Shown here one piece after another: positions 1 through 61,617 of a stretch of DNA of 61,617 bases (within the stretch, counting starts at the first letter, position 1; the number at the start of each line of letters is the position of its first letter). Both the position numbers and the translations under genes were made by a program. This stretch comes from Nitrospira sp. (lineage in GTDB: Bacteria > Nitrospirota > Nitrospiria > Nitrospirales > Nitrospiraceae), in contig JADYYH010000049.1 in assembly GCA_020853775.1 (NCBI GenBank), positions 1 through 61,617 on the forward strand, read 5' to 3'. Below the pieces are notes generated by a model, which worked only from the letters and a program-made list of their open reading frames with translations, did not search any database and had not been told where the DNA came from.

Positions 1-122
1 AAGCCCGTCAGGGCTGCGTCCACATATTGCCGGATGGGCCGCAGGGGATGGGTCGCCGGCACCCGCACCTCGGGGGAGAGGTAACTGAACAATCCCGCTT
101 GTTGGGTATCCTGACCACGCAT
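1..122 (-). CDS. IS5-family transposase, N-terminal fragment (runs off the window)
   Basis: An open frame reads from ATG at 122 to the window edge and begins MRGQDTQQAGLFSYLSPEVR, followed by a PATHPLRPIR stretch. This is the typical start of IS5-type transposases with a DUF772 N-terminal domain, which show the pattern MRG-x3-Q-x3-LFSY...HPLR. About 41 residues are visible; the catalytic DDE domain lies outside. It is the only transposase seen in the window. The family call rests on N-terminal motif recognition alone. Confidence 0.7.
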   Translation of the reverse strand, partial: MRGQDTQQAGLFSYLSPEVRVPATHPLRPIRQYVDAALTG

Positions 123-207
123 CCTGCCCCCCCTTGGAGTAATGGCTAAATAGTTGTGCCTCTCTACCCCACGGAGCAGGGAAACTCAAGAGTTTTTCCG
201 CAGCCTG
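1..207 (-). mobile_element. IS5-like insertion sequence, partial (one end)
   Basis: The left edge of the window holds one end of an insertion sequence that continues outside it. It contains the first 41 codons of a transposase on the minus strand, starting at 122. About 85 bases upstream of that start is a terminal-repeat-like sequence, CAGGCTGCGGAAAAACTC when read inward on the minus strand (about 207 to 190). The end abuts a CTAG tetranucleotide at 208-211, which could be the target site. The element end supplies the last residues and stop codon of the neighbouring RTX reading frame. The exact boundary is inferred; the second end is not visible. Confidence 0.7.
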
Positions 208-3200
208 CTAGGCGATTGCTTTGCACCCCATCGTCTTGGATCGTGTCGGCTCCATCACCTAGATTAAACCGGTAGGTATCGAGTCCGCCTCCCCCAATCA
301 GAAGATCGTCTCCGCCACCGCCCTGAAGATCATCCTCACCGCCCCCGCCCTGGAGAATATCGTCTCCCTCACCTCCATCAAGCACATCGGCGCCCGCTTG
401 GCTGAAGAAGAATGGGGAATCTCCGAAGAGGAGATCATTACCGGCCTCACCATAGAGATGATCGTCATCAGCGTCGCCGACAAGCTGATCTGCTCCCTCG
501 CCGCCAAATAGCTGGTCCTGCCCTGCACCAGCCCACAACTGGTCATCGCCATCCTCGCCATCCAGCGTATCGTTTCCACCTGTAACACTCAGAACAGTAG
601 GATTATTACCATCGCCGTACAGAAAATCGTTCCCTGCGCCACCGACCAGAAAATCATCTCCTTCCCGCCCCTGCACATCGTCGATTCCATCGCCTCCATC
701 CAACTCGTCATTGCCGAATCCGCCGTTCAGCAAATCATCGCCGGCTTCCCCTGAAAGAAGATCATCTCCATCTTGCCCAAACAACGCGTCTTGACCTTCC
801 CCGCCGAAGAGTGTGTCGCTTCCCGTATCTCCTTGCAGTTCGTCATCCCCTTCGTCACCGAAAAGCGTATCGTCCCCCTCCTGCCCGGTCACACGATCAT
901 TTCCAAGCCCGCCCCATAGAAAATCGTCGCCTAAGCCTCCCTGCAATTCATCATTGTCCGCGCCGCCATCAAGAAGGTCATTCCCGGCAAATCCGGCGAG
1001 CCGATCCATCCCGCTTCCGCCGTACAGAATGTCGTCGCCTCCGCCTCCCTGCAACTCATCAGCTCCGGCGCCACCGTCAAGAATGTCAGCAGCCCCTGGA
1101 TCGCCGGAAAAATCGCCGACCAAGAGGTCATCCCCGTCACCTCCGGAGAGCATGTCCGCTCCGGCACCTCCGAACAACGAGTCGTTTCCCTCGCCCCCAT
1201 CAAGCCAATCATCGCCTGCAATCGTTTGGGTGAAATCCGACTCACCATACAACCGATCGTCACCGGCTCCGCCAAGGAGAATGTCATTCCCGCCATCGCC
1301 AACAAGTAGATCATTTCCCGCCCCCCCGTCCAGATAATCGTCTCCTCCGGATAGCGAGATCACGGCGGACTGAGGCGATCGATTCCACATGAAATTGTCA
1401 TCAAAAAGACTCACCCAGCCAGCTGGGCGGTTCTCTCCGCGGAGGAGATCGTTACCATCTCCTCCCAACAGCACATCCGCGCCCATCTCTCCCAAGAACG
1501 TGTCGTTACCCACTCCACCGTCGGCATAGTATGCCCCACCATCGATACGAAGACCGCTGGAATCCCAGTAGTCGGCAGCACCCACAGCATAATCGTCGCC
1601 GTCCCCACCCAAGAACATGTCCCCCTCGGTCATGAAAGCGTAATCATCTCCAGAACCACCGATCAAGTAGTCATCCCCGAACCCACCTATGAACACGTCA
1701 TTGCCGCCGCCGCCATCCAACAGATCGTCGAACGCACCAAAAACTGGCGCACTATCTCCAGCGAGCACATCATCGCCGCCATTTGCATAGATCTCTGTCG
1801 CACCTGAACCTGGACGTAAGTATTCAATTTCTCCACCACCGATGTAGGTATCGCTAAAAGATCCTGCGAGAAAGCCCGCGTCGCGAGGCATCTCCGACAC
1901 GTCCCGCAACTGAATCCCCATCTGACCGCTTTGGAAATTCTCGTTGACGATGAGGACGCCGTTCACAATGAGGTCGGTTCCGGACAGAACATACGTGGTT
2001 CGGCCATCAAGGCTCGTAAAGGTATTGGCGGCATCACCTGCACGACGAATACCTCCCTGCAGCAGATGGTCATCAAAAATGATTTGTCCCTGCGCGTCGC
2101 TGTCTTCGATCCGATCCATCCCATCGCCGGAATGATAGATGTACGTGTCAAATCCGATGCCACCTTCGAGGAGGTCGATGTCACCCGTGCCGCCGAGGAG
2201 GATATCGTTCTTGTCACCGCCGATCAGACGATCCGTGCCGCCCTTGCCTTCGAGCCGATTCATACCGCTGTTGCCGAGAATCAGATTGTCCTGCTCATTG
2301 CCAGTCCCGCTGAGATTGGCGGTGCCCGTCAGCACTAAATTTTCAACCGTCGTCCCAAGGAGGGAGAACGTCGCTGAAGTCTGGATGGTATCACTGCCAT
2401 TGTCCCCCACTTCAATGACCTGATCACCTACATCGTCCACAATGTAGGTATCATTGCCTCGCCCTCCGAACATGCGATCTGCCCCTGAGCCGCCATCGAG
2501 AGTATCATTGCCATCGTCGCCTTGGAGATAATCACGCCCGCCATATCCCAGCAGGGTATCGACGCCATCGCCGCCATAGAGATGATCGTCCGTCAGTACA
2601 TGTCCCTCTAGCGTCTCAGCATCGCTACCGCCGAAGACATACTCTCGCTGAAAGTTAGGAAAAGTTGCCGGCACCTCAATTCCTGACGTCATATCTTTGT
2701 AGTGAGTCAGCGACGGACTGAATGGCGCGGGAATGTTTGACAAGGTGAGGGCTAGGCGGGCGAGGAGAAATGCTCCACGGTCATTCAGGTATTGATCCGT
2801 CATTTCACCGGTTCCCGTTGCCGGATCGTACAATGCCAGTTGGCCATTGGCTGTATGGCCAAGACCGTCATAGTCGGCGCCAACCACCACAAAAGGATTC
2901 AGCGTTCGCAACGCATAGCGATAGGCCAATCCGCTGTTTCCGGGATCTTGGGCGGCCACTTTTAATTCCGCAGCAGACAATCGAGAAGCAACGATTCCTT
3001 GGCTATTGGTCTGGACCAACGGCTCGATGGAATACGTTCTGCTGTTCAACGTCGTTCGTACTTGTTCAATGTGGGAATAAAACTCATTGCGCGTTCCAAT
3101 GTCGCCAAAGCCCCCGGTGTCATCGTTAAAGTCAGTTTTCGGATCAGGATCGTTGGGGAGAAAGAGTCGGCGAAGCGCATCTAAAGCCATTTCCAGCGTA

Positions 3201-4372
3201 TCGCCTTCGGCCACATGCTCATCAACCGAGGATGCCACAGGAACAGCAGCCGATGCCGATGCAGCCTTGAAAATGCCTTCAATGTCTCCCTGCGATAAAT
3301 CCGGATCCACCGTCTCAAAAAGTTCCTGCAAAGCTAAGGAGTCAACGAGGAGGGTGATACTATGAGCGTTGCCATAAATCGATTCCTGGAGGAGTGGAAC
3401 GCTTTCGATCAATGGCTGGCCTTCAATCAGAACGGGCTGCACCGGCCCGTGAATCCCCGAATTGGCCACAAACTGCACATCGCCTCCGGTAACACTGGTC
3501 CCAAACAATTGTGTTATCTTCAGAAATGCTCCATCGGTCCGTCTCACGCCTCCGGTCAATCCACCCGTTGGGAAACTGGCGGCTCCCGTTGTTTCGAACT
3601 GCCCAGCAATCTGAACCACGGCCGGCTGATACCAGGACAGCGTTTGCACGTTGACGGTTGATCCGCCACGCGTAAGGTTTCCAGTCGGATCAAACTCGAC
3701 AAATTTGGCATCCATTGCCTCGATGAGCTGCTTGATGCGGGTTTCTTCCGTCAACACAGGAGTCACCCCGCCAACCTGACCGATACCCGCACCATTAAAG
3801 ATGTACGCGTGATTGATCTCGTTGGAATGCAACACCGTAAACACCGTCGCCAGATGGCCGCCCAATGAATAGCCGGTCACATTTAGTTTCGAGTCGGATG
3901 GGAGCTTGCCTGAGCTTTTCAGGTCTTCATAGTACCGTTCCATGCTGACCAACTGACCTAGGGCAAATCCTGCACCAGCAATCTCTCCCGCTGCTCCACC
4001 CTGTCCGTCCCGCTCCCAATCTCCACCATCAGCTTGACTCTGATACTCCAAGCTGCGGAAAGACAGAGTGAAGGTCTTACCAGTTGGATCATTCAAATCT
4101 TTGATAAGCGTCGCGCTAAACCCTGTCGCGTCACTGGAGTGCTGGTCGATGATCTCATACTGAGTAAGAAACCGATCTGCCAACACAATGGTGAACCGAG
4201 TTTTCCCGGTGAGATCTGCATCAGCTGGACTGATTCCAGGTAAACTATTGTTGCCAAGCAACAAGCGAGGCTTAACTTGAAGTGCATTTTGCCAATCGAT
4301 CCCTTGAAGATAGGATTCCGCAGCCATTTGCTGGAGAGCAAAATTGAGCCATGCCGTCGTGTTACTTGACAT
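164..4372 (-). CDS. RTX protein with N-terminal lipase-like domain, C-terminus truncated by IS end
   Basis: A 1402-residue secreted protein. The N-terminal part carries a serine-hydrolase elbow G-Y-S-L-G near residues 167-171 followed by G-H-L-A, as in class 3-type lipases and phospholipase A1-like RTX enzymes. From about residue 590 to 1380 there are many calcium-binding nonapeptides of the GGxGxDxLx type, which fold as a parallel beta roll after export. The last recognisable RTX-type segment is LGDGADTIQDD. The frame then enters insertion-sequence end sequence and stops at 164, so the native C-terminus with its type I secretion signal is probably missing. Its ATG overlaps the stop of the upstream gene by 11 bases. 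The exporter genes lie just upstream. The lipase activity is inferred from the motif. Confidence 0.88.
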   Translation of the reverse strand: MSSNTTAWLNFALQQMAAESYLQGIDWQNALQVKPRLLLGNNSLPGISPADADLTGKTRFTIVLADRFLTQYEIIDQHSSDATGFSATLIKDLNDPTGKTFTLSFRSLEYQSQADGGDWERDGQGGAAGEIAGAGFALGQLVSMERYYEDLKSSGKLPSDSKLNVTGYSLGGHLATVFTVLHSNEINHAYIFNGAGIGQVGGVTPVLTEETRIKQLIEAMDAKFVEFDPTGNLTRGGSTVNVQTLSWYQPAVVQIAGQFETTGAASFPTGGLTGGVRRTDGAFLKITQLFGTSVTGGDVQFVANSGIHGPVQPVLIEGQPLIESVPLLQESIYGNAHSITLLVDSLALQELFETVDPDLSQGDIEGIFKAASASAAVPVASSVDEHVAEGDTLEMALDALRRLFLPNDPDPKTDFNDDTGGFGDIGTRNEFYSHIEQVRTTLNSRTYSIEPLVQTNSQGIVASRLSAAELKVAAQDPGNSGLAYRYALRTLNPFVVVGADYDGLGHTANGQLALYDPATGTGEMTDQYLNDRGAFLLARLALTLSNIPAPFSPSLTHYKDMTSGIEVPATFPNFQREYVFGGSDAETLEGHVLTDDHLYGGDGVDTLLGYGGRDYLQGDDGNDTLDGGSGADRMFGGRGNDTYIVDDVGDQVIEVGDNGSDTIQTSATFSLLGTTVENLVLTGTANLSGTGNEQDNLILGNSGMNRLEGKGGTDRLIGGDKNDILLGGTGDIDLLEGGIGFDTYIYHSGDGMDRIEDSDAQGQIIFDDHLLQGGIRRAGDAANTFTSLDGRTTYVLSGTDLIVNGVLIVNENFQSGQMGIQLRDVSEMPRDAGFLAGSFSDTYIGGGEIEYLRPGSGATEIYANGGDDVLAGDSAPVFGAFDDLLDGGGGNDVFIGGFGDDYLIGGSGDDYAFMTEGDMFLGGDGDDYAVGAADYWDSSGLRIDGGAYYADGGVGNDTFLGEMGADVLLGGDGNDLLRGENRPAGWVSLFDDNFMWNRSPQSAVISLSGGDDYLDGGAGNDLLVGDGGNDILLGGAGDDRLYGESDFTQTIAGDDWLDGGEGNDSLFGGAGADMLSGGDGDDLLVGDFSGDPGAADILDGGAGADELQGGGGDDILYGGSGMDRLAGFAGNDLLDGGADNDELQGGLGDDFLWGGLGNDRVTGQEGDDTLFGDEGDDELQGDTGSDTLFGGEGQDALFGQDGDDLLSGEAGDDLLNGGFGNDELDGGDGIDDVQGREGDDFLVGGAGNDFLYGDGNNPTVLSVTGGNDTLDGEDGDDQLWAGAGQDQLFGGEGADQLVGDADDDHLYGEAGNDLLFGDSPFFFSQAGADVLDGGEGDDILQGGGGEDDLQGGGGDDLLIGGGGLDTYRFNLGDGADTIQDDGVQSNRLAGCGKTLEFPCSVG

Positions 4373-5363
4373 TCGTTAACTCCTTAAAACTCATTTCATA
4401 ATTGATTGGCTTAACAACCTTTCCAATAAACCAATAGGCAAAATCAAAATCTCTACTGCGCCCACCTCTGTATTGATAGTGGGGACAAGCTTGACCAGTA
4501 AGCCACCACACACCTGTGAGGTTGTTAAGAACGCTCCCAGTCCGAATATACCCACGCCGTACCCCTAAAACCTCTCTGGTCTCCAGGTCCAATACAATGA
4601 GTTCGCCACCAGCTATTCCCATTTCTCGATCGTGAGGCCGAACAATACCTCGCCATGTGTACCCATACCTCGCCTTCCTTGCCGAGTCGTACTCCTTAAT
4701 CATGGTTATTGGATCTCTTCCATTCGAACCTAGGTATCGTTCATGGTGTGCAAGATTGCTCGGAGCTACGAAATACGAATCGTCCAGAAATGATCTCCCC
4801 CAACTAGGCTTCTTACTGGGGGCGAGGGAGTGTTCCAAGAATTTATAGCGAAGCGGTCCAACGAAAAAAAATTCCGGGTCCTGAGCCTCTGCATCCATGT
4901 GGCCGTACGGATCTTCCATCGCATAGAGATGCTCTTGCATGTAATCATTCGCCTGCTCACGCGGCCGCATCATGTAGAGCCCTTCGACGTTCTCCACTGT
5001 CTTGTAGATAACCTCTCCTGCTTCGGTCTTGCAGAGATGGTCAAAATACTCCTGGCTCGTCATGCCTAGCCTGTAGCCGCTATCTTCCGGCAAGGGATTC
5101 GGAATCTTGATTGAGTGGGCAAAACGGCCCTCTTCCGTTGCCAATGGATCCGCAGGCTTCAGGTTCACGATATCGCAACGGCGGTTCGATGGATCGATCT
5201 TGTGCGTCGCGCAATATTCGGCCTTCTTCTTCATGGCTTTCCGAAACCGTTCACCCGGCGTTTCTTCTTTTCCGAACAGCCCCGCCTCACTGCTTCCTTT
5301 CATCATGACGAGCAGCACTCCGACGACGGTAAGCACGTTGACAAATCGTTCGATCGTTTTCAT
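4362..5363 (-). CDS. Secreted protein of unknown function in the RTX export operon
   Basis: A 333-residue protein that I do not recognise. It starts with a Sec-type signal peptide (KTIERF, hydrophobic core VLTVVGVLLVMM, then small residues), so it should be periplasmic or exported. The mature part is hydrophilic with many aromatic residues and several cysteines (such as YCATHK, RCDIV, HLCKTE, QACPHY). I chose ATG 5363 because AGGAAGAGGG lies six bases upstream; a TTG start at 5369 is also possible. The gene sits between the HlyD-type adaptor and the RTX substrate and overlaps the RTX start, so the two are probably translationally coupled. A partner, processing or protective role for the RTX protein is possible, but position is the only support. 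Confidence 0.75.
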   Translation of the reverse strand: MKTIERFVNVLTVVGVLLVMMKGSSEAGLFGKEETPGERFRKAMKKKAEYCATHKIDPSNRRCDIVNLKPADPLATEEGRFAHSIKIPNPLPEDSGYRLGMTSQEYFDHLCKTEAGEVIYKTVENVEGLYMMRPREQANDYMQEHLYAMEDPYGHMDAEAQDPEFFFVGPLRYKFLEHSLAPSKKPSWGRSFLDDSYFVAPSNLAHHERYLGSNGRDPITMIKEYDSARKARYGYTWRGIVRPHDREMGIAGGELIVLDLETREVLGVRRGYIRTGSVLNNLTGVWWLTGQACPHYQYRGGRSRDFDFAYWFIGKVVKPINYEMSFKELTNVK

Positions 5364-5415
5364 ACCCAACCCTCTTCCTGAAGGTTCATTGCGCCGTCGT
5401 TATCCATCCTGAGCC

Positions 5416-6813
5416 TCATCGCTCCCGCATACTTTCTTGCATCGACTTCAATAACGGGCTCAGCAAAAACTCGATGACCCGCCGTTGGCCGGTCTTGATC
5501 TCGACCGTGACCGCCATGCCTGGAGAGAGATGGATCTGCTTGCCCTCGACCTGCATCGTGGCTCGATCCATACTCACCCGGCTCGCATAGACCAAACCGC
5601 CTTTCTCTTTGTCTAACGGTACCGCATCGTCCGAGACGGTCAACACCTTTCCCGGAATCGTCCCGAACAAGGTAAACGGAAAGGTTTCGATCTTGAGTTC
5701 TACCGGCTGCCCTTCCTTCACAAACCCGACGTCTTTATTTTCGAGCTGCGCTTCAACTTCTACCGGATGATCCTGAGGCACAATGATCAGTAAGGGTTGC
5801 GCAGGCGTCACCACCCCTCCCACTGTGTGCACCGCCAATTGTTGGACGACCCCATCGATAGGGGCGACCAGCTTCTGGAGTTCCGTTTTCTGCCCGGCCT
5901 TGCGCACCTCTTGGAGGAGCGACGTGGCCTTCGTCTCCGTGGTAGAGAGCTCTGCCTGCTTGGTCTGCTGAAACTCAGACAGCAGCGCGTGATAGTTTTG
6001 CTCCGCTTCCGCCAACGCTGCCTGATCCTGCCGCAACTTGTTCTTCTGCCCAGCCCATTCCTGGGCCTTATCGATCCGTTGTTGCTCGAATTGGAGGTAA
6101 TCCATCTTCGAGACATACTGCTGGGCCAGGAGCGTGCGATAGGCCTCGGCCCGCTCATTTTCCATCGGCACGGTGGCTTCAAGCCGTCTGAGGTTGTCTT
6201 TCGTCGCATCCACAGCCGCCTTGCGCTGACCGATGAGATGGCGCGCCGCATCCACCCGCGCTGAGAATTCCGCCAGCTGATCTCGCAAGAGTTGCTGCTG
6301 AAGCAGGACGAATTGTGGATCGGCATCGGCAGGCGGAGTGAAGGTGATGCGCCCGGCAATCAATGCACGCAAGCGAGCCGCTTCGACCATTGACGCGTGG
6401 TACTCGTTGGTGGCTCGGTCCCGATCGGCGCCGTTTTGTGTGGCGTCCAGCTCGATCAGGACGTCCCCCTGTTTGACCGCTTGGCCGTCTTGTACATGAA
6501 TGGCGGCGATGACGCCGGTCTCAAACGGCTGGATAGTTTTGGAATGGCCGCTGGGAATGATCTTGCCCGGAGCTACCGCCACGATATCGACCCAACTCAG
6601 CGATGACCAAGCCACGGCCGACGTGAACACCAGCATAATGGTCCAGAGTATCGCACGGCCGATCGGCGATGGAGGCGCATCCCGAATCTCCAGCACGGCA
6701 GGAAGAAATTCGAGCGCCTGTCCATGAGGCGTGGCTCCTACCGGTGCAGCCGACTCACTGCGCCACGCTGCACGCCACACAGACAGATGTCGTTGAATGG
6801 TAGTCATCATCAC
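5416..6813 (-). CDS. HlyD-family type I secretion membrane fusion protein
   Basis: A 465-residue periplasmic adaptor linking an inner-membrane ABC exporter to a TolC-like channel. It has a short cytoplasmic N-terminus, one membrane segment near residues 55-75 (TIMLVFTSAVAWSS), a biotinyl-lipoyl-like segment (GVIAAIHVQDGQAVKQGDVL), a long Gln/Ala/Glu-rich coiled-coil hairpin from about 130 to 310, a second lipoyl half (PIDGVVQQLAVHTVGGVVTP) and a C-terminal beta region. Length and order match the HlyD/LktD family. Its start overlaps the ABC exporter stop by four bases, which indicates co-translation. No outer-membrane channel gene is present in this operon, so a TolC-like protein must come from elsewhere. 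Confidence 0.93.
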   Translation of the reverse strand: MMMTTIQRHLSVWRAAWRSESAAPVGATPHGQALEFLPAVLEIRDAPPSPIGRAILWTIMLVFTSAVAWSSLSWVDIVAVAPGKIIPSGHSKTIQPFETGVIAAIHVQDGQAVKQGDVLIELDATQNGADRDRATNEYHASMVEAARLRALIAGRITFTPPADADPQFVLLQQQLLRDQLAEFSARVDAARHLIGQRKAAVDATKDNLRRLEATVPMENERAEAYRTLLAQQYVSKMDYLQFEQQRIDKAQEWAGQKNKLRQDQAALAEAEQNYHALLSEFQQTKQAELSTTETKATSLLQEVRKAGQKTELQKLVAPIDGVVQQLAVHTVGGVVTPAQPLLIIVPQDHPVEVEAQLENKDVGFVKEGQPVELKIETFPFTLFGTIPGKVLTVSDDAVPLDKEKGGLVYASRVSMDRATMQVEGKQIHLSPGMAVTVEIKTGQRRVIEFLLSPLLKSMQESMRER

Positions 6814-8972
6814 GCCGCGCGCCCTTCCTGATGCTGGTGAAGTCGCGTATACATGCCATTGCGCTTCAGCAATTCGTCATGGGTGCCATGCTCGACCAAT
6901 TGGCCCCGGTCAATGACGTAGATGCGGTGCGATGGGCGAACCGTGCTCAGTCGATGGGCAATAACAATGACCGTGCGCCCTTTGCAGATCTGCGCCATGT
7001 TCTGCTGGATGATCGCTTCGGACTCGTAGTCCAAGGCACTGGTGGCTTCGTCGAAGATGAGAATCCGGGGATTGGCGATCAGGGCACGGGCGATGGCGAT
7101 GCGTTGCCGTTGTCCGCCCGAGAGCGCGCAGCCATGCTCTCCAACAACCGTGTCGTATCCATCCGGCAATTCAAGAATGAACTCATGGGCGCCGGCGAGT
7201 TTGGCGGCATGCATGACGCGATCCATGGAGAGCCCAGGATCCGTCAACGCGATGTTGTCCCGCACTGATCGGTTAAAGAGAAAATTCTCTTGCAGCACAA
7301 CTCCGACTTGGCGCCGCAACCAGGCGGGGTCGATCTGCGCGAGATCCACGCCGTCCACCAGCACGCGACCGCGCTCGGGCACATACAGCCGTTGTATCAG
7401 CTTGGCAATCGTGCTTTTTCCCGACCCCGAGCGCCCCACCACGCCCACGATCTGCCCTGGTTGCAACGTTAGGGAGACATGCTGAAGGACAGGTGGCCCA
7501 TCGACCCGATACCGAAACCCCACGTCCTCAAATGTAATCTTGCCGGCAATCTGCGGAAGGGTCGTGCGGTTGGGATTGTAGGTTGGTTCCGGCTTAGCAT
7601 TCAGGACATCTCCCAGTCGTTGGATCGAGATGCCGACCTGCTGAAACTCCTGCCAGAGGTTCACCATACGTAACAATGGGCCGGTGACTTGCCCCGAAAG
7701 CATGTTAAAGGCAATTAACTCCCCGATGCTTAACGCGCCGTCGATGACTTGGTAGGCGCCCACCCACATGATGGCAATAGTGGTGGATTTCTGAATACAG
7801 GCCGCCACCTGCCCGGCCACCGTCATGAGGCTGGTGGCACGGAAACTCGCCCGGACATACCCCGCCAATTGTTCATCCCACCGACGCTGTAGCGGCGGTT
7901 CGACGGCCAGCGCCTTCACGGTTTGAATCCCGCTCACCACTTCCACCAGAAATGACTGGTTCTCCGCGCCGCGGTTGAATTTTTCATGGAGCCGCGCACG
8001 AATGGTGGGCGTAATGAGCACCGAGAGCAGGGCATAGCATGGCAGCGAAGCCATCACCACCAAGGTGAGTGTGGGGCTATAGATCCACATCACACCCAAA
8101 AACACGACCGTAAACACCACATCCAAGACCACGGTCACCGAGTTGCTGGTGAGAAACTGGCGGATCTGTTCCAATTCACGCACCCGCGCCGCCGTCTCGC
8201 CGACCCGTCTGGCTTCGAAGTAGGCCAACGGCAGCGCGAGAAGATGGCGGAACAGTTGCGCGCCCAGTCCTACGTCGATCCGATTCGTGGTGTGGGCAAA
8301 CAAGTATGTACGCAGCCCGCTAAGCAGCGCATCGAACAGGGCGAGCGCTAACATACCCGCCGCCATCACGTGAAGTGTCGTAAATCCCTTGTGCACAAGC
8401 ACTTTGTCGATGACCACCTGCGTGAATAGCGGGGTCAGCAACGCAAACACCTGGAGGAAGAACGAAGCGAGGACGACTTCCCCCAACAGACGCCGATACT
8501 TGAGCACGGCGGGGATAAACCACGTGATGTCGAACGGAAGATCTTCTATCCGTAGGCCTGCACGTTTTGTACAGAGCAGCAGGCTCCCGCTCCAGGTCGC
8601 GAGGAAATCTTCCTTCGGGAGAATATGCGGGCGCTCCTTCAGCGGATCCTGCAAGAGCACCTGTTCTCCCTGCACTTTCGCCAGGACGACGTGCGTCCCG
8701 TCGGTTTGCCGGGCGATTGCCGGAAGTGGGGTCGTCGCCAGTTCGTCCCACGAGGTGGCCACACAACCGGCTTTGAGGCCGACGTGTTTCGCGGCACGCA
8801 CCAAGGCGTTCGTTGTCAAAGTTTGGCCAGACAGCCCGAACTGATGCTGAATCTGGCCGCCGTCCATAGGCACATCGTGAAATCGCGAGACCAAGAGCAG
8901 GCACAACAATCCGGTATCCGGCCGGGATGCTGCGTTCGAACAAGAATCGAGATGGGACGTTGAGACATCCAT
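6810..8972 (-). CDS. HlyB-type ABC exporter (type I secretion ATPase/permease)
   Basis: A 720-residue half-transporter that homodimerises in the inner membrane and drives substrate export with ATP. The N-terminal about 130 residues form a C39-peptidase-like domain in which the usual catalytic cysteine position is Thr (DTGLLCLLLVSRF), so it should bind substrate rather than cut it, as in HlyB. Six membrane segments lie at about 160-430. The nucleotide-binding domain has Walker A GRSGSGKST (about 513), signature LSGGQRQR (about 617) and Walker B ILIFDEAT followed by the His switch AHRLS. No strong ribosome-binding site precedes ATG 8972; the preceding gene ends 21 bases upstream, so coupling is likely. 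Confidence 0.93.
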   Translation of the reverse strand: MDVSTSHLDSCSNAASRPDTGLLCLLLVSRFHDVPMDGGQIQHQFGLSGQTLTTNALVRAAKHVGLKAGCVATSWDELATTPLPAIARQTDGTHVVLAKVQGEQVLLQDPLKERPHILPKEDFLATWSGSLLLCTKRAGLRIEDLPFDITWFIPAVLKYRRLLGEVVLASFFLQVFALLTPLFTQVVIDKVLVHKGFTTLHVMAAGMLALALFDALLSGLRTYLFAHTTNRIDVGLGAQLFRHLLALPLAYFEARRVGETAARVRELEQIRQFLTSNSVTVVLDVVFTVVFLGVMWIYSPTLTLVVMASLPCYALLSVLITPTIRARLHEKFNRGAENQSFLVEVVSGIQTVKALAVEPPLQRRWDEQLAGYVRASFRATSLMTVAGQVAACIQKSTTIAIMWVGAYQVIDGALSIGELIAFNMLSGQVTGPLLRMVNLWQEFQQVGISIQRLGDVLNAKPEPTYNPNRTTLPQIAGKITFEDVGFRYRVDGPPVLQHVSLTLQPGQIVGVVGRSGSGKSTIAKLIQRLYVPERGRVLVDGVDLAQIDPAWLRRQVGVVLQENFLFNRSVRDNIALTDPGLSMDRVMHAAKLAGAHEFILELPDGYDTVVGEHGCALSGGQRQRIAIARALIANPRILIFDEATSALDYESEAIIQQNMAQICKGRTVIVIAHRLSTVRPSHRIYVIDRGQLVEHGTHDELLKRNGMYTRLHQHQEGRAA

Positions 8973-8993
8973 GACGGAATGGCGAGTGTCGGG

Positions 8994-9329
8994 TTAGGAC
9001 AATTTCGATTTGGAGGACTGAAGGCTGGCGACCATTTGCTGGAGTTGGTGATGCAAGCGAATCACCGCATCCAAAGGTACGGCTACGCGAACGGCCCTAG
9101 TTCCCACCACCTGCCTTGGAATCGTTTCGCCTTGTTGGGCCCGTTGTGCGACCGCACCAATCAGCCCCGGCTCGAGAAATCCGAAATCAATGTAGGCCAC
9201 CCCTTGTGCGAGACTCGCCTGGGAATAGTTCGCCAGAGTCGGCTGTTCGGCATCCCCGATCGATTTGAGGCGGACGTTCACAGCCACGGACTTGTGACCA
9301 TTCTGCTTGGGACTGCTTCCAACGGCCAT
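8994..9329 (-). CDS. Small DUF3467-like protein, first gene of the secretion operon
   Basis: A 111-residue soluble protein without membrane segments. The pattern LANYSQASLAQGVAYIDFGF followed later by RVAVPLDAVIRLHHQLQQ resembles DUF3467 proteins, which have an ANY/..DFG.. core and a C-terminal helix after a VP-type motif; the function of that family is not established. A strong ribosome-binding site, AGGAGGG, precedes ATG 9329. It is the first gene of the run that continues with the ABC exporter, 21 bases away. A regulatory or chaperone role in RTX secretion would be a guess from position. Confidence 0.65.
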   Translation of the reverse strand: MAVGSSPKQNGHKSVAVNVRLKSIGDAEQPTLANYSQASLAQGVAYIDFGFLEPGLIGAVAQRAQQGETIPRQVVGTRAVRVAVPLDAVIRLHHQLQQMVASLQSSKSKLS

Positions 9330-9627
9330 GCGCTCCCTCCTGTATACATATGAAGTCTACGCAGGAATGCGTTGATACACATGCTCGGGCAAGAGCGATA
9401 TTATTCGAAGGTCGCAGAGCGGAATATTCCCCGGAGGATGGGCGCCGACAAAAACTTTGGTAGGGCTCGGAATATACTTAGAGAGATGAGCCACCTAACT
9501 GCGCCCCATCCCTCGTAGCAGTACACAAGCACACACGGGTGCGTAGATGACGGTGCGCCTACCACGCCTTCCCTCTCATGCCTAGCCGGCGTACACTGCA
9601 GAGTGTCCTGGGATTGTTGAGCGCACA
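9330..9627. promoter_or_regulatory. Divergent intergenic region between the secretion operon and the lipocalin gene
   Basis: About 300 bases with no convincing gene. It must hold promoters for the leftward secretion operon and for the rightward lipocalin gene. AT-rich sequence ATATGTATACA lies just upstream of the leftward start (about 9340-9352) and could include a -10 element. A minus-strand open frame covering most of the region has no family-like features and I regard it as noise. Confidence 0.4.
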
Positions 9628-10206
9628 ATGCACATCACACATCATTACGCCAGACTACGCAGCCTGTTTGCCGCTACGGCACTATGCCTCGGCCTGTCCG
9701 CTTGTGCTGGCATGAGTCCAACGGACACGTTGCCGACGGTCCCCTCCGTCGATCTCGCTCGATATGCCGGAACCTGGCAGGAGATCGCGCGCTTGCCGAT
9801 GTGGTTTCAACGGCATTGCGTGAACTCGACAGCCACTTACACCGTACGTGCGGATGGTGCCATCGGCGTGCACAATGCATGCACGACCGACACCGGAGGG
9901 CACGACGAAATCGACGGTGTGGCAACGGTGGTTGATCCCCGAACGAACGCCAGGCTGCGAGTCGTCTTTGATAACTTTTTTGCGCGGCTGTTCGGGTCCT
10001 CGCGCGAAGGCAACTATTGGATCCTGGCCCTCGACCCTGATTACCAGACGGTCATGGTAGGCACGCCCGACCGGCGGTATCTGTGGATACTCTCGCGCTC
10101 GCGCCAGCTCGGCGAGCCGACATACAACCGCCTGGTTGAGCAGGCAAGGCAGTTTGGATTTCCCGTTTCGGACCTGATTCTTTCTCACCAACCTCCCCCA
10201 TCATAA
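9628..10206 (+). CDS. blc: Bacterial lipocalin, outer-membrane lipoprotein
   Basis: A 192-residue lipoprotein of the Blc family, which binds lipids or other hydrophobic ligands in a beta-barrel cup. A signal peptide ends in the lipobox LSAC (Cys near residue 26). The first lipocalin motif is clear (RYAGTWQEIARLP), followed by the conserved NSTATYT strand, a RLRVVF strand, the YWILALDPDYQTVMVGTPD block and the final YLWILSRS motif. Length fits the family. It is monocistronic in appearance: the upstream operon runs the other way and no gene follows closely on the plus strand. Confidence 0.93.
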   Translation: MHITHHYARLRSLFAATALCLGLSACAGMSPTDTLPTVPSVDLARYAGTWQEIARLPMWFQRHCVNSTATYTVRADGAIGVHNACTTDTGGHDEIDGVATVVDPRTNARLRVVFDNFFARLFGSSREGNYWILALDPDYQTVMVGTPDRRYLWILSRSRQLGEPTYNRLVEQARQFGFPVSDLILSHQPPPS

Positions 10207-10397
10207 GACGGCAGGCCACGGCTGCCACCTCGCCCATCAATGGGCAGATGCCACATTCCATAGGGAAATCCTTGCACGGCGTTCTACAGGCGAGTACGCA
10301 CCCACACGGCAAAGCAGTCCCATGATCACTCCGCCCACCACAAAACCACCCTTCATTTAAACCCGCCCCCATCCCCTCATCCTGGGCCTTTCTCACT

Positions 10398-10676
10398 TCA
10401 TCTGGGTGGCTGAATGGGGCGTCGAAGCGCCTCCGTCGCGATGGCTTCGATCTTGAGACAGGCATCATAGGCGTGGTCGTGCCCTAGCATCGCGCCACTG
10501 TTCGCCAGGCTGACGATCTGCTGAAGAACGGCGGCATACGCCTGATGATTACGATTGGCGTTGGCGCGATAGTGCGTCGGGAGCTTGTTGAGCTTGTCCA
10601 TCATGCGCGGCTGTTCAGTCTTGAGAATTCGCAGTCGATCCCTTTGACGCACCCAAGGCCGAATGGACAGGGCCAA
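10398..10676 (-). CDS. Short hypothetical protein, uncertain
   Basis: A 92-residue frame starting with TTG at 10676, or with ATG at 10604 or 10601. The segment from KLNKLPTHYRANANRNHQAY to the end looks like a helical, plausible protein, but I recognise no family. An ATG at 10705 with GGAGAAG upstream opens a different frame that starts hydrophobic (RTHVVVFLSW), which hints that the true 5' end may have been lost to a frameshift. No neighbour gives a clue to function. Confidence 0.35.
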   Translation of the reverse strand: MALSIRPWVRQRDRLRILKTEQPRMMDKLNKLPTHYRANANRNHQAYAAVLQQIVSLANSGAMLGHDHAYDACLKIEAIATEALRRPIQPPR

Positions 10677-10814
10677 GATAGGAACACGACTACATGCGTC
10701 CGCATCTTCTCCATCCCTTAGCAGCAGATCATCCTCAAGGCGGCAAGATACCTAGGCGTCCCCTCGTCGAGCAGCGATTGGAGTTACAGCGTCAGTCAAT
10801 ACCCCTCAGATCGG

Positions 10815-10852
10815 CGGTGAGTCTAAGGCCCCGGTGGAATGGCGACTCACCG
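10815..10852. repeat. Inverted repeat upstream of the 10907 gene
   Basis: CGGTGAGTC at 10815-10823 is the exact reverse complement of GACTCACCG at 10844-10852, with a 20-base loop. No T-run follows on either strand, so it is not an obvious terminator. It lies 55 bases upstream of the next gene and could act in its leader. Confidence 0.5.
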
Positions 10853-10906
10853 GGTCCGTGAGTGGCGTGGTAGCATGATGCTACACACGTCATCCTAAGG
10901 AGCTCC

Positions 10907-11443
10907 ATGATCACCCTATTCCTCGCCGCACTTCTTCTGGTGTTCTTCGGTGTTCCGCTCAGCCTGCAACGCATGGGCGCATGGCGCCGCTATTGCTCGT
11001 TCGCGGCCTATCCCATTTTGCTAGGCCTGTCAGCGGCGGCGGGTACCGTAGCTCTGGCCAACCAACCGGACGTGTTTGATGAACGCGACACCCGGGTGTT
11101 TAAGGCCGCAGGGTGTACAAAGGACAACCAGCCGGCCGAGGCGCTGTACTATATCGTGGCCAGTCGGTCGGATCTGTCGGCAGGCCTTCCGTCTCCTTCG
11201 GCACAACTAATGAAAGACGAAGTTGAAAAGAATTGGCGGCGGATCACGTCACAGTTGACGATGGAAGAAGTGACCGAAGAGCGTTTTGCCGATACGTACC
11301 ATGCTCTGTTGAGCGAGATGATGCCACGGCTACAACAGGCGGTGGAGGAGAAAAGCGGTGTCTCTATCTCGGTTTCAGAGGTAAACAGCAGACGGATGGA
11401 CCGAACCAAGGACCAAGACGTCCCTACCTGCAGCTCACAGTAA
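10907..11443 (+). CDS. Membrane-anchored protein of unknown function
   Basis: A 178-residue protein with two N-terminal hydrophobic segments (ITLFLAALLLVFFGVPLSL and AAYPILLGLSAAAGTVALA), followed by a soluble domain of about 125 residues with one cysteine near its start and another near its end (AAGCTKDN and VPTCSS). The C-terminal domain is mostly helical. Ribosome-binding site AAGGAG lies a few bases before ATG 10907, supporting the start. I do not recognise a family. It stands alone, with no neighbour close enough to suggest an operon. Confidence 0.7.
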   Translation: MITLFLAALLLVFFGVPLSLQRMGAWRRYCSFAAYPILLGLSAAAGTVALANQPDVFDERDTRVFKAAGCTKDNQPAEALYYIVASRSDLSAGLPSPSAQLMKDEVEKNWRRITSQLTMEEVTEERFADTYHALLSEMMPRLQQAVEEKSGVSISVSEVNSRRMDRTKDQDVPTCSSQ

Positions 11444-11651
11444 CCACTTCACAAGCAGATCCATCACTGTCTTCCCGCATCCTGCTCGCAAGGAAGGCCC
11501 AGTCCTGCCTGCATTAATCGTGAGCTGACGTGCATGCTATTGATGGTGCTCATTTTGGCCTGAACCGGAAGACTCTAGCCACCTGATTCAGGATGCCTTC
11601 ATCTTGGGATGACCGGAGTTCCCCCGCGGTGGGCGGCACCACACTCGTCTG

Positions 11652-11972
11652 TCACGATGAGGAAGGCTGGTCGAGTTCATCGGCCAGCATGGAGGGCATC
11701 TCCACAGCGAGCGGATCTCTCACTTCCACCGGTTCGTAGTAGACCGCTACGATGGAGGTCAACGGACAGGGGATCCATCCACTGATACCGCGCGTCTTGA
11801 AGGGAATGCCCATTGGAGGAAGCGCGTCAAGATCTACGCTGGCCATGGTGATGCCTTCGCGATCCGTCCACTGAAACGTATCCATCGTCAGCGATCCCGG
11901 TAACACCTCGTACCAGGCCCCGTCTGCAAGAAGCACGCGGGCGACTGTCGTCACATCAATCCTGAGACTCAT
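11652..11972 (-). CDS. Small hypothetical protein
   Basis: A 106-residue soluble protein with beta-rich, acidic sequence (such as VARVLLADGAWYEVLPGSLT and GIPFKTRGISGWIPCPLTSI). It has no signal peptide or membrane segment and I do not recognise a family. The codon pattern and the plausible fold content favour a real gene. GGAAAGGATG surrounds the start and gives an AGGA-type binding site. Nothing nearby suggests its role. Confidence 0.6.
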   Translation of the reverse strand: MSLRIDVTTVARVLLADGAWYEVLPGSLTMDTFQWTDREGITMASVDLDALPPMGIPFKTRGISGWIPCPLTSIVAVYYEPVEVRDPLAVEMPSMLADELDQPSSS

Positions 11973-12211
11973 CCATCCTTTCCTCAGCGTGCAGCCTTAG
12001 AAGTCTTCTTCCTAGTTCCAGGGCCAGGCCTCGTTCGTTATCGTAGTCCTCAAACGAGCTGGTAGGTGCTAGGTATTTCCCTATTGATGCAATAGATCCA
12101 TGCAACCGGCCGGGGCCGAAAAAACAGGCGGTAGAACGGCGGTCGATGCTGGAAGACCTGGAGGAATGCGGCTCCCCATGGCGATGTTGGCCCTGTTCGC
12201 GGGATGATTGC

Positions 12212-13321
12212 CTAAAACAGCGTCACATCGGCATTCGGTTTGATCGCGGGGTTCGTCCCGTCCTCATCCAAGCCAAGTTTTCCCGCAGCCAACTGCCCAC
12301 AGCCGGCAGCAAGCCGTTCCAGCATGTCGTGTAACCGTGGCGGTTCGTGACTCACATCATGAATCCCGTCGCGTAGGTCTGCGAAATGTTGCTGTAGGCG
12401 TTCAAGGGGCGTCACCACTTTTTCTATACGTTGGCGCGTGACATCCTGAAACTGCAGTGACACGACGATACCGGCCACGTCCTCCGCAATGTTCTTTGTA
12501 TGGTGGGTGGCGTTCTGAACACGCATTTCCAAGTTGGCCTGACTCGCGCACATGACCGACGTCATCGATCCCACTTGGGCACGCACTTCTCTGGTTTCGA
12601 CCTGATACCTCACCGCAAGCGCATCCAAATGTTTCATGGTCGTCCGAGCGCGACTGATACTGGCATCGACGCTCTTGACCAGCCGGTGAATGTCACCGGC
12701 GGCACGCCCCGATTGCGTGGCCAGTTTTGACACCTCTTGGGCCACGACGGCGAAGCCACGCCCATGCTCGCCGGCCCGAGCCGCCTCGATCGACGCATTC
12801 AAGGAGAGTAGGGTCGTTTCACTGGCCACAAATTCCAAATGGTCCAACATCGACGTGATGCCTTTGGTATGGGTCTCGACATCCGACATCGCTTCAACCG
12901 AAACGGTCGAAGCGTCCACCAGCCGAGCCATGTTGGCCACAAATTGGTCCAACAACTGCTGAAAGTTTACGAGCATTCGTTGCACGCCCTCTTTTTCGTC
13001 CTGCTGCACCCGTTCCTCGGTCGCCGTCCCCATGCCCAACGCTGCCTGCTGAGCAATACGCTGGAACCGTTGGCACAAATCCAATGCCACCAGCTCCGTG
13101 TGGGTCACGACTTCCTGCAATTCACGGATGAACGAGGGGAAGAGAGGAAGCGTGGACTCGGTCATTCGGCCCAACGCCTCATATTCCCGTCGCTGCAACG
13201 TGAGCTGGCGCTTGTACAACTCGTCGGCCACCCGGCTCCGCCGCCGCTCTCGCACATAGCGCAGCAGGCAGATCGCGGCCAGACCGTAGCCCAATCCCGT
13301 GACGAGCACCCAACTGATCAT
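12212..13321 (-). CDS. Methyl-accepting chemotaxis-type signalling protein, membrane anchored
   Basis: A 369-residue protein with one N-terminal membrane segment ([20 protein letters not shown]) and then a long coiled-coil cytoplasmic domain. The MCP hairpin tip is clear: [20 protein letters not shown] followed by [19 protein letters not shown]. There is no periplasmic sensor domain. The first possible start at 13411 would add 30 unlikely residues; ATG 13321 has GGAGGG upstream. The C-terminus after the tip ([20 protein letters not shown]) resembles proteins that pair MCP signalling regions with a CheZ/DUF-like tail. A terminator separates it from the kinase operon upstream. Its partner CheA is not in the window. 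Confidence 0.88.
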
Positions 13322-13383
13322 CTTCCCTCCTCCGAACGACTCACCGCCACGGCCACTCACTCGCCAGGGAACAGCCACACCGC

Positions 13384-13427
13384 AAAAAAAAAGCGCATAG
13401 CTCCCCTCCATCGAGGAACCTATGCGC
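13384..13427 (-). terminator. Rho-independent terminator of the kinase/response-regulator operon
   Basis: GCGCATAG at 13393-13400 and CTATGCGC at 13420-13427 form a perfect 8-bp stem, with further partial pairing inside the loop. On the minus strand the stem is followed directly by nine Ts (complement of the A-run at 13384-13392). This is a textbook intrinsic terminator for transcription leaving the response-regulator gene, about 155 bases past its stop codon, and it insulates the MCP-like gene. Confidence 0.88.
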
Positions 13428-13583
13428 CTACCACAAGCAGAGCTTTCCCCTGCCGCTCAGGCTGGCCGCGCGCTCACGCAGCCAACACTCCCCTCTATCA
13501 CATCCGCTATCGGCAGAACTCGCACGCGACTTAAGATGGGCGCGCGGCTTCTTGTGCGGATGGAGGTGCTGGAAGGGGCGGGC

Positions 13584-14336
13584 TTAGCGGCGGCATTCCC
13601 GCAACACGCACTCCAAATGCTGCCGCAACGTACCAATCTCCTTGGATTTGAAAGACGTTCTCGTACGCTCCATGACCTGGATCGCCATTTCAATGGCCGC
13701 TTCATACCGGCCCAATCGCGGGCATTTCATCAATGCGCAGATATCTGTAGGGCCTTGGGGGTCGGTACTGCGGGACGCGCCCAGAGTGCGGCCCACCACG
13801 GCCGACAACTGGCTGATATGCGTCATCGCCTGGGCCATGTACTCCTGGGCGGTCCATTCCACCTGCGCTCCACCGCCGTATTCGCTCATCGACCGCCCCA
13901 GACGCTCGAAAATACCGGCCATCTTGGCGGTTTCGTTCATGGCATCCTGCACGGCGCGCGCAATGCTCCGTCGGCGAAGTCCCCGATCGACGGCTTTCTT
14001 GAGCTCATCCAGATCGATCGGTTTGATCAAATAATCCACGATCGATAGACGGAATGACTCAATGACAGTTCCCACGGACGGGTATCCCGTCATCACCACC
14101 ACGGGGAGGTCGGGATGTCGCCTGGAGACGGTCTCAAGAAATTCCAGTTGCGAGTTTCCCGGCATGCGGATATCCGCCAGGAGCAAATCGTACCCGGCTT
14201 CGAGGAGCCGCTCAGCCTCCGTCGTATCCCGCGCGGCATTACAAACATACCCGGCATCGGCCAGTATGGCGACTGTGGATTCACGAAAGGTCTCTTCGTC
14301 ATCAGCAATGAGAATGCGTTTTGGCGTAGTCATCAT
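13584..14336 (-). CDS. Response regulator with a receiver domain and an unassigned output region
   Basis: A 250-residue protein. The first about 120 residues are a receiver domain: acidic pocket near the N-terminus (ILIADDEE), phospho-acceptor Asp in LLLADIRMPG, conserved Thr in VVMTGYPS and Lys in YLIKPIDL. The remaining 130 residues are helical, with no helix-turn-helix, GGDEF or AAA motif that I can see, so the output is unknown. ATG 14336 has AAGGAG seven bases upstream. Its 5' end overlaps the end of the sensor kinase gene by 35 bases, so the kinase is the likely phospho-donor. A terminator follows the gene. Confidence 0.88.
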   Translation of the reverse strand: MMTTPKRILIADDEETFRESTVAILADAGYVCNAARDTTEAERLLEAGYDLLLADIRMPGNSQLEFLETVSRRHPDLPVVVMTGYPSVGTVIESFRLSIVDYLIKPIDLDELKKAVDRGLRRRSIARAVQDAMNETAKMAGIFERLGRSMSEYGGGAQVEWTAQEYMAQAMTHISQLSAVVGRTLGASRSTDPQGPTDICALMKCPRLGRYEAAIEMAIQVMERTRTSFKSKEIGTLRQHLECVLRECRR

Positions 14337-17079
14337 CGTCCTGCTCCTTATTTCTCTCCGGCAATACGTCCTGCGGTCGCGCGCCACCTGTGACATGCAG
14401 GGGATGTATCACCGTAAATGTGGAACCACCGGCAGGCTGCGTGTGGACGTCAATCCTGCCACCCATCGCACGTACCAGCCGCCGCGAGACGGAGAGACCA
14501 AGACCGAGTCCCTGCCGTGCGCCGGTGGATTTCGTCGTAAAAAATGGGTCGAACATATGCGGAAACACTTCGGGAGGAATTCCGGTCCCGCGATCCATCA
14601 CACTCCACTGCAGCATGTCACCATGCTGGGCCACCCTGAGCGTCACCTCAGCATCGGCAGGGGACGCATCGATGGCGTTCTGCACGAGATTGAGCAGCAC
14701 CTGAAACAGATCCGCGCGAGGCAGGGTCACCACCGGATACGTGAGTTCCATCTCGGCACGTAACTGGATTCGTCGTGACACGAGCTTGTAGTCCATCAGC
14801 GCCGCCACATTCTGGAGCAGGTCGTTCACATTCGTCGCCTGCCACTGGTCCGACGCCGCATCCTGATAGAGGATATACATTTTTTTCACAATGGCGGCGA
14901 GGCGCTGGGTTTCTCGCTCGATGAGTTCAACCAATCGATAATGCCGATGGTCGGGGCTGATTCCGTCTTTGACGAGGTGGAACGCATGTTTAATCCCCGC
15001 CAGCGGGTTGTTCACTTCATGCGCGATATCGGCCGCCAGATGGCTCAGCGCCGCCATCTTCTCGGCCTGCGACCGCTGGACTTCCAACTCATGAATCCTC
15101 GCGGTGCGCTCGCGCACGCGTTGTTCGAGCTGGCTTTGCACCTCCAGCAAGGCCTGCTCCGCTCGACGACGTTCGGTGATATCGTGGAATGAGGCGACAA
15201 CGGCATACGGACGTTCGGAATGGGGCTCCCGAAGTGGCTGCGTATTGATCGAAATCCATCGTTGCTCCCCGCCCGGCCGGCACACGCCCATGATGACATC
15301 CGTGCAAGGCTGGCCGGTGCGCAGCGTGATCATGGCGGGATGCTGTTCCCCGTCAAACGGCGTGCCGTCGTCGTGAATCGCCCGCCACTCAGCAGCAACC
15401 GATGTTCGCCCCCTCATCTGGTCTGCCGTCAGGCCTAGAATCTGTTCCGCACTCGGATTGCATGCAATGATCTGTCCTTGGGCATCCTGCAGCACGATCC
15501 CTTCGGACAAGACGGTGACGACACCTCGATACCGCTCCGCCGTTTCACGCAACGCCGTTTCGGTGCGCCTGGCGTCGGTGATATCTTCGGCCACATAGGA
15601 ATACCGGTCTCGTCCACTCGGCCCCGCACCGATCCAACACACCGTGACGGACAAGCACCGCTCGGCACCCGACACCGGATGCGGGTGCACGTACTCGAAC
15701 CGAACCGGTTGTGCGCGCACCTTGCTCGTCTCATAGGATCGACACCAGCGCGCAATGGTGTCGGGCGGCGCCCCCAGCTCCGAGGCCATGCGGCCCTGCA
15801 TCAACTCCGGTGTCGTGCCGAAAAAACTCGCCACGCAGCGGTTATCTGAAATGTGCAGAATATCGCCATCGTGTAATTCCACGATCCCCATCATCATCAC
15901 GTCGCTGTCAAAAAAACTCCGGAGCGTGGATTCGCTCTGAGCCAGCGCCTGCTCCGCCTGTTTGTGCTCGGTGATATCCACATGGGACCCGGTCATGCGA
16001 CGGGGACGCCCCTGCTCGTCTCGCTGAAATACCGCGCAGGTGTGGATCCAGCGATAGGTTCCGTCTTTGTGGCGCAGCCGGTGCTCCAATTGATACGAGG
16101 CGCTCCGGCCGGACAGGTAGTCGTCCACAAAGGCGAAGACGCGCGCGGTCTCGTCGGGGTGGAGGCGGGACTCCCACTCGGCGGGCGAATCGGAAATCTC
16201 CTGCTCCTCGTATCCCAGACTCGACTTCCAGCGTGTCGAGTAATACATCCTGTTCATCTGCATGTCCCAGTCCCAGATGCCAGTCTGTGTCGCCGCCACC
16301 ACCAAATCCAGGCGCTCTTGGGCTTCATGCCGAACCCCCTCCGCCTGCAAGCGGGCGGTCAGATCCATCGCCACGCCACCGATCGCGACCACCCGGCCGG
16401 CTTCGTCGCGAAGGGGGAACTTATAGGCCATATAAGAGCGCACGCTGCCGTGGACCAACCCGGCCTCTTCGAAACTCATCGGCGTTCCTGCCTTCTCGAC
16501 CTCCGCATCATGCTGTCGATAACTGTCGGCGAAGTTGGAAGGAAACACATCGTAGTCGGTCTTCCCGACCAGAGCCTCAGCTGGAAGACCGGTTAACGCG
16601 GCAAATTGATCGCTGACCTCGACAAACCGCCCATCGAGATCTTTGATGAAGATGATGGTGTGACTGTGTGCGAACAGCGAGCGCAATCGAACGGAGAGAT
16701 CGTGAGTCTGGATCCGGGAATGGTGCTTCCATCGCGACACAATCCAGGCCGTCAACCAGATCGCGCCGACTGTCACGGCTCGATTCACCATCCCCATCCA
16801 GGCCAGGCCGCCAGGCGAAGACCAGAAGAAAGCCCCTACGGTGAGTCCTGTGGCGATGGCCGCCACGATCCACGGCAACCGCACGGCTGAGACCATCCCG
16901 GTTGCTGCGACGGCGAGGAGGTAGAGCAGGCAGCCCGTAATGCCCAGCGGGGTATAGACATCAATGACCAGCGTGACCAGAAGGATACAGGCGCAGAAGG
17001 CGAACCACAGCCTATCCGGCTGGTTCGAACCTGAGCCAGCATGAGGCGCAAGAATGCCGGGTGGGGCCGAATGGGTCAC
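14302..17079 (-). CDS. Membrane-bound multi-PAS sensor histidine kinase
   Basis: A 925-residue kinase. The N-terminus has about four or five membrane segments (residues about 25-115). Four PAS-type domains follow, at roughly 125-250, 255-375, 380-505 and 510-640, then a coiled coil. The phospho-acceptor His is in SHLAADIAHEVNNPLAGIKH, the N box in LLNLVQNAIDAS and the G boxes in DRGTGIPPEVF and GLGLGLSVSRRL. This is an NtrB/ZraS-like HisKA/HATPase_c core. It overlaps the downstream response-regulator gene and forms a two-gene system. Multiple PAS domains suggest redox, light or small-ligand sensing, but no ligand can be read from the sequence. Confidence 0.93.
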   Translation of the reverse strand: MTHSAPPGILAPHAGSGSNQPDRLWFAFCACILLVTLVIDVYTPLGITGCLLYLLAVAATGMVSAVRLPWIVAAIATGLTVGAFFWSSPGGLAWMGMVNRAVTVGAIWLTAWIVSRWKHHSRIQTHDLSVRLRSLFAHSHTIIFIKDLDGRFVEVSDQFAALTGLPAEALVGKTDYDVFPSNFADSYRQHDAEVEKAGTPMSFEEAGLVHGSVRSYMAYKFPLRDEAGRVVAIGGVAMDLTARLQAEGVRHEAQERLDLVVAATQTGIWDWDMQMNRMYYSTRWKSSLGYEEQEISDSPAEWESRLHPDETARVFAFVDDYLSGRSASYQLEHRLRHKDGTYRWIHTCAVFQRDEQGRPRRMTGSHVDITEHKQAEQALAQSESTLRSFFDSDVMMMGIVELHDGDILHISDNRCVASFFGTTPELMQGRMASELGAPPDTIARWCRSYETSKVRAQPVRFEYVHPHPVSGAERCLSVTVCWIGAGPSGRDRYSYVAEDITDARRTETALRETAERYRGVVTVLSEGIVLQDAQGQIIACNPSAEQILGLTADQMRGRTSVAAEWRAIHDDGTPFDGEQHPAMITLRTGQPCTDVIMGVCRPGGEQRWISINTQPLREPHSERPYAVVASFHDITERRRAEQALLEVQSQLEQRVRERTARIHELEVQRSQAEKMAALSHLAADIAHEVNNPLAGIKHAFHLVKDGISPDHRHYRLVELIERETQRLAAIVKKMYILYQDAASDQWQATNVNDLLQNVAALMDYKLVSRRIQLRAEMELTYPVVTLPRADLFQVLLNLVQNAIDASPADAEVTLRVAQHGDMLQWSVMDRGTGIPPEVFPHMFDPFFTTKSTGARQGLGLGLSVSRRLVRAMGGRIDVHTQPAGGSTFTVIHPLHVTGGARPQDVLPERNKEQDDDDYAKTHSHC

Positions 17080-17330
17080 AAAAGACTCCGTACGTCGCGC
17101 TCTCGCAAAGACGCCGGATCATGAGGCGGGCACACACTGCAACTTCGTGGTCGAGATCCCCGTGACTCGACTTGGCTACTTACCGATCGACGAGAGATCC
17201 TCTCCCACGACAGACACGATCCTCCATGATGCCGTCAACCATTCCTATAGTTGTATCGAAGCAGCCTGCCCTGTCGGGAAAAATGGCCTTATCCTGAGAA
17301 AGTTCGGCCTATAAGCAACGAGGAGAAGTG

Positions 17331-17408
17331 TGGTGTCCCCAACGGGATTTGAACCCGTGTTACTGCCTTGAAAGGGCAATGTCCTAGGCCAGGCTAGACG
17401 ATGGGGAC
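17331..17408 (-). tRNA. tRNA-Glu (anticodon UUC)
   Basis: On the minus strand the 78-base sequence folds as a cloverleaf: acceptor GTCCCCA pairs with TGGGGAC, the D stem is GTC/GAC, the anticodon loop is CTTTCAA with TTC in the anticodon position, and the T arm contains GGGTTCAAATCCC. The 3' CCA is encoded (17331-17333). The anticodon reads GAA and GAG codons for glutamate. Confidence 0.95.
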
Positions 17409-17570
17409 GAAGAAAAATCCGTATCGGCGGGATGATTCATACCACACTTGATCGAGAAGTGTCACTAGGATGAACAAAGATCCTCGTGAAGTTCATGCGG
17501 AAGTCTCACCGCCACGCCGCAACGAGGCGGCTGATTGACGCCCTGCCCCCAACCACAGTACTCTGCTGCT

Positions 17571-19541
17571 ATGGAGCATTTCCGGAACCATTCCGCGAGC
17601 GAATCCGTGGATGTGACGACCCCCTCCCCGGCCACGCCCCCCCAGACCGGCAGCCTCCTGTCGCCCGAGGACCTGTATCTCTTCAACGAAGGCACACATT
17701 TTCACCTATACGATAAACTGGGCGCTCATCCTACGACCGTTCAGGGGGTCGAAGGGACCTATTTCGCGGTGTGGGCGCCGGAGGCGGAGCAGGTCTCGGT
17801 TTTCGGCACTTTCAACCATTGGGATCCAACCCGCCATCCGCTTCGCCCCTGCCACTCGTCCGGCATTTGGGAGGGGTTTGTTCCCGGCGTGGCGGTCGGC
17901 GCCCTGTACAAGTTTCATATTCGATCCCGAAATCATGGGGCCGTGCTCATTAAGACCGACCCCTTTGCCCGCCTGAACGAAATTCCGCCGAAATCCGCCT
18001 CGGTGGTGTGGGATCTGAATTATACCTGGCAGGACCACAATTGGATGCAGACCCGCGCCCGGCACAATGCCCTGCAGGCCCCGATCAGTGTGTACGAAGT
18101 CCATCTCGGCTCGTGGATGCGGGTTCCCGGCGAAGGCAATCGCTCGCTCAGCTATCGGGAGGCGGCGCCCAAACTGATCGAGTATGTCCAGCGGTTGGGT
18201 TTTACGCACGTCGAGTTTCTGCCTCTCATGGACCATCCATTTTTCGGCTCCTGGGGGTATCAAACGACCGGCTACTTTGCCCCCTCCGGCAACTACGGCA
18301 CACCGCAAGATCTCATGTACCTCATCGATCAGCTCCATCAGCACGGCATCGGCGTCATTCTGGACTGGGTGCCCTCGCATTTTCCGACCGATGAACATGG
18401 GCTGAGCCGGTTTGACGGCAGTCATCTGTTCGAGCATGCGGATCCTCGTCAGGGCCTTCACCCAGACTGGGGAACGGCCGTCTTCAATTACAGCCGTAAC
18501 GAAGTGCGCAGTTTTCTCATCAGCAGCGCACTGTTCTGGTTGGAGCATTACCACGCCGACGGACTTCGAGTGGATGCCGTCGCCTCGATGTTGTACCTCG
18601 ACTACTCGCGTAAAGAGGGAGAATGGATCCCCAACCAACATGGTGGCCGCGAGAACCTGGAGGCCATTGCCTTCCTGCGCCAGCTCAATGAGGAGATTTA
18701 TCGCCGGCACCCCGATGTGCAAACTTATGCAGAAGAGTCCACCTCCTGGCCTTCCGTGTCCCGTCCGACCTATGCCGGCGGGCTCGGGTTCGGCATGAAG
18801 TGGGATATGGGGTGGATGCACGATACGCTGCAATACATGGCGCTTGATCCGGTCTATCGTAAACACCACCACCGTAACCTGACCTTCCGGATGCTCTACG
18901 CATTCCAGGAGAATTTTTTGCTCCCGCTTTCCCACGACGAAGTGGTGCATGGCAAAGGCTCGCTCCTGGGGAAAATGCCCGGCGACGATTGGCAGAAGTT
19001 CGCTAACCTGCGCGCGCTGTTCGGCTACATGTATGCGCAGGCGGCCAAGAAGCTGATTTTTATGGGCGGGGAGATCGGCCAATGGCGCGAATGGGCGCAT
19101 GACGACAGTATCGATTGGAATCTCCTCAACTATCCGCCGCACCAAGGCCTGCAACGGTGGGTCGCCGACCTCAATCATCTCTATCGCGCTGAACCGGCCT
19201 TACACGAGTTCGACTTTGACCCTCGCGGATTCGAGTGGATCGATTGCCAGGATGTGGATGCGGGGATCATCAGCCTTCTTCGCCATGGCAAGTCTTCGCG
19301 GGAAAGTATCGCGGTGGTGTGCAATTTTACGCCGGTCCCACGCCTGCAGTATCGCGTCGGCGTCCCGCAAGGCGGCTACTGGAAAGAATTGCTGAACAGC
19401 GATGCCTCCCTGTACGGCGGCAGTGGACTGGGAAATCTCGGCGGGCTCTCCGCCGACGCGGTGCCTGCCCACGACCGGTCACACTCGCTCGCCCTGACCC
19501 TGCCTCCCCTGGCCGTCCTGTTCTTGAAGTCTGCCTCGTAA
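17571..19541 (+). CDS. glgB: 1,4-alpha-glucan branching enzyme
   Basis: A 656-residue GH13 enzyme that makes alpha-1,6 branches in glycogen. An N-terminal CBM48-type beta domain ([20 protein letters not shown]) precedes the TIM barrel. Catalytic motifs are present: nucleophile Asp in [10 protein letters not shown], acid/base Glu in [10 protein letters not shown], and the conserved HD in [14 protein letters not shown]. The family signature [12 protein letters not shown] and a C-terminal beta domain follow. I give the ATG at 17571; a TTG at 17535 in the same frame has a better Shine-Dalgarno match (GAGGCGG) and would add 12 residues. No other glycogen gene is adjacent, so glgB stands apart from any glgAC cluster here. 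Confidence 0.95.
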
Positions 19542-19641
19542 CGCCGATCTTCGGCTCGCCTTTCTTCTCTGGCTCAGGTAGGATCGCCGAATACATCCGG
19601 CACGATCGAACGAACTGATGGGGTTCATGAGGGAGGCGATA

Positions 19642-20127
19642 ATGGCGAGACGCTCACGTACGACGTTGATGTGGCATGGACCGCTGATGGTCGCGCTCTG
19701 CCTCGCCCTTGCGCATTGCTCCCACGATATTCACGAGAAACGCGCCGATACCATCAAAGGTCATGTCGAATCATTCTACGACCATTTGACGCATGATCGA
19801 GTCGCTGCCGCCGTTCGTGAGAACGAAGCCATCGAGCACCTCTCCACCCAATTGGGAGAGATCGTCACCCGCCGGGTCAATCAGCCCGGCAGCAATCAAA
19901 TCGATCGTGAATGGACGGACCTTCGCACAGCCAATGAAACCGCCGCACAAAACTGGCTCGCGCTAGGGCAATATCTTTCGATCAAAAAACAATATGCGCA
20001 ATCCCGGGCAACCTACCAGCGGGTCATCGACACCTATACCGGCGCCACCGAACGAACCTATCGGGAACAAGCGGCGCGAGCCATTCGCGACCTGGATATG
20101 CTCAGTCCTTCTCCCGCCCCTCGATAA
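19642..20127 (+). CDS. Small lipoprotein with helical repeat-like domain
   Basis: A 161-residue protein with a signal peptide ending in a lipobox (LALAHC), so probably membrane anchored on the periplasmic side. The mature part is helical; the segment around WLALGQYLSIKKQYAQSRAT and the following YQRVIDTY resembles a tetratricopeptide unit. GGGAGGCG precedes ATG 19642, which I prefer over the upstream ATGs at 19618 and 19627. The next gene, another lipoprotein, starts 25 bases after its stop, so the two are probably co-transcribed. Function is unknown. Confidence 0.75.
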   Translation: MARRSRTTLMWHGPLMVALCLALAHCSHDIHEKRADTIKGHVESFYDHLTHDRVAAAVRENEAIEHLSTQLGEIVTRRVNQPGSNQIDREWTDLRTANETAAQNWLALGQYLSIKKQYAQSRATYQRVIDTYTGATERTYREQAARAIRDLDMLSPSPAPR

Positions 20128-20152
20128 CCAGAACCGCCGGTCAACTCGAACT

Positions 20153-20704
20153 ATGCGATACGCTGCACCTCGCCTGATGATTGTTCTGATAGGACTCAGC
20201 CTGCTCCTGCCCGGGTGTGTCCATAGAATTCAGGTCACTCCTGCCTCGAACGGCCCGACCGCGATCACGATCCCTGTCGGCGCGCAACTTGACGTGCCGT
20301 TTCTCGCTATTGAAGGCGCTGACCACATGCCCGGCATTCCAATGCTCGATTGGCCGGCACCAGATCTGCGTGGAGCCATCATCCATTACCTTGCTGGCCG
20401 GCAGACGTTCAGATCGATCGGAACAGATCCTGCTGAGCTCAAAATGGTGGTGAAAGCCTGGCTCACCCTTCGAGCGCCGGATCGTTATCTGTATCGAGTC
20501 CATCTGGAGGCCGATCTATCTGCTCCAGGACAGGGGGCCTTTAAGACCTATGCGGCCGAAGGGGAAGCCTTGGGATCGTCAGTGCGGTGGATTACCGCTT
20601 CGGACCAAGAGCCTATCGATGAAGCCACCTCCCAGGCATTCCAGCAATTAGCGACTCAACTCGAGCAGGATCGAGATCTCATCATGACACACACCAGACA
20701 GTAG
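20153..20704 (+). CDS. Lipoprotein of unknown function
   Basis: A 183-residue protein. The signal peptide has a hydrophobic core (MIVLIGLSLLLPGC) and a lipobox Cys, giving a membrane-anchored lipoprotein. The mature domain is mixed alpha/beta with a strand KMVVKAWLTLRAP and a second YLYRVHLEADLSAPG. It looks like the components of small lipoprotein families that share a DUF330- or YajG-type fold, but I cannot assign it. ATG 20153 is chosen because the signal peptide starts there; the longer frame from 19994 lies inside the preceding gene. It follows that gene closely. Confidence 0.72.
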   Translation: MRYAAPRLMIVLIGLSLLLPGCVHRIQVTPASNGPTAITIPVGAQLDVPFLAIEGADHMPGIPMLDWPAPDLRGAIIHYLAGRQTFRSIGTDPAELKMVVKAWLTLRAPDRYLYRVHLEADLSAPGQGAFKTYAAEGEALGSSVRWITASDQEPIDEATSQAFQQLATQLEQDRDLIMTHTRQ

Positions 20705-21124
20705 GCCGGCACCCCCATCGACGGCATCTCACCCCGTCGCCACCCGCTTGACTGAAACATATGCGACCCGTCCCTGAGCCAAGCCTATTCGGCCTACGCA
20801 TTTGCCATCCTGTCGCGACAAGCCTTTGATCATCCCGTATACATTCAGATACGGCTACGTATCGCATCAGATACAAATGTCCGTCTGATACTGCGAAATT
20901 TCACCCAGCATCTTCCGCACAATCTGGAGTTGCCTCGTTTGAAGGCCTATTCTGTTCTCGCTAGCAGAAACGGCTCCGTGCCCTCCTGGCATCGGCTTTG
21001 CTTTCTCCCCTGCCTGCGTTTCCAATCCGATCACCACTGACAGGTGAGGGCTCCTGATCACCGGAGTCGGCTCGCGCGGGAGAGGGTTTCATCCCTGCCG
21101 TTGTCGTGGAGAAAGTGCTCGCGT
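20705..21124. other. Gene-free stretch with a small hairpin
   Basis: About 420 bases with no convincing gene. GATACG at 20848-20853 and CGTATC at 20858-20863 form a perfect 6-bp hairpin, and several GATAC/GTATC units recur within 20835-20895. The region should contain the promoter of the DUF2235 gene. Short minus-strand frames here show no family features. Confidence 0.4.
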
Positions 21125-22321
21125 GTGTCCAAACGTGTGATTCTGTGTTTCGATGGTGAATGGGACTGCCCTCCGGACCCGGGCGTTTGGAGCTTTTCAT
21201 CACTGCATTCCCCCAAGCAGCCTCGATCTGGCGCCCAGCTCGGTTCGCTTCCCTCTACGAATGTCTTCCGACTCTATCAGTCGATTCTTCCTCGCTCCTG
21301 CGATGGGCGGATACAGCAGAAATGGTATGAACCGGGTACCACGATACCCTGGTTCCATCGCTTCCGCGATGGTTCGTTTGGATACGGATTGGATCGTACA
21401 ATCCTTCAGAGCTATGCCTACCTTGCGGCCACCTATGATCCTGGGGACGAGTTGTATCTGTATGGCTTCAGCCGAGGGGCCTACATTGCTCGCTCGCTTA
21501 TAGGATTGCTCACCCTCGCCGGCCTTCCATCTCCCATGCTGCTTAAGGGAGATCCTCTCAGGCTGGTACGGGAGGCAGCACGCCTACCCTCGGCGTCGAG
21601 AGATGCAGCCACCTATCTACGCGAATGCCTTACGACAATGGTCGCAGATCCTGATAATCACGTCTTCGATGAGGCCTACCGGGTGTATCGAACCCTGCAA
21701 CTCGCCTCTCAAACATCGGGATGGACCCCTGGCCGGCGCAGAGTTGGCGCCGAGATTACGGTCACGTTGCTAGGACTCTGGGATACGGTGGGCCCGCTGG
21801 GGATTCCAACGAACGCGCTCCGCTGGCTGAACGAACACCGCTACAACTTTCGGAATACCGAGTTGAGTCCCATTGTGCAACAGGCCTGTCATGCGCTCGC
21901 CATCGATGAACATCGAGCCGATCACAATGCAACACTGTGGACCTCCCCGCCCAAAGCCGCACAAATCATTGAACAACGATGGTTTGCCGGAGCGCATGGA
22001 GACCTTGGCGGGACGTATCCTGATCGAGAGTTGGCCGACGTTTCCTTGGCCTGGATGCGGAGGCAGTCGATGGCAAAGGGATTGGCGCTGGCGTCAGACG
22101 GACTACTCGAAGCACCGAATATGTTAGGCCCCATTCATGACTCGTTTAGCGAATGTTTTGGCGGATTTCGAAAGTGGATCCACCCACGATTCTATCGGCC
22201 TGTGATGCAAACGGGCACGGGCACAGAAGTTCTAGACGAATCTGTTCACACCCGGCTCCTTCACGCTCCTGTCTACAGACCAAGAAATGAAGGACTGAAC
22301 AACCTCCTCACCTTTCGCTGA
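21125..22321 (+). CDS. DUF2235 alpha/beta-hydrolase (Tle1-like phospholipase family), orphan
   Basis: A 398-residue protein of the DUF2235 family, whose characterised members are type VI secretion phospholipase effectors of the Tle1 group. The start of the family is visible (KRVILCFDGEWD), then the nucleophile elbow G-F-S-R-G in LYLYGFSRGAYIARS, the LLGLWDTVGPLG motif, the ALAIDEHR motif and the AHGDLGGTYPDRELADVSL block with its conserved His and Asp. No type VI secretion or immunity gene is in the window, so an ordinary intracellular hydrolase role is equally possible. GTG 21125 has GGAG upstream; GTG 21044 is an alternative. Confidence 0.88.
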   Translation: MSKRVILCFDGEWDCPPDPGVWSFSSLHSPKQPRSGAQLGSLPSTNVFRLYQSILPRSCDGRIQQKWYEPGTTIPWFHRFRDGSFGYGLDRTILQSYAYLAATYDPGDELYLYGFSRGAYIARSLIGLLTLAGLPSPMLLKGDPLRLVREAARLPSASRDAATYLRECLTTMVADPDNHVFDEAYRVYRTLQLASQTSGWTPGRRRVGAEITVTLLGLWDTVGPLGIPTNALRWLNEHRYNFRNTELSPIVQQACHALAIDEHRADHNATLWTSPPKAAQIIEQRWFAGAHGDLGGTYPDRELADVSLAWMRRQSMAKGLALASDGLLEAPNMLGPIHDSFSECFGGFRKWIHPRFYRPVMQTGTGTEVLDESVHTRLLHAPVYRPRNEGLNNLLTFR

Positions 22322-22543
22322 CTTATGAGCTCTCCGTTATGGCGTCTGGCACCGACTCATGCCGACCGACGCTGCCATGCCCCCTTCGTGAGCCCTCAGT
22401 AACCGCCCTTCATTTTTCCGCAGACGCGTCCCGATCGGTCCCCTCGATCGCAGTACCCTGTTCGCAGACGACCTCATCGGACCTGAGCAAGATATTCTCT
22501 GCAGCGATGTGTATTGGGCCAGCGAAGGCGCGAGGAGGACCGC

Positions 22544-22906
22544 ATGAACCATCCATCGCAAAGAAAGCTTCTCGCTCACTGCATTCTTTCGGATGTGGCC
22601 ACGGGCTGCGCGGAGCAGGGAAAGATTTTTGATGTCGGACCGGACGGTGCTCAGCGCACAACCTTTTACCATCTCATCGATGGGGACCATCTCGCCGTGA
22701 AGATTCAAATCCCGGACGAACGGCGACCGGTCTCAGTACGTCTGGCCAAAGTGAGCTGGATCCAAGGAGAACGATGTGGCGTGGAACTGCTTGTCATGGA
22801 CGTCGATGAGCGAATGCGCCTCCACCGCGTTCTTGAAGCGAACGTACCCTTGGAATTGGAGTTTCGAGATTCGCAGGCAGAATTGACGATTAAGGCCGCA
22901 GAGTAG
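22544..22906 (+). CDS. PilZ-like domain protein
   Basis: A 120-residue protein with the strand pattern of a PilZ domain: a short basic N-terminus (SQRKLLAH), a GKIFDVGPDGAQ segment where PilZ proteins have D-x-S-x-x-G-x, then LAVKIQIPDERRPVSVRLAK and WIQGERCGVELLVMD. The canonical c-di-GMP residues RxxxR and DxSxxG are degenerate, so ligand binding is uncertain. A perfect AGGAGG site precedes ATG 22544. It heads a run of small genes that ends at 24176. Confidence 0.65.
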   Translation: MNHPSQRKLLAHCILSDVATGCAEQGKIFDVGPDGAQRTTFYHLIDGDHLAVKIQIPDERRPVSVRLAKVSWIQGERCGVELLVMDVDERMRLHRVLEANVPLELEFRDSQAELTIKAAE

Positions 22907-23052
22907 ATGGGAAAGATCTCAAACACGTTTTCTCACAAGGCCGGCCGTCACGCCAACCGATACCACCAAGGAGGTACTTCATTCAGGTCTATCGCAGCAG
23001 CCACCCAGGTTCTACCCTTACACATAGGCACTGGACGATGGAGGAACCCACA

Positions 23053-23289
23053 ATGAGCTGTTCGCGCTGTAGCGGATGTATGGTCGAAGATTTTCTCCTC
23101 GATATGGAAGATTCCTCAGGTCCTATGTGGCTTCCTGCATGGCGCTGCATGAATTGCGGGAATGTAGCGGAGCCCCTCTTGGAGCGAAACCGGCAGACAC
23201 AGGGCGCTACCACGAGCTGCAGTGCCTCTTCAGGTAAGAGAGACGGCCGGGCCCCAAGCAGAGAACGCCTAGCTGATTTGGCCGCCTAA
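23053..23289 (+). CDS. Small zinc-ribbon-like protein
   Basis: A 78-residue protein with two cysteine pairs: CSRCSGC near the N-terminus and CMNC about 30 residues later (WRCMNCGN). This CxxC...CxxC spacing fits a zinc ribbon. The tail is polar and disordered. GGAGG eight bases before ATG 23053 supports that start over ATG 23038. Such short proteins often regulate or bind nucleic acid or partner proteins, but no specific role can be read. Confidence 0.65.
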   Translation: MSCSRCSGCMVEDFLLDMEDSSGPMWLPAWRCMNCGNVAEPLLERNRQTQGATTSCSASSGKRDGRAPSRERLADLAA

Positions 23290-23325
23290 ACGATCCCAGG
23301 ACCTAACCTCCATGGAATACGTAGC

Positions 23326-23505
23326 ATGTCCATTGATGTAGAGCTGGCCCTCGTATTGGGACTGTTCATGATCGGCGCAGTGGTGCTGGCCATCGACAAT
23401 CTCGTGTATGCATTGTCCAAGCGCATCCGTCGTTGGATGCGCAATCGAAAATCGCTCCCCCGTACCCCACCGGCCTTCACCTCGACACAGAAGAAACGAT
23501 TTTAA
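23326..23505 (+). CDS. 59-residue single-pass membrane protein
   Basis: A short frame from ATG 23326 to TAA 23503-23505. It encodes an N-terminal membrane segment (LALVLGLFMIGAVVLAIDNL) followed by a very basic tail (KRIRRWMRNRK) and a polar end. The charge distribution predicts the tail in the cytoplasm. It sits 36 bases after the zinc-ribbon gene on the same strand. The hydrophobic/basic organisation argues that it is real, although no strong ribosome-binding site is visible. Confidence 0.5.
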   Translation: MSIDVELALVLGLFMIGAVVLAIDNLVYALSKRIRRWMRNRKSLPRTPPAFTSTQKKRF

Positions 23506-23631
23506 TGGAATCCGGAAGAAGCCTGCACGGCCCTTCGCACAGGGAAGAACCTCAGCCTAGGCCATTGAGCCTCCTCACCTGCAAGCAACGCGACAGATTC
23601 CGCTCCCGGTGATCCAAAAAAGGAGGCAGCC

Positions 23632-23781
23632 ATGACGCACAGTTCACCTGACACAATCACACGCGAGAATGCCCGGGCGAACTCCGCAACAGGCATCCCT
23701 CAGACTCTTCTCTTCTTCATCTTGAAGCAATTGGAGACGGATCGTCCTGTCGAGCAGCTACACCAGGACCACGTGCGATGA
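23632..23781 (+). CDS. 49-residue small protein coupled to the next gene
   Basis: A short frame from ATG 23632 with a near-perfect ribosome-binding site (AAAAAAGGAGG, six bases upstream). It encodes a polar N-terminus and a hydrophobic-to-amphipathic segment (QTLLFFILKQLETDRPVEQL). Its TGA at 23779-23781 overlaps the ATG of the next gene in the arrangement ATGA, a strong sign that both are translated together. Function is unknown. Confidence 0.6.
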   Translation: MTHSSPDTITRENARANSATGIPQTLLFFILKQLETDRPVEQLHQDHVR

Positions 23782-24176
23782 CGGTGAATGCCAGGGATAT
23801 CTTCCGCGATGCCGCAATCGTCTACGGGGTGACGTTTGCAACCGGGTTGGCCATGGCTGTGCTTGGAGTACACCTGCAGGGCAGCCCCTCAACGGCCTAT
23901 ATGGGAAATCTGTTCTCCGGAGCGCTTGGCTTTACCGTCGCCGCCCTACGGGTCCCCAACAACCGGACAGAACATCTGGCATGGGTCGCGGCAACCGTCT
24001 GGATCTTCAACTTGGCAAACATTGCCATGGGGATACAAACGAGTGCATCGTGGATTCGCAGCGGCTTCACTCTGATCTTCATGGCTACGCTGGGCGGAAC
24101 CTTGGCCATGATTCTCACGCTTACGTCACCATCTCATCGTAGAACAGCGGCTGGACGCAAAGAAGGGCCGGCCTAA
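23778..24176 (+). CDS. Small four-helix membrane protein
   Basis: A 132-residue protein with about four membrane segments (such as VYGVTFATGLAMAVLGVHL, LFSGALGFTVAALRV, LAWVAATVWIFNLANIAMGI and SGFTLIFMATLGGTLAMILT) and a basic C-terminal tail. Its start codon overlaps the stop of the preceding 49-residue gene. I do not recognise the family. A membrane partner role with the preceding small protein is likely from the coupling. Confidence 0.72.
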   Translation: MTVNARDIFRDAAIVYGVTFATGLAMAVLGVHLQGSPSTAYMGNLFSGALGFTVAALRVPNNRTEHLAWVAATVWIFNLANIAMGIQTSASWIRSGFTLIFMATLGGTLAMILTLTSPSHRRTAAGRKEGPA

Positions 24177-24190
24177 TCAAGATCGGCCCT
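24164..24190. repeat. Inverted repeat between convergent genes, possible weak terminator
   Basis: AGGGCCG at 24164-24170 pairs with CGGCCCT at 24184-24190 across a 13-base loop. The repeat spans the end of the small membrane protein gene and lies between two convergent transcription units. No T-run follows, so a terminator function is uncertain. Confidence 0.4.
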
Positions 24191-24248
24191 CCAGAGACTC
24201 AAACACGTGTGCTATTGAATGGAGCTCCAGCAGGTGGAGTTCCACCGT

Positions 24249-25679
24249 CTAACTCCGTTCGGCCGAGGAAGGGATCGGTGCAACAGGCGGCTGCCCTTCA
24301 GGCGTCCATCCGCCACCAAGCGCCTTATACAGTTGCACAATGGACACCAGATGCAACCGATGTGTTCCCATAAGGGACAATTCGGCTTCAAACAGGTTGC
24401 GTTGCGCGATCAAGACATCCAGATAATTTGCCAACCCGCCTTTATAACGAAGGTTCGCCAGGCTCAGCGCTGATCGCAAGGCCTCGACCTGCTGCAACTG
24501 CGCAGCGCGCTGTTCACGCACCGTCCGCACCGCCACCAGTGAGTCCTCGACTTCTTTAAATGCAACCAACACGGACTGCTCGTACTGCGCCAAGGCCTGT
24601 CGGGCCTGCGCCTCAGCCGCCCTCTGTTGAAACCCCAGGATTTGCGCGTTAAACAATGGGCCGGTCAGGCCCGCTCCCGCCTGTCCGAATGCGGTTTCGT
24701 TGGCGACGAGGCGGGACAGGTGAGGACTTGCCACACCCAAAATACCGGTGATGCTGAGCTTTGGAAATCGATCGGCCTTAGCCATCCCGATGCGAGCCGT
24801 GGATGCGGCGAGGTCCTGTTCGGCCTGCAGAACATCCGGACGCCGCTGAAGAAGTTCGGAGGGAAGACCGGCAGGCACCTCCGGAGGCAGGACCTGGTCC
24901 GTTAAAGAACGACCGCGGACAATGCGGCCCGGGTTTCGCCCAAGCAGCACACTCAGCTGGTTTTCCTTCTGCACTTTTTGACGCTCGAATTCCGCCGCCT
25001 TCGCCGCAGCATTCGCACGTTCCGCCTCGAATTGATCGGCATCAAGTTTTGAAATCATGCCCTGTCGCAAACGAGCCTGCGCGATCCTAACGGACTCTTC
25101 CCAGGATTTGAGCGTACGATGAGCGATATCGAGCTGCATATCGAACTGCAACAGATCAAAATAGGCTTCCGCGACTCCACTGACTAATTGCAGCACAATA
25201 GCGCGACGATTCTCCTCCCGAGACAACAGCTCCCCTCGAGCCGCCTCATTCGACCGGCGAATACGCCCCCACACATCCAGTTCCCATGACAGATTCCCCT
25301 GTAGGTAGTAATTGAACGGGTTGGGAAACCCGGGAAATAGAAAATTTGATTTTCGACCAAGGATCGGTGCGTTTGAGGTCACGCTCAACTGCGGGGCGAA
25401 ATCCGTCTTCGCGATAAACAGACGCGCTTGATACTCTTCTACCACCGCTGCCGCGCGCTTGAGGTCTTTATTTTCCTCTAATGCCGTGCGAATGAGCTTT
25501 TGCAGTTCCTGATCTTTCAACAATTCCCACCAGGGCGTATTGGCAATCGATGTGGCGTCACTGCCCGGCTCGGCCATGCGAAATGCATCCGGCGTCGTCG
25601 CATCGGGACGGCTGAAATCAGGGCCGACCGCGCAGGCTGTCAAAAGAGTCGAGGAAAGCACCCATGCCAGTCTACGCAT
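24249..25679 (-). CDS. Outer-membrane efflux channel lipoprotein (NodT/OprM family)
   Basis: A 476-residue outer-membrane factor that forms the exit duct of a tripartite efflux pump. A signal peptide ends in lipobox LLTAC followed by AVGPDFSRP, the usual start of NodT/OprM proteins. Two repeats of the OEP domain follow, with the conserved WWELLKDQELQKLI, YLQGNLSWELDVWGRIRRS and RRPDVLQAEQDLAASTARIG motifs. ATG 25679 has AAGGAG about 13 bases upstream; a start at 25709 would lie inside the pump gene. It overlaps the stop of the RND pump gene by eight bases, so it is the last gene of the operon. Confidence 0.95.
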   Translation of the reverse strand: MRRLAWVLSSTLLTACAVGPDFSRPDATTPDAFRMAEPGSDATSIANTPWWELLKDQELQKLIRTALEENKDLKRAAAVVEEYQARLFIAKTDFAPQLSVTSNAPILGRKSNFLFPGFPNPFNYYLQGNLSWELDVWGRIRRSNEAARGELLSREENRRAIVLQLVSGVAEAYFDLLQFDMQLDIAHRTLKSWEESVRIAQARLRQGMISKLDADQFEAERANAAAKAAEFERQKVQKENQLSVLLGRNPGRIVRGRSLTDQVLPPEVPAGLPSELLQRRPDVLQAEQDLAASTARIGMAKADRFPKLSITGILGVASPHLSRLVANETAFGQAGAGLTGPLFNAQILGFQQRAAEAQARQALAQYEQSVLVAFKEVEDSLVAVRTVREQRAAQLQQVEALRSALSLANLRYKGGLANYLDVLIAQRNLFEAELSLMGTHRLHLVSIVQLYKALGGGWTPEGQPPVAPIPSSAERS

Positions 25680-28600
25680 GCTGATAATCACGCTCCTTTT
25701 GAGGTTCATCCGGTCCTGCGGGCACGGAAGGTGGAGGCTGACTTTTCCGGCCGCGCCTCAGCGAACGGATCAGAACAAAAAACAGCGGCACGAAGAAAAT
25801 TGCCAAAAATGTCGCGGCCAACATGCCGCCGAACACGCCCGTCCCAATGGAGTTTCTGCTGGCGGCGCCGGCACCCGTCGCCACCACCAGGGGAACGACG
25901 CCAAGAATAAACGCCATCGATGTCATCACGATCGGACGGAACCGCAGCTTGGCCGCCTCAATCGTGCCCTCCAACAAGGGATGCCCCTCTTCATATCGCT
26001 TGTTCGCAAACTCCACGATGAGAATAGCATTCTTCGCCGAGAGGCCGATGAGCGTCACCAGACCGATTTGGAAATAGATGTCATTGGTCATCCCCTTGAG
26101 CCAGACCGCGCTCAATGCGCCGAACAACCCGATGGGAACCGCAAGAATCACCGCAAAGGGGACCACCCAGCTTTCATACTGCGCAGCCAGCACTAAAAAC
26201 ACCATCAACAATCCGAAGCCGAAGGCGTAGAGCGACTGATTGCCGACCATGCGTTCCTGATAGGAGATGCCGCTCCAATCAATTGCATAGCCTTTCGGGA
26301 CCAGCACTTCCTTCCCCAGTTTATCCAGCGCATCCAATACCTGACCGGAGCTGACTCCGGGAGCCGCCGAACCCAGCACAAGCGCCGTATTGTACCCGTT
26401 GAAATGGGTCACGGGATCGGGGCCGCTGCTGAACTCTGTGCTCACCACCGTATCCAACGGAATCATGGTCGGACCCTGCGCGCCGACAGCCCGCACATAA
26501 ATCTTGGCGATGTCGTCGGGGGTCGATCGGTACTGCGCCTCAGCCTCTGTCTGCACACGAAAGACGCGGCCGAACTTGACGAAGTCATTGATGTACAGGT
26601 TCCCGAAGTACGCTTGGAGCGTATCGAAAACCTCAGAAATAGGTACCCCCAGCGCCTTGGCGCGCTCGCGATTCACCTTGGCAAAAATTCTTGGCGCGCT
26701 GACACGAAAACTCGTTCCGATGGCCCCGATGGCGGGGTTCTGCCGCGCCTTGGCGACAAACTCCTGCGCCACCGCCGAGAACTTATTGAAGTCGCCGCCG
26801 CTCGGATCCTGCAGCTGCACGGAAAACCCACCCGTTGCACCGAGCCCGCGAATCGACGGGGCGTTGAAGGCAAGGATCAGCGCCTCTGGAATCTTGGCAA
26901 ATTCTCCATACGCCGCGCCGATCAAGGATTTGACATGCTGCTGCGGCGCCTTGCGGTCGTCCCAATGTTGGAGCGGCACGAACATGGTCGCCGCATTGGG
27001 GCCACGCGTACTAAAGACGAAGTTCTGTCCGGAGAGGGCATCCGTCGAGTGAATCGCCGGATTGGCCAAGTAATAATTTTCGATCTTGCTCAGCACCGCA
27101 TCCGTACGCTGCTTCGACGCCCCATCGGGAAGTTGCACGATCGTAATAAAATACCCCTGGTCTTCTTCCGGCAGGAAGCTGTTGGGAATGACCCTGAACA
27201 ACAAAAACACGCCGGTCAGTAGCACGGCAAACACCGCCACCGACAGCAGGCGCCGGGTCAGCGCCACCCCGACCGTCGAGATATAGCGCCCCTGCATCCA
27301 GGAAAAGGTCCGATTGAACAGGCCGAACAACCCGTGGTGTCGTTCCTCGCCAGGCTTGAGCACGAGAGCGCAGAGCGCAGGGCTAAGCGTCAACGCCACA
27401 AAACCGGAGATAATCACGGCAATGGAAATCGTAATGGCGAACTGCTTGTACAACTCCCCGGTGATGCCGCCAAGAAAGCCGACGGGCACGAACACCGCGC
27501 ACAGCACGAGCACAATAGCGATCACCGGCCCAGTCACCTCTTCCATCGCCCGCTTCGCCGCGTGCTTCGCCGACAGTTTCCCCTGGGTCATGTGCCGTTC
27601 GCAATTTTCTACGACGACGATTGCATCGTCCACCACGATGCCGATGGCCAGAACCATTCCGAACAACGTAAGGGTATTGATCGAAAAGCCCAGCGCCTGC
27701 ATGCCGGCGAAGGTGCCGATAAGGGATACCGGCACCGCAACGCCCGGAATCAACGTCGCGCGCCAGCTTTGCAAGAACAGGTAGACCACCAGGATGACGA
27801 GCACCATCGCTTCGGCTAGCGTCTTCACGACTTCTTTGATCGAGACATCGATAAAGCGCGTGGTGTCGTAGGGAATATCGTACGACACACCGGCGGGAAA
27901 TCCCTTGGAGACCTCGGCCAATTCGGCGCGAAGCCGCTTCACCGTTTCGAGCGCATTCGCTCCCGGCGAGAGGAACGTCAGCAAAAACACATTCGGCTTG
28001 CCGTTCCAGCGCCCTTCCAGCGTATACGATTGCGCCCCCAGTTCAACACGGGCCACGTCCTTTAAGCGGACCATCGCCCCGTTCGGCATGGCGCGGACAA
28101 TCATCTCCTCGAAGTCTTTTACTTCCGTAAGGCGGCCTTGCGTAATGACGGGGATGGTCAGCTCGGTGCCCTTCAAGGCCGGTTCACGGCCGATGGTTCC
28201 GGCGGGGAAATCCCGATTCTGCTCACGAACGACATTCGCAATATCCGTCGGCATGAGACCGAGCTGGGCCATGCGGATCGGATCCAAGATCAGCCGCATC
28301 GAATAATTCTGAGACCCAAACACCACCGCATTGCCCACCCCGCGGAGACGCTTCAGGTTGTCGAGGACGCGAAGAATCGCATAGTTGGAGAGATAGACCG
28401 TGTCATGCGTGGGATCAGTCGAACTCAAGGCGACAACGGCCAACAGGTCCGGCGAGACCTTGTTGATGCTGATGCCTTGCCGGACCACTTCGGGCGGTAA
28501 CTGCGGCTCCGCGAGTTTCACCCGGTTCTGCGTCTGCACTTGTGCAATGTCAACGTCCGTGCCGATCTCGAAGGTCAATTTGATCGACATGTGGCCGTCG

Positions 28601-28854
28601 TTCGTACTGGTGGAATCGTAGTACAGCAGATTGTCGATGCCGGGCAGTTGCACCTCTATCGGACGCGCCACCGAATCAGCCAGGATCTCCGCATTGGCGC
28701 CCGGATAGTCGGCTTCGATCTGCACGACAGGCGGGGTGATTTCGGGGAATTGGGCGATGGGGAGCGCCTGCAAGGCGACCAAACCCAGCACCATGATGAC
28801 GATCGACAACACCGATGCAAAGATCGGGCGGTCGATAAAGAAATGTGAGATCAC
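25672..28854 (-). CDS. RND multidrug efflux pump, HAE1 family (AcrB/MexB-like)
   Basis: A 1060-residue inner-membrane proton-driven pump, the usual length for the HAE1 group. The N-terminus is typical (FFIDRPIFASVLSIVIMVLG), followed by ALPIAQFPEITPPVVQIEA. The proton-relay region in TM4 is GIVVDDAIVVVENCERHM, with the two adjacent Asp residues. Two large periplasmic loops separate TM1-2 and TM7-8. The C-terminus has the TM10-12 block GLSAKNAILIVEFANK. It overlaps the adaptor gene by four bases upstream and the channel gene downstream. Substrates are likely drugs, detergents or metabolites; they cannot be read from sequence. No regulator gene is adjacent. Confidence 0.96.
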   Translation of the reverse strand: MISHFFIDRPIFASVLSIVIMVLGLVALQALPIAQFPEITPPVVQIEADYPGANAEILADSVARPIEVQLPGIDNLLYYDSTSTNDGHMSIKLTFEIGTDVDIAQVQTQNRVKLAEPQLPPEVVRQGISINKVSPDLLAVVALSSTDPTHDTVYLSNYAILRVLDNLKRLRGVGNAVVFGSQNYSMRLILDPIRMAQLGLMPTDIANVVREQNRDFPAGTIGREPALKGTELTIPVITQGRLTEVKDFEEMIVRAMPNGAMVRLKDVARVELGAQSYTLEGRWNGKPNVFLLTFLSPGANALETVKRLRAELAEVSKGFPAGVSYDIPYDTTRFIDVSIKEVVKTLAEAMVLVILVVYLFLQSWRATLIPGVAVPVSLIGTFAGMQALGFSINTLTLFGMVLAIGIVVDDAIVVVENCERHMTQGKLSAKHAAKRAMEEVTGPVIAIVLVLCAVFVPVGFLGGITGELYKQFAITISIAVIISGFVALTLSPALCALVLKPGEERHHGLFGLFNRTFSWMQGRYISTVGVALTRRLLSVAVFAVLLTGVFLLFRVIPNSFLPEEDQGYFITIVQLPDGASKQRTDAVLSKIENYYLANPAIHSTDALSGQNFVFSTRGPNAATMFVPLQHWDDRKAPQQHVKSLIGAAYGEFAKIPEALILAFNAPSIRGLGATGGFSVQLQDPSGGDFNKFSAVAQEFVAKARQNPAIGAIGTSFRVSAPRIFAKVNRERAKALGVPISEVFDTLQAYFGNLYINDFVKFGRVFRVQTEAEAQYRSTPDDIAKIYVRAVGAQGPTMIPLDTVVSTEFSSGPDPVTHFNGYNTALVLGSAAPGVSSGQVLDALDKLGKEVLVPKGYAIDWSGISYQERMVGNQSLYAFGFGLLMVFLVLAAQYESWVVPFAVILAVPIGLFGALSAVWLKGMTNDIYFQIGLVTLIGLSAKNAILIVEFANKRYEEGHPLLEGTIEAAKLRFRPIVMTSMAFILGVVPLVVATGAGAASRNSIGTGVFGGMLAATFLAIFFVPLFFVLIRSLRRGRKSQPPPSVPAGPDEPQKERDYQHA

Positions 28855-30047
28855 GAGGCGGGCTCCGGGGGGGCGGGGGCGGCAGCCGGAGCGGTCGCCG
28901 CACCGGCTTCGGGAACGGGCACCGGTTTTACCACAGCACCAGGCGCAATTTTATGCAGGCCCTCCACAATGATGCGATCGCCGACGTGCAATCCCTCCTC
29001 GACGATCCACTGACTGCCTTGCCAACTGCTCGCCAGGATTTCCCGCATCTCAACCTTATCGTCCTTGCCCACGACGAAGACGATCGAGCCCTTCGCGCCC
29101 TGCTGTACCGCACGTTGCGGCACCAGGATGGCGCCGGTCTTGAGCGTGCCCTTGAACCGCACTCGCACGAACTGTCCCGGCAACAACACTCGCTCCGGGT
29201 TGGGGAACACAACTCGCGCCTGCCGCGACCCGGTATCGGTTTTTAATCCCACATCCAGCAGATCCAACACGCCTTCATGCCGATAGGTCGTCCCATCCAC
29301 AAAGGTCAGCACGCCCCGCAATTGGTACACACCCGGATGCTGAATCCGTTTGGCATCGGTATCGCGCCTGCGCTTCAACAAAAAACTCTCCGGCGCACTG
29401 ACGATCACATACATGGGATCGACCTGATGAATCATCGTGAGCAAATCTGTCTGCGCCGATACCAATCGCCCTTCATATACACGCGTTCGTTCGATCATCC
29501 CGTCGATGGGCGCCACGATCAGTGTGTTATCGAGATCGAATTTGGCTTTGACGAGTTCAGCCTTCGCGCCTTCGAGGGCGGCTTTCGCAGCCAACTGTTC
29601 GGCGACGGCATCATCCACATCTTTCGTGCTCACCGCCTGTTCCGCCAGGAGCGGCTTCACGCGTGTGAGGTTCTGATTCGCCTGGACCAACCGGGCTTCT
29701 GATTGTGCGACTTTGGCCTTGGCACTCAGCATCGCGGCATGGAAGGGCACGGGATCGATCTGATAGAGACGATCCCCTTTTTTGACGTCGCGGCCTTCCT
29801 TGAAGAACCACTGCTTCAAGATGCCGGTGACCTGCGAGCGGATCTCTACGGGACGCGAGGATTCGGCCTGCCCGATGAACTCCGGTTCGTCAGGCACATC
29901 GTGCGCAGTCGCGACCACAATCCCCACTTCTGGAACCGGCGGTGCGGGTGCCGAGCCGGCTTCCTGCTTGCAACCCGGCAGAAACGCCAACGCAAGCCAC
30001 CCGCACACCATCGGGGCTACCGTGGACCATCGCAATCGCCTGACCAT
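28851..30047 (-). CDS. RND efflux membrane fusion protein (AcrA/MexA-like lipoprotein)
   Basis: A 398-residue periplasmic adaptor. The signal peptide ends in lipobox FLPGC. Then come the barrel-sandwich half-motif (PVEIRSQVTGILKQWFFKEG), a helical hairpin from about 105 to 170 (AKAKVAQSEARLVQANQNLT), the second half-motif APIDGMIERTRVYEGRLVS, and a membrane-proximal beta-barrel. The C-terminal tail is rich in Ala and Pro. ATG 30047 starts the three-gene operon that continues with the pump through a four-base overlap. It probably joins the pump to the NodT-type channel encoded third. Confidence 0.95.
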   Translation of the reverse strand: MVRRLRWSTVAPMVCGWLALAFLPGCKQEAGSAPAPPVPEVGIVVATAHDVPDEPEFIGQAESSRPVEIRSQVTGILKQWFFKEGRDVKKGDRLYQIDPVPFHAAMLSAKAKVAQSEARLVQANQNLTRVKPLLAEQAVSTKDVDDAVAEQLAAKAALEGAKAELVKAKFDLDNTLIVAPIDGMIERTRVYEGRLVSAQTDLLTMIHQVDPMYVIVSAPESFLLKRRRDTDAKRIQHPGVYQLRGVLTFVDGTTYRHEGVLDLLDVGLKTDTGSRQARVVFPNPERVLLPGQFVRVRFKGTLKTGAILVPQRAVQQGAKGSIVFVVGKDDKVEMREILASSWQGSQWIVEEGLHVGDRIIVEGLHKIAPGAVVKPVPVPEAGAATAPAAAPAPPEPAS

Positions 30048-30430
30048 GCGTACTCCTGACTACAATCTGAATTGCCGCGCCTGCAGAGATGACTGCGTAC
30101 CCATCTTACTGGTTAGCTGCGATGTAAGCAACGAGCCCCTTCCCGCCGAAAGCAGCGGATTATGAGAGGCCCGGCTCTAGATCAGGAGAAAACGTCCGGC
30201 AGGGGCTAGGAACGATGGCGGGACTCTGCCGGAAACGATCGTGCACGATCAATCGGCATCGCCACAGGCTGCAGTGACAACACAAAGAGAGTGTCATCGA
30301 CATCCGGGACGAGGTTCGAGCCGCGGTGGCGGGGACGCTCCATCTCACTACTTCGAAAAGAGGCATCCTCGACAGCCATCTCACCGTCGGCCGATGACGT
30401 GATCGCCATCGGCTGACGGCAGGTGCAGCC
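30048..30430. promoter_or_regulatory. Upstream region of the efflux operon with a 14-bp palindrome
   Basis: About 380 bases without a convincing gene, upstream of the efflux operon. GATCGTGCACGATC at 30237-30250 is a perfect palindrome, about 190 bases before the adaptor start. It has the size of a dimeric repressor site, but no local regulator gene is present and the distance is large. Confidence 0.4.
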
Positions 30431-31030
30431 CTATGATTTTCGTGTATAGGTGATCTCCATGAACTTCATTTCCTTCCCATGCCCATGGGTCCCGTACATC
30501 TCAAACGTCTGTGAGTGCTGATCGATGATTTTCCACACCGCACGGTGATGCATCTGCCCTCCACCCGGTTCCGGATGTGACCCCTTCAAGGTAATCGTTT
30601 TACCGTCTGGACTGGCCGTGCCTTGCATGGTGAAAATGCCGGTTCCCATGCTATCCATCCAGGCCGTGACATATTTCTTGGTGAGATTGTCATACGCATC
30701 GATGCCGATTCCGGCAAAGGGTTGCCCCATCATGGTGCCGTTGAATTCCTGATAGAGAAATCGCCCGTCCAACAACATCTTCATGTCTGCCGTGCCGGTG
30801 GATTCGGACGGCGGCTTCCCCGGCTCCATCCATTCTTTGGTCTGAGTCGTCCAGCTACCGGCAAGACTGGCAAATAACTTGTGGGGCTCGCCCGGCATGG
30901 CCGCCTTCTTCCACACCTCCATCATGGCTTGAGGGTCCATGGCCTTTCCCGACTGCTTCTCCTTGGCAAAGACTGGCATGGTCATAATGACTGTGCAGAG
31001 ACAGGCAAGCATCAGTGATGTAGACCGCAT
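30431..31030 (-). CDS. DUF1579 family secreted protein
   Basis: A 199-residue protein with a signal peptide (LMLACLCTVIMTMPVFAKEK). The DUF1579 pattern is clear: LFASLAGSWTTQTKEWMEPG, then FLYQEFNGTMMGQPFAGIGI, YDNLTKKYVTAWMDSMGTGI and a final FEMYGTHGHGKEMKFMEITY strand. Proteins of this family have a lipocalin-like beta-barrel outline and no assigned function. It is at the downstream end of the ECF42/DGPF block, 119 bases after a DGPF gene on the same strand. DUF1579 genes are often found near DGPF and VOC genes, which supports a shared regulon, but no target promoter motif precedes it. Confidence 0.85.
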   Translation of the reverse strand: MRSTSLMLACLCTVIMTMPVFAKEKQSGKAMDPQAMMEVWKKAAMPGEPHKLFASLAGSWTTQTKEWMEPGKPPSESTGTADMKMLLDGRFLYQEFNGTMMGQPFAGIGIDAYDNLTKKYVTAWMDSMGTGIFTMQGTASPDGKTITLKGSHPEPGGGQMHHRAVWKIIDQHSQTFEMYGTHGHGKEMKFMEITYTRKS

Positions 31031-31149
31031 GGTGGCCTCCTATTATGGGTGAGGATGACGCCTTTCGATCTCATCGCGCCATCCGGTTGATCAGGGCTCT
31101 GCATGATGGTGCGCACCGTGGCTGAACGGCGCAGCCAACCTGAGTCTAG

Positions 31150-31632
31150 TCAAGCACGTGGCGATGGGCTGGTCAATGCACCGCCGTCCACGCCTGCGAC
31201 TGTCGTCGACTGCTTCTGGCCAACCTGCGCGCGCAGGCGATCCTCTTGCGCTCTCAGTTCCGGTGTGAATTCGGCGCCGAAGTCCTCCGCCTCGAAGACC
31301 TGGCGAATCTCAATCTCGGATTCGTCGGGCATCGGATTGGGACAACGTTTAACCCACTCGATCGCCTCTTCCTTCGACCGGCATTGCCATACCCAATATC
31401 CGGCAATCAGTTCCTTGGTCTCAGCAAAAGGGCCATCGATCACGGTGCGTCGAGTGCCTGAGAATCTGACGCGCGCGCCCTTGGTGCTCGGATGGAGTCC
31501 ATCGCCTGCGAGCATCACGCCGGCTTGGACGAGTTCCTCGTTGAACGTCCCCATTTCGCTCAATAACTGCTGGCTCGGCATGATACCAGCCTCCGACTCT
31601 TTGGTGGCCTTGATGATGATCATAAATCGCAT
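31150..31632 (-). CDS. DGPF/YCII-like protein A
   Basis: A 160-residue soluble protein with the DGPF motif (IDGPFAETKELIAGYW) and the YCII-type ferredoxin-like fold pattern: N-terminal strand MRFMIIIKATKESE, a helix, strand LHPSTKGARVRFSG and C-terminal RCPNPMPDESEIEIRQV. DGPF proteins accompany ECF42 sigma factors; their biochemical activity is unknown. This copy has a C-terminal extension after the core. It begins 13 bases after the VOC-A stop and belongs to the same transcription unit as VOC-A, behind promoter A. Confidence 0.88.
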   Translation of the reverse strand: MRFMIIIKATKESEAGIMPSQQLLSEMGTFNEELVQAGVMLAGDGLHPSTKGARVRFSGTRRTVIDGPFAETKELIAGYWVWQCRSKEEAIEWVKRCPNPMPDESEIEIRQVFEAEDFGAEFTPELRAQEDRLRAQVGQKQSTTVAGVDGGALTSPSPRA

Positions 31633-31645
31633 GGTCCGGTACTCC

Positions 31646-32141
31646 TTATGTGCCTTCGTAGGCCTGCTTCAGGGTGTTGAGATCGGGTTTCGTCATCTGC
31701 AAGATCGCCGTCATAACCCGTTCGGATTTTTGTGGGTCCTTGTCACGCAACATCGCCTCCCACTCGGGAGAGACGATTTGCCACGACAACCCGTACTTAT
31801 CCTTGAGCCATCCGCAGGGCCCCGGTTCTCCCCCGTCCCGAGTGAGTCCCTCCCACAGGTCGTCAATTTCCTTTTGCGTCCGGCATTTCACCATGAAGGA
31901 GACCGCTTCAGTAAATTTGAAAATCGGCCCGTCGTTCAATGCGACATATTCCTGCCCGTCGATCTCAAAGGTCACGGTCATGACCGAGCCTTTGGGTCGT
32001 CCCGCAGCCTGCGCCCCGGCCTCTCCATAACGGGTGATGGGCCCCATCTTTGAATGCGTAAAGATTGACACGTAAAACCGTGCCGCCTCCTCGGCCTGAT
32101 GATCAAACCAGAGGCAGGGAGTGATGGTGTGCCTGGTGCAT
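31646..32141 (-). pseudogene. VOC-family (PhnB/3-demethylubiquinone methyltransferase-like) protein A with a 5' frameshift
   Basis: The body is a VOC-fold protein of the PhnB-like group (LNDGPIFKFTEAVSFMVKCR, GWLKDKYGLSWQIVSPEW). The expected N-terminus ITPCLWFDHQAEEAARFY is encoded at about 32118-32068 in the same frame but has no start codon: TAA lies just upstream. The only ATG with a ribosome-binding site (AAAAGGAG, ATG at 32141) is in another frame and stops at 32103-32105 after 12 codons. A single extra base near 32130-32139 would explain this. A GTG at 32071 could give a shortened 141-residue product lacking the first strand. It is the first gene behind promoter A and precedes DGPF protein A. 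Confidence 0.75.
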
Positions 32142-32191
32142 GGCTCCTTTTATTGATCAGACGACGGTGTGCCTTCGTGCCTTCTGCTCAT

Positions 32192-32219
32192 TAGTCGAAC
32201 GCGCAGCAGAAAATCGACA
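32192..32219 (-). promoter_or_regulatory. Predicted ECF42-type promoter A
   Basis: On the minus strand, TGTCGA (32219-32214) is followed by 16 bases and CGACTA (32197-32192). ECF42 promoters are described as TGTCGA at -35 and a CGA-type -10. The -10 lies 50 bases before the VOC-A start codon. Promoter B at 35511-35538 has the same hexamers, the same 16-base spacing and the same TTTT after TGTCGA. Confidence 0.7.
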
Positions 32220-32262
32220 GGCCGATGACAGGACCGACCGCTGATCCGTCGATGATCCGCGA

Positions 32263-32628
32263 TTAGACCTCCGGCAAGCCGTCAACCTCACGAACCAGCC
32301 GAACTTCCACCGTGCCGATACGTGCGCCGGGAATCCGTGCCGCAATGCCGATGGCGTCCTGAAGATCGCATGCCTCGACCAGAAAATACCCGGCCGTCTG
32401 CTCACGTGTCTCCGCGAAAGGACCATCGGTCACGATCGCCCTTCCCTCGCGGACCTGCACCCGCGCCGCTGTCGAAGTCGGATGCAACGGCGACGCACTC
32501 ACATATTGTCCTTTGGCATGGAGTTGATGCGTCAGCTGCACGGATTCAGCCAGCATCTCCCGCCTCGTGGTTTCAGCCATCCTGGCGAACGCTTCTTCAC
32601 TATGATGCACCAGCAACAGATATTTCAT
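32263..32628 (-). CDS. DGPF/YCII-like protein C
   Basis: A 121-residue soluble protein of the DGPF group: start MKYLLLVHHSEEAFARM, conserved segment GQYVSASPLHPTSTAARVQV, motif TDGPFAETREQTAGYFLVEA and C-terminal IPGARIGTVEVRLVREVDGL. Its length matches the compact family members. It follows the MoaD-like gene on the same strand with a 34-base gap and ends 43 bases before promoter A. No TGTCGA-type motif precedes it directly, so it is probably transcribed with the BNR/MoaD genes. Confidence 0.88.
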   Translation of the reverse strand: MKYLLLVHHSEEAFARMAETTRREMLAESVQLTHQLHAKGQYVSASPLHPTSTAARVQVREGRAIVTDGPFAETREQTAGYFLVEACDLQDAIGIAARIPGARIGTVEVRLVREVDGLPEV

Positions 32629-32662
32629 GCGCGTGCCTCCACTGATCTGAGTCCAAGCGGGG

Positions 32663-32959
32663 CTACCCGCCGGCCATGGCCCCCACGATCAACAACGGCT
32701 CCTCGCCCCTCGCGACCGATTCGGGCAAGGGAACCTCCGGCGACTCGTGGGACACATCCTGCTCGCAGGCAAAGAACCGGATAAACGGCCGACGCCGTTT
32801 GGTCACATGGTCCCGAATCGTTCCTCGCAACACCGGATAACGCGCTTCCAACACATCGAGAACCGTCTGCTGCGTGACAGGCCCGATCACATCCAGCAAC
32901 ACTTCACCATCGACTTTCGCCAGCGTCCGCAGATGTTGAGGCAATATCACGCGCACCAT
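32663..32959 (-). CDS. MoaD/ThiS-like ubiquitin-fold protein
   Basis: A 98-residue beta-grasp protein. The pattern [20 protein letters not shown], then [33 protein letters not shown] and [10 protein letters not shown] matches a MoaD/ThiS-type family. The C-terminus ends in GAMAGG and so keeps the diglycine tail that is thiocarboxylated or adenylated in MoaD and ThiS. In many genomes a gene of this type sits next to a BNR-repeat gene, as it does here (33178-34359). No E1-like adenylation partner is in the window. Confidence 0.85.
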
Positions 32960-33072
32960 GCAGCACCTCCAGACGTCGCCGTACCTCGCTCAGTCACACG
33001 TTCAAGATGCAATGCGACAACCGCCAGGCTGCTCGACCGTCATTCTGACCCAACGAGCGCTCAACACGCTCC

Positions 33073-33154
33073 TCCAGCAAGGCCGCAGCCGACGGAAGCG
33101 CCGGAGGCGTAGCCCCAGGCCACGTTGAGGACGCCTCCGAGGCGAGAACGCCGC
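33073..33154. repeat. 82-bp intergenic repeat, copy 1
   Basis: The stretch starting TCCAGCAAGGCCGCAG and ending GAACGCCGC aligns end to end with copy 2 at 34536-34617, with the same length and no gaps, and shares TCCAGCAAGGCC, GAGGCGTA and GAACG-CGC blocks. The flanking arms (about 33055-33072 and 33155-33172) are imperfectly complementary, so the element can fold on itself. Copies 1 and 2 are in the same orientation and flank the BNR gene. Confidence 0.65.
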
Positions 33155-33177
33155 GGGAGGGTGTTTTCAACGCCTCG

Positions 33178-34359
33178 CTACAGGGTTTGGGCTTCGACGG
33201 ATAGCACCGCCGGCAAATCCCGCACAATCGGCGTCCAGCTATCTCCGCCGTCGGCCGACCCGTAGACCTGGCCGCCGGTCGTCCCGAAGTACAGGCCGCA
33301 GGGATCGAGTGAGTCGACGGACATCGCATCGCGCAGGATGTTCACGTAACAATTCTGTTGCGGCAGCCCCTTCGTCAGCGGTTCCCATTCATTACCGCCG
33401 CTGCGGCTGCGATAGACCCGCAGCTTTCCATCAGGCGGATAATGCTCGGAGTCGCTCTTGATCGGCACCACGTAGACGGTGTTCGGTTCGTGCGCATGCA
33501 CCGCAATCGGAAAGCCAAAATCCGTGGGTAAGTTCCCGCTGATTTCCTGCCAGGACTCTCCGCCGTCGTCGCTGCGCATCACATCCCAGTGTTTCTGCAT
33601 GAAAAGCACGTTCGGACGGGACGCATGCATGGTAATGCAATGCACGCAATGGCCGACCTCCGCATCGGGATCAGGCAGTTCAAACTGCGACTTCAGGCCA
33701 CGATTGGTCGGCCGCCAGGTCTTGCCGCCATCGTCGGTACGGAACACGCCTGCCGCGCTGATGGCAATGTGCATCCGTTGCGGGTTGGCCGGATCCTGCA
33801 CGATCGTATGCAAACACATCCCGCCGGCGCCCGGCTGCCACAACTTCCCCTTCGCATCTCGCAGGCCGGCGAGTTCGTGCCAGGTCCGTCCGCCATCCGT
33901 CGAACGAAAGAGCGCCGCGTCCTCCACGCCCGCGTACACCGTATCCGGATCGGTCAATGACGGTTCCAGGTGCCAGACCCGCTTGAACTCCCAGGGGCGT
34001 TGCGTGCCGTCATGATGTTGATGCGTGGTGAGCGGCTTCCCGGTTTTCACCGATTGGTCATAGGCGAACATGTTGCTCGCGCCGTTCGGCATACCATCCG
34101 CGCCCATGAGATCCTCGGGCTTCGTGCCCGGAGGATTCCAGGTCTTGCCGCCGTCATCCGAGCGCTGAATGACCTGCCCGAACCAACTGCTGGTTTGCGA
34201 CGCATAGATGCGGTTGGGATCGGCAGATGAACCCTTGAGGTGATACAGCTCCCACCCGCCGAAATGCGGGCCTGTCACGTCCCACCGTTTCCTGGTCCCG
34301 TCCGATGTCAGAATGAACGCCCCTTTCCTCGTGCCGACAAGTATCCGTACCCGGCTCAT
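33178..34359 (-). CDS. BNR/Asp-box repeat beta-propeller protein (sialidase-like fold)
   Basis: A 393-residue protein with repeated Asp-box motifs ([39 protein letters not shown]), the signature of a six- or seven-bladed propeller as in exo-sialidases and photosystem assembly-type factors. There is no signal peptide and no catalytic Arg triad that I can identify, so glycosidase activity is doubtful. It starts [20 protein letters not shown] at ATG 34359, with AAAGGAG upstream. It probably forms a pair with the MoaD-like gene downstream. Both intergenic sides carry a copy of the 82-bp repeat. Confidence 0.88.
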
Positions 34360-34535
34360 ACGTCACTCCTTTCTCGCCCATGACATGTTCGACCAAACCT
34401 GTCTCTGGTTTGTGGTTCCTTGACGTGTACGATGGAGGCCACCGCCCCCACCTACCGTCTCACGTCCAACGTTTCACGGTTCATCTTCATCACGTCACTA
34501 TAGTCTCCGCCGCAAGCGAGCGGTCAAAATGGCTG

Positions 34536-34617
34536 TCCAGCAAGGCCCCAGGGAATGACGCGAATGAGGCGTACCCACCGGGTACGTCGCAGTGAGCGTC
34601 GCGACTGAGAACGACGC
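34536..34617. repeat. 82-bp intergenic repeat, copy 2
   Basis: Same length and orientation as copy 1. The outer arms (AAAATGGCTG near 34527-34536 and CAGCCATTTT near 34621-34630) are exact reverse complements, and the core has a perfect GTACCC-ACC-GGGTAC hairpin. The whole forms a long palindromic element of MITE- or REP-like type. It ends at the DGPF-B stop codon. Confidence 0.7.
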
Positions 34618-34645
34618 TGGCAGCCATTTTCAGCGGTCGCTCGGG

Positions 34646-35002
34646 TCAAGCGCAGCCCTGCTCCTTCATGGACCGAACCTCCACACTCCCGATGCGAGCG
34701 GCAGGGAACTGAGCGGCGATGCGGATGGCATCGTTCAGATCCGGCACATCGAGCAGGAGAAAGCCGCCAAGTTGTTCTTTCGTTTCGGCAAACGGTCCGT
34801 CGATCGTCGATGTCTTCCCACCGCGAACCCTCACGGTGGTGGCCGTATCGACCGGGTGAAGCGGGGACGCCGTTACCAGCTGACCAAGCTTCTGCAGCCG
34901 GTCGCAATAGGCCATGGATTCGTCCGAGAGCCTGAGTCGCTCAGCGCTCGGCAGCGCATGCAGGATCTTTTCTTCGACATACACCAGACAAAGATATTTC
35001 AT
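34646..35002 (-). CDS. DGPF/YCII-like protein B
   Basis: A 118-residue soluble DGPF protein: MKYLCLVYVEEKILHAL, LVTASPLHPVDTATTVRVRG, motif IDGPFAETKEQLGGFLLLDV and FPAARIGSVEVRSMKEQGC. ATG 35002 follows a GAGGAACCC ribosome-binding site; the longer frame from 35086 runs into intergenic sequence. It follows VOC-B by 56 bases, and the two are probably co-transcribed from promoter B. Together with the A pair this gives two VOC-DGPF units of the same order under the same kind of promoter. Confidence 0.9.
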   Translation of the reverse strand: MKYLCLVYVEEKILHALPSAERLRLSDESMAYCDRLQKLGQLVTASPLHPVDTATTVRVRGGKTSTIDGPFAETKEQLGGFLLLDVPDLNDAIRIAAQFPAARIGSVEVRSMKEQGCA

Positions 35003-35058
35003 GATGGGTTCCTCGTATGATTCCACGCACCCGGACTTCATGCCCCGCGATCCACAAT

Positions 35059-35472
35059 CTACTGAGCCTTGGGATTCATCTCCCACAAGGCAAAGGTGTT
35101 GCTCTCCGTGTCCTGACAGACCACGAAATAGCCCATTCCCGGCACAGGTGTTTTGGATCTACAGACGGTCCCCCCGAGCTTCTGCACCTTGGCAGTCGCC
35201 TTATCAACGGACGGCACGGAAATATAGGCGGTAATCGGCTGGCGCGGCGCTTGGCGCGGCAGGAGTCCGCCATCCAGCGTCGCCTTCGCGCCGCCGGTAT
35301 CGATATGCCAGTAGTCCGGCATCGCGGGAAACCGGCTGATCTTCCACCCGAACAAGGCGCTGTAAAACTTCTTCGCTCGCGGCAGATCGTCGGCCGGAAT
35401 ATCGAACCAGACCAGACTCGCCGGGCACTCAGCGTTCTTCGTTTTCTTACCGGTTGAGGGACGCTTCGCCAT
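35059..35472 (-). CDS. VOC-family (glyoxalase-like) protein B
   Basis: A 137-residue protein with a double beta-alpha-beta-beta-beta VOC fold: SLVWFDIPADDLPRAKKFYS, ALFGWKISRFPAMPDYWHID, then a second half with TAYISVPSVDKATAKVQKLG and MGYFVVCQDTESNTFALWEM. This resembles the DUF-like glyoxalase/bleomycin-resistance proteins that are often annotated as lactoylglutathione lyase-related. Metal ligands cannot be assigned firmly. ATG 35472 has GGAGG upstream. Promoter B lies 39 bases before the start. Confidence 0.88.
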   Translation of the reverse strand: MAKRPSTGKKTKNAECPASLVWFDIPADDLPRAKKFYSALFGWKISRFPAMPDYWHIDTGGAKATLDGGLLPRQAPRQPITAYISVPSVDKATAKVQKLGGTVCRSKTPVPGMGYFVVCQDTESNTFALWEMNPKAQ

Positions 35473-35510
35473 CGGATCCTCCATTCAAATGAGTGGCTCG
35501 TGTCATGAGA

Positions 35511-35538
35511 TAGTCGTCGAGGGCAGGAAAAATCGACA
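35511..35538 (-). promoter_or_regulatory. Predicted ECF42-type promoter B
   Basis: On the minus strand, TGTCGA (35538-35533) followed by a 16-base spacer and CGACTA (35516-35511). Hexamers, spacing and the TTTT following the -35 are the same as in promoter A. It lies between the sigma factor gene and the VOC-B gene and reads into VOC-B and DGPF-B. Confidence 0.7.
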
Positions 35539-35613
35539 CACGTCCATGCAGCAGCAAAGATCGTGGGATATCAACCACTTAAAAAGCAGAGGGCAGCCGA
35601 CCGTCGAGTTGTC

Positions 35614-36870
35614 TCAGCCCAACTCCCTCAGTCGTCCCTCCAGGAACCGCCGCTCCGGCTCCTGCTGCGTGAGCACCAGCGCCCGTTCATATGAAGCTTT
35701 GGCTTCCGCGTTTCGTCCGAGTCGCCGGCAGAGGTCCGCCCGCGCGGAATGCGCCAGATGATAATTGGTGAGATCGCCACACAAGAGGATGGCATCGACC
35801 AGCGCAAGACCGGCCGATGGACCGTCACGCATTGCCACGGCGACAGCCCGATTCAGTTCCACCACCGGTGACGACTCAGCCTGCAGCAACACATCGTACA
35901 GGCCGACGATTTGAGCCCAGTCGGTCCTCGCTGCATCGGGTGCCTCCGCATGTACTGCAGCGATCGCCGCCTGGATGGTGTAGGGACCGACTTGAGGGGA
36001 CGCCAGCGCCCGTTCGACCAGGGCCGTTCCCTCCGCAATCTGATCTCGATTCCACAGAGCGCGATCCTGCTGCTCGAGGAGAACCAAATCTCCGGTCGGC
36101 GACGTCCGCGCGGCGCGCCGCGAGTCGTGCAGCAGCATCACCGCCAGGAGGCCCAGGGCTTCGGGCTCCGGCAACAACCCGATCAACAGCCGCCCCAAAC
36201 GAATCGCTTCCCCGGATAGATCGTGCCGCGTGAGCGACTCCCCCGACGAGGCGCTGTAGCCTTCGTTAAACACGAGGTAGATGACGCGCAACACGACATC
36301 CAACCGGTCCGGCAGATCGGTCGCCGATGGCACCTCGTACGGAATGCGGGCGTCGCGGATCTTGTTCTTCGCGCGGACGATGCGTTGAGCGATGGTAGCC
36401 GGCTTGGTGAGAAATGCGCGCGCAATTTCTTCGGTCGTCAGGCCGCACACTTCGCGAAGCGTCATGGCCATTTGTGCCTCCGGTGGAAGCGTGGGGTGGC
36501 AACTGGTAAAGATCAATCGCAGTCGGTCGTCGTCGAGAGACTCCTCTTCAAGTCGTTCCTCATCGAGGCTCGCGGTCGCGACTTCCAGCTGCCGGGTGAG
36601 TTCAGGCAATGAGGCGTCAAACCGTGCCCGCCTTCGCATGCCGTCGATCGCCTTGAAGCGCCCGGTCGAGACGAGCCAGGCCCGCGGATTGGCCGGTACT
36701 CCATCGCGCGCCCATTGCTCCACTGCGACGGCAAAGGCTTCATGCAACGCCTCTTCGGCCGCATCGAAGTCGCCGAGCAAGCGAATCAAGGTGGCGAGGA
36801 CCTGGCGGGATTGGGTGCGGTAGAGGTCGTCCACCAGCGCGCGCACCTGCTGAGACTGGTTCTCGCTCAC
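35614..36870 (-). CDS. ECF42-type RNA polymerase sigma factor with C-terminal TPR-like region
   Basis: A 418-residue sigma factor. Region 2 is in the N-terminus ([39 protein letters not shown]), and region 4 follows ([39 protein letters not shown]). The long C-terminal extension of about 230 residues is helical and rich in TPR-like pairs ([32 protein letters not shown]), characteristic of ECF42 proteins, which are encoded near DGPF proteins and need this region for activity. No anti-sigma factor gene is adjacent, also typical of ECF42. GTG 36870 with AGAAGGA upstream is preferred over GTG 36876. It lies directly upstream of promoter B and the DGPF/VOC genes. Confidence 0.93.
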
Positions 36871-36930
36871 GGACACAGTCCTTCTCGAGCGGGTAGACCT
36901 TGCCGCCTCCCGCACTCATGGGCTACCCCC

Positions 36931-37254
36931 TCAAATCCGGCCGAGTTGGGCCTTGGCCGCCGGACTCATCATGTCCGGCTTCCACGGCGGATCCCAGACC
37001 AAATCGACTTCCACGGAACGTGCCTCGGACAGCTCTCGCAAGATTGCCGAATGCACCATCTCCATCAGCAGCTCTTCCATCGGGCAAGCCGGCGTCGTCA
37101 TCGTCATCGTGACATGCACCTGGCCATCGCGCACCTCACCGCCATAGACCAACCCCAGGTCGACAATGTTGATCCCTAATTCGGGATCGACCACCTGACG
37201 CAGCGCGTCTATTACTCGCGGGTCTGATCCTGGGCCCTGTCTTTCTGTGGTCAT
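36931..37254 (-). CDS. DUF59/MIP18-family metal-sulfur cluster assembly factor
   Basis: A 107-residue protein of the SufT/PaaD/MIP18 group: VIDALRQVVDPELGINIVDL, GLVYGGEVRDGQVHVTMTMT, the conserved Cys motif TTPACPMEELL, and VEVDLVWDPPWKPDMMS at the end. Family members help load iron-sulfur clusters. The gene precedes the sigma factor by 60 bases and follows the NnrS-like gene by 49 bases, all on the minus strand. DUF59, NnrS and hemerythrin genes commonly form denitrification- or nitric-oxide-associated clusters. Confidence 0.9.
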   Translation of the reverse strand: MTTERQGPGSDPRVIDALRQVVDPELGINIVDLGLVYGGEVRDGQVHVTMTMTTPACPMEELLMEMVHSAILRELSEARSVEVDLVWDPPWKPDMMSPAAKAQLGRI

Positions 37255-37303
37255 CCCATGCTCCCCTGTACTTCATGCGACATCATCTTCATCATCGGCA
37301 GGA

Positions 37304-38404
37304 TCAAAACGGCGCGCGAGCCGCCACGCCGGGCCGATCCGGCAGACTGCCCAGAGCGGTCACGGTATTCACCAGGAACAGAACCAGCGTGACGGCATTC
37401 AATAACCCGCCGATCTGCCGTCCCGCACCCCAGCCGGACACGTCACCGATCAGTCGAATCAACAACGTCGCTTGCAGCAGCACCACATGCACGTAAAAAC
37501 GCGGTCGATACGTCATCTGCGCACCGAGCACCGCCGGAAAGATAATCGGCGCATGGGCGAAGATCATCGCAAACACGAACCCGAGGAAAAACGCGTGCAG
37601 CATGGCATCATAGTGCGGGCCCACAGGAACGCCCCCATAGATCATTGCCGCCAGCCCACTTACGCCCAGCCAGACATAACCACTGAGCAGACAGACGGCG
37701 ATGAAGCGCGTCAACCCGGTTTGGCGGACCGTTCGCCTCGCAATGTCATTGACGCCCAGCCATACGGCCAGGGCAGTGAGCCCCGCGCCGAACAGACGAA
37801 CGGCACCATCAAACCACCACCCCAGGAGCAACAGCCCCGCCAGCAATGTGCCGAGGAACAACAAGAACGCCCTTTGCGCGCCGGTGCTCACCTGCTGTAG
37901 CCGGGCCAATTCCAGCCGCTCACCGGCAATGGTCACCACGAGAAAGGCCGCCCACCAGAACACGACCAGAAAGACGGGCCAATTAAGCACCCACAGCAGA
38001 TTGCCGAGAGCCCAGACGATTGCCCCGCCTCCCATCGTGAACGTGTACAAGGCCGGGTGCCGCCGGATGATGGCTGCAAAAATCGCCACCAGTCCCGCAC
38101 TGCCGCCCAGCAGCAACAGCTGGGCGACGATCAGCGGACCCCCGGCGATCAACACCAGGGCGCCGAGACCGCTGAGTAATGGCGCCGCGTAGGCCCAGGG
38201 CTGGCCGAGCGCCACGGCTCGCTCCAGACTGATGAGCGTCCCGAGAAATCCTGACACCATCAGTGGACCATGCAACAAGGAAAACCCCGGCCGCGGGAGC
38301 GGCACATCCCAACCGAGGCGCGCGAGGCCGGCCCAGAGCCCTGTCAGCAAGGCCAGCATGCCAAGCGCAAGCAGCGGAAGCCGTCGCGGGTGGCGGATCG
38401 TCAT
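37304..38404 (-). CDS. NnrS-like multi-pass membrane protein
   Basis: A 366-residue protein with about 12 membrane helices. It has the family-like histidine positions in FSLLHGPLMVSGFLGTLISL and HYDAMLHAFFLGFVFAMIFA with the following HAPIIFPAVLG. NnrS proteins are heme/copper membrane proteins linked to nitric-oxide tolerance and denitrification. Only the sequence pattern supports the heme-binding idea here; no nor or nir genes are in the window. The gene lies between the hemerythrin-like and DUF59 genes, on the same strand with short gaps (22 and 49 bases). Confidence 0.8.
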   Translation of the reverse strand: MTIRHPRRLPLLALGMLALLTGLWAGLARLGWDVPLPRPGFSLLHGPLMVSGFLGTLISLERAVALGQPWAYAAPLLSGLGALVLIAGGPLIVAQLLLLGGSAGLVAIFAAIIRRHPALYTFTMGGGAIVWALGNLLWVLNWPVFLVVFWWAAFLVVTIAGERLELARLQQVSTGAQRAFLLFLGTLLAGLLLLGWWFDGAVRLFGAGLTALAVWLGVNDIARRTVRQTGLTRFIAVCLLSGYVWLGVSGLAAMIYGGVPVGPHYDAMLHAFFLGFVFAMIFAHAPIIFPAVLGAQMTYRPRFYVHVVLLQATLLIRLIGDVSGWGAGRQIGGLLNAVTLVLFLVNTVTALGSLPDRPGVAARAPF

Positions 38405-38426
38405 CGTGACAGCCCCTTCGGCTCTT

Positions 38427-38972
38427 TCATCGGGGCTCGCCCTTCTCAGATGGAGCGACCGTCTCCAGACGGTACCCAGCCCTGTCGAGTGCGCCCGTTA
38501 ATGTTTTCATCACGGCCGGACTGTCCGAATGCCGCATGTCGCTCACCATCGGCGCCGCTTGCAACGCGTCCCACAGTCGTGTCCTCTCTGTGTCCGGCAA
38601 TTGATCGCAGAGCGCATAGATTCCATCGGGGGCTTCTTCCACTGCGTTATGATCCGACAAGATCCGTCGAATCGTCGCCAGGATCTGACGGGTCGGGGTG
38701 GGCATGAGCAATGTCGCCAGCGCGCCATGGTCGAGCCGGAGCTTCGCAGCCACCGGTACTGGGTCCCCGCCTCGCCACTGCTGCAGCGCAGGTAACAGCA
38801 GTTTTTCTTCCATGCCGATGTGCCTCAGCAGGCCTGCGCGAAACTGGTCGTACGCTTCACTGTCTATCCGGCCGGGGTGAGCGCCGGCAGCCTGCAACAA
38901 TCCATCGAGCCGTCGGTGGTCCGCCGCAAGGAAATCGGCAATCACACCGCTGACATGGACATGTTCCTGCAT
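38427..38972 (-). CDS. Hemerythrin HHE-domain protein
   Basis: A 181-residue protein with the four-helix di-iron motifs: ADHRRLDGLL in helix 1, HIGMEEKLLLP in helix 2, LDHGALATLL and SDHNAVEEA in the later helices. The His and Glu residues are placed as in HHE proteins, which bind O2 or sense nitric oxide and iron. Its C-terminal about 50 residues resemble a short DUF2249-like or regulatory tail. It is the first gene of the trio ending with DUF59, so a nitric-oxide or oxygen-responsive role is likely from the context. Confidence 0.88.
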   Translation of the reverse strand: MQEHVHVSGVIADFLAADHRRLDGLLQAAGAHPGRIDSEAYDQFRAGLLRHIGMEEKLLLPALQQWRGGDPVPVAAKLRLDHGALATLLMPTPTRQILATIRRILSDHNAVEEAPDGIYALCDQLPDTERTRLWDALQAAPMVSDMRHSDSPAVMKTLTGALDRAGYRLETVAPSEKGEPR

Positions 38973-39169
38973 CCCCGCTCTCCCGAAGAATCCGCACGAC
39001 GCCGATCCGTCATCCGTGGCCTCAAGCTACCGCCGGGATGAGATGGTGTCAATCGGTGTGAGCCGTCAGGGAAGAAAAGAGACCAGGCCGATGACAGCGA
39101 CGAGGCAGGAAGATTCCGGAAGGAGCACTGAGGACGGACAGCCTACAACTCCGCAAAGTCCGACGCCAG

Positions 39170-42100
39170 TCACTGGACCAATCCAACCGCATGTTTGATG
39201 GCTCCATACAATTGCTCCACCGCCGCCTCCTTCGTCAGGAGCCGGCGAGCGCCGGCCTTTAACATGGCGGTCTGATTGTCCCCACCGGCATTCACGGAAA
39301 GGCCGATGATGGGAAGCATGGGATGGCGCGCGATGATCCGCCCGGTGGCTTCGATGCCGTTCATCTTCGGCATGCTGATGTCCATGATGACCACGGACGG
39401 ATTAAGCTGATCGACCAGGGCGACGGCCTCCTCGCCGTTTCCGGCTTCCCCGACGAGCGCAATATCCGAATACGTCTCCAACATCGCCCGCAGGCCCTGC
39501 CGGATCATGACATGGTCATCCACGAGCAGGACGCGGATAGGTCGCGACCCCGCCCTGTCCGGACGCACGGTGTCCGAAGCGGCGGCGGCTTCCCTCTCAT
39601 CGCTCTCGCGCTGCGTTTCCGCCGCCCGGGATGTCAGCGGCAATCTGAGTGTTGCCGTCGTCCCCTCACCGGGCGCGGATGCGATCCCGAAACTTCCGCC
39701 CAGCGTTCGCATGCGTTCTTTGATGCTGAACAGTCCAAACTTCGATGAGCTGCCGCCGACCGTCAAGTCCGGGGAAGTGGCAGCGGCGCTATCGAACCCT
39801 TTTCCTCGATCCCGCACGTGAATAATGAGCGAACCGCGCCCGTAGCTGAGCGAGACGTCCGCCGAGCCTGTCTCCGCGTATTTGTGAGCGTTCATCAATA
39901 ATTCACGGACGGATTGAAACAGCAGAATCGTCCAGTCTTCCGGGAGCACTAACCCTTCTTCATCCGGCAGTGTCACCGTCACCTTCATGCCATACCGTTT
40001 CATGTAGTCGGCCAGCCAGCGCAACCCTGCAATCAGCCCATGCTCGCGCAAGACCGGCGGACACAATTCGGCGACCAGCGTGTGCGTGTAGTTCAGCGCC
40101 CCGGACAGCATGCTTTGGACGTCGCGCATAATCTCCAGGTAAGCCGGATCCGCGCCGGCCAGCAGCATGCCTCGGCCGAGTTGCATCTTTCCGTACACCA
40201 ACATCTGTTGCAAGTGATCGTGCAAATCGCCGGCCAGCCGCTTGCGCTCCCGCTGCTCCGTCAGATTCAGTTCCGACGCCAGCGCGCGCAAGTCCGCTTG
40301 GGAACGGAGGAGCTCGTGCGTGCGTTCCTCAACCCGCCTCTCCAGACCGGCCGCGGCCGCCTGCAATCGCTCCTGGCTCTCCCGCAGCACCTTCGCGCCC
40401 CGGTCCCGATCCAGCACGATTCCAGCCAGATGCGCCCCAAACTCAGCCAGCCGCCGTTCCCAGGCATTCGGTTCCCGGGGCTCAGCCAAGGAGACAAAGA
40501 AAGACGCGATGGCCGTCCCGCCCTGGCCGTACACCGGCTGCGAGTGACAGGCCTTGATCCCGTGCGTCACACACAGCGTTCGCCACACGTCCGACCATGA
40601 GCCTTCCGTTTCGACGTCCGAACAGGTCACAGGATTGCCGGTGTGGATGGCGGTGCCGCAGGTGCCGATGGGCAGGTCGCTGATCGGCGCGCCGCGTATC
40701 GCCTCGCCGAAGGACGGCGGCACGTGCGCCGAAAACGTCTCGGCCACCGCCGTGCGTGCGGCATCCGCCACGAGCAATGCCGCGCGGGCGTTCGGCTCCA
40801 AGCGTGTCACGGCTCCCGTGAGCGCATCGAGGCATTCGCCGAGTGGGTGATTCATAGCGATCAATTCCAGCAGCTGTCGCTGCTCCGCCGACAGAGCCTC
40901 GTGCCGCTTGCGCTCCGTGACGTCGTAATTGATGCCCACCATTCGCTGCGGCCGCTTATCCGCATGCGCGACGACCGCGCCGCGCCCCGCAATCCATCGC
41001 ACCGAGCCGTCTGGCCGGATGATGCGGAATTCGGACGAAAACCGGTCGTTGCGTTCGGCCTCGGCAGCGGTGCGTTGGACGTATTCGAGGTCGTCCGGAT
41101 GCACAAGCTGGTAGAATTCGTCCATTGTCAGCGGGGGCCGATCGGGCGACAATCCGAAAATCTGATATTGCTGGGCATCCCACTCGACCACTCCCGTCGC
41201 GAGATCGATATCCCACGCCCCCATTCCACCGGCCATCATGGCGGTCCGCAGCCGTTCGTCGCTGTCCCGCAAGGCCGCCTCAACCGACCTGAGCCGCGTC
41301 GAATCGAAGTAGTAGCAGATCACACCGTACCGGCCGTCGGGCAGCGTGAGCCGATGGAGTTCCCATTCATAACCTTCGGTTTGCTCCAGGTCGGCGCGCG
41401 GACTCAGAAAGTCGCGCGAACGATACGGCCGTCCTGTCTCAAGCGTGTTGCGGAACCGCTCGATGATTTGGGCCGCCACCGGCTCAGGCCACAAAATGCG
41501 CATGACTTCATCCAAGTCGCGCCCGATCACCGGCCGGACGTTACAGAACGCGCCTTTTTGCCCGGCTTCATTCATATGCGCGATGCGAAATTGCGCATCG
41601 ACCACGTAGATGCCGAACGGCGACCGCTCCACCAATTCCCGAAACCGGGATTCGCTTTCGCTCAGGGCCAGTTCCGCCCGCTTCCGGTCAGCGATGTCTT
41701 GCACCTCGATGATGGTGCCGACGGACGCTCCCTGCGCGTCCCGCATCGGGCTCGCGGTAAACGCGACCTGATAGAACCGGCCGTCTTTATGGACGAACGT
41801 CTCTTCGCCTTGCATCCGGTGTTGCTGCGGGAAGGCTTGATCGATCGGGCATTCAGTAATCGGGTAGGGCCTGCCGTCAGGCCTGGTATGGTGCACCACG
41901 TCATGCAGCGGGCGGCCCCGGGTTTCATCAAGGCTATAGCCGGTGAGGATTTCCGCCGCAGGGTTCATGAAGACGCATCGCTGGCCTGAGTCCATGATGA
42001 ATAGCGCCACGCTGGCGTTATCGGTCACGGATCGATAGAGCCGGCGTTGCTCACCCAGCTCCTGTTCGGCAAGCTTTTGCGGCGTAATGTCCACGCCCTC

Positions 42101-43633
42101 GGCCAGCAAGTACTCCACCGCCCCCCGGTCGTCGCGCAAGGCCGTAAGACTGTTCAGGGCATAGCGCCATTGACCATCCAGCGTGCGATAGGCACCTTCG
42201 CCGGTCGCCGCGCCTTCATGGCGCAGCACGTCATCGAATTGCCATTGCCACGAACGAATGGTCTCCGGATGGTCCCGCCACCAAGGCGCGTCGAGGAAAG
42301 GACTGCCGATGAGGCTCGTCTGGGACGGCTTCGACGCGACGTTGCTGCGATATACCGATTCGCTCAGTTTTACGATGCGCCCGTCGGGAGTCAGTAGCGC
42401 GCTGAACCCGAGCTGCTGGTTGAACACCGCACTCAACAACCGTTCCCGGCCACGCAGCTCTTCCTCGGAGTGCTTGCGATCAGTGATGTCTGTGTTCGTG
42501 CCTAACCATCTGACGATACCGCCATCTTTGTCGCGGATCGGCACGGCACGGGTTAAAAACCACCGGTAGGCCCCGTCACGGCCCCGCAAGGGAAAGACTT
42601 CGTCCCAGGTCTCCCCGGTGTCAATCGCCCGGCGCTTGCTGGCGAGGACCCGATCGACATGGTCCGGATGATGGACCGATTGCCAACCCCACCCTTGCAT
42701 GGTTTCGAACGTGGTGCCGGTATAGTCATACCAACGCTGGTTCAACCAATAGACATGGCCGGTAGGATCCATCATCCAGACCAGCGGCAACATCTGATCA
42801 GCCAGTGTTCGAAACCGTTCCTCGCTTTCTTTGAGCACGCTGCGTTGCCGCTTCAGTTCCATGATGTCCCGCCCGATCATGGAGGCGCCGATCATATGGC
42901 CGTTCGAATCTGTGATCGGCGAAATCGTCAAGGAAAGATCCACCCGCCGGCCGTCCTTCGTCAGCCTGACGGTTTCGTATTGTTGGATACTCTCCCCGGA
43001 TGAGACGCGCTCAAGAATCTGGGTTTCCTCGTCCTGTAACTCAGCCGGAATGAGCCGGCGCACGGTATCACCGACCATCTCCGCTGCGGAGTATCCGAAC
43101 ATCCGCTCAGCCGCCGCGTTCCAACTGGTCACCACTCCGTTCAGCGTCTTGCTGACGATCGCATCGAACGAGGAGCCGACCACGGCCGCGAAGTGGGCCG
43201 CGACTTCCTGGGCGCGTTTGCGTTCAGTAATATCCTGCATGGCGCCGACGGCACGCAACGCCGCGCCTCGTGCGTCACGAACGATGTACCCGCGATCCAG
43301 GACCCAGGCATAGGTTCCGTCTCGCTTCACGAAGCGATACTCATCCTCCCAACGGATCACCGACGGGTTGTGGATGGCCGCATGAAAGGCTCCGCCCACC
43401 CGCTCGCGGTCCTCCGGGTGGACGCGGTCGACCCACCATTGCGCCGATTGCCGCTGTTCAACGATCTCGGTCCAGCCAAACAGATCGGCGCCGGCCTGAT
43501 TCCATATCTGACTGTCGCTTGCAATGTCCCACACCCACACGGCATCACGGGTGGCGGCCAGCGCAAGGCGATACCGTTCCTCGGAGGCCTCCAGCTTTGC
43601 TTGGACTTGTTCATCCTCGGATGTGGAATTCAT
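39170..43633 (-). CDS. Giant hybrid kinase: seven PAS domains, GAF, HisKA_3 kinase and C-terminal receiver
   Basis: A 1487-residue cytoplasmic signalling protein without membrane segments. Seven PAS-type domains follow one another from about residue 15 to 900, recognised by repeated EERYRLAL, ESEERFRTL and ERLRTAM starts. A GAF-like domain lies at about 910-1070, then a coiled coil with a HisKA_3 phospho-acceptor (ERKRLAGDLHDHLQQMLVYG), a HATPase_c domain (RDRGKGFDSAA, KFGLFSIKERMRTLGGSFG), and a receiver domain (RVLLVDDHVMIRQGLRAMLE, phospho-Asp in VVIMDISMPKMNG). The kinase is of the NarX/DegS type. ATG 43633 with AGGAGAGG upstream is preferred over 43681. No separate response regulator is adjacent; the fused receiver lacks an HTH domain. 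Confidence 0.93.
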   Translation of the reverse strand: MNSTSEDEQVQAKLEASEERYRLALAATRDAVWVWDIASDSQIWNQAGADLFGWTEIVEQRQSAQWWVDRVHPEDRERVGGAFHAAIHNPSVIRWEDEYRFVKRDGTYAWVLDRGYIVRDARGAALRAVGAMQDITERKRAQEVAAHFAAVVGSSFDAIVSKTLNGVVTSWNAAAERMFGYSAAEMVGDTVRRLIPAELQDEETQILERVSSGESIQQYETVRLTKDGRRVDLSLTISPITDSNGHMIGASMIGRDIMELKRQRSVLKESEERFRTLADQMLPLVWMMDPTGHVYWLNQRWYDYTGTTFETMQGWGWQSVHHPDHVDRVLASKRRAIDTGETWDEVFPLRGRDGAYRWFLTRAVPIRDKDGGIVRWLGTNTDITDRKHSEEELRGRERLLSAVFNQQLGFSALLTPDGRIVKLSESVYRSNVASKPSQTSLIGSPFLDAPWWRDHPETIRSWQWQFDDVLRHEGAATGEGAYRTLDGQWRYALNSLTALRDDRGAVEYLLAEGVDITPQKLAEQELGEQRRLYRSVTDNASVALFIMDSGQRCVFMNPAAEILTGYSLDETRGRPLHDVVHHTRPDGRPYPITECPIDQAFPQQHRMQGEETFVHKDGRFYQVAFTASPMRDAQGASVGTIIEVQDIADRKRAELALSESESRFRELVERSPFGIYVVDAQFRIAHMNEAGQKGAFCNVRPVIGRDLDEVMRILWPEPVAAQIIERFRNTLETGRPYRSRDFLSPRADLEQTEGYEWELHRLTLPDGRYGVICYYFDSTRLRSVEAALRDSDERLRTAMMAGGMGAWDIDLATGVVEWDAQQYQIFGLSPDRPPLTMDEFYQLVHPDDLEYVQRTAAEAERNDRFSSEFRIIRPDGSVRWIAGRGAVVAHADKRPQRMVGINYDVTERKRHEALSAEQRQLLELIAMNHPLGECLDALTGAVTRLEPNARAALLVADAARTAVAETFSAHVPPSFGEAIRGAPISDLPIGTCGTAIHTGNPVTCSDVETEGSWSDVWRTLCVTHGIKACHSQPVYGQGGTAIASFFVSLAEPREPNAWERRLAEFGAHLAGIVLDRDRGAKVLRESQERLQAAAAGLERRVEERTHELLRSQADLRALASELNLTEQRERKRLAGDLHDHLQQMLVYGKMQLGRGMLLAGADPAYLEIMRDVQSMLSGALNYTHTLVAELCPPVLREHGLIAGLRWLADYMKRYGMKVTVTLPDEEGLVLPEDWTILLFQSVRELLMNAHKYAETGSADVSLSYGRGSLIIHVRDRGKGFDSAAATSPDLTVGGSSSKFGLFSIKERMRTLGGSFGIASAPGEGTTATLRLPLTSRAAETQRESDEREAAAASDTVRPDRAGSRPIRVLLVDDHVMIRQGLRAMLETYSDIALVGEAGNGEEAVALVDQLNPSVVIMDISMPKMNGIEATGRIIARHPMLPIIGLSVNAGGDNQTAMLKAGARRLLTKEAAVEQLYGAIKHAVGLVQ

Positions 43634-44296
43634 CTCACCTCTCCTCAGACATGCGGTCCCCGCCCGGCAGATCCCAGTCAATCAATCGGCCGAGTATTGT
43701 TCGCCTTCGAGCCGACGCCTGGCATTCGTCACTTACCAGAAAAGCAGTACCTTGAGCTCGCAACCTCTCCGCTTCCCGCCTATCGCGACGGCAGGGATGC
43801 GGCTAGGCTTTTAGCCGACAGCTGTCGAACCACAACTAGACGATAACAAGCGATGCCCTCGCGAGTACGAGGTCGGCCGGCCAGGAAGGCGTCGATGTGC
43901 GTAGAACGCGCGTCACCTCTCCTCCTCTTGAAATCAGAAGCTGCTGACAGTCGGAATGAAGCGGCATACCCAACCGTTCGAGCCCGGGAAGCCCTGAACG
44001 ATCAAGAGGCCAAAACCATGGGGTGAATCGAGAGCGAAATTATACCCCGGCAAGGGTGTTAAAGCGAGCTTGGCCCGCAGGGTGTTCGCGCAGGAAGGTT
44101 GACGGAGAGGTTGCAGGCACACGCGCCCGCGAAGGCGCACAGAAGAAGCCGCACCGTCGGGAGCTCCCGATTGAGAGAAATGTCCTACAACCGCGATTCC
44201 TACGTTTGCTACAGAATCGCCGGTCGGTGTTTCCACGAGGTTCCCAGCTCGGGCTCTCATTCAACACGGCCACAATTCTTTCCATCGCTTCCCCTT
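43634..44296. other. Gene-poor region upstream of the giant kinase
   Basis: About 660 bases without a supportable gene. It should hold the kinase promoter. The part at about 43930-44140 reads on the minus strand as an open frame (LALTPLPGYNFALDSPHGFG) that ends at 43934. I have no family for it. It could be a remnant or a repeated intergenic element rather than a gene. Confidence 0.35.
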
Positions 44297-45613
44297 TTAA
44301 TGTAGCGCGGCAAGAACCTTCAAGCGCTCCTTCACGCCCTTGCTCACGGACGCATGAATAGAGACCGGAAAATCTTTCGGCAGGCCAGCTTCAACTTTCT
44401 GCAGAGCCTTCAGCGCCGCGTCCGCGATTTCTTCGAGAGCCGTGGCAATCGCCGATTTCGGAAGTCCGGCCGCTGTTGCGGTCTGCACGAAGTGCCGACC
44501 CTGGATTTCGTCTATCCGGTAGTGACGGTTCGTGCCGACCGACAGTGAGAGTTTCATCTGCTTGCGTTGCACCTGTCCCGCATCAAGGCTTGGCTGAGCG
44601 GTCAGCACATCGTAGAGCGGCGTCAGGCGATAGCTGCCGCCGGGACCGAGAAACATGCTGAAATTTTTCGCATGTCCGTCTGTAGCCCCGATCAGCCAGA
44701 AGAACATCTGGGCCTTGAGCACCGTCTGCCGGTCCGCAGCCGGATTATCGCTGCCTTTCAGCACATCCAGAATCTTGACGAGTCCCGGCCCTCCTTCACT
44801 CTGATATTTTCTCGCGGGTGGAACCGAGAGTGCCTGGCAGAAATCCTCCTGCGGCAGGCGCAGCAGGCGCTTGTCCGCGGTCCACCGCCGGTCGAACCGT
44901 TCGATGACCAGCGCCCGGGTCTCATTGAAGTCATGGATCTCCGCCTTGTTGACCGGCAGCCCGAATGCTGCGGCAAGCTTCAGACAGTAAAATTCATTCT
45001 CGACACTATTAGACAGATCGATTCCGTCCGGAAGCCGGCCGATCTGCTTTTTAAGAATATGCGTGGTCGGCGTGGTGCCCGAAGGTTTCCACCATCGCCC
45101 CTTGTGGCGGAGCAGCGCGGTCTTTTCCTGTACCCCGGCCACGGAGATCCGGAAATCTTCATCGCGGCTCAGGCCCAGTGGAGCCTGCGATAACCCCTGC
45201 AGCAGTTTCTCTATCGCCGCATCGTTGATCGTTTCGCCTGTAATCGCGCTACGATCGCTTTCATCTGATGCCATATCGAACCCGATGAATTGCAGTGCGC
45301 CCACGCAATCGCGCCCAATGGCCGCCAACAGGCTGTAAAAATCTGTTCCGCCCGCGCCCACCTTTTCAGCGACACGCCGGCGCAGCGCATCGGAATCCGG
45401 CAGCAGATTGTCGAATACCGCCGCAACCGCCGCCCCCCTGTAGGCATCCTCCCGCAAAGGCAGGGAGAGCGACACCGGTATCGCGTGCTCCCATTCGAGC
45501 CATGCCGGCTCATACAGGAAGTCGATGGCGCCGGTAGCTGCCTTGCTGAGCCGGCCCACCGGCCGGTTATTCAGCAACACGCGCAAGGGCGCATGGGTCC
45601 GGCGGCGCGGCAT
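44297..45613 (-). CDS. hipA: HipA-family serine/threonine kinase toxin
   Basis: A 438-residue HipA toxin. The N-terminal domain is typical (VGRLSKAATGAIDFLYEPAW, PVSLSLPLREDAYRG), then the kinase part: Gly-rich SVAGVQEKTALL, ATP-site Lys in THILKK, catalytic loop FFWLIGATDGHAKNFSMFL and metal-binding YRLTPLYDVLTA. HipA enzymes phosphorylate translation factors such as glutamyl-tRNA synthetase and induce dormancy. The ATG overlaps the last base of the upstream antitoxin gene (TAATG). Catalytic Asp and Asn residues are intact, so an active toxin is expected. Confidence 0.95.
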   Translation of the reverse strand: MPRRRTHAPLRVLLNNRPVGRLSKAATGAIDFLYEPAWLEWEHAIPVSLSLPLREDAYRGAAVAAVFDNLLPDSDALRRRVAEKVGAGGTDFYSLLAAIGRDCVGALQFIGFDMASDESDRSAITGETINDAAIEKLLQGLSQAPLGLSRDEDFRISVAGVQEKTALLRHKGRWWKPSGTTPTTHILKKQIGRLPDGIDLSNSVENEFYCLKLAAAFGLPVNKAEIHDFNETRALVIERFDRRWTADKRLLRLPQEDFCQALSVPPARKYQSEGGPGLVKILDVLKGSDNPAADRQTVLKAQMFFWLIGATDGHAKNFSMFLGPGGSYRLTPLYDVLTAQPSLDAGQVQRKQMKLSLSVGTNRHYRIDEIQGRHFVQTATAAGLPKSAIATALEEIADAALKALQKVEAGLPKDFPVSIHASVSKGVKERLKVLAALH

Positions 45614-45870
45614 TAGAAGATCTCCTCGAGGTCCGCGGCCCGGGCCTTCGACCGGGGCACGATCCGCAACTCGAGATCAAGTGCGGCCAGCACGCTCAGG
45701 ATGGTCTGCAATTTTGCCGCTGGATTGCCCGTTTCGATCAGAGAGATCGTCTCCTGCCGCAGGTCCGCCTTCTCGCCAAGCGCGGCCTGGCTGAGGCCCT
45801 GCCTCTTCCGGGCGCAGCGCACCAGATTTCCAATCTGTCTTGGGTCGCGTGCTAAGTCATTCATGGTCAT
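45613..45870 (-). CDS. hipB: HipB-family antitoxin (XRE helix-turn-helix)
   Basis: An 85-residue XRE-type repressor that neutralises HipA and represses the operon. The HTH is in NLVRCARKRQGLSQAALGEK followed by ADLRQETISLIETGN, and a LELRIVP strand completes the dimer-forming sheet. ATG 45870 or 45864 can start it; no strong Shine-Dalgarno is visible. It precedes hipA with a one-base overlap, and a palindromic site lies 36-79 bases upstream. Confidence 0.93.
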   Translation of the reverse strand: MTMNDLARDPRQIGNLVRCARKRQGLSQAALGEKADLRQETISLIETGNPAAKLQTILSVLAALDLELRIVPRSKARAADLEEIF

Positions 45871-45905
45871 GCCACTATTCCGAGAAGCAATTATGCGCCA
45901 TATTT

Positions 45906-45949
45906 AATAAGTTGCAAATATGTCTTTTGGCACATATTACAAACTTATT
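45906..45949. promoter_or_regulatory. Inverted repeat upstream of hipB, likely HipB operator
   Basis: AATAAGTTGCAAATATGT at 45906-45923 faces ACATATTACAAACTTATT at 45932-45949, eight bases apart. The reverse complement of the second arm differs from the first at only three central bases. The AT-rich sequence also fits a promoter. HipB proteins bind such two-arm operators and repress their own operon; this one overlaps the probable hipBA promoter. Confidence 0.75.
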
Positions 45950-46001
45950 ACGCCCGACACATAGACCCAACGATTGCAGGAACCCTTTAGGCTTCCTGCA
46001 A

Positions 46002-46511
46002 TCACCGATCCAGTTCCTCTTCCAACACCGCCGGTGGCAACGTCGATTCGCCGGTTCGTCCGGCTCGACTTCTGGCGGTAAACCGCGCGCCTTTCGCCGA
46101 CTGAATCGGTGCGAACCGCAGGAACCCGATATCCTGCAGGATGTCGTTGTAGACCGCCTCCATCCCGCCGCGCATGAAGTAGGCTTCGTGCCAAAATCCT
46201 GCCCCGCCCGTATCATGAAGAAACTGCTGCCACCATTGCCGATGGGGCTCGGAACGAGCCCAGCGCTCCAGCGCATCGAAGTCGCGCCAATATTGCCGCA
46301 TTCCAACGTGCGGCGGCAGAAGCGACCAGAACAGTGATTCATGGAGCAGCAGCCCCTCCGGCCGCGCCTCGACTGATTTGGCGATTCGAGGACCGAAACC
46401 GAATAACGTCTTGAACCCTGTCCAGCGGTTAACCCGCATGCCGAGATAGATGACGACGAGGTCTGGAAACCCCGAGAGATCGACGGTCCGGCGGCTGATA
46501 GGAAGAGGCAT
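46002..46511 (-). CDS. DUF4188 family protein
   Basis: A 169-residue soluble protein with the DUF4188 layout: LVVIYLGMRVNRWTGFKTLF, GLLLHESLFWSLLPPHVGMR, QYWRDFDALERWARSEPHRQ, WHEAYFMRGGMEAVYNDI and the C-terminal Arg-rich tail. Some relatives are annotated as phenylacetaldoxime dehydratase or monooxygenase; the family function is not settled. ATG 46511 has GAGGAA upstream and is preferred over the TTG at 46550. Confidence 0.82.
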   Translation of the reverse strand: MPLPISRRTVDLSGFPDLVVIYLGMRVNRWTGFKTLFGFGPRIAKSVEARPEGLLLHESLFWSLLPPHVGMRQYWRDFDALERWARSEPHRQWWQQFLHDTGGAGFWHEAYFMRGGMEAVYNDILQDIGFLRFAPIQSAKGARFTARSRAGRTGESTLPPAVLEEELDR

Positions 46512-46564
46512 CGTTTCCTCGGAGGCAGGTCCCAGCATCGGCCGGACCAACGATTGATTGAAGA

Positions 46565-46891
46565 CTACTTGCCGCGCCGCACGATCACGGCAGCGACCTG
46601 ATCCAGGCGAACGGTCGCATCGTAGAACTCCATTCCCAAGAGTTCGGTGAGGCCGACCGCCTGCGTGCCGACCTTTGCCACCTTGCCGTCGAGGTCCTGC
46701 CCCGAGAGCAGCTTGACCTTCACCCGCTTACCGACTTGCTGCTCAAGGATCTGCCGCAGAACGTCCGGACCATTGAGTTCAACTGTCGGCTCCTCGGCCT
46801 GAGCGAACGGAACAGTGACGTTCCCTCCAACCAAGACACACCACAGCACGACGACCAGGCTGAATCCGATTCGTCCGTGACGATGCCCCAT
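46565..46891 (-). CDS. Small secreted protein with Sm-like/RNA-binding-like strand pattern
   Basis: A 108-residue protein with a signal peptide (GFSLVVVLWCVLVGGNVTVP). The mature part has VGKRVKVKLLSGQDLDGKVA followed by GLTELLGMEFYDATVRLDQV, a compact beta-rich pattern like an Sm or SH3-type barrel. ATG 46891 has AAGGAGG upstream. It ends 53 bases before the DUF4188 gene on the same strand. The signal peptide makes a periplasmic location likely; function unknown. Confidence 0.72.
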   Translation of the reverse strand: MGHRHGRIGFSLVVVLWCVLVGGNVTVPFAQAEEPTVELNGPDVLRQILEQQVGKRVKVKLLSGQDLDGKVAKVGTQAVGLTELLGMEFYDATVRLDQVAAVIVRRGK

Positions 46892-47176
46892 GCGAACCTC
46901 CTTGTCATGTTGACCAATGACCAGCACAGGTCTCGGTGATGGCCGCCCGAGAGCCAGCCGGTGCCGTGGAGAATACCCGCAGCGTTCAGGAAAGTCACGC
47001 AACCGTGACGGCATCGCCCGGTACCACGCGGCACCCTATCCGGCAGCCATGTGCCCCTGCACGAACGCGGCGCAATCCTTTACAGATGTCAGGGAGCACG
47101 GTATCATCCCTGAGGCTCAGTACGTACCTTCACCCAAAGCCGCAAGGAGACACCGATGGGTTAGATCGTCCTCGCC

Positions 47177-47704
47177 GTGCCGGTTGTGCTCGTGCTGATC
47201 GTCATCGGGATGTACAACTCGCTGGTCCGCCTGCGTGCCGCGTGCGAAAGCGCCTGGGCCGATATCGATGTCCAGCTGAAACGCCGCTACGACCTCATCC
47301 CGAACCTCGTCGAAACCGTCAAGGCCTATGCGGCCCATGAAAAAAGCGCGCTCGAAGCCGTGATCAATGCCCGGGCAAAGGCGATGTCGGCCCAGGGGCC
47401 GGAAGCCAAAGCCGTGGCAGAAAATCAGCTGAGCCAGTCGCTGAAGTCCCTGTTTGCCCTGGCCGAAGCCTATCCGCAATTGCGCGCGGTCGAAGCCTTC
47501 AATCAGCTCCAGGGAAGTTTGAGCCAGGTGGAAGACGCGCTGCAGAATGCCAGGCGCTATTACAACGCTGTCGTCCGCGATTACAATGCGAAGACGCAAG
47601 AGGTGCCGACCAACTTCATTGCCGGATGGTTCAACTTCACCGGCCGCCAGTTCTTCGAGTTAACCGAAACTACCCAGCGTGAGCCGCCACGGGTGCAGTT
47701 CTAA
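47177..47704 (+). CDS. lemA: LemA family protein with an amber codon at the native codon 3
   Basis: A LemA protein of 175 residues when read from GTG 47177. The membrane segment VVLVLIVIGMYNSLV is followed by the conserved SAWADIDVQLKRRYDLIPNL and VETVKAYAAHEK, and it ends in a NFTGRQFFEL-type tail. LemA proteins have one N-terminal helix and a coiled-coil periplasmic domain. A better start exists at ATG 47156 with AAGGAG seven bases upstream, in the same frame, but the third codon there is TAG (47162-47164). Replacing it with Trp would give the usual LemA start. The DUF2207 gene follows at once. Confidence 0.9.
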   Translation: MPVVLVLIVIGMYNSLVRLRAACESAWADIDVQLKRRYDLIPNLVETVKAYAAHEKSALEAVINARAKAMSAQGPEAKAVAENQLSQSLKSLFALAEAYPQLRAVEAFNQLQGSLSQVEDALQNARRYYNAVVRDYNAKTQEVPTNFIAGWFNFTGRQFFELTETTQREPPRVQF

Positions 47705-47705
47705 C

Positions 47706-49478
47706 GTGGATCGTACCGACGATCCGATCGTGAAACCCCGACAACGACCACATTTCTTCCGTGTTCTCTCCTGCCTGGTTTTTCTATGCCTCATCCAATC
47801 CGTGGGCCTCCTACCGGCCCATGCGCGCTCATTCGTCCTGAGCCGCTTCGATGTGGAACTGCAAGTGTTGTCCGGCGGCGAGTTGCTCGTGACGGAAACG
47901 GTCAGCCCTCGCTTCGAAGGGGCCTGGAACGGCATCGAGCGGCTGATCCCGGTCGAATATCGCACCCCGCAAGGGTTCGACTACACGCTGCTGTTGGATC
48001 GCATCTCTGTCACCGACGAGCAGGGCGCTCAGCTCAAATTCGACAGTAGCCGGGAACGGCATTATCGGAACTTTCGAATTTGGATTCCCGGCGCGACGGA
48101 TGCCACCCGCATCTTCGTGCTGAAATATCTCGTCCGGAACGGGCTGAAATTTTTCGAAGACCATGACGAGTTGTATTGGAACGTCACCGGAGATGAATGG
48201 GATGTGCCCATCGAGCAAGCCTCCGTGCGCATTCTCCTTCCCCCGCAGGCGACCGGCGTCCGCGCCCAGGCTTTCACCGGAGCCTATGGCGCGCGCGAGC
48301 AGGCGGCAACCGTGACGATCCTCGGCTCGGGGATCGAGATGACGATGACGCGCCCGCTCGGCTTCCGCGAAGGACTCACTGCCGTCGTCGGCTGGGACAA
48401 GGGCCTCGTGACCGCGCCCACCGTCTTGGATCAGACCCGCATGACGCTCCTCAGCAATTGGCCCTTGGGCATCCCTGTGCTCGTGTTCCTCGTGATGTAC
48501 CGTCTCTGGTCCATCAGGGGGAAAGATCCACGGCTTCGACCGGTCGTCGTCATGTACGAACCACCGGATCACCTGGCGCCGGCGGAGGTCGGCACCCTCG
48601 TGGATGAAAGTCCGGACACTCGCGATATCACCGCCACGGTCGTGGATTTGGCTGTGCGAGGATACGTGCGAATCATCGAACGCAAAGCCGAGCATCTGTT
48701 CGGTCTCTGGTCGAGCCTGGATTATCTGTTCCAGCGGACAAAGCCCCGCCAGGAGTGGGCGGCCTTGCCCGCGTTCGAACGGCTCCTGCTGGAAGCCCTG
48801 TTCAAGGATCGCGAGGCCGACGAGGTGTTACTGAGCTCGCTCGAAAACCGCTTCTACACATCGCTGCCGGGAATCCACGACGCGATATTTCAAGCCTTGC
48901 AACGCCACACGTATTACAACCAACGGCCCGACCGTGTGAAGCAAGGCTACCTCGTCGGCGGTGTCGCACTCGGAATCGTGTTGACTATCGCGCTTGTCGC
49001 CCTTGCCGACCATTGGGGCCTGGCGCCGTTGACGGCCTTCGCCGCCGGCTTGGGATCGGGCGTGATTGTCGTGGGGTTCGGCCGGATTATGCCGGCTCGC
49101 ACGCAGCAAGGCACAAGGGCGCTCGAAGCTGTGCTGGGATTTGAAGAGTTTCTGACGCGTGTCGAAGTCGACCGGTTCAATCGCATCATCAAGACGCCCG
49201 AACTGTTCGAAAGATTTCTCCCTTATGCCATGGCTCTGGGGGTTGAAAAAAATTGGGCGGGGGCATTCGAAACGATCGTCATGACTGCTCCGGCCTGGTA
49301 CCAAGGCAGTGATCTCGCACAGTTCAATACGAGAGGATTCACGAGCCGGATGGGCGAGATGGCTTCACGAACAGGATCGACGATGACCTCAGCCCCCCGC
49401 AGCTCAGGCGGTTCTGGATTCAGTCACGGAGGGTCGTCGGGCGGCGGGTTCGGCGGTGGAGGCGGCCGGGGGTTCTGA
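47706..49478 (+). CDS. DUF2207 membrane protein with Gly-rich C-terminus
   Basis: A protein of about 590 residues with a signal-like hydrophobic N-terminus (VLSCLVFLCLIQSVGLLPAH). The DUF2207 extracellular domain follows (FVLSRFDVELQVLSGGELLV, GLKFFEDHDELYWNVTGDEW), then membrane segments near 250 and 410-460 (GVALGIVLTIALVALADHWG) and a Ser/Gly-rich tail (GGSSGGGFGGGGGRGF). This architecture commonly accompanies LemA. GTG 47706 lies two bases after the lemA stop; a GTG at 47679 would overlap lemA. The pair probably forms one operon that acts at the cell envelope. Confidence 0.88.
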   Translation: MDRTDDPIVKPRQRPHFFRVLSCLVFLCLIQSVGLLPAHARSFVLSRFDVELQVLSGGELLVTETVSPRFEGAWNGIERLIPVEYRTPQGFDYTLLLDRISVTDEQGAQLKFDSSRERHYRNFRIWIPGATDATRIFVLKYLVRNGLKFFEDHDELYWNVTGDEWDVPIEQASVRILLPPQATGVRAQAFTGAYGAREQAATVTILGSGIEMTMTRPLGFREGLTAVVGWDKGLVTAPTVLDQTRMTLLSNWPLGIPVLVFLVMYRLWSIRGKDPRLRPVVVMYEPPDHLAPAEVGTLVDESPDTRDITATVVDLAVRGYVRIIERKAEHLFGLWSSLDYLFQRTKPRQEWAALPAFERLLLEALFKDREADEVLLSSLENRFYTSLPGIHDAIFQALQRHTYYNQRPDRVKQGYLVGGVALGIVLTIALVALADHWGLAPLTAFAAGLGSGVIVVGFGRIMPARTQQGTRALEAVLGFEEFLTRVEVDRFNRIIKTPELFERFLPYAMALGVEKNWAGAFETIVMTAPAWYQGSDLAQFNTRGFTSRMGEMASRTGSTMTSAPRSSGGSGFSHGGSSGGGFGGGGGRGF

Positions 49479-49728
49479 CCGGAGGCCTTCCTCACCCGGT
49501 GGCGCCGTCACCACCCATGACGATCACTCCATCCGTCACTCATCAGGTCAGCGTCTCCTCAAGGCGGTTACCCGCGATGATGCACAGTCCGCCAATCACC
49601 GGGACAACCTAGAACAGGGTCTCGCAATATCGGTCGCACCTCGCCCCACGCCGCCGAATGCACCTGTGAACAGGTACGGCCCGCGGCGCGATGAAGAAGC
49701 GCCGAGAACCCCTAGTTCCGGAGAATCG

Positions 49729-50196
49729 TCATTGGAATGGACAGGGAAAAGCGAATCGGAACGCGGGGACTGGTGTACGGCCTTCATCCATATCGATCAG
49801 GTCGAAGAGAGGGTGCCGCGTGAACTCAATCTGCATCGCCATTTCAGGGCTAAGCCTCGCGAGGAGCCTGGCCAACGCTCGATCCGGACGGAGTCGCTCC
49901 AACGCCTCACTCCACGCCAGGATCTCTTGAGAGCCGTGGGGCACGGCCGCTTGTGCCACCCAGGCCAGGATCTCCTCCTCGCTATCCCTACCGAGTACCG
50001 CCTGTCGCAGGGCCTCCGGTTGCAGCCCGGTGAAGGCCAGGAATCGGCCGTCCAATGGCAGGCCGGGGCGAAGCAGAAACGGCACATACGGATCAGGCAG
50101 CAGCCCCTGCGCATGGAGCCGCAGCTTATCGATCAGCCGCGGCAGGATTACGTACCCGCCCAGACGCTCGCGTGGCGACCGAAGCCTATGCGACAT
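49729..50196 (-). CDS. DUF5069 family protein
   Basis: A 155-residue soluble protein matching DUF5069: SPRERLGGYVILPRLIDKLR, LRPGLPLDGRFLAFTGLQPE, then ILAWVAQAA and LFDLIDMDEGR near the end. No catalytic residue is known for the family. ATG 50196 (GGAGG about 15 bases upstream) fits the family start better than the 60-residue longer frame. A large plus-strand open frame over the same DNA is its antisense shadow. It is convergent with the lemA-DUF2207 pair. Confidence 0.82.
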   Translation of the reverse strand: MSHRLRSPRERLGGYVILPRLIDKLRLHAQGLLPDPYVPFLLRPGLPLDGRFLAFTGLQPEALRQAVLGRDSEEEILAWVAQAAVPHGSQEILAWSEALERLRPDRALARLLARLSPEMAMQIEFTRHPLFDLIDMDEGRTPVPAFRFAFPCPFQ

Positions 50197-50263
50197 CGAC
50201 CCCTGAGACCTCCACCACCGTCCCTCCTCCCCAACTCGAACACTTCCCTCGCGACGACACAGG

Positions 50264-51286
50264 CTAGATCGACGACACCAGCACCTGTTCGATCGAACCG
50301 GCGACGGGATGCAGTTCCGTCCGCGCAAATCCCGCTGCCGCGAACATCTGCTCATACTCCCGGAAGGTATAGGCATCGCCTTCCGGCGTGGTCGCGAGCA
50401 TGATCAAGCTGAACTCCGCCACGGGCGGCGGCGTGACGCGATTGTCATCCGGCACGAACTCCAACGTAATAACCCGGCCGCCCGGCGCAAGCGAACGGTG
50501 GACTTTGCGCAATAACGATTCGCAGGTCTGCACGGAGAAATGGTGGAGAAAGTTGGTGAGCAGGACGAGATCATACCCCTCGCCGAACTCCTGCTGAAAC
50601 GCGTCGCCTGCGATCGTCCGGTAGCGCGACGCGATGCCGGCCTGTTGGGCGAGTTCCTTAGCCACGGTCAAGACGTTGGGCCAATCCACGGCGACAATCT
50701 CCGCCTGGGGGCACCGGCTTCCGATCTCGACGCCGAAGAGCCCGTGCCCCGCCGCGATATCCAACACCTTCTTCACGTTCGGCTGCGACTGCCGCACAAA
50801 GATGCCGATCTCCTCAGCCGGCTTCGCCATCATCGGGATCATGGAGCGCGCGAAATCCACCCAGAGCGGATGCTCGGGCGTCACCGTTCCCGCTTCGCCG
50901 GCCACGGTCCCTCCCTTCCGCACCGCCTCAGTCAGATTTTCAAACGCCGCGATGAACTTCGGCGCGTGCAAAAACCCCAAGACAGACCCCATGTAGGCGG
51001 GCGAGCGACGGTCGAGAAACACCGCGCTATCCGGCGTCAACTTGTACCGATCGCCTTCTTTGGTGAGGAATCCTTGGATGCTGAGGTAGTCCGCCAGAAT
51101 GCGCACGCCGCGCTCGGCCGTTCCACAACGCTGAGCCAGTGCCGGCACCTGATCATGCCCCAACCCGATGGCAGTAAAGAGATCGAGTTCAACCGCGGCC
51201 TTCAGCGCCTGCGACCGTTGATAGGCATTGGCCGTCTGAAAGAACAACTGCGGGGTCGGCCCCCCGGCCGGTTCCGGTTTCAACAT
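50264..51286 (-). CDS. SAM-dependent O-methyltransferase (hydroxyindole/acetylserotonin O-methyltransferase-like)
   Basis: A 340-residue methyltransferase with an N-terminal dimerisation/winged-helix domain (AYQRSQALKAAVELDLFTAI, then RILADYLSIQGFL) and a Rossmann domain: SAM motif VLDIAAGHGLFGVEIGS, acidic loop EIVAVDWPNVL, GDAFQQEFGEGYDLVLLTNF and LHHF with the catalytic-type His. Related enzymes methylate small phenolic or polyketide substrates; the substrate is not evident. ATG 51286 follows GAGGAG; the longer frame from 51325 adds 13 residues. Confidence 0.9.
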   Translation of the reverse strand: MLKPEPAGGPTPQLFFQTANAYQRSQALKAAVELDLFTAIGLGHDQVPALAQRCGTAERGVRILADYLSIQGFLTKEGDRYKLTPDSAVFLDRRSPAYMGSVLGFLHAPKFIAAFENLTEAVRKGGTVAGEAGTVTPEHPLWVDFARSMIPMMAKPAEEIGIFVRQSQPNVKKVLDIAAGHGLFGVEIGSRCPQAEIVAVDWPNVLTVAKELAQQAGIASRYRTIAGDAFQQEFGEGYDLVLLTNFLHHFSVQTCESLLRKVHRSLAPGGRVITLEFVPDDNRVTPPPVAEFSLIMLATTPEGDAYTFREYEQMFAAAGFARTELHPVAGSIEQVLVSSI

Positions 51287-51445
51287 CGGCAACACTCCTC
51301 GGTTCGATGGTGGTAGCCATGTCACAGATCGGCATTGCCCGGATTGTACCCTGTCGGGCTAATGGATGCGAGGGTGCCAGGCGAGAGACGGCGACCCCAT
51401 CGCGAGGTGGGAGAGGCCCACGACGGTGAAACGGAACGACGAGAC

Positions 51446-54400
51446 TTAGCGAGCGGCCGGTTTGTGCGTGACGGTCAGCGGGGTGCCGGGGGGAAACGCG
51501 GCTCCCAATCGAACTGCGCGCTTCGGGCCGCGCACCGTGACGCGCATGGCGTGGCCGTCCCATTGCCAGGTGATCGATCCTCCGGGGAGCGCGAGGTTGG
51601 AGACGGCCATCGGTTGCGACACCCAGGGCGCAGTGATACCGGCACCGATCACCACGGTCGGCTCCGCCGCCTGATCATCGAGATAGGCCAGCATGTCTTG
51701 TTGCAACAGCAGGAGCAGCGCCGCCGTTTCATAGTCGGGCGTCACGGCCAGTTCGTTGTGCCATCCCCGCGCATATCGCCACCCGTCTGCCACCTCGTCT
51801 TGTGCCGACAGCGCCGCTTCCCATGTATACAATCCCGGCGACGCCTGTTGTCCCCAGAGCCGATGCAAGACCGTCCAAACCGCTTCGGGCTTGCCCTGCC
51901 GCAGTGCCTGATGAGCCTGGGACAATTGCCCTGCACTCGTCGTCAAGTCGGCAGAAGGCCGGTACGTGGTCAGCGATTGTTTGAGTTGATGGCGGCGCGA
52001 CGAAGGAGCGGCCAATGCTCGCAGGCTCACCGGTGACGCACTGCTCTCCTTGAGGTCGTGGGAAGACTGTCGCTGCCAGCTCTCCAGCAACCCCTGCGCC
52101 TGCGTGCGCCACCGTGCGGCCTGTTGGCGCTTGCCAAGCCGTTCGGCGAACTCGGCTGCGGCGACCAGCCCGCGATAACTGACGGCATTCACGTAGAGCG
52201 ACGGCCAGTCATCGCCGACCCGACCGACGATGAGCCCGTCTCGCGCCGGCTGCGCCAGCACGGCCGTTCTGGTTTGGCGCAGATGTTTGAAATCATGCGG
52301 GGCCGGAATGGTATACGGCTCGACGATCGGCGCCTTCGCGGTCAACATCTCCTCGATACGCCGGGCCTTCCTGAGAATATGCGGCCACAACCACTCATCA
52401 TGCACCTTATCGGCGATGTAATCGGCAGACTCGGTGAGCGCCCAGATGGCCAGGCCCGGCGCATCGGCCTCCGGCCCGGATCCGCCGGCAAAATCATGCA
52501 TGGCCAAAAATTGCGAAAGCACCCGGCTGACCCGTGGCTCGCCCGCGCGGGAAAGGGCGGCTGTAATGTATGCGCCCTGGCGGTGCCAGGCGCGATAGAA
52601 GACAGCCGGATCGCCGGGGCGCGTTTCATCGTCGACCAGGCTCATCATCAAGTGCGTGATCTGGGCATTCATGGAGGCCTGGACGCGTGGATCCGGCAGC
52701 GCAAGCCGCGCCCGCTTTGGCGCCTGCTTATAGTGGCCCTCGATTTCAACAGGCGGACGGAGCTCCGACAACACCACCCGAATCTCTTCACCGGGCTTCG
52801 CCGAGGCCGGCGCAAATTGGAGCCGCGCGTATCCCCACCCGGACTCGCCGCTCCAGGACGTGGCCGCGGACTGGTCGGTCATCCAGCCGGCCTGATTTTC
52901 ATCTCCCATTGCCACGCGGTCCGGGGCGGGTGAAGCGATCACCGTCCACCGCTGGTTCACCGTCACCCGCGCAGCCTCTCGAGTCAGCGCCGTCACCGGG
53001 CCACCGGCCGGCCCCACACTACGAATGACGATCACGGGCACATGGTGTGTCTCATTCTTGAAGCGCAGCTCCCAGCGTGACGTATCCAGTTTGGTCCAGG
53101 TCGCCTGGTAGTAGGGCGTTTTGGTCACGATGGCGGGAATCGTCGGATGCCCGGTCGGCACGAATTCCTGCGTGATCTCGTTGATCGGCACCGACTGGCT
53201 GACGACCACGGGCACACCGGCCGCATCACACAACCAGAGGGAGACGCCGAAACTGGGCAACTGCGGACTGAAATCTCCGCCGGGCTCATGGTAGGCCGTT
53301 CCTCCTTCAGGCGCACCCGGAACAGCCAGGGGCACATGCCCGATCGACCGGGGCCAGGGCCGCTCCGGATCTTTTTCCATCATGGCGGTCATCAACTCGC
53401 GTTGAGGCGTGAACTGCGTCGCCGTCTGCGTGGCTTCTTGGAACTGTTGCCAATTGTTCAGCGCGACGCATAACACGAGCACTCCAGCCATCCCCGTAAC
53501 GAGTCGCCGGCCTGGACCAAAGGTGCCCATCACCGCCACCGCGAGCAGGAGCGGCATAAAATTCAAACTGTAGACAAACGTTTCCTCCCCGTAGAGCATG
53601 TGCAACACGATCTCGAAAGCCAGCATGCCTCCCAACACCAGCCGGAACCGCAGGTGATGGTCCATCGTCAGCATCCGCCAGAATCCGTTGAGGAGTAATG
53701 CCGACCAGAGACCAACCGCCACGAGCCCGAGCGGGCCGGCCGACCCGGGAGCGGAGAACTGAAAGGTGAGACGCTCCGAGAGGCGGAACGCGTCGGCATT
53801 CGCCTGCGCATAGGCATCATCCTTCAGAAAACGCACGGCCGGAGCGACGAGACTGTGAAAGACCATCGACGAGGCCACATTGGCGATGCCGCCCGCCTGG
53901 GGATGGTTCACAAACGATGTCTCCTCGCGGTGGCCGATGAAAAAGACCGCTGAGGGGAAGATGACCTTCTGCAGGCCCCACAGGATCACCACCAGGCAGA
54001 ACGCATTGACGGATAGTTGCACGGCCTGCTTCCAAGGCCATCGCGCCAGGCTGACGAGTAATCCGGCCATCCAATTCGTGACGGTAAAGCTCAACGTCAG
54101 CGCGCTGGCTGCCACGTAGACGCTCGCTCCCAGCGGGCGCTGCTCCGTATACAGCAGCAACACCAGCGCCAGCATGATCGACAGGGAACCCCAGGAATAG
54201 GAATTGGGAAGCGGCAGCCAGAAGAGCGCCGAGGCACTGACGAGGCCCAGCACGGTGAACACCGTCGCGTCCAGCCTGCGGCACCCGAGCAGCCGGAACA
54301 GCATGAACAGCGTGCCGCCCCAGAGGCCGCCGCCCAGGCTGCCGACCAAGAGCACGGCACGGAGCGGGCTGACCGACAATCCGTGTTTGACCAGATAGAC

Positions 54401-54754
54401 CGGAACAAACGTCAGCAGCGAAAACAAGGGATGCACGGACGTCCGGTAATGGTCGTCGTGCACACGGGTCATGTTGGAGATCTCGCGAAGCGTATCCGCC
54501 TCGAACCAGAAATCCATCGACTGAAACAAAAAGGAGGGTATCGCGCGTGCGATGAACAGGCAGGCGACCGCCACCACCATGGTGAAGACGGCGGCACAGA
54601 GCCAATCCATTCGATCGAGCCCGGCAGGACTGGGGGGAGCGTTCTTCGCCGGCAACTCCTGCGTGTCCACCCAATGGTCGAACGCGGGTGTCTCCTCGCG
54701 GGCGGCTTGGTGCGAAGAATGAGTGGCCCGTACCAGATCCATACGACTTGGCAT
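51446..54754 (-). CDS. Large membrane protein with C-terminal soluble helical domain, unknown function
   Basis: An 1102-residue protein I do not recognise. Residues about 50-440 hold some eleven membrane segments with loops, a layout like GT-C-type glycosyltransferases or polymer ligases (for example LCAAVFTMVVAVACLFIARA and VYSLNFMPLLLAVAVMGTFG). Residues about 440-640 form a beta-rich region (WELRFKNETHHVPVIVIRS, WGYARLQFAPAS), and 640-1000 a mostly helical region with repeated Trp and Ala (WALTESADYIADKVHDEWLW, YRGLVAAAEFAERLGKRQQA) similar in outline to alpha/alpha-barrel glycosidase or lyase domains. The end is beta-rich (WQWDGHAMRVTVRGPKRAV). No family name is assigned; an envelope glycan role is a guess. 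Confidence 0.75.
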   Translation of the reverse strand: MPSRMDLVRATHSSHQAAREETPAFDHWVDTQELPAKNAPPSPAGLDRMDWLCAAVFTMVVAVACLFIARAIPSFLFQSMDFWFEADTLREISNMTRVHDDHYRTSVHPLFSLLTFVPVYLVKHGLSVSPLRAVLLVGSLGGGLWGGTLFMLFRLLGCRRLDATVFTVLGLVSASALFWLPLPNSYSWGSLSIMLALVLLLYTEQRPLGASVYVAASALTLSFTVTNWMAGLLVSLARWPWKQAVQLSVNAFCLVVILWGLQKVIFPSAVFFIGHREETSFVNHPQAGGIANVASSMVFHSLVAPAVRFLKDDAYAQANADAFRLSERLTFQFSAPGSAGPLGLVAVGLWSALLLNGFWRMLTMDHHLRFRLVLGGMLAFEIVLHMLYGEETFVYSLNFMPLLLAVAVMGTFGPGRRLVTGMAGVLVLCVALNNWQQFQEATQTATQFTPQRELMTAMMEKDPERPWPRSIGHVPLAVPGAPEGGTAYHEPGGDFSPQLPSFGVSLWLCDAAGVPVVVSQSVPINEITQEFVPTGHPTIPAIVTKTPYYQATWTKLDTSRWELRFKNETHHVPVIVIRSVGPAGGPVTALTREAARVTVNQRWTVIASPAPDRVAMGDENQAGWMTDQSAATSWSGESGWGYARLQFAPASAKPGEEIRVVLSELRPPVEIEGHYKQAPKRARLALPDPRVQASMNAQITHLMMSLVDDETRPGDPAVFYRAWHRQGAYITAALSRAGEPRVSRVLSQFLAMHDFAGGSGPEADAPGLAIWALTESADYIADKVHDEWLWPHILRKARRIEEMLTAKAPIVEPYTIPAPHDFKHLRQTRTAVLAQPARDGLIVGRVGDDWPSLYVNAVSYRGLVAAAEFAERLGKRQQAARWRTQAQGLLESWQRQSSHDLKESSASPVSLRALAAPSSRRHQLKQSLTTYRPSADLTTSAGQLSQAHQALRQGKPEAVWTVLHRLWGQQASPGLYTWEAALSAQDEVADGWRYARGWHNELAVTPDYETAALLLLLQQDMLAYLDDQAAEPTVVIGAGITAPWVSQPMAVSNLALPGGSITWQWDGHAMRVTVRGPKRAVRLGAAFPPGTPLTVTHKPAAR

Positions 54755-55149
54755 CCTGGTTCAAAAATACCTGCCCCCCCTGTCTCACAAGGCCCGCGGA
54801 GGGACGACAATTTCAGCGAACACAACAGAAAGGCCCGTGATTGGGCGGGAACCATCGATGAGACGCGGAGTGAGGGGAGTGCGAACGAAGGAGTGACGGT
54901 CTCATCCCTCGCCGTCGAAGCGACGGCGTCTGTCCTGTCGATTGCACAGGTGTCGTTGTATTCCTAGCAGAGTGACCAGGTCAGATCAACCCTCGATGCC
55001 ACCGGTGAGACGACAATCCTTATTCAAGTGGCCTGCGGACTCACAGACTGTTTCACTCCCGGCACATCGGTTCACCAGCGCACGAAGAGCAGAATCGCAG
55101 AGGGAGCATGAGGCTGGATCGATGACGGGCGCTGAATGCATGCGCTCCG
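54755..55149. other. Gene-free region upstream of the large membrane protein gene
   Basis: About 395 bases with no supportable gene. It should contain the promoter for the leftward 1102-residue protein. Overlapping plus-strand frames here are short and featureless, and I see no repeat or hairpin of note. Confidence 0.35.
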
Positions 55150-55356
55150 TTACCGTGCATGCCAGGCATATTGGGCGATCAGTATTAAGAGCGAGAGGCA
55201 CAACACCAGCAGTCCGGCAAGAGCGGAGACGGGGACGGAGCAGGCTGGATACCGACTGAACGGTTCCCGACGCATGTGCGGAAACCGCATGAGGCAATAG
55301 GTCGTCACTGCGGCACCGAAGCCGACAATGGCGATTAACACCTGCGCAACATCCAT
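55150..55356 (-). CDS. Small two-helix membrane protein
   Basis: A 68-residue protein with two membrane segments (VLIAIVGFGAAVTTYCLMRF and ALAGLLVLCLSLLILIAQYA) joined by a basic loop (PHMRREPFSRY). ATG 55356 is chosen because the hydrophobic segment starts there; the longer frame from 55491 lacks sense. It is divergent from the acetyltransferase gene, which starts about 115 bases away. Confidence 0.62.
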   Translation of the reverse strand: MDVAQVLIAIVGFGAAVTTYCLMRFPHMRREPFSRYPACSVPVSALAGLLVLCLSLLILIAQYAWHAR

Positions 55357-55471
55357 TGAAACTCCGTACGGAAACACCAGGGAAACCCTACCCGTGAAGG
55401 AGAAACGCGTCAAGAATCCGGACGAAAGCCGACAGTTGTGTCTGCACCGGCAATATGATGAGATCGAACAC

Positions 55472-56053
55472 ATGGCACCACTCGTCACCATTCGAACCGC
55501 GCGGCTGCTGCTCAGGCCGTTTCAAACGACCGACGCAGAGGTTGTGCACCGTCTCGCCGGATCACGAGACGTGGCCGCCGGCACCTTTCTCCCGCATCCA
55601 ATGGATCGGCAGGCGGCACAAGGCTGGATCACGGAACGCGTGAAGGACCAGGCGGCAGGAACGGGTGCGACCTTTGCGATCACGCTGACCGCGAGCGGAG
55701 AGCTCATCGGCTCCATCGGCATGGAGCTTGTCCTCGCGCATGAACAGGGGCGGCTCAGTTACTGGCTCGGCCGTGCCTATTGGAACCGTGGCTTCGGAAC
55801 TGAAGCCGTCACCGCTCTAGTTGAATACGGGTTCAACAGCCTGAGACTGCATCGAATCTACGCGCCGCACTTTCATACCAATCCGGCATCGGGACGTGTG
55901 TTGCAGAAGGTGGGCATGACACACGAAGGCCGCCTGCGTGAACACTATCTTCGATTCGGCCAACGCATCGACGTGGAGTTGTATGGAATGGTGCGGGAGG
56001 ATTTTGTAAAACTGGCGACCGAGAAGAAAGGAAAGGGTGGTGATCACGGGTAG
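55472..56053 (+). CDS. GNAT N-acetyltransferase (RimJ/RimL-like)
   Basis: A 193-residue acetyltransferase with the RimJ/RimL pattern: IRTARLLLRPFQTTDAEVVH, GELIGSIGMELVLAHEQGRL, the acetyl-CoA loop SYWLGRAYWNRGFGTEAVTA, LVEYGFNSLRLHRIYAPHF and ASGRVLQKVGMTHEGRLREH. Such enzymes acetylate protein N-termini or small amines; the substrate is unknown. Its 3' end overlaps the barrel-protein remnant by 17 bases. The start is not supported by a strong Shine-Dalgarno. Confidence 0.88.
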   Translation: MAPLVTIRTARLLLRPFQTTDAEVVHRLAGSRDVAAGTFLPHPMDRQAAQGWITERVKDQAAGTGATFAITLTASGELIGSIGMELVLAHEQGRLSYWLGRAYWNRGFGTEAVTALVEYGFNSLRLHRIYAPHFHTNPASGRVLQKVGMTHEGRLREHYLRFGQRIDVELYGMVREDFVKLATEKKGKGGDHG

Positions 56054-56851
56054 AGGCTTGCACAGTCGGAAAAACGGTGCCTCTGGGCTAGTAAGGGCGC
56101 TCATCCGGCTCTCAGTGATAGTCACAGTCGCTCTCCCCGCTTTTGCATTCGCGGAAGAAGTGACGTCTCCTGACCATCGCTTCATGTTGGAATTTGAGAC
56201 TGGGGCCGTGTGGCAATCGCGGAATCAGATACAGATTCCCGACAGCAGCGCGGGAACGCGCTTCGGATTGACCGAGATTCAAGGCAACGGCCCCGAGGTT
56301 CAGCGGCGCGTTGAGCTGACGTGGAATCTGAACCACCGGCATTCGCTCCGGTTCGTGTATACGCCCCTCGGTTTTTCCGGTACGGGATCATTCGGTGTTC
56401 CGGTGCGTTTTGCTGGCGGCACGTTCGCCCCCGGGGTTCCCGTGGACTCCGAGTACAAGTTCGACTCGTACCGCCTGACCTATCGGTATCTCATCCATGA
56501 ATCGGAACGTTGGCGCTGGCGTATCGGAGCCACGACGTTCATACGCGATGCGCGTATCGAATTGCGCCAACAGGGAATGGTGGCCTCGGACAGCAATGTC
56601 GGATTCGTGCCGCTGCTGAGCACGAGTCTGGAATACGACATCGCGCCGCGCTGGGCAGCCCTGCTGGACTTCGACGGGCTCGTCAGCACGCAAGGGCGGG
56701 CGATTGATGCGCGCTCAAAGTGCGTTATGACCTGACCGATCACTGGTTCATCACCGCGGGATACCGTGTATTCGAAGGCGGGGTGGACAATGACCGTTAT
56801 GCCTTCGGCTGGTACAACTTTGCGCTGGCCTCATTGGGCCTGCGATTTTAA
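56037..56851 (+). pseudogene. Outer-membrane beta-barrel protein gene with a one-base frameshift
   Basis: The intact 5' part (GTG 56037 to TGA at 56733-56735, 232 codons) has a signal peptide (LSVIVTVALPAFAFAEE) and alternating strands (HSLRFVYTPLGFSGTGSFG, DSYRLTYRYLIHESERW) of a small barrel. After AIDA the frame is lost at about 56709-56713, where one G of a GCG repeat is missing. The next frame encodes a clean barrel end (LKVRYDLTDHWFITAGYRVF, then WYNFALASLGLRF with terminal Phe) to TAA at 56849-56851. The restored protein would have about 271 residues. It overlaps the acetyltransferase gene at its 5' end and the amine oxidase gene by 21 bases at its 3' end. Confidence 0.8.
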
Positions 56852-58192
56852 GCGCCCGAGCAACACCTCCACTTCCAACGCCGCTCGCAGCCCACTCTCG
56901 ACGGCTCCGTTCATGTAGCCTTGCCAACGCAGGCTCGTCTGTTCGCCGGCAAAGAGAATCCGTCCATGCGGTCGGGATAACCAGGCTCGTTGCTCCGGAT
57001 CATATCCCGCCTGAAAGACCGCGTACCCGCCGCGCACGAATGGGTCATCTTCCCATGACACATGACACGACGCGCACAGCACGGCCTTCGTAGCCCCCAA
57101 CCACTTGAGTCGTTGCGCTACCGCCTCGGCCCCGCCTTGTGCAAGGAGTTGCTTGGTGTCACGACTCGTCGACCCGCCTGCAAGCAATGTCAGGATGCCG
57201 CCTCGACCCTGCTGCTCTTCGTTGCCATCCCAGATCGCGCCGATCGGCAAGTCGGTGCCATAGGCCAGCGGCTTTCCCTGGCGTCGCCAAAAACGCCGAT
57301 CGAACTGCAAGAGTGTTTTGGTTGCAGCGCCGTAGTGTAGATCGCGAAGCGCTTTGCGTTGTGGAACAGGCAACGATGGCGTGAAGGCGAGGCGCCGGGC
57401 CATGGTGGCGGGCAGCGCCAGCACCAATGCGTCAGCAATCATATGACTCTGCCCGTCCCGTCTACGCAAGGTCACTCGCACCGTCCCTCGATGCTGTGCC
57501 ACAGCACGCACCATGGTGTTCAATAGAAGCGGTTCTTGCAGTGTGTCGGCGAGTGCGGTGGCGAGACGATCGTTGCCGCCCCTGATGCGATAGAAATGGT
57601 CCAACGCAGATGACTCCGTCGCGAGTTGGTCGACGAGGGCGAGCAACGACAATTGCGCCGGATCCGCCAGGAAGAATCCGCGCAGGCCGTTCAATCGCGC
57701 GCGTAACTGCCGGTTCGCCCCGATAGCGTCGAGCCAGTCCGCAACAGATTGTCCGGCGAGCTGCTGCGCGATCGGCCCGTCCCATCGACGCTCGTTCAAG
57801 CGATGGGCCAGCACCCAGGGCTCCGCTGCTTGTGCTAATTCGACCCACAGGCCGCCGGCCTCGGAGGCTCGCATGACGACTGGCGCGTGCCCCGCGTGAC
57901 GGGCAAAGGCGAACCCACCGCGTAAGATCGGCGACAGGGCCACACCCAAGTCCTTGGCCAACCGACGGATGGTCTCCTGATCGGGATCAATCATGTCGCC
58001 GCCGGCCTCGGCATGTTGCTCCTCGGCAAATCCGTCACGCCTCGTCCAGACCCGGCCACCCAGACGGTCACGCGCCTCCACCAGGGTCACCCGTGCGCCT
58101 CGTCGTTGCAGTTCATACGCGGCGGTGAGACCGGCGAGTCCTGCTCCCGCCACGATCACCGACGTGCCACGCAATGATGTGCTGTTTCCCAT
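56831..58192 (-). CDS. FAD-dependent amine oxidase family protein
   Basis: A 453-residue flavin amine oxidase. The dinucleotide motif is VIVAGAGLAGLTAAYELQRR with VEARDRLGGRVWTRR after it; a conserved HAEAGGDMIDP follows, and the C-terminal FAD-binding motif is GRILFAGEQTSLRWQGYMNG with AVESGLRAA. Substrates of the family range from monoamines to protoporphyrinogen or carotenoids, and I cannot choose. ATG 58192 is used; the frame could start at TTG 58195. Its 3' end overlaps the converging barrel-protein remnant. Confidence 0.9.
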   Translation of the reverse strand: MGNSTSLRGTSVIVAGAGLAGLTAAYELQRRGARVTLVEARDRLGGRVWTRRDGFAEEQHAEAGGDMIDPDQETIRRLAKDLGVALSPILRGGFAFARHAGHAPVVMRASEAGGLWVELAQAAEPWVLAHRLNERRWDGPIAQQLAGQSVADWLDAIGANRQLRARLNGLRGFFLADPAQLSLLALVDQLATESSALDHFYRIRGGNDRLATALADTLQEPLLLNTMVRAVAQHRGTVRVTLRRRDGQSHMIADALVLALPATMARRLAFTPSLPVPQRKALRDLHYGAATKTLLQFDRRFWRRQGKPLAYGTDLPIGAIWDGNEEQQGRGGILTLLAGGSTSRDTKQLLAQGGAEAVAQRLKWLGATKAVLCASCHVSWEDDPFVRGGYAVFQAGYDPEQRAWLSRPHGRILFAGEQTSLRWQGYMNGAVESGLRAALEVEVLLGRLKSQAQ

Positions 58193-58448
58193 CAAGCTGA
58201 CGATACGCGATTCAGCAACCTAGAGATAGTGTGATGTGAACAGATAGCGACGCGGGAGGATAGCAGCCGACTGACCGCTCTTCATCGGGAGGACCTCGTA
58301 GGAATAACGATGCGCCATCGACAATGACACGTGGCCCCGGCTTCCCGAACTACGCGGCATGAGATACGGAATACCGCATCCCGCTACTCTCGCTTGATCC
58401 CACGTCCCAGAATCGCTACGCTACAGTCTTGGAACGAGGAGGTTGCGC

Positions 58449-59087
58449 ATGGATGTCGATCACCCGAGTACCCCTTCCGCTCCTGACATTCTGATACCTC
58501 AGCCTTCTACCCCTGCCGACGAACGGAGCTTTCACATCAGGCTCGCCGTCTTTGCCTCGGTGGTCATCGTTGCGGTGATCGGTGCGTTCGTGGGGTACCC
58601 GACGTGGCAGGAATATGTCTCGCAGCAGAAAGCCAAACTCGAACTACGCGCCTACGTCAACGTCCGGGCGCTCGGCCCGCCGGCGCTCAAGGAAGGCGTG
58701 CCGCTTGGAGTCCGCGACTCGATCCAGAATACCGGACGGACGCCGGCCTACAACGATGCCATCCAGTCCTTCGTCACCATAGCCGATTACCCGTTGATCA
58801 AAAATTTCGAACGCGTGACCTGTCCCCCCGACGATGCGCAACCGGACAAACGGAGGTGGTTCCTAGGGAAGGTGCCGCGAAGAGAAACGGTGCGCGAGAC
58901 GCCGTTGACTGCCGAAGAGATCACGGCCATCCAGACGGCCAAGTCGGCGCTCTATTACCATGGGACCGCGTGCTATCGGGATATCTTTCACGAGTCGCAC
59001 CGCACCGACTTCTGCATGTTTTGGAAATGGGATGCGGGCCGCGTGAGCCCCTCGCTCTCCTGTGATCTGGGAAACAAGGCGGACTAG
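58449..59087 (+). CDS. Membrane-anchored protein of unknown function
   Basis: A 212-residue protein with a proline-rich cytoplasmic N-terminus, one membrane segment (LAVFASVVIVAVIGAFVGYP) and a periplasmic domain of about 165 residues with four cysteines (RVTCPPDD, GTACYRD, DFCMFW and LSCDLG), which could form two disulfides. ATG 58449 has GAGGAGG upstream; a TTG at 58443 would add two residues. The beta-rich start of the domain (ELRAYVNVRALGPPALKEGV) is typical of small proteins found in many proteobacterial and Nitrospira-like genomes. Function is unknown. Confidence 0.72.
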   Translation: MDVDHPSTPSAPDILIPQPSTPADERSFHIRLAVFASVVIVAVIGAFVGYPTWQEYVSQQKAKLELRAYVNVRALGPPALKEGVPLGVRDSIQNTGRTPAYNDAIQSFVTIADYPLIKNFERVTCPPDDAQPDKRRWFLGKVPRRETVRETPLTAEEITAIQTAKSALYYHGTACYRDIFHESHRTDFCMFWKWDAGRVSPSLSCDLGNKAD

Positions 59088-59111
59088 GAGGGAAGGGATG
59101 GGCCTGGTCTG

Positions 59112-59534
59112 TTACTCCAGATCCTCCACCCACACGAGACGATCATGAAACGGGTGAGCAGCTAACGCCCTATAGAATTTTCGGTCGGCCGTGATCAAGC
59201 GTCCCTCAACGACTTCCGCAAGAGCAAGGTACAGGCAATCGTACAAACTCTGCTGCGTATCCAATGCAAGTTCGTAGGCAGCCGGAAACAGTCGCTCGTC
59301 GGCATGTCGCTGGAGCGGAAGATGCCGTAACTCCTTGAGGATAGTGCTTCCCTCCGCACGAGTGAGTTCTTTTCGCCTAATCTTCTTGGCGATAACGCTG
59401 CCGAGTTCCAACATTATGAAAGCGGGAACATGAAGGTGTTCATGAAGGCGAGTCACGAGGAGCGCGGCATCAGAATGGATTTCAGGGATGAACCATTTAA
59501 TCGCGACACTGGCATCCACGACATAGCCGCTCAC
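59112..59534 (-). CDS. PIN-domain toxin (VapC/FitB-like ribonuclease)
   Basis: A 140-residue PIN-domain nuclease with the expected acidic residues: Asp in YVVDASVAIKWF, Glu in AFIMLELGSVIAKK, Asp in SLYDCLYLALAE and Asp in RLITADRKFYRAL. Such toxins cleave tRNA or other RNA in a metal-dependent way. Its ATG overlaps the antitoxin stop by four bases (ATGA), giving strict coupling. Gene order antitoxin-toxin is normal for the family. Confidence 0.92.
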   Translation of the reverse strand: MSGYVVDASVAIKWFIPEIHSDAALLVTRLHEHLHVPAFIMLELGSVIAKKIRRKELTRAEGSTILKELRHLPLQRHADERLFPAAYELALDTQQSLYDCLYLALAEVVEGRLITADRKFYRALAAHPFHDRLVWVEDLE

Positions 59535-59764
59535 CGGTCTCGGTCTTCCCGGATAAGGTCAGCGCTATCATTGAATGTCTTTCCGGACTTCCTGAGTCGC
59601 TTACGGAATCTCTCGATTCGCTTCCAAGCCGCTTCATAGTCCGGCACCGCTTCTTCTAAGATCGTCTTTACTTCGGACTGCAAAGAGCGGCCATGCTCCT
59701 TCGCCCGCTTCTTCAACCGACCAATGACATTGCTATCAAGTTGCCGCACAAGGACCTGAGCCAT
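59531..59764 (-). CDS. Ribbon-helix-helix antitoxin (FitA-like)
   Basis: A 77-residue DNA-binding antitoxin. The ribbon strand AQVLVRQLDSNVIGRLKKRA and EHGRSLQSEVKTILEEA match the FitA/Arc-type helix pair; the basic C-terminal tail (RIERFRKRLRKSGKTF) should bind the toxin. ATG 59764 has GGAGG upstream. A palindromic site lies 28 bases before the start, as expected for autoregulation by the complex. Confidence 0.88.
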   Translation of the reverse strand: MAQVLVRQLDSNVIGRLKKRAKEHGRSLQSEVKTILEEAVPDYEAAWKRIERFRKRLRKSGKTFNDSADLIREDRDR

Positions 59765-59791
59765 AACGGCCTCCAAATTACAGGACCAACA

Positions 59792-59810
59792 TGATAGCAG
59801 GATGCTATCA
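59792..59810. promoter_or_regulatory. Perfect inverted repeat, likely toxin-antitoxin operator
   Basis: TGATAGCA at 59792-59799 and TGCTATCA at 59803-59810 form a perfect 8-bp inverted repeat with a three-base spacer, 28-46 bases upstream of the antitoxin start. This position and symmetry are typical of FitA- and VapB-type binding sites. A further CTATCA occurs just beyond, in the same half-site. Confidence 0.75.
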
Positions 59811-59890
59811 CTATCAACACATGCGGTCAATGAAGTGCAAGAGAAGGGACGCGCAAGATGAATGTCTGCAAAAACGAGAGCAGCCATTTT

Positions 59891-60241
59891 TCACAGCACG
59901 AACACATGGTCGACGAGATAGCGAGAGCCCTGCTGCACGAGAACCATCTCCGCGACATAATCGCCGGGCGAGTCGGTGAATTGTTGCCGCCACACAATGG
60001 CGATCGAACCGGGCCGGCGGAAGACGGCGACCGGTGTTCGCGCTCCGAACGTGCCTTTTTCCTCCTGATACTGCCGGCACACCCGCTCGAGATAGTCTTT
60101 CGTCACGATCGCCTTCAGACGATCGGTAAAATCCTGAACATGGCGGGCATGGTCAATGGCCGTCGAGGCGTCCATCAGATTGTCCATGATGGGATCGGCA
60201 ATGGCTAAGATTTCCGCGTCAGATTTATTTTCCAAATCCAT
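59891..60241 (-). CDS. Small soluble protein of unknown function
   Basis: A 116-residue protein: helical N-terminus (ENKSDAEILAIADPIMDNLM, then HVQDFTDRLKAIVTKDYLER) and a beta-rich C-terminus (VAVFRRPGSIAIVWRQQFT, YVAEMVLVQQGSRYLVDHVF). The outline suggests a cystatin/NTF2-like single-domain protein, but I recognise no family. ATG 60241 has GAGG upstream and leaves out a doubtful 24-residue extension. It is upstream of the toxin-antitoxin operon on the same strand. Confidence 0.65.
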   Translation of the reverse strand: MDLENKSDAEILAIADPIMDNLMDASTAIDHARHVQDFTDRLKAIVTKDYLERVCRQYQEEKGTFGARTPVAVFRRPGSIAIVWRQQFTDSPGDYVAEMVLVQQGSRYLVDHVFVL

Positions 60242-60444
60242 CAGTGCCTCGTAGCAATGCGTTCGATGCTTGGCCTCGACGCAAAGATACGGACGAGCAC
60301 TGAGGAGAATCAATCAGGCGATATACGGTATTGTGGCGAGCAGCCTGCCTTATTCGCTACTGCTGAAGCAGTCATAAGATGGCCATGATTTTTTGACATA
60401 GCACATGTAATCGAAACGCATCGCCGAAACATTCTGGCCTAAAT

Positions 60445-60909
60445 TTACTCCGTCATGAAACGCAGCAGTTCATCGAGAAACGGCTGTTGGCCCGAGAGAA
60501 TCTTTTCCCGAGCTGTGGGAAGATCAAACCAGGCGCCGCGGTCGACTTCGGGAAACTATTGAATCTTTCCTGAGCGAGGCGGTCATTCGAGAAGAAACGT
60601 ATGGCTTTTCAGCATCGCCGGATCAAAATCACCTTCCATCGCCCAGGCGGAGACCACCTTCCCGCTCGGTTGCGTGAGTGACGTCAGCGACTGAAGTGGG
60701 CCCGTCACCTCGCAGCCGGTTTCCTCCTGGAATTCGCGTCGTGCGGCAGCCTCAGGCTCATCCCCTTCAGCGTATTCACCTTTCGGAATCGACCAGGCCC
60801 CGGCATCCTTCTTCTCCCAAAACGGCCCGCCCGGATGGACAAGAACGACTTCCAGCCTTCCACCGCTTCTTCGATAGAGCACAATTCCAGCGCTGAGTTT
60901 CTTGGGCAC
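60445..60909 (-). pseudogene. Nudix hydrolase gene with two in-frame stop codons
   Basis: The first 108 codons (GTG 60909 to TGA at 60583-60585) encode a Nudix domain with a full Nudix box: GEYAEGDEPEAAARREFQEE followed by TG, after the LVHPGGPFWEKKDAGAWSIP block. Beyond the TGA the same frame continues with PPRSGKIQ, a TAG at 60556-60558, then FPEVDRGAWFDLPTAREKIL and PFLDELLRF to a TAA at 60445-60447. This conserved tail matches family members of about 155 residues. TGG to TGA and CAG or GAG to TAG would explain both stops. The 180-residue gene ends four bases upstream of this gene, on the same strand. Confidence 0.82.
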
Positions 60910-60912
60910 GCA

Positions 60913-61455
60913 CTACCTCGACGCATCCGTCATTAATCCAGAACTGAACGAGCATAACGCATTCACAGGGTGGCACGCTTCCGATTGGATGAATAGAAAC
61001 CGACGTTCGGTTTCGCCCAATTCTTCTACTGCACACCGAGCGCGATGACCAGGGGGCTCGCCTTCTCTCGTCAAGCAGGTCGCCTGCCGGTCGGCCCGGC
61101 GAGCGAGGACGGTGGCGGTAAACCAGGCTTGCTTGCGGTCGGTACTGACGGCCAAGAGCAGTGCCCCCGGCCATTCCGGAGGACTGGCTAGTGCCGCACC
61201 GGTCGCAGCGGGAACACATTGGATCACAAAGGGAAAAGGCTGACCGTTTTGCATGAAAAGAGACCGGCTTAATAGCTCAGCGGATGGATCACACGTACAC
61301 TGACTTTGTTCCTGAGCCAGCTGTGACGAGACGCCAGGAATGGAGTCGAGCATGTGGAGCATACTAAAGACCGCCAGATCCAGCGGCGATCCATGGTGCC
61401 CGTATTTGAACTTTGGAATGGTCACCGCAGCGACCAGGACGCTTCTAGCCCACAT
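60913..61455 (-). CDS. Hypothetical protein upstream of the Nudix gene
   Basis: A 180-residue soluble protein. It has several cysteines (QCTCDPSAE, VIQCVPAA, ATCLTREG, RARCAVEELG) and a plausible mix of strands, but I recognise no family. Its stop lies three bases before the Nudix start, which suggests co-transcription. No clear Shine-Dalgarno precedes ATG 61455, so the start is uncertain. Confidence 0.45.
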   Translation of the reverse strand: MWARSVLVAAVTIPKFKYGHHGSPLDLAVFSMLHMLDSIPGVSSQLAQEQSQCTCDPSAELLSRSLFMQNGQPFPFVIQCVPAATGAALASPPEWPGALLLAVSTDRKQAWFTATVLARRADRQATCLTREGEPPGHRARCAVEELGETERRFLFIQSEACHPVNALCSFSSGLMTDASR

Positions 61456-61617
61456 TATTCACGATGAGCACAACAAAGCTATTGGGAGCCCCTTTTGAGA
61501 ATGTCCGAACCATGACACAGAGGGCCGAGGCCTCATCAGGATCATTGTTCCCATCAGTCGAGCCATCAGCACAGACCATGGAGGTCTCTCGGGGACGTTT
61601 GCCGCGACACCCCTCCC

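Follow-up and report, generated by a model that had tools for sequence, protein, structure and literature searches.

Which genes does an ECF42-type sigma factor drive, and through which promoters? ECF42 is a large sigma-factor group, and we know of no established signal or physiological role for it. The question arises from a locus of Nitrospira sp. (GCA_020853775.1, contig JADYYH010000049.1; genome 4.2 Mb), in which such a gene adjoins genes of the YCII/DGPF and VOC (glyoxalase-superfamily) families. The window, that is, the whole stretch of DNA analyzed, comprises 61,617 nt, and it contains the following features.

35614..36870, minus strand: ECF42-type sigma factor gene, 418 aa (Pfam: Sigma70_r2, Sigma70_r4_2, DUF6596, weak TPR)
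35511..35538, minus strand: candidate promoter 1, TGTCGATTTTTCCTGCCCTCGACGACTA, ending 26 bases short of the VOC ATG (motif search)
35059..35484, minus strand: VOC gene, unit 1 (Pfam PF22677 2.3e-10, PF00903 9e-8)
34646..35002, minus strand: YCII/DGPF gene, unit 1, 118 aa (Pfam YCII, PF03795, 5.1e-23; solved relative 1s7i, PA1349, 7.5e-34)
34512..34648, no strand: dispersed palindromic repeat in the YCII-BNR gap, forming a long hairpin (27 own-genome matches, itself counted)
33178..34359, minus strand: BNR beta-propeller gene, 393 aa (Pfam Sortilin-Vps10 4.1e-14, BNR 4.9e-13)
33040..33176, no strand: another member of this dispersed repeat family, in the gap between BNR and the ubiquitin-like gene (33 own-genome matches, itself counted)
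32663..32959, minus strand: ubiquitin-fold gene, 98 aa (P98), C-terminal GAMAGG, SAMP1/CysO/MoaD/ThiS-like (AlphaFold2 model, structure comparison)
32263..32628, minus strand: second YCII/DGPF gene, 121 aa (Pfam YCII 1e-17)
32192..32219, minus strand: candidate promoter 2, TGTCGATTTTCTGCTGCGCGTTCGACTA (motif search)
31646..32071, minus strand: VOC gene, unit 2, PF06983 type (Pfam 6.2e-33, profile matched from position 22)
31150..31632, minus strand: third YCII/DGPF gene, unit 2 (Pfam YCII 1.2e-19)
30431..31030, minus strand: DUF1579 gene (Pfam 4.2e-52; same place in relatives), probably the end of unit 2

The sigma factor and its neighbors

The sigma factor shows ECF architecture, such that Pfam matched sigma regions 2 (1.8e-8) and 4 (Sigma70_r4_2, 2.2e-11) and gave no match to region 3. 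The TPR-like C-terminal extension of ECF42 factors, approximately 200 residues long, was represented by DUF6596 at residues 189-288 (8.9e-37), matched only here in the whole genome, and by TPR_2 at residues 372-400 (7.2e-6), whose 26.2 bits lie slightly below the cut-off of 27. The open reading frame could also begin at a GTG further out, extending to 36915. Three YCII/DGPF genes lie near the sigma gene, YCII genes are also its neighbors in relatives, and a TGTCGA / CGA(T)C-type promoter motif precedes the candidate target genes. The ECF42 promoters of Streptomyces venezuelae and Pseudomonas putida reportedly carry the letters TGTCGA and CGA/TC. A previous sequence-only reading had assigned the factor to ECF42, with which the domain make-up agrees, and had noted no anti-sigma gene nearby; likewise, Pfam scanning of the ten proteins at 30431-37254 revealed no anti-sigma factor, the sigma factor itself being the sole regulator among them. 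That reading had also described two VOC-DGPF gene pairs. Pfam confirmed the identities of these genes, although there are three YCII genes instead of two; the third YCII gene, along with the BNR, ubiquitin-like and DUF1579 genes recognized by Pfam and fold, had been overlooked.

Two near-identical candidate promoters

Searching the window for TGTCGATTTT-N12-CGACTA gave two matches, both on the minus strand, at 32192-32219 and 35511-35538, and none in 100 dinucleotide shuffles of the window. Each copy precedes a VOC-YCII (DGPF) unit close to the sigma gene, with 16 bases between TGTCGA and CGACTA, as the sequence-only reading had reported; it called the promoters identical, which holds for the core, whereas the spacers differ. 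The pattern TGTCGATTT-N13-CGACTA with up to 3 mismatches returned these two window sites alone, compared with an average of 1.2 in shuffles, since allowing 3 mismatches makes the search loose.

In the entire genome, the full motif has two exact sites, and the other four matches listed carry 2 mismatches. With spacers of 15-18 bases, no genome match besides the two promoters has TGTCGATTT. A genome-wide search for TGTCGA-N16-CGAC, as had been suggested, was less telling: this loose form had 21 strand matches and its reversed counterpart had 5, and most of the 21 fall within open reading frames, so that by itself it means little. A larger regulon in this genome was rejected, as searching for exact copies with spacers of 16 or 17 bases yielded no third one, and the regulon here seems to comprise only these two promoters. 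This genome has five YCII genes, two of which are located elsewhere without the motif; the sigma gene has no motif-type promoter of its own.

Occurrence of the motif in related genomes

The motif was then compared with the presence of a DUF6596 sigma factor among 197 related genomes. Of 94 mapped stretches, one (L107) was left out since no sigma open reading frame was matched, leaving 93. The motif with a 16- or 17-base spacer occurred in 84 of the 93 genomes with the factor versus 7 of the 104 without it, and the 16-base form in 77/93 versus 5/104; the reversed-pattern controls appeared in 1/197 and 0/197. Within single genera, sigma-positive and sigma-negative genomes bore the 16-base form in 16/17 versus 0/9, 7/11 versus 1/17, and 7/10 versus 0/10 cases. 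Nine of the 93 sigma-positive genomes had neither spacer form, and the seven sigma-negative genomes bearing the motif are drafts that are 66-92% complete. Fisher p-values for the co-occurrence reached 3.5e-36, which is overstated because relatives are not independent.

The genes behind the motif are few in kind. At 96 of 101 sigma-locus sites, a YCII, VOC, BNR or DUF1579 gene lies within 400 bases downstream, and the first family gene is YCII at 55, VOC at 37 and BNR at 3 sites. When loci were compared, as had been proposed for the VOC-DGPF order, VOC genes were indeed members; however, they are not constant, such that at 38 of the 101 sites a YCII gene lies within 2.5 kb and a VOC gene does not. 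A further 63 sites, selected for lying beyond the sigma-centered stretches or at their margins, were examined (three sites are counted in both sets). As many as 47 of them stand 40-350 bases upstream of a YCII, VOC, BNR or DUF1579 gene, compared with 299 of 4000 positions drawn at random from these stretches, and 10 of the remaining 16 lead into AHSA1, RibD_C or DUF899 genes. Of the 63, 43 are either on a different contig than the sigma gene or >20 kb away from it, and seven are in genomes where the sigma gene was not found. These results point to an ECF42 regulon that spans the phylum, in which the promoter hardly varies and a small set of genes recurs: YCII, VOC, BNR with its ubiquitin-like partner, DUF1579, AHSA1, RibD_C and DUF899.

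Alternative readings of the two sites

The rarity of the motif, its co-occurrence with the sigma gene and its position before the same gene families support well what the sequence-only reading proposed, namely that the ECF42 sigma factor very probably drives both units through the two near-identical promoters. Alternatively, a DNA-binding protein, be it a repressor or an activator, could use the motif as its operator, with the sigma gene merely a frequent neighbor. TGTCGA and TCGAC nearly mirror each other, some sites approach palindromes, and at three loci (L131, L132 and L135) both strands match the motif in the same position. However, of the 101 sites, 80 have A and 15 have T before CGAC; a dimeric repressor would be expected to bind a dyad, and this bias disrupts it. 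The two sides also continue with different letters (TGTCGATTT versus CGACTA(T/A)). Moreover, the spacing is fixed at 16-17, the motif tracks the sigma gene between genomes, also at sites far from that gene, and the ten scanned proteins include no other regulator. A dyad operator was therefore rejected as the main reading because the motif is asymmetric, and we consider an operator of any kind quite improbable.

Another alternative is that the sigma factor drives unit 1 only and promoter 2 is a decayed remnant before a damaged gene. In alignment with the L074 relative, the unit 2 VOC frame has no start codon where L074 has ATG, and its first usable start is a GTG at 32071, approximately 20 codons further in. 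In this assembly, a good start codon and the first strand are probably missing from the unit 2 VOC gene, which may be damaged; in the L059 relative, no VOC gene occupies this position and the motif directly precedes YCII. Nevertheless, promoter 2 is intact, L074 keeps the same unit 2 gene order behind an equally intact promoter, and YCII and DUF1579 follow promoter 2 regardless. Thus, we give this alternative little credence. Chance likeness between two stretches of a GC-rich genome can be dismissed: the loose core alone is common (the 21 strand matches above), but the shuffles, the placement conserved among relatives and the co-occurrence with the sigma gene refute it.

Proposed regulation

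With the sigma factor as the driver of both units, we propose that it binds the motif and, with RNA polymerase, would start transcription at both TGTCGATTTT-N12-CGACTA promoters. Promoter 2 would serve VOC, YCII and DUF1579 in the adjoining same-strand unit. Promoter 1 would serve VOC and YCII, and its transcript probably runs on through BNR, the ubiquitin-like gene and the second YCII gene; the two dispersed repeats inside unit 1 speak against taking read-through to BNR and beyond for granted. As searched, the repeat at 34512..34648 runs into the 3' end of the YCII gene. BNR and the ubiquitin-like gene have no motif of their own in the window with up to 3 mismatches, and no sigma-70-type site was found in 30000-38500 (2.2 in shuffles). 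As the gaps consist of repeats, expression of these two genes would depend on read-through or another promoter type. Terminator-like sites numbered 8 versus 4.9 in shuffles, a difference that carries little information; one of them stands immediately before promoter 2.

The signal would be received by the TPR-like C-terminal part and not by an anti-sigma factor, perhaps with a YCII protein as intermediary, a role already suggested in the literature, and the VOC and YCII proteins may act jointly. Where relatives have the order motif-(VOC)-YCII-sigma, the sigma gene would feed back on itself. With the phylum-wide gene list, the role of ECF42 becomes testable, in terms of which compound or damage is handled and whether sensing proceeds through a YCII protein.

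The BNR protein and its predicted ubiquitin-fold partner

The AlphaFold2 model of P98 (pLDDT 91.9) has a beta-grasp ubiquitin fold, superimposing on SAMP1 (3po0) with Z 12.8 and rmsd 1.8 over 88 aligned residues, on CysO with Z 12.0 and on Urm1 with Z 9.9. P98 had no Pfam match of its own, a shorter relative matches ThiS (2.5e-11), and the P98 profile reached SAMP1 among solved structures at E 0.94 only, so its kinship rests on the fold and the shorter relatives. P98 shares the ubiquitin fold and the Gly-Gly tail with SAMP1 (Haloferax), CysO (Mycobacterium, Amycolatopsis), MoaD and Urm1; it differs in having only ~20-26% identity to them and a propeller protein as its neighbor. No E1, JAMM or cysteine-synthase partner gene was recognized adjoining P98. 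The Gly-Gly C-terminus is found in 54 of 55 P98 open reading frames in sigma loci and in 44 of 47 listed P98 sequences, the other three having two extra residues.

BNR was present at 79 of 80 P98 loci, across phyla, with a mean column identity of 77%, and the start and stop of the two genes often overlap (e.g., P98 from 10001, BNR to 10004). Its family profile matched the solved relative 3b7f at 4.6e-80, and its fold was predicted with pLDDT 78. An upstream scan, which 71 of 75 BNR genes entered and in which one was skipped for missing upstream sequence, showed an ECF42-type motif within 250 bases of BNR at 14 of 70 loci, a raw count without a shuffled baseline; BNR is also the first gene at 7 of the 63 further Nitrospirota sites. 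A loose P98 profile also catches a second ThiS/MoaD-like gene (181 of 197 genomes matched), and only matches above ~130 bits were therefore counted; the DUF6596 sigma factor is absent in 14 of the 85 genomes with this strong form. P98 had no match on plasmids. An all-against-all search for additional recurrent BNR-P98 neighbors returned, as its largest clusters, known families and their reverse-strand shadows.

With P98 as a member, the gene set points to a function in sulfur transfer or in the tagging of proteins. Neither was found mentioned in the portions of the ECF42 literature covered, and our literature search turned up no publication that connects ECF42 with BNR or with a protein of the ubiquitin-like kind, the query 'ThiS' being weak since it matched 'this'. 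The BNR-P98 pair, in some genomes directly behind an ECF42-type promoter, may thus be the new part. We tentatively suggest, as one possibility, that in Nitrospira and in other phyla ECF42 factors govern a module for sulfur transfer or protein tagging that is induced by stress, in which Gly-Gly P98 and the BNR protein produced with it work alongside YCII, VOC and DUF1579; the 14 genomes with strong P98 but no DUF6596 sigma factor count against this.

Comparison with known ECF42 systems

Control of this type is not new in kind, as RpoE10 of Sinorhizobium meliloti already induces glyoxalase-domain genes. Similarly to the Nitrospira factor, RpoE10 is described as a TPR-extended ECF sigma factor beside a YCII gene, with no anti-sigma factor found, and its small induced regulon includes two glyoxylase-domain genes, with starts mapped downstream of TGTCGG...CGTC motifs (PMC6180224). 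It differs in these -35/-10 letters (TGTCGG/CGTC) and in an SRPBCC-type gene among the induced companions, and the sections of that account on the regulon mention no BNR or ubiquitin-like gene (PMC6180224). For S. venezuelae ECF42 and P. putida ECF-10, the TPR extension is described as essential for activity, anti-sigma factors as absent and the YCII neighbor as a suspected partner (PMC8999054), which resembles the present locus.

A cyanobacterial plasmid of Gloeocapsopsis dulcis (NZ_CP119970) carries the order sigma, YciI, VOC, YciI, with TGTCGATC-N15-CGACTA between sigma and YciI; unlike the Nitrospira locus, its spacer has 17 bases and no BNR or ubiquitin-like gene is annotated within 13 kb. 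The plasmid locus of Streptomyces NBC_01592 (L334) has no such motif before its YciI gene. Overall, five of the six named plasmid loci have the motif before YciI, in S. meliloti in the TGTCGG/CGTC form, and the same TGTCGG...CGTC motifs are present in S. meliloti strain Ak57.

Organization of the locus and its two probable promoter sites

The window corresponds to contig C49, part of a genome of 4,247,353 bases in 121 contigs. In its sigma factor, Pfam recognizes regions 2 and 4, together with DUF6596 and weak TPR matches; no other protein in the genome carries DUF6596. In transcription order, the locus reads as follows.

36870-35614, minus strand: sigma factor gene, first in transcription order
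35538-35511, minus strand: promoter 1, between the sigma gene and VOC
minus strand, downstream of promoter 1: VOC, YCII, BNR, 98-aa protein and YCII, in that order
32219-32192, minus strand: promoter 2, after the second YCII
minus strand, downstream of promoter 2: VOC, YCII and DUF1579, in that order

The sequence-only reading had described two identical ECF42-type promoters. Both sites were exact, with correct strand and coordinates and 16 bases between the hexamers, and none arose in 100 shuffles; the cores are identical, but the spacers differ. Its gene list had overlooked BNR and the 98-aa protein. No further exact site with a 16-base or 17-base spacer was present in the genome. The genome-wide search that it had proposed, with the loose form TGTCGA-N16-CGAC, gave 21 matches against 5 for the reversed-pattern control. 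Since the majority of the 21 lie within ORFs, the specificity resides in the upstream half TGTCGATTT and CGACTA jointly.

The gaps around BNR (34512-34648 and 33040-33176) are each filled by a copy of the same dispersed palindromic repeat family (~110-130 bases), for which a strong hairpin was predicted. The two copies have 27 and 33 matches in the genome, and many of these positions coincide. Separately, at 32071-32141, the unit-2 VOC frame has no counterpart to the start codon of the related locus L074, and a nearby ATG, equipped with a good ribosome-binding site, is in a different frame; a damaged gene, a GTG start or an assembly error would each explain this.

Co-occurrence of the motif and the sigma factor

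We compared 197 related genomes, taking a DUF6596 match as sigma presence (93 genomes). TGTCGAWTT-N13-CGACTA occurred in 82, of which 77 also had the sigma factor and 5 did not; of the rest, 16 had the sigma factor alone and 99 had neither. The added form TGTCGATTT-N14-CGACWA occurred in 40. Combining the two forms gave both 84, sigma only 9, motif only 7 and neither 97, with reversed-pattern controls hitting 1 genome and 0 genomes. The association was kept within three genera of mixed presence. Completeness of the seven motif-only genomes ranges from 66 to 92%. Among the nine sigma-only genomes, four (L068, L104, L123, L137) carry the sigma gene on a contig <8 kb, L103 has a CGACAA variant, and others encode divergent sigma factors (L140, L146 and L149, at 50, 44 and 33% identity to that of the window).

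Genes downstream of the motif

Around sigma genes, 101 sites in 93 stretches were scored for the first family gene within 400 bases: YCII 55, two VOC types 32 and 5, BNR 3, DUF1579 1, none 5. Both YCII and VOC were present within 2.5 kb downstream of 52 of these sites; 38 had YCII only, 5 VOC only and 6 neither, so that VOC is a frequent but optional neighbor of the motif.

A second set of 63 sites, located beyond those stretches or at their margins and sharing three sites with the first set, was found by motif alone. A family gene lay 40-350 bases downstream at YCII 28, VOC 10, BNR 7 and DUF1579 2, compared with 299 of 4000 random positions in the same stretches. The sigma gene was on another contig (26), >20 kb away (17), 10-20 kb away (9) or nearer (4), and seven sites came from genomes with no sigma hit. 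Ten of the 16 remaining sites precede Pfam-assigned AHSA1 (5), RibD_C (1) or DUF899 (4) genes, one a protein with no Pfam match and one a weak TPR match; the downstream gene is AHSA1-like by look, rather than by Pfam scan, at L216 and L237, and no clean frame was present at L224 or L238. AHSA1, RibD_C and DUF899 appear as further ECF42 targets in relatives (L190, L212, L216, L220, L222, L233; L193, L200). Tandem motifs, with two to three copies ~73-93 bases apart before one unit, were also observed (L192, L193, L200, L205, L065, L066, L075).

Judging from motif, conservation and co-occurrence, the sigma factor very probably drives both units; polymerase carrying it would start transcription at both motif sites. 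Within the genus of the window, the sigma gene lies upstream with no motif in front of it. Other genera commonly have motif-(VOC)-YCII-sigma (e.g. L097, L106, L110, L116), an order in which the sigma gene would belong to its own regulon. The spacer outside Nitrospirota is mostly 17 bases, and a cyanobacterial plasmid locus has the order sigma, motif, YciI, VOC, YciI.

BNR and the ubiquitin-like protein

The 98-aa protein has a confidently predicted ubiquitin fold (pLDDT 91.9), closest to SAMP1, CysO, MoaD-like and Urm1 structures. A Gly-Gly C-terminus was found in 54/55 ORFs at the sigma loci, the exception (L149) resembling an ordinary MoaD. Two residues follow Gly-Gly in 3/47 small ubiquitin-like proteins (L300, L302, L316), as in precursors needing trimming. 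A scan of 84,980 species gave relatives beyond the matches listed; the best 80 loci among those listed come from Nitrospira, Acidobacteria, Actinomycetota, Chloroflexi, Gemmatimonadota, Planctomycetes and others. Among these 80, BNR lay within the stretch at 79, an ECF42-kind sigma gene at 20, YCII at 31, and a motif before one of the families at 38. BNR is unusually conserved (mean column identity 77%, 34 sequences); its solved relative, 3b7f, looks uncharacterized. An ECF42-type motif was within 250 bases upstream of BNR at 14/70 loci, of which 11 lie outside Nitrospira. Of the 85 genomes that encode the small protein in its strong form, 14 lack a DUF6596 sigma, indicating that the BNR-98-aa pair can exist without it. 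In the window, this pair has no motif of its own and is tied to promoter 1 only by position.

Relation to known ECF42 systems

This kind of control is already known; PMC6180224 describes VOC-type ECF42 targets in S. meliloti. BNR or ubiquitin-like members appeared neither in the literature searches nor in the ECF42 text consulted. According to PMC8999054, ECF42 extensions are essential for activity, an anti-sigma factor is absent, and YCII is suspected to be the partner protein. From this literature and the neighborhood, activation of the sigma factor via its TPR part, partnered by a YCII protein, is conceivable but somewhat less likely than not. A DUF6596 fragment matching only sigma residues 244-385 was also seen on many Klebsiella, E. 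coli, Salmonella and Acinetobacter plasmids (plasmid hits H23-H39).
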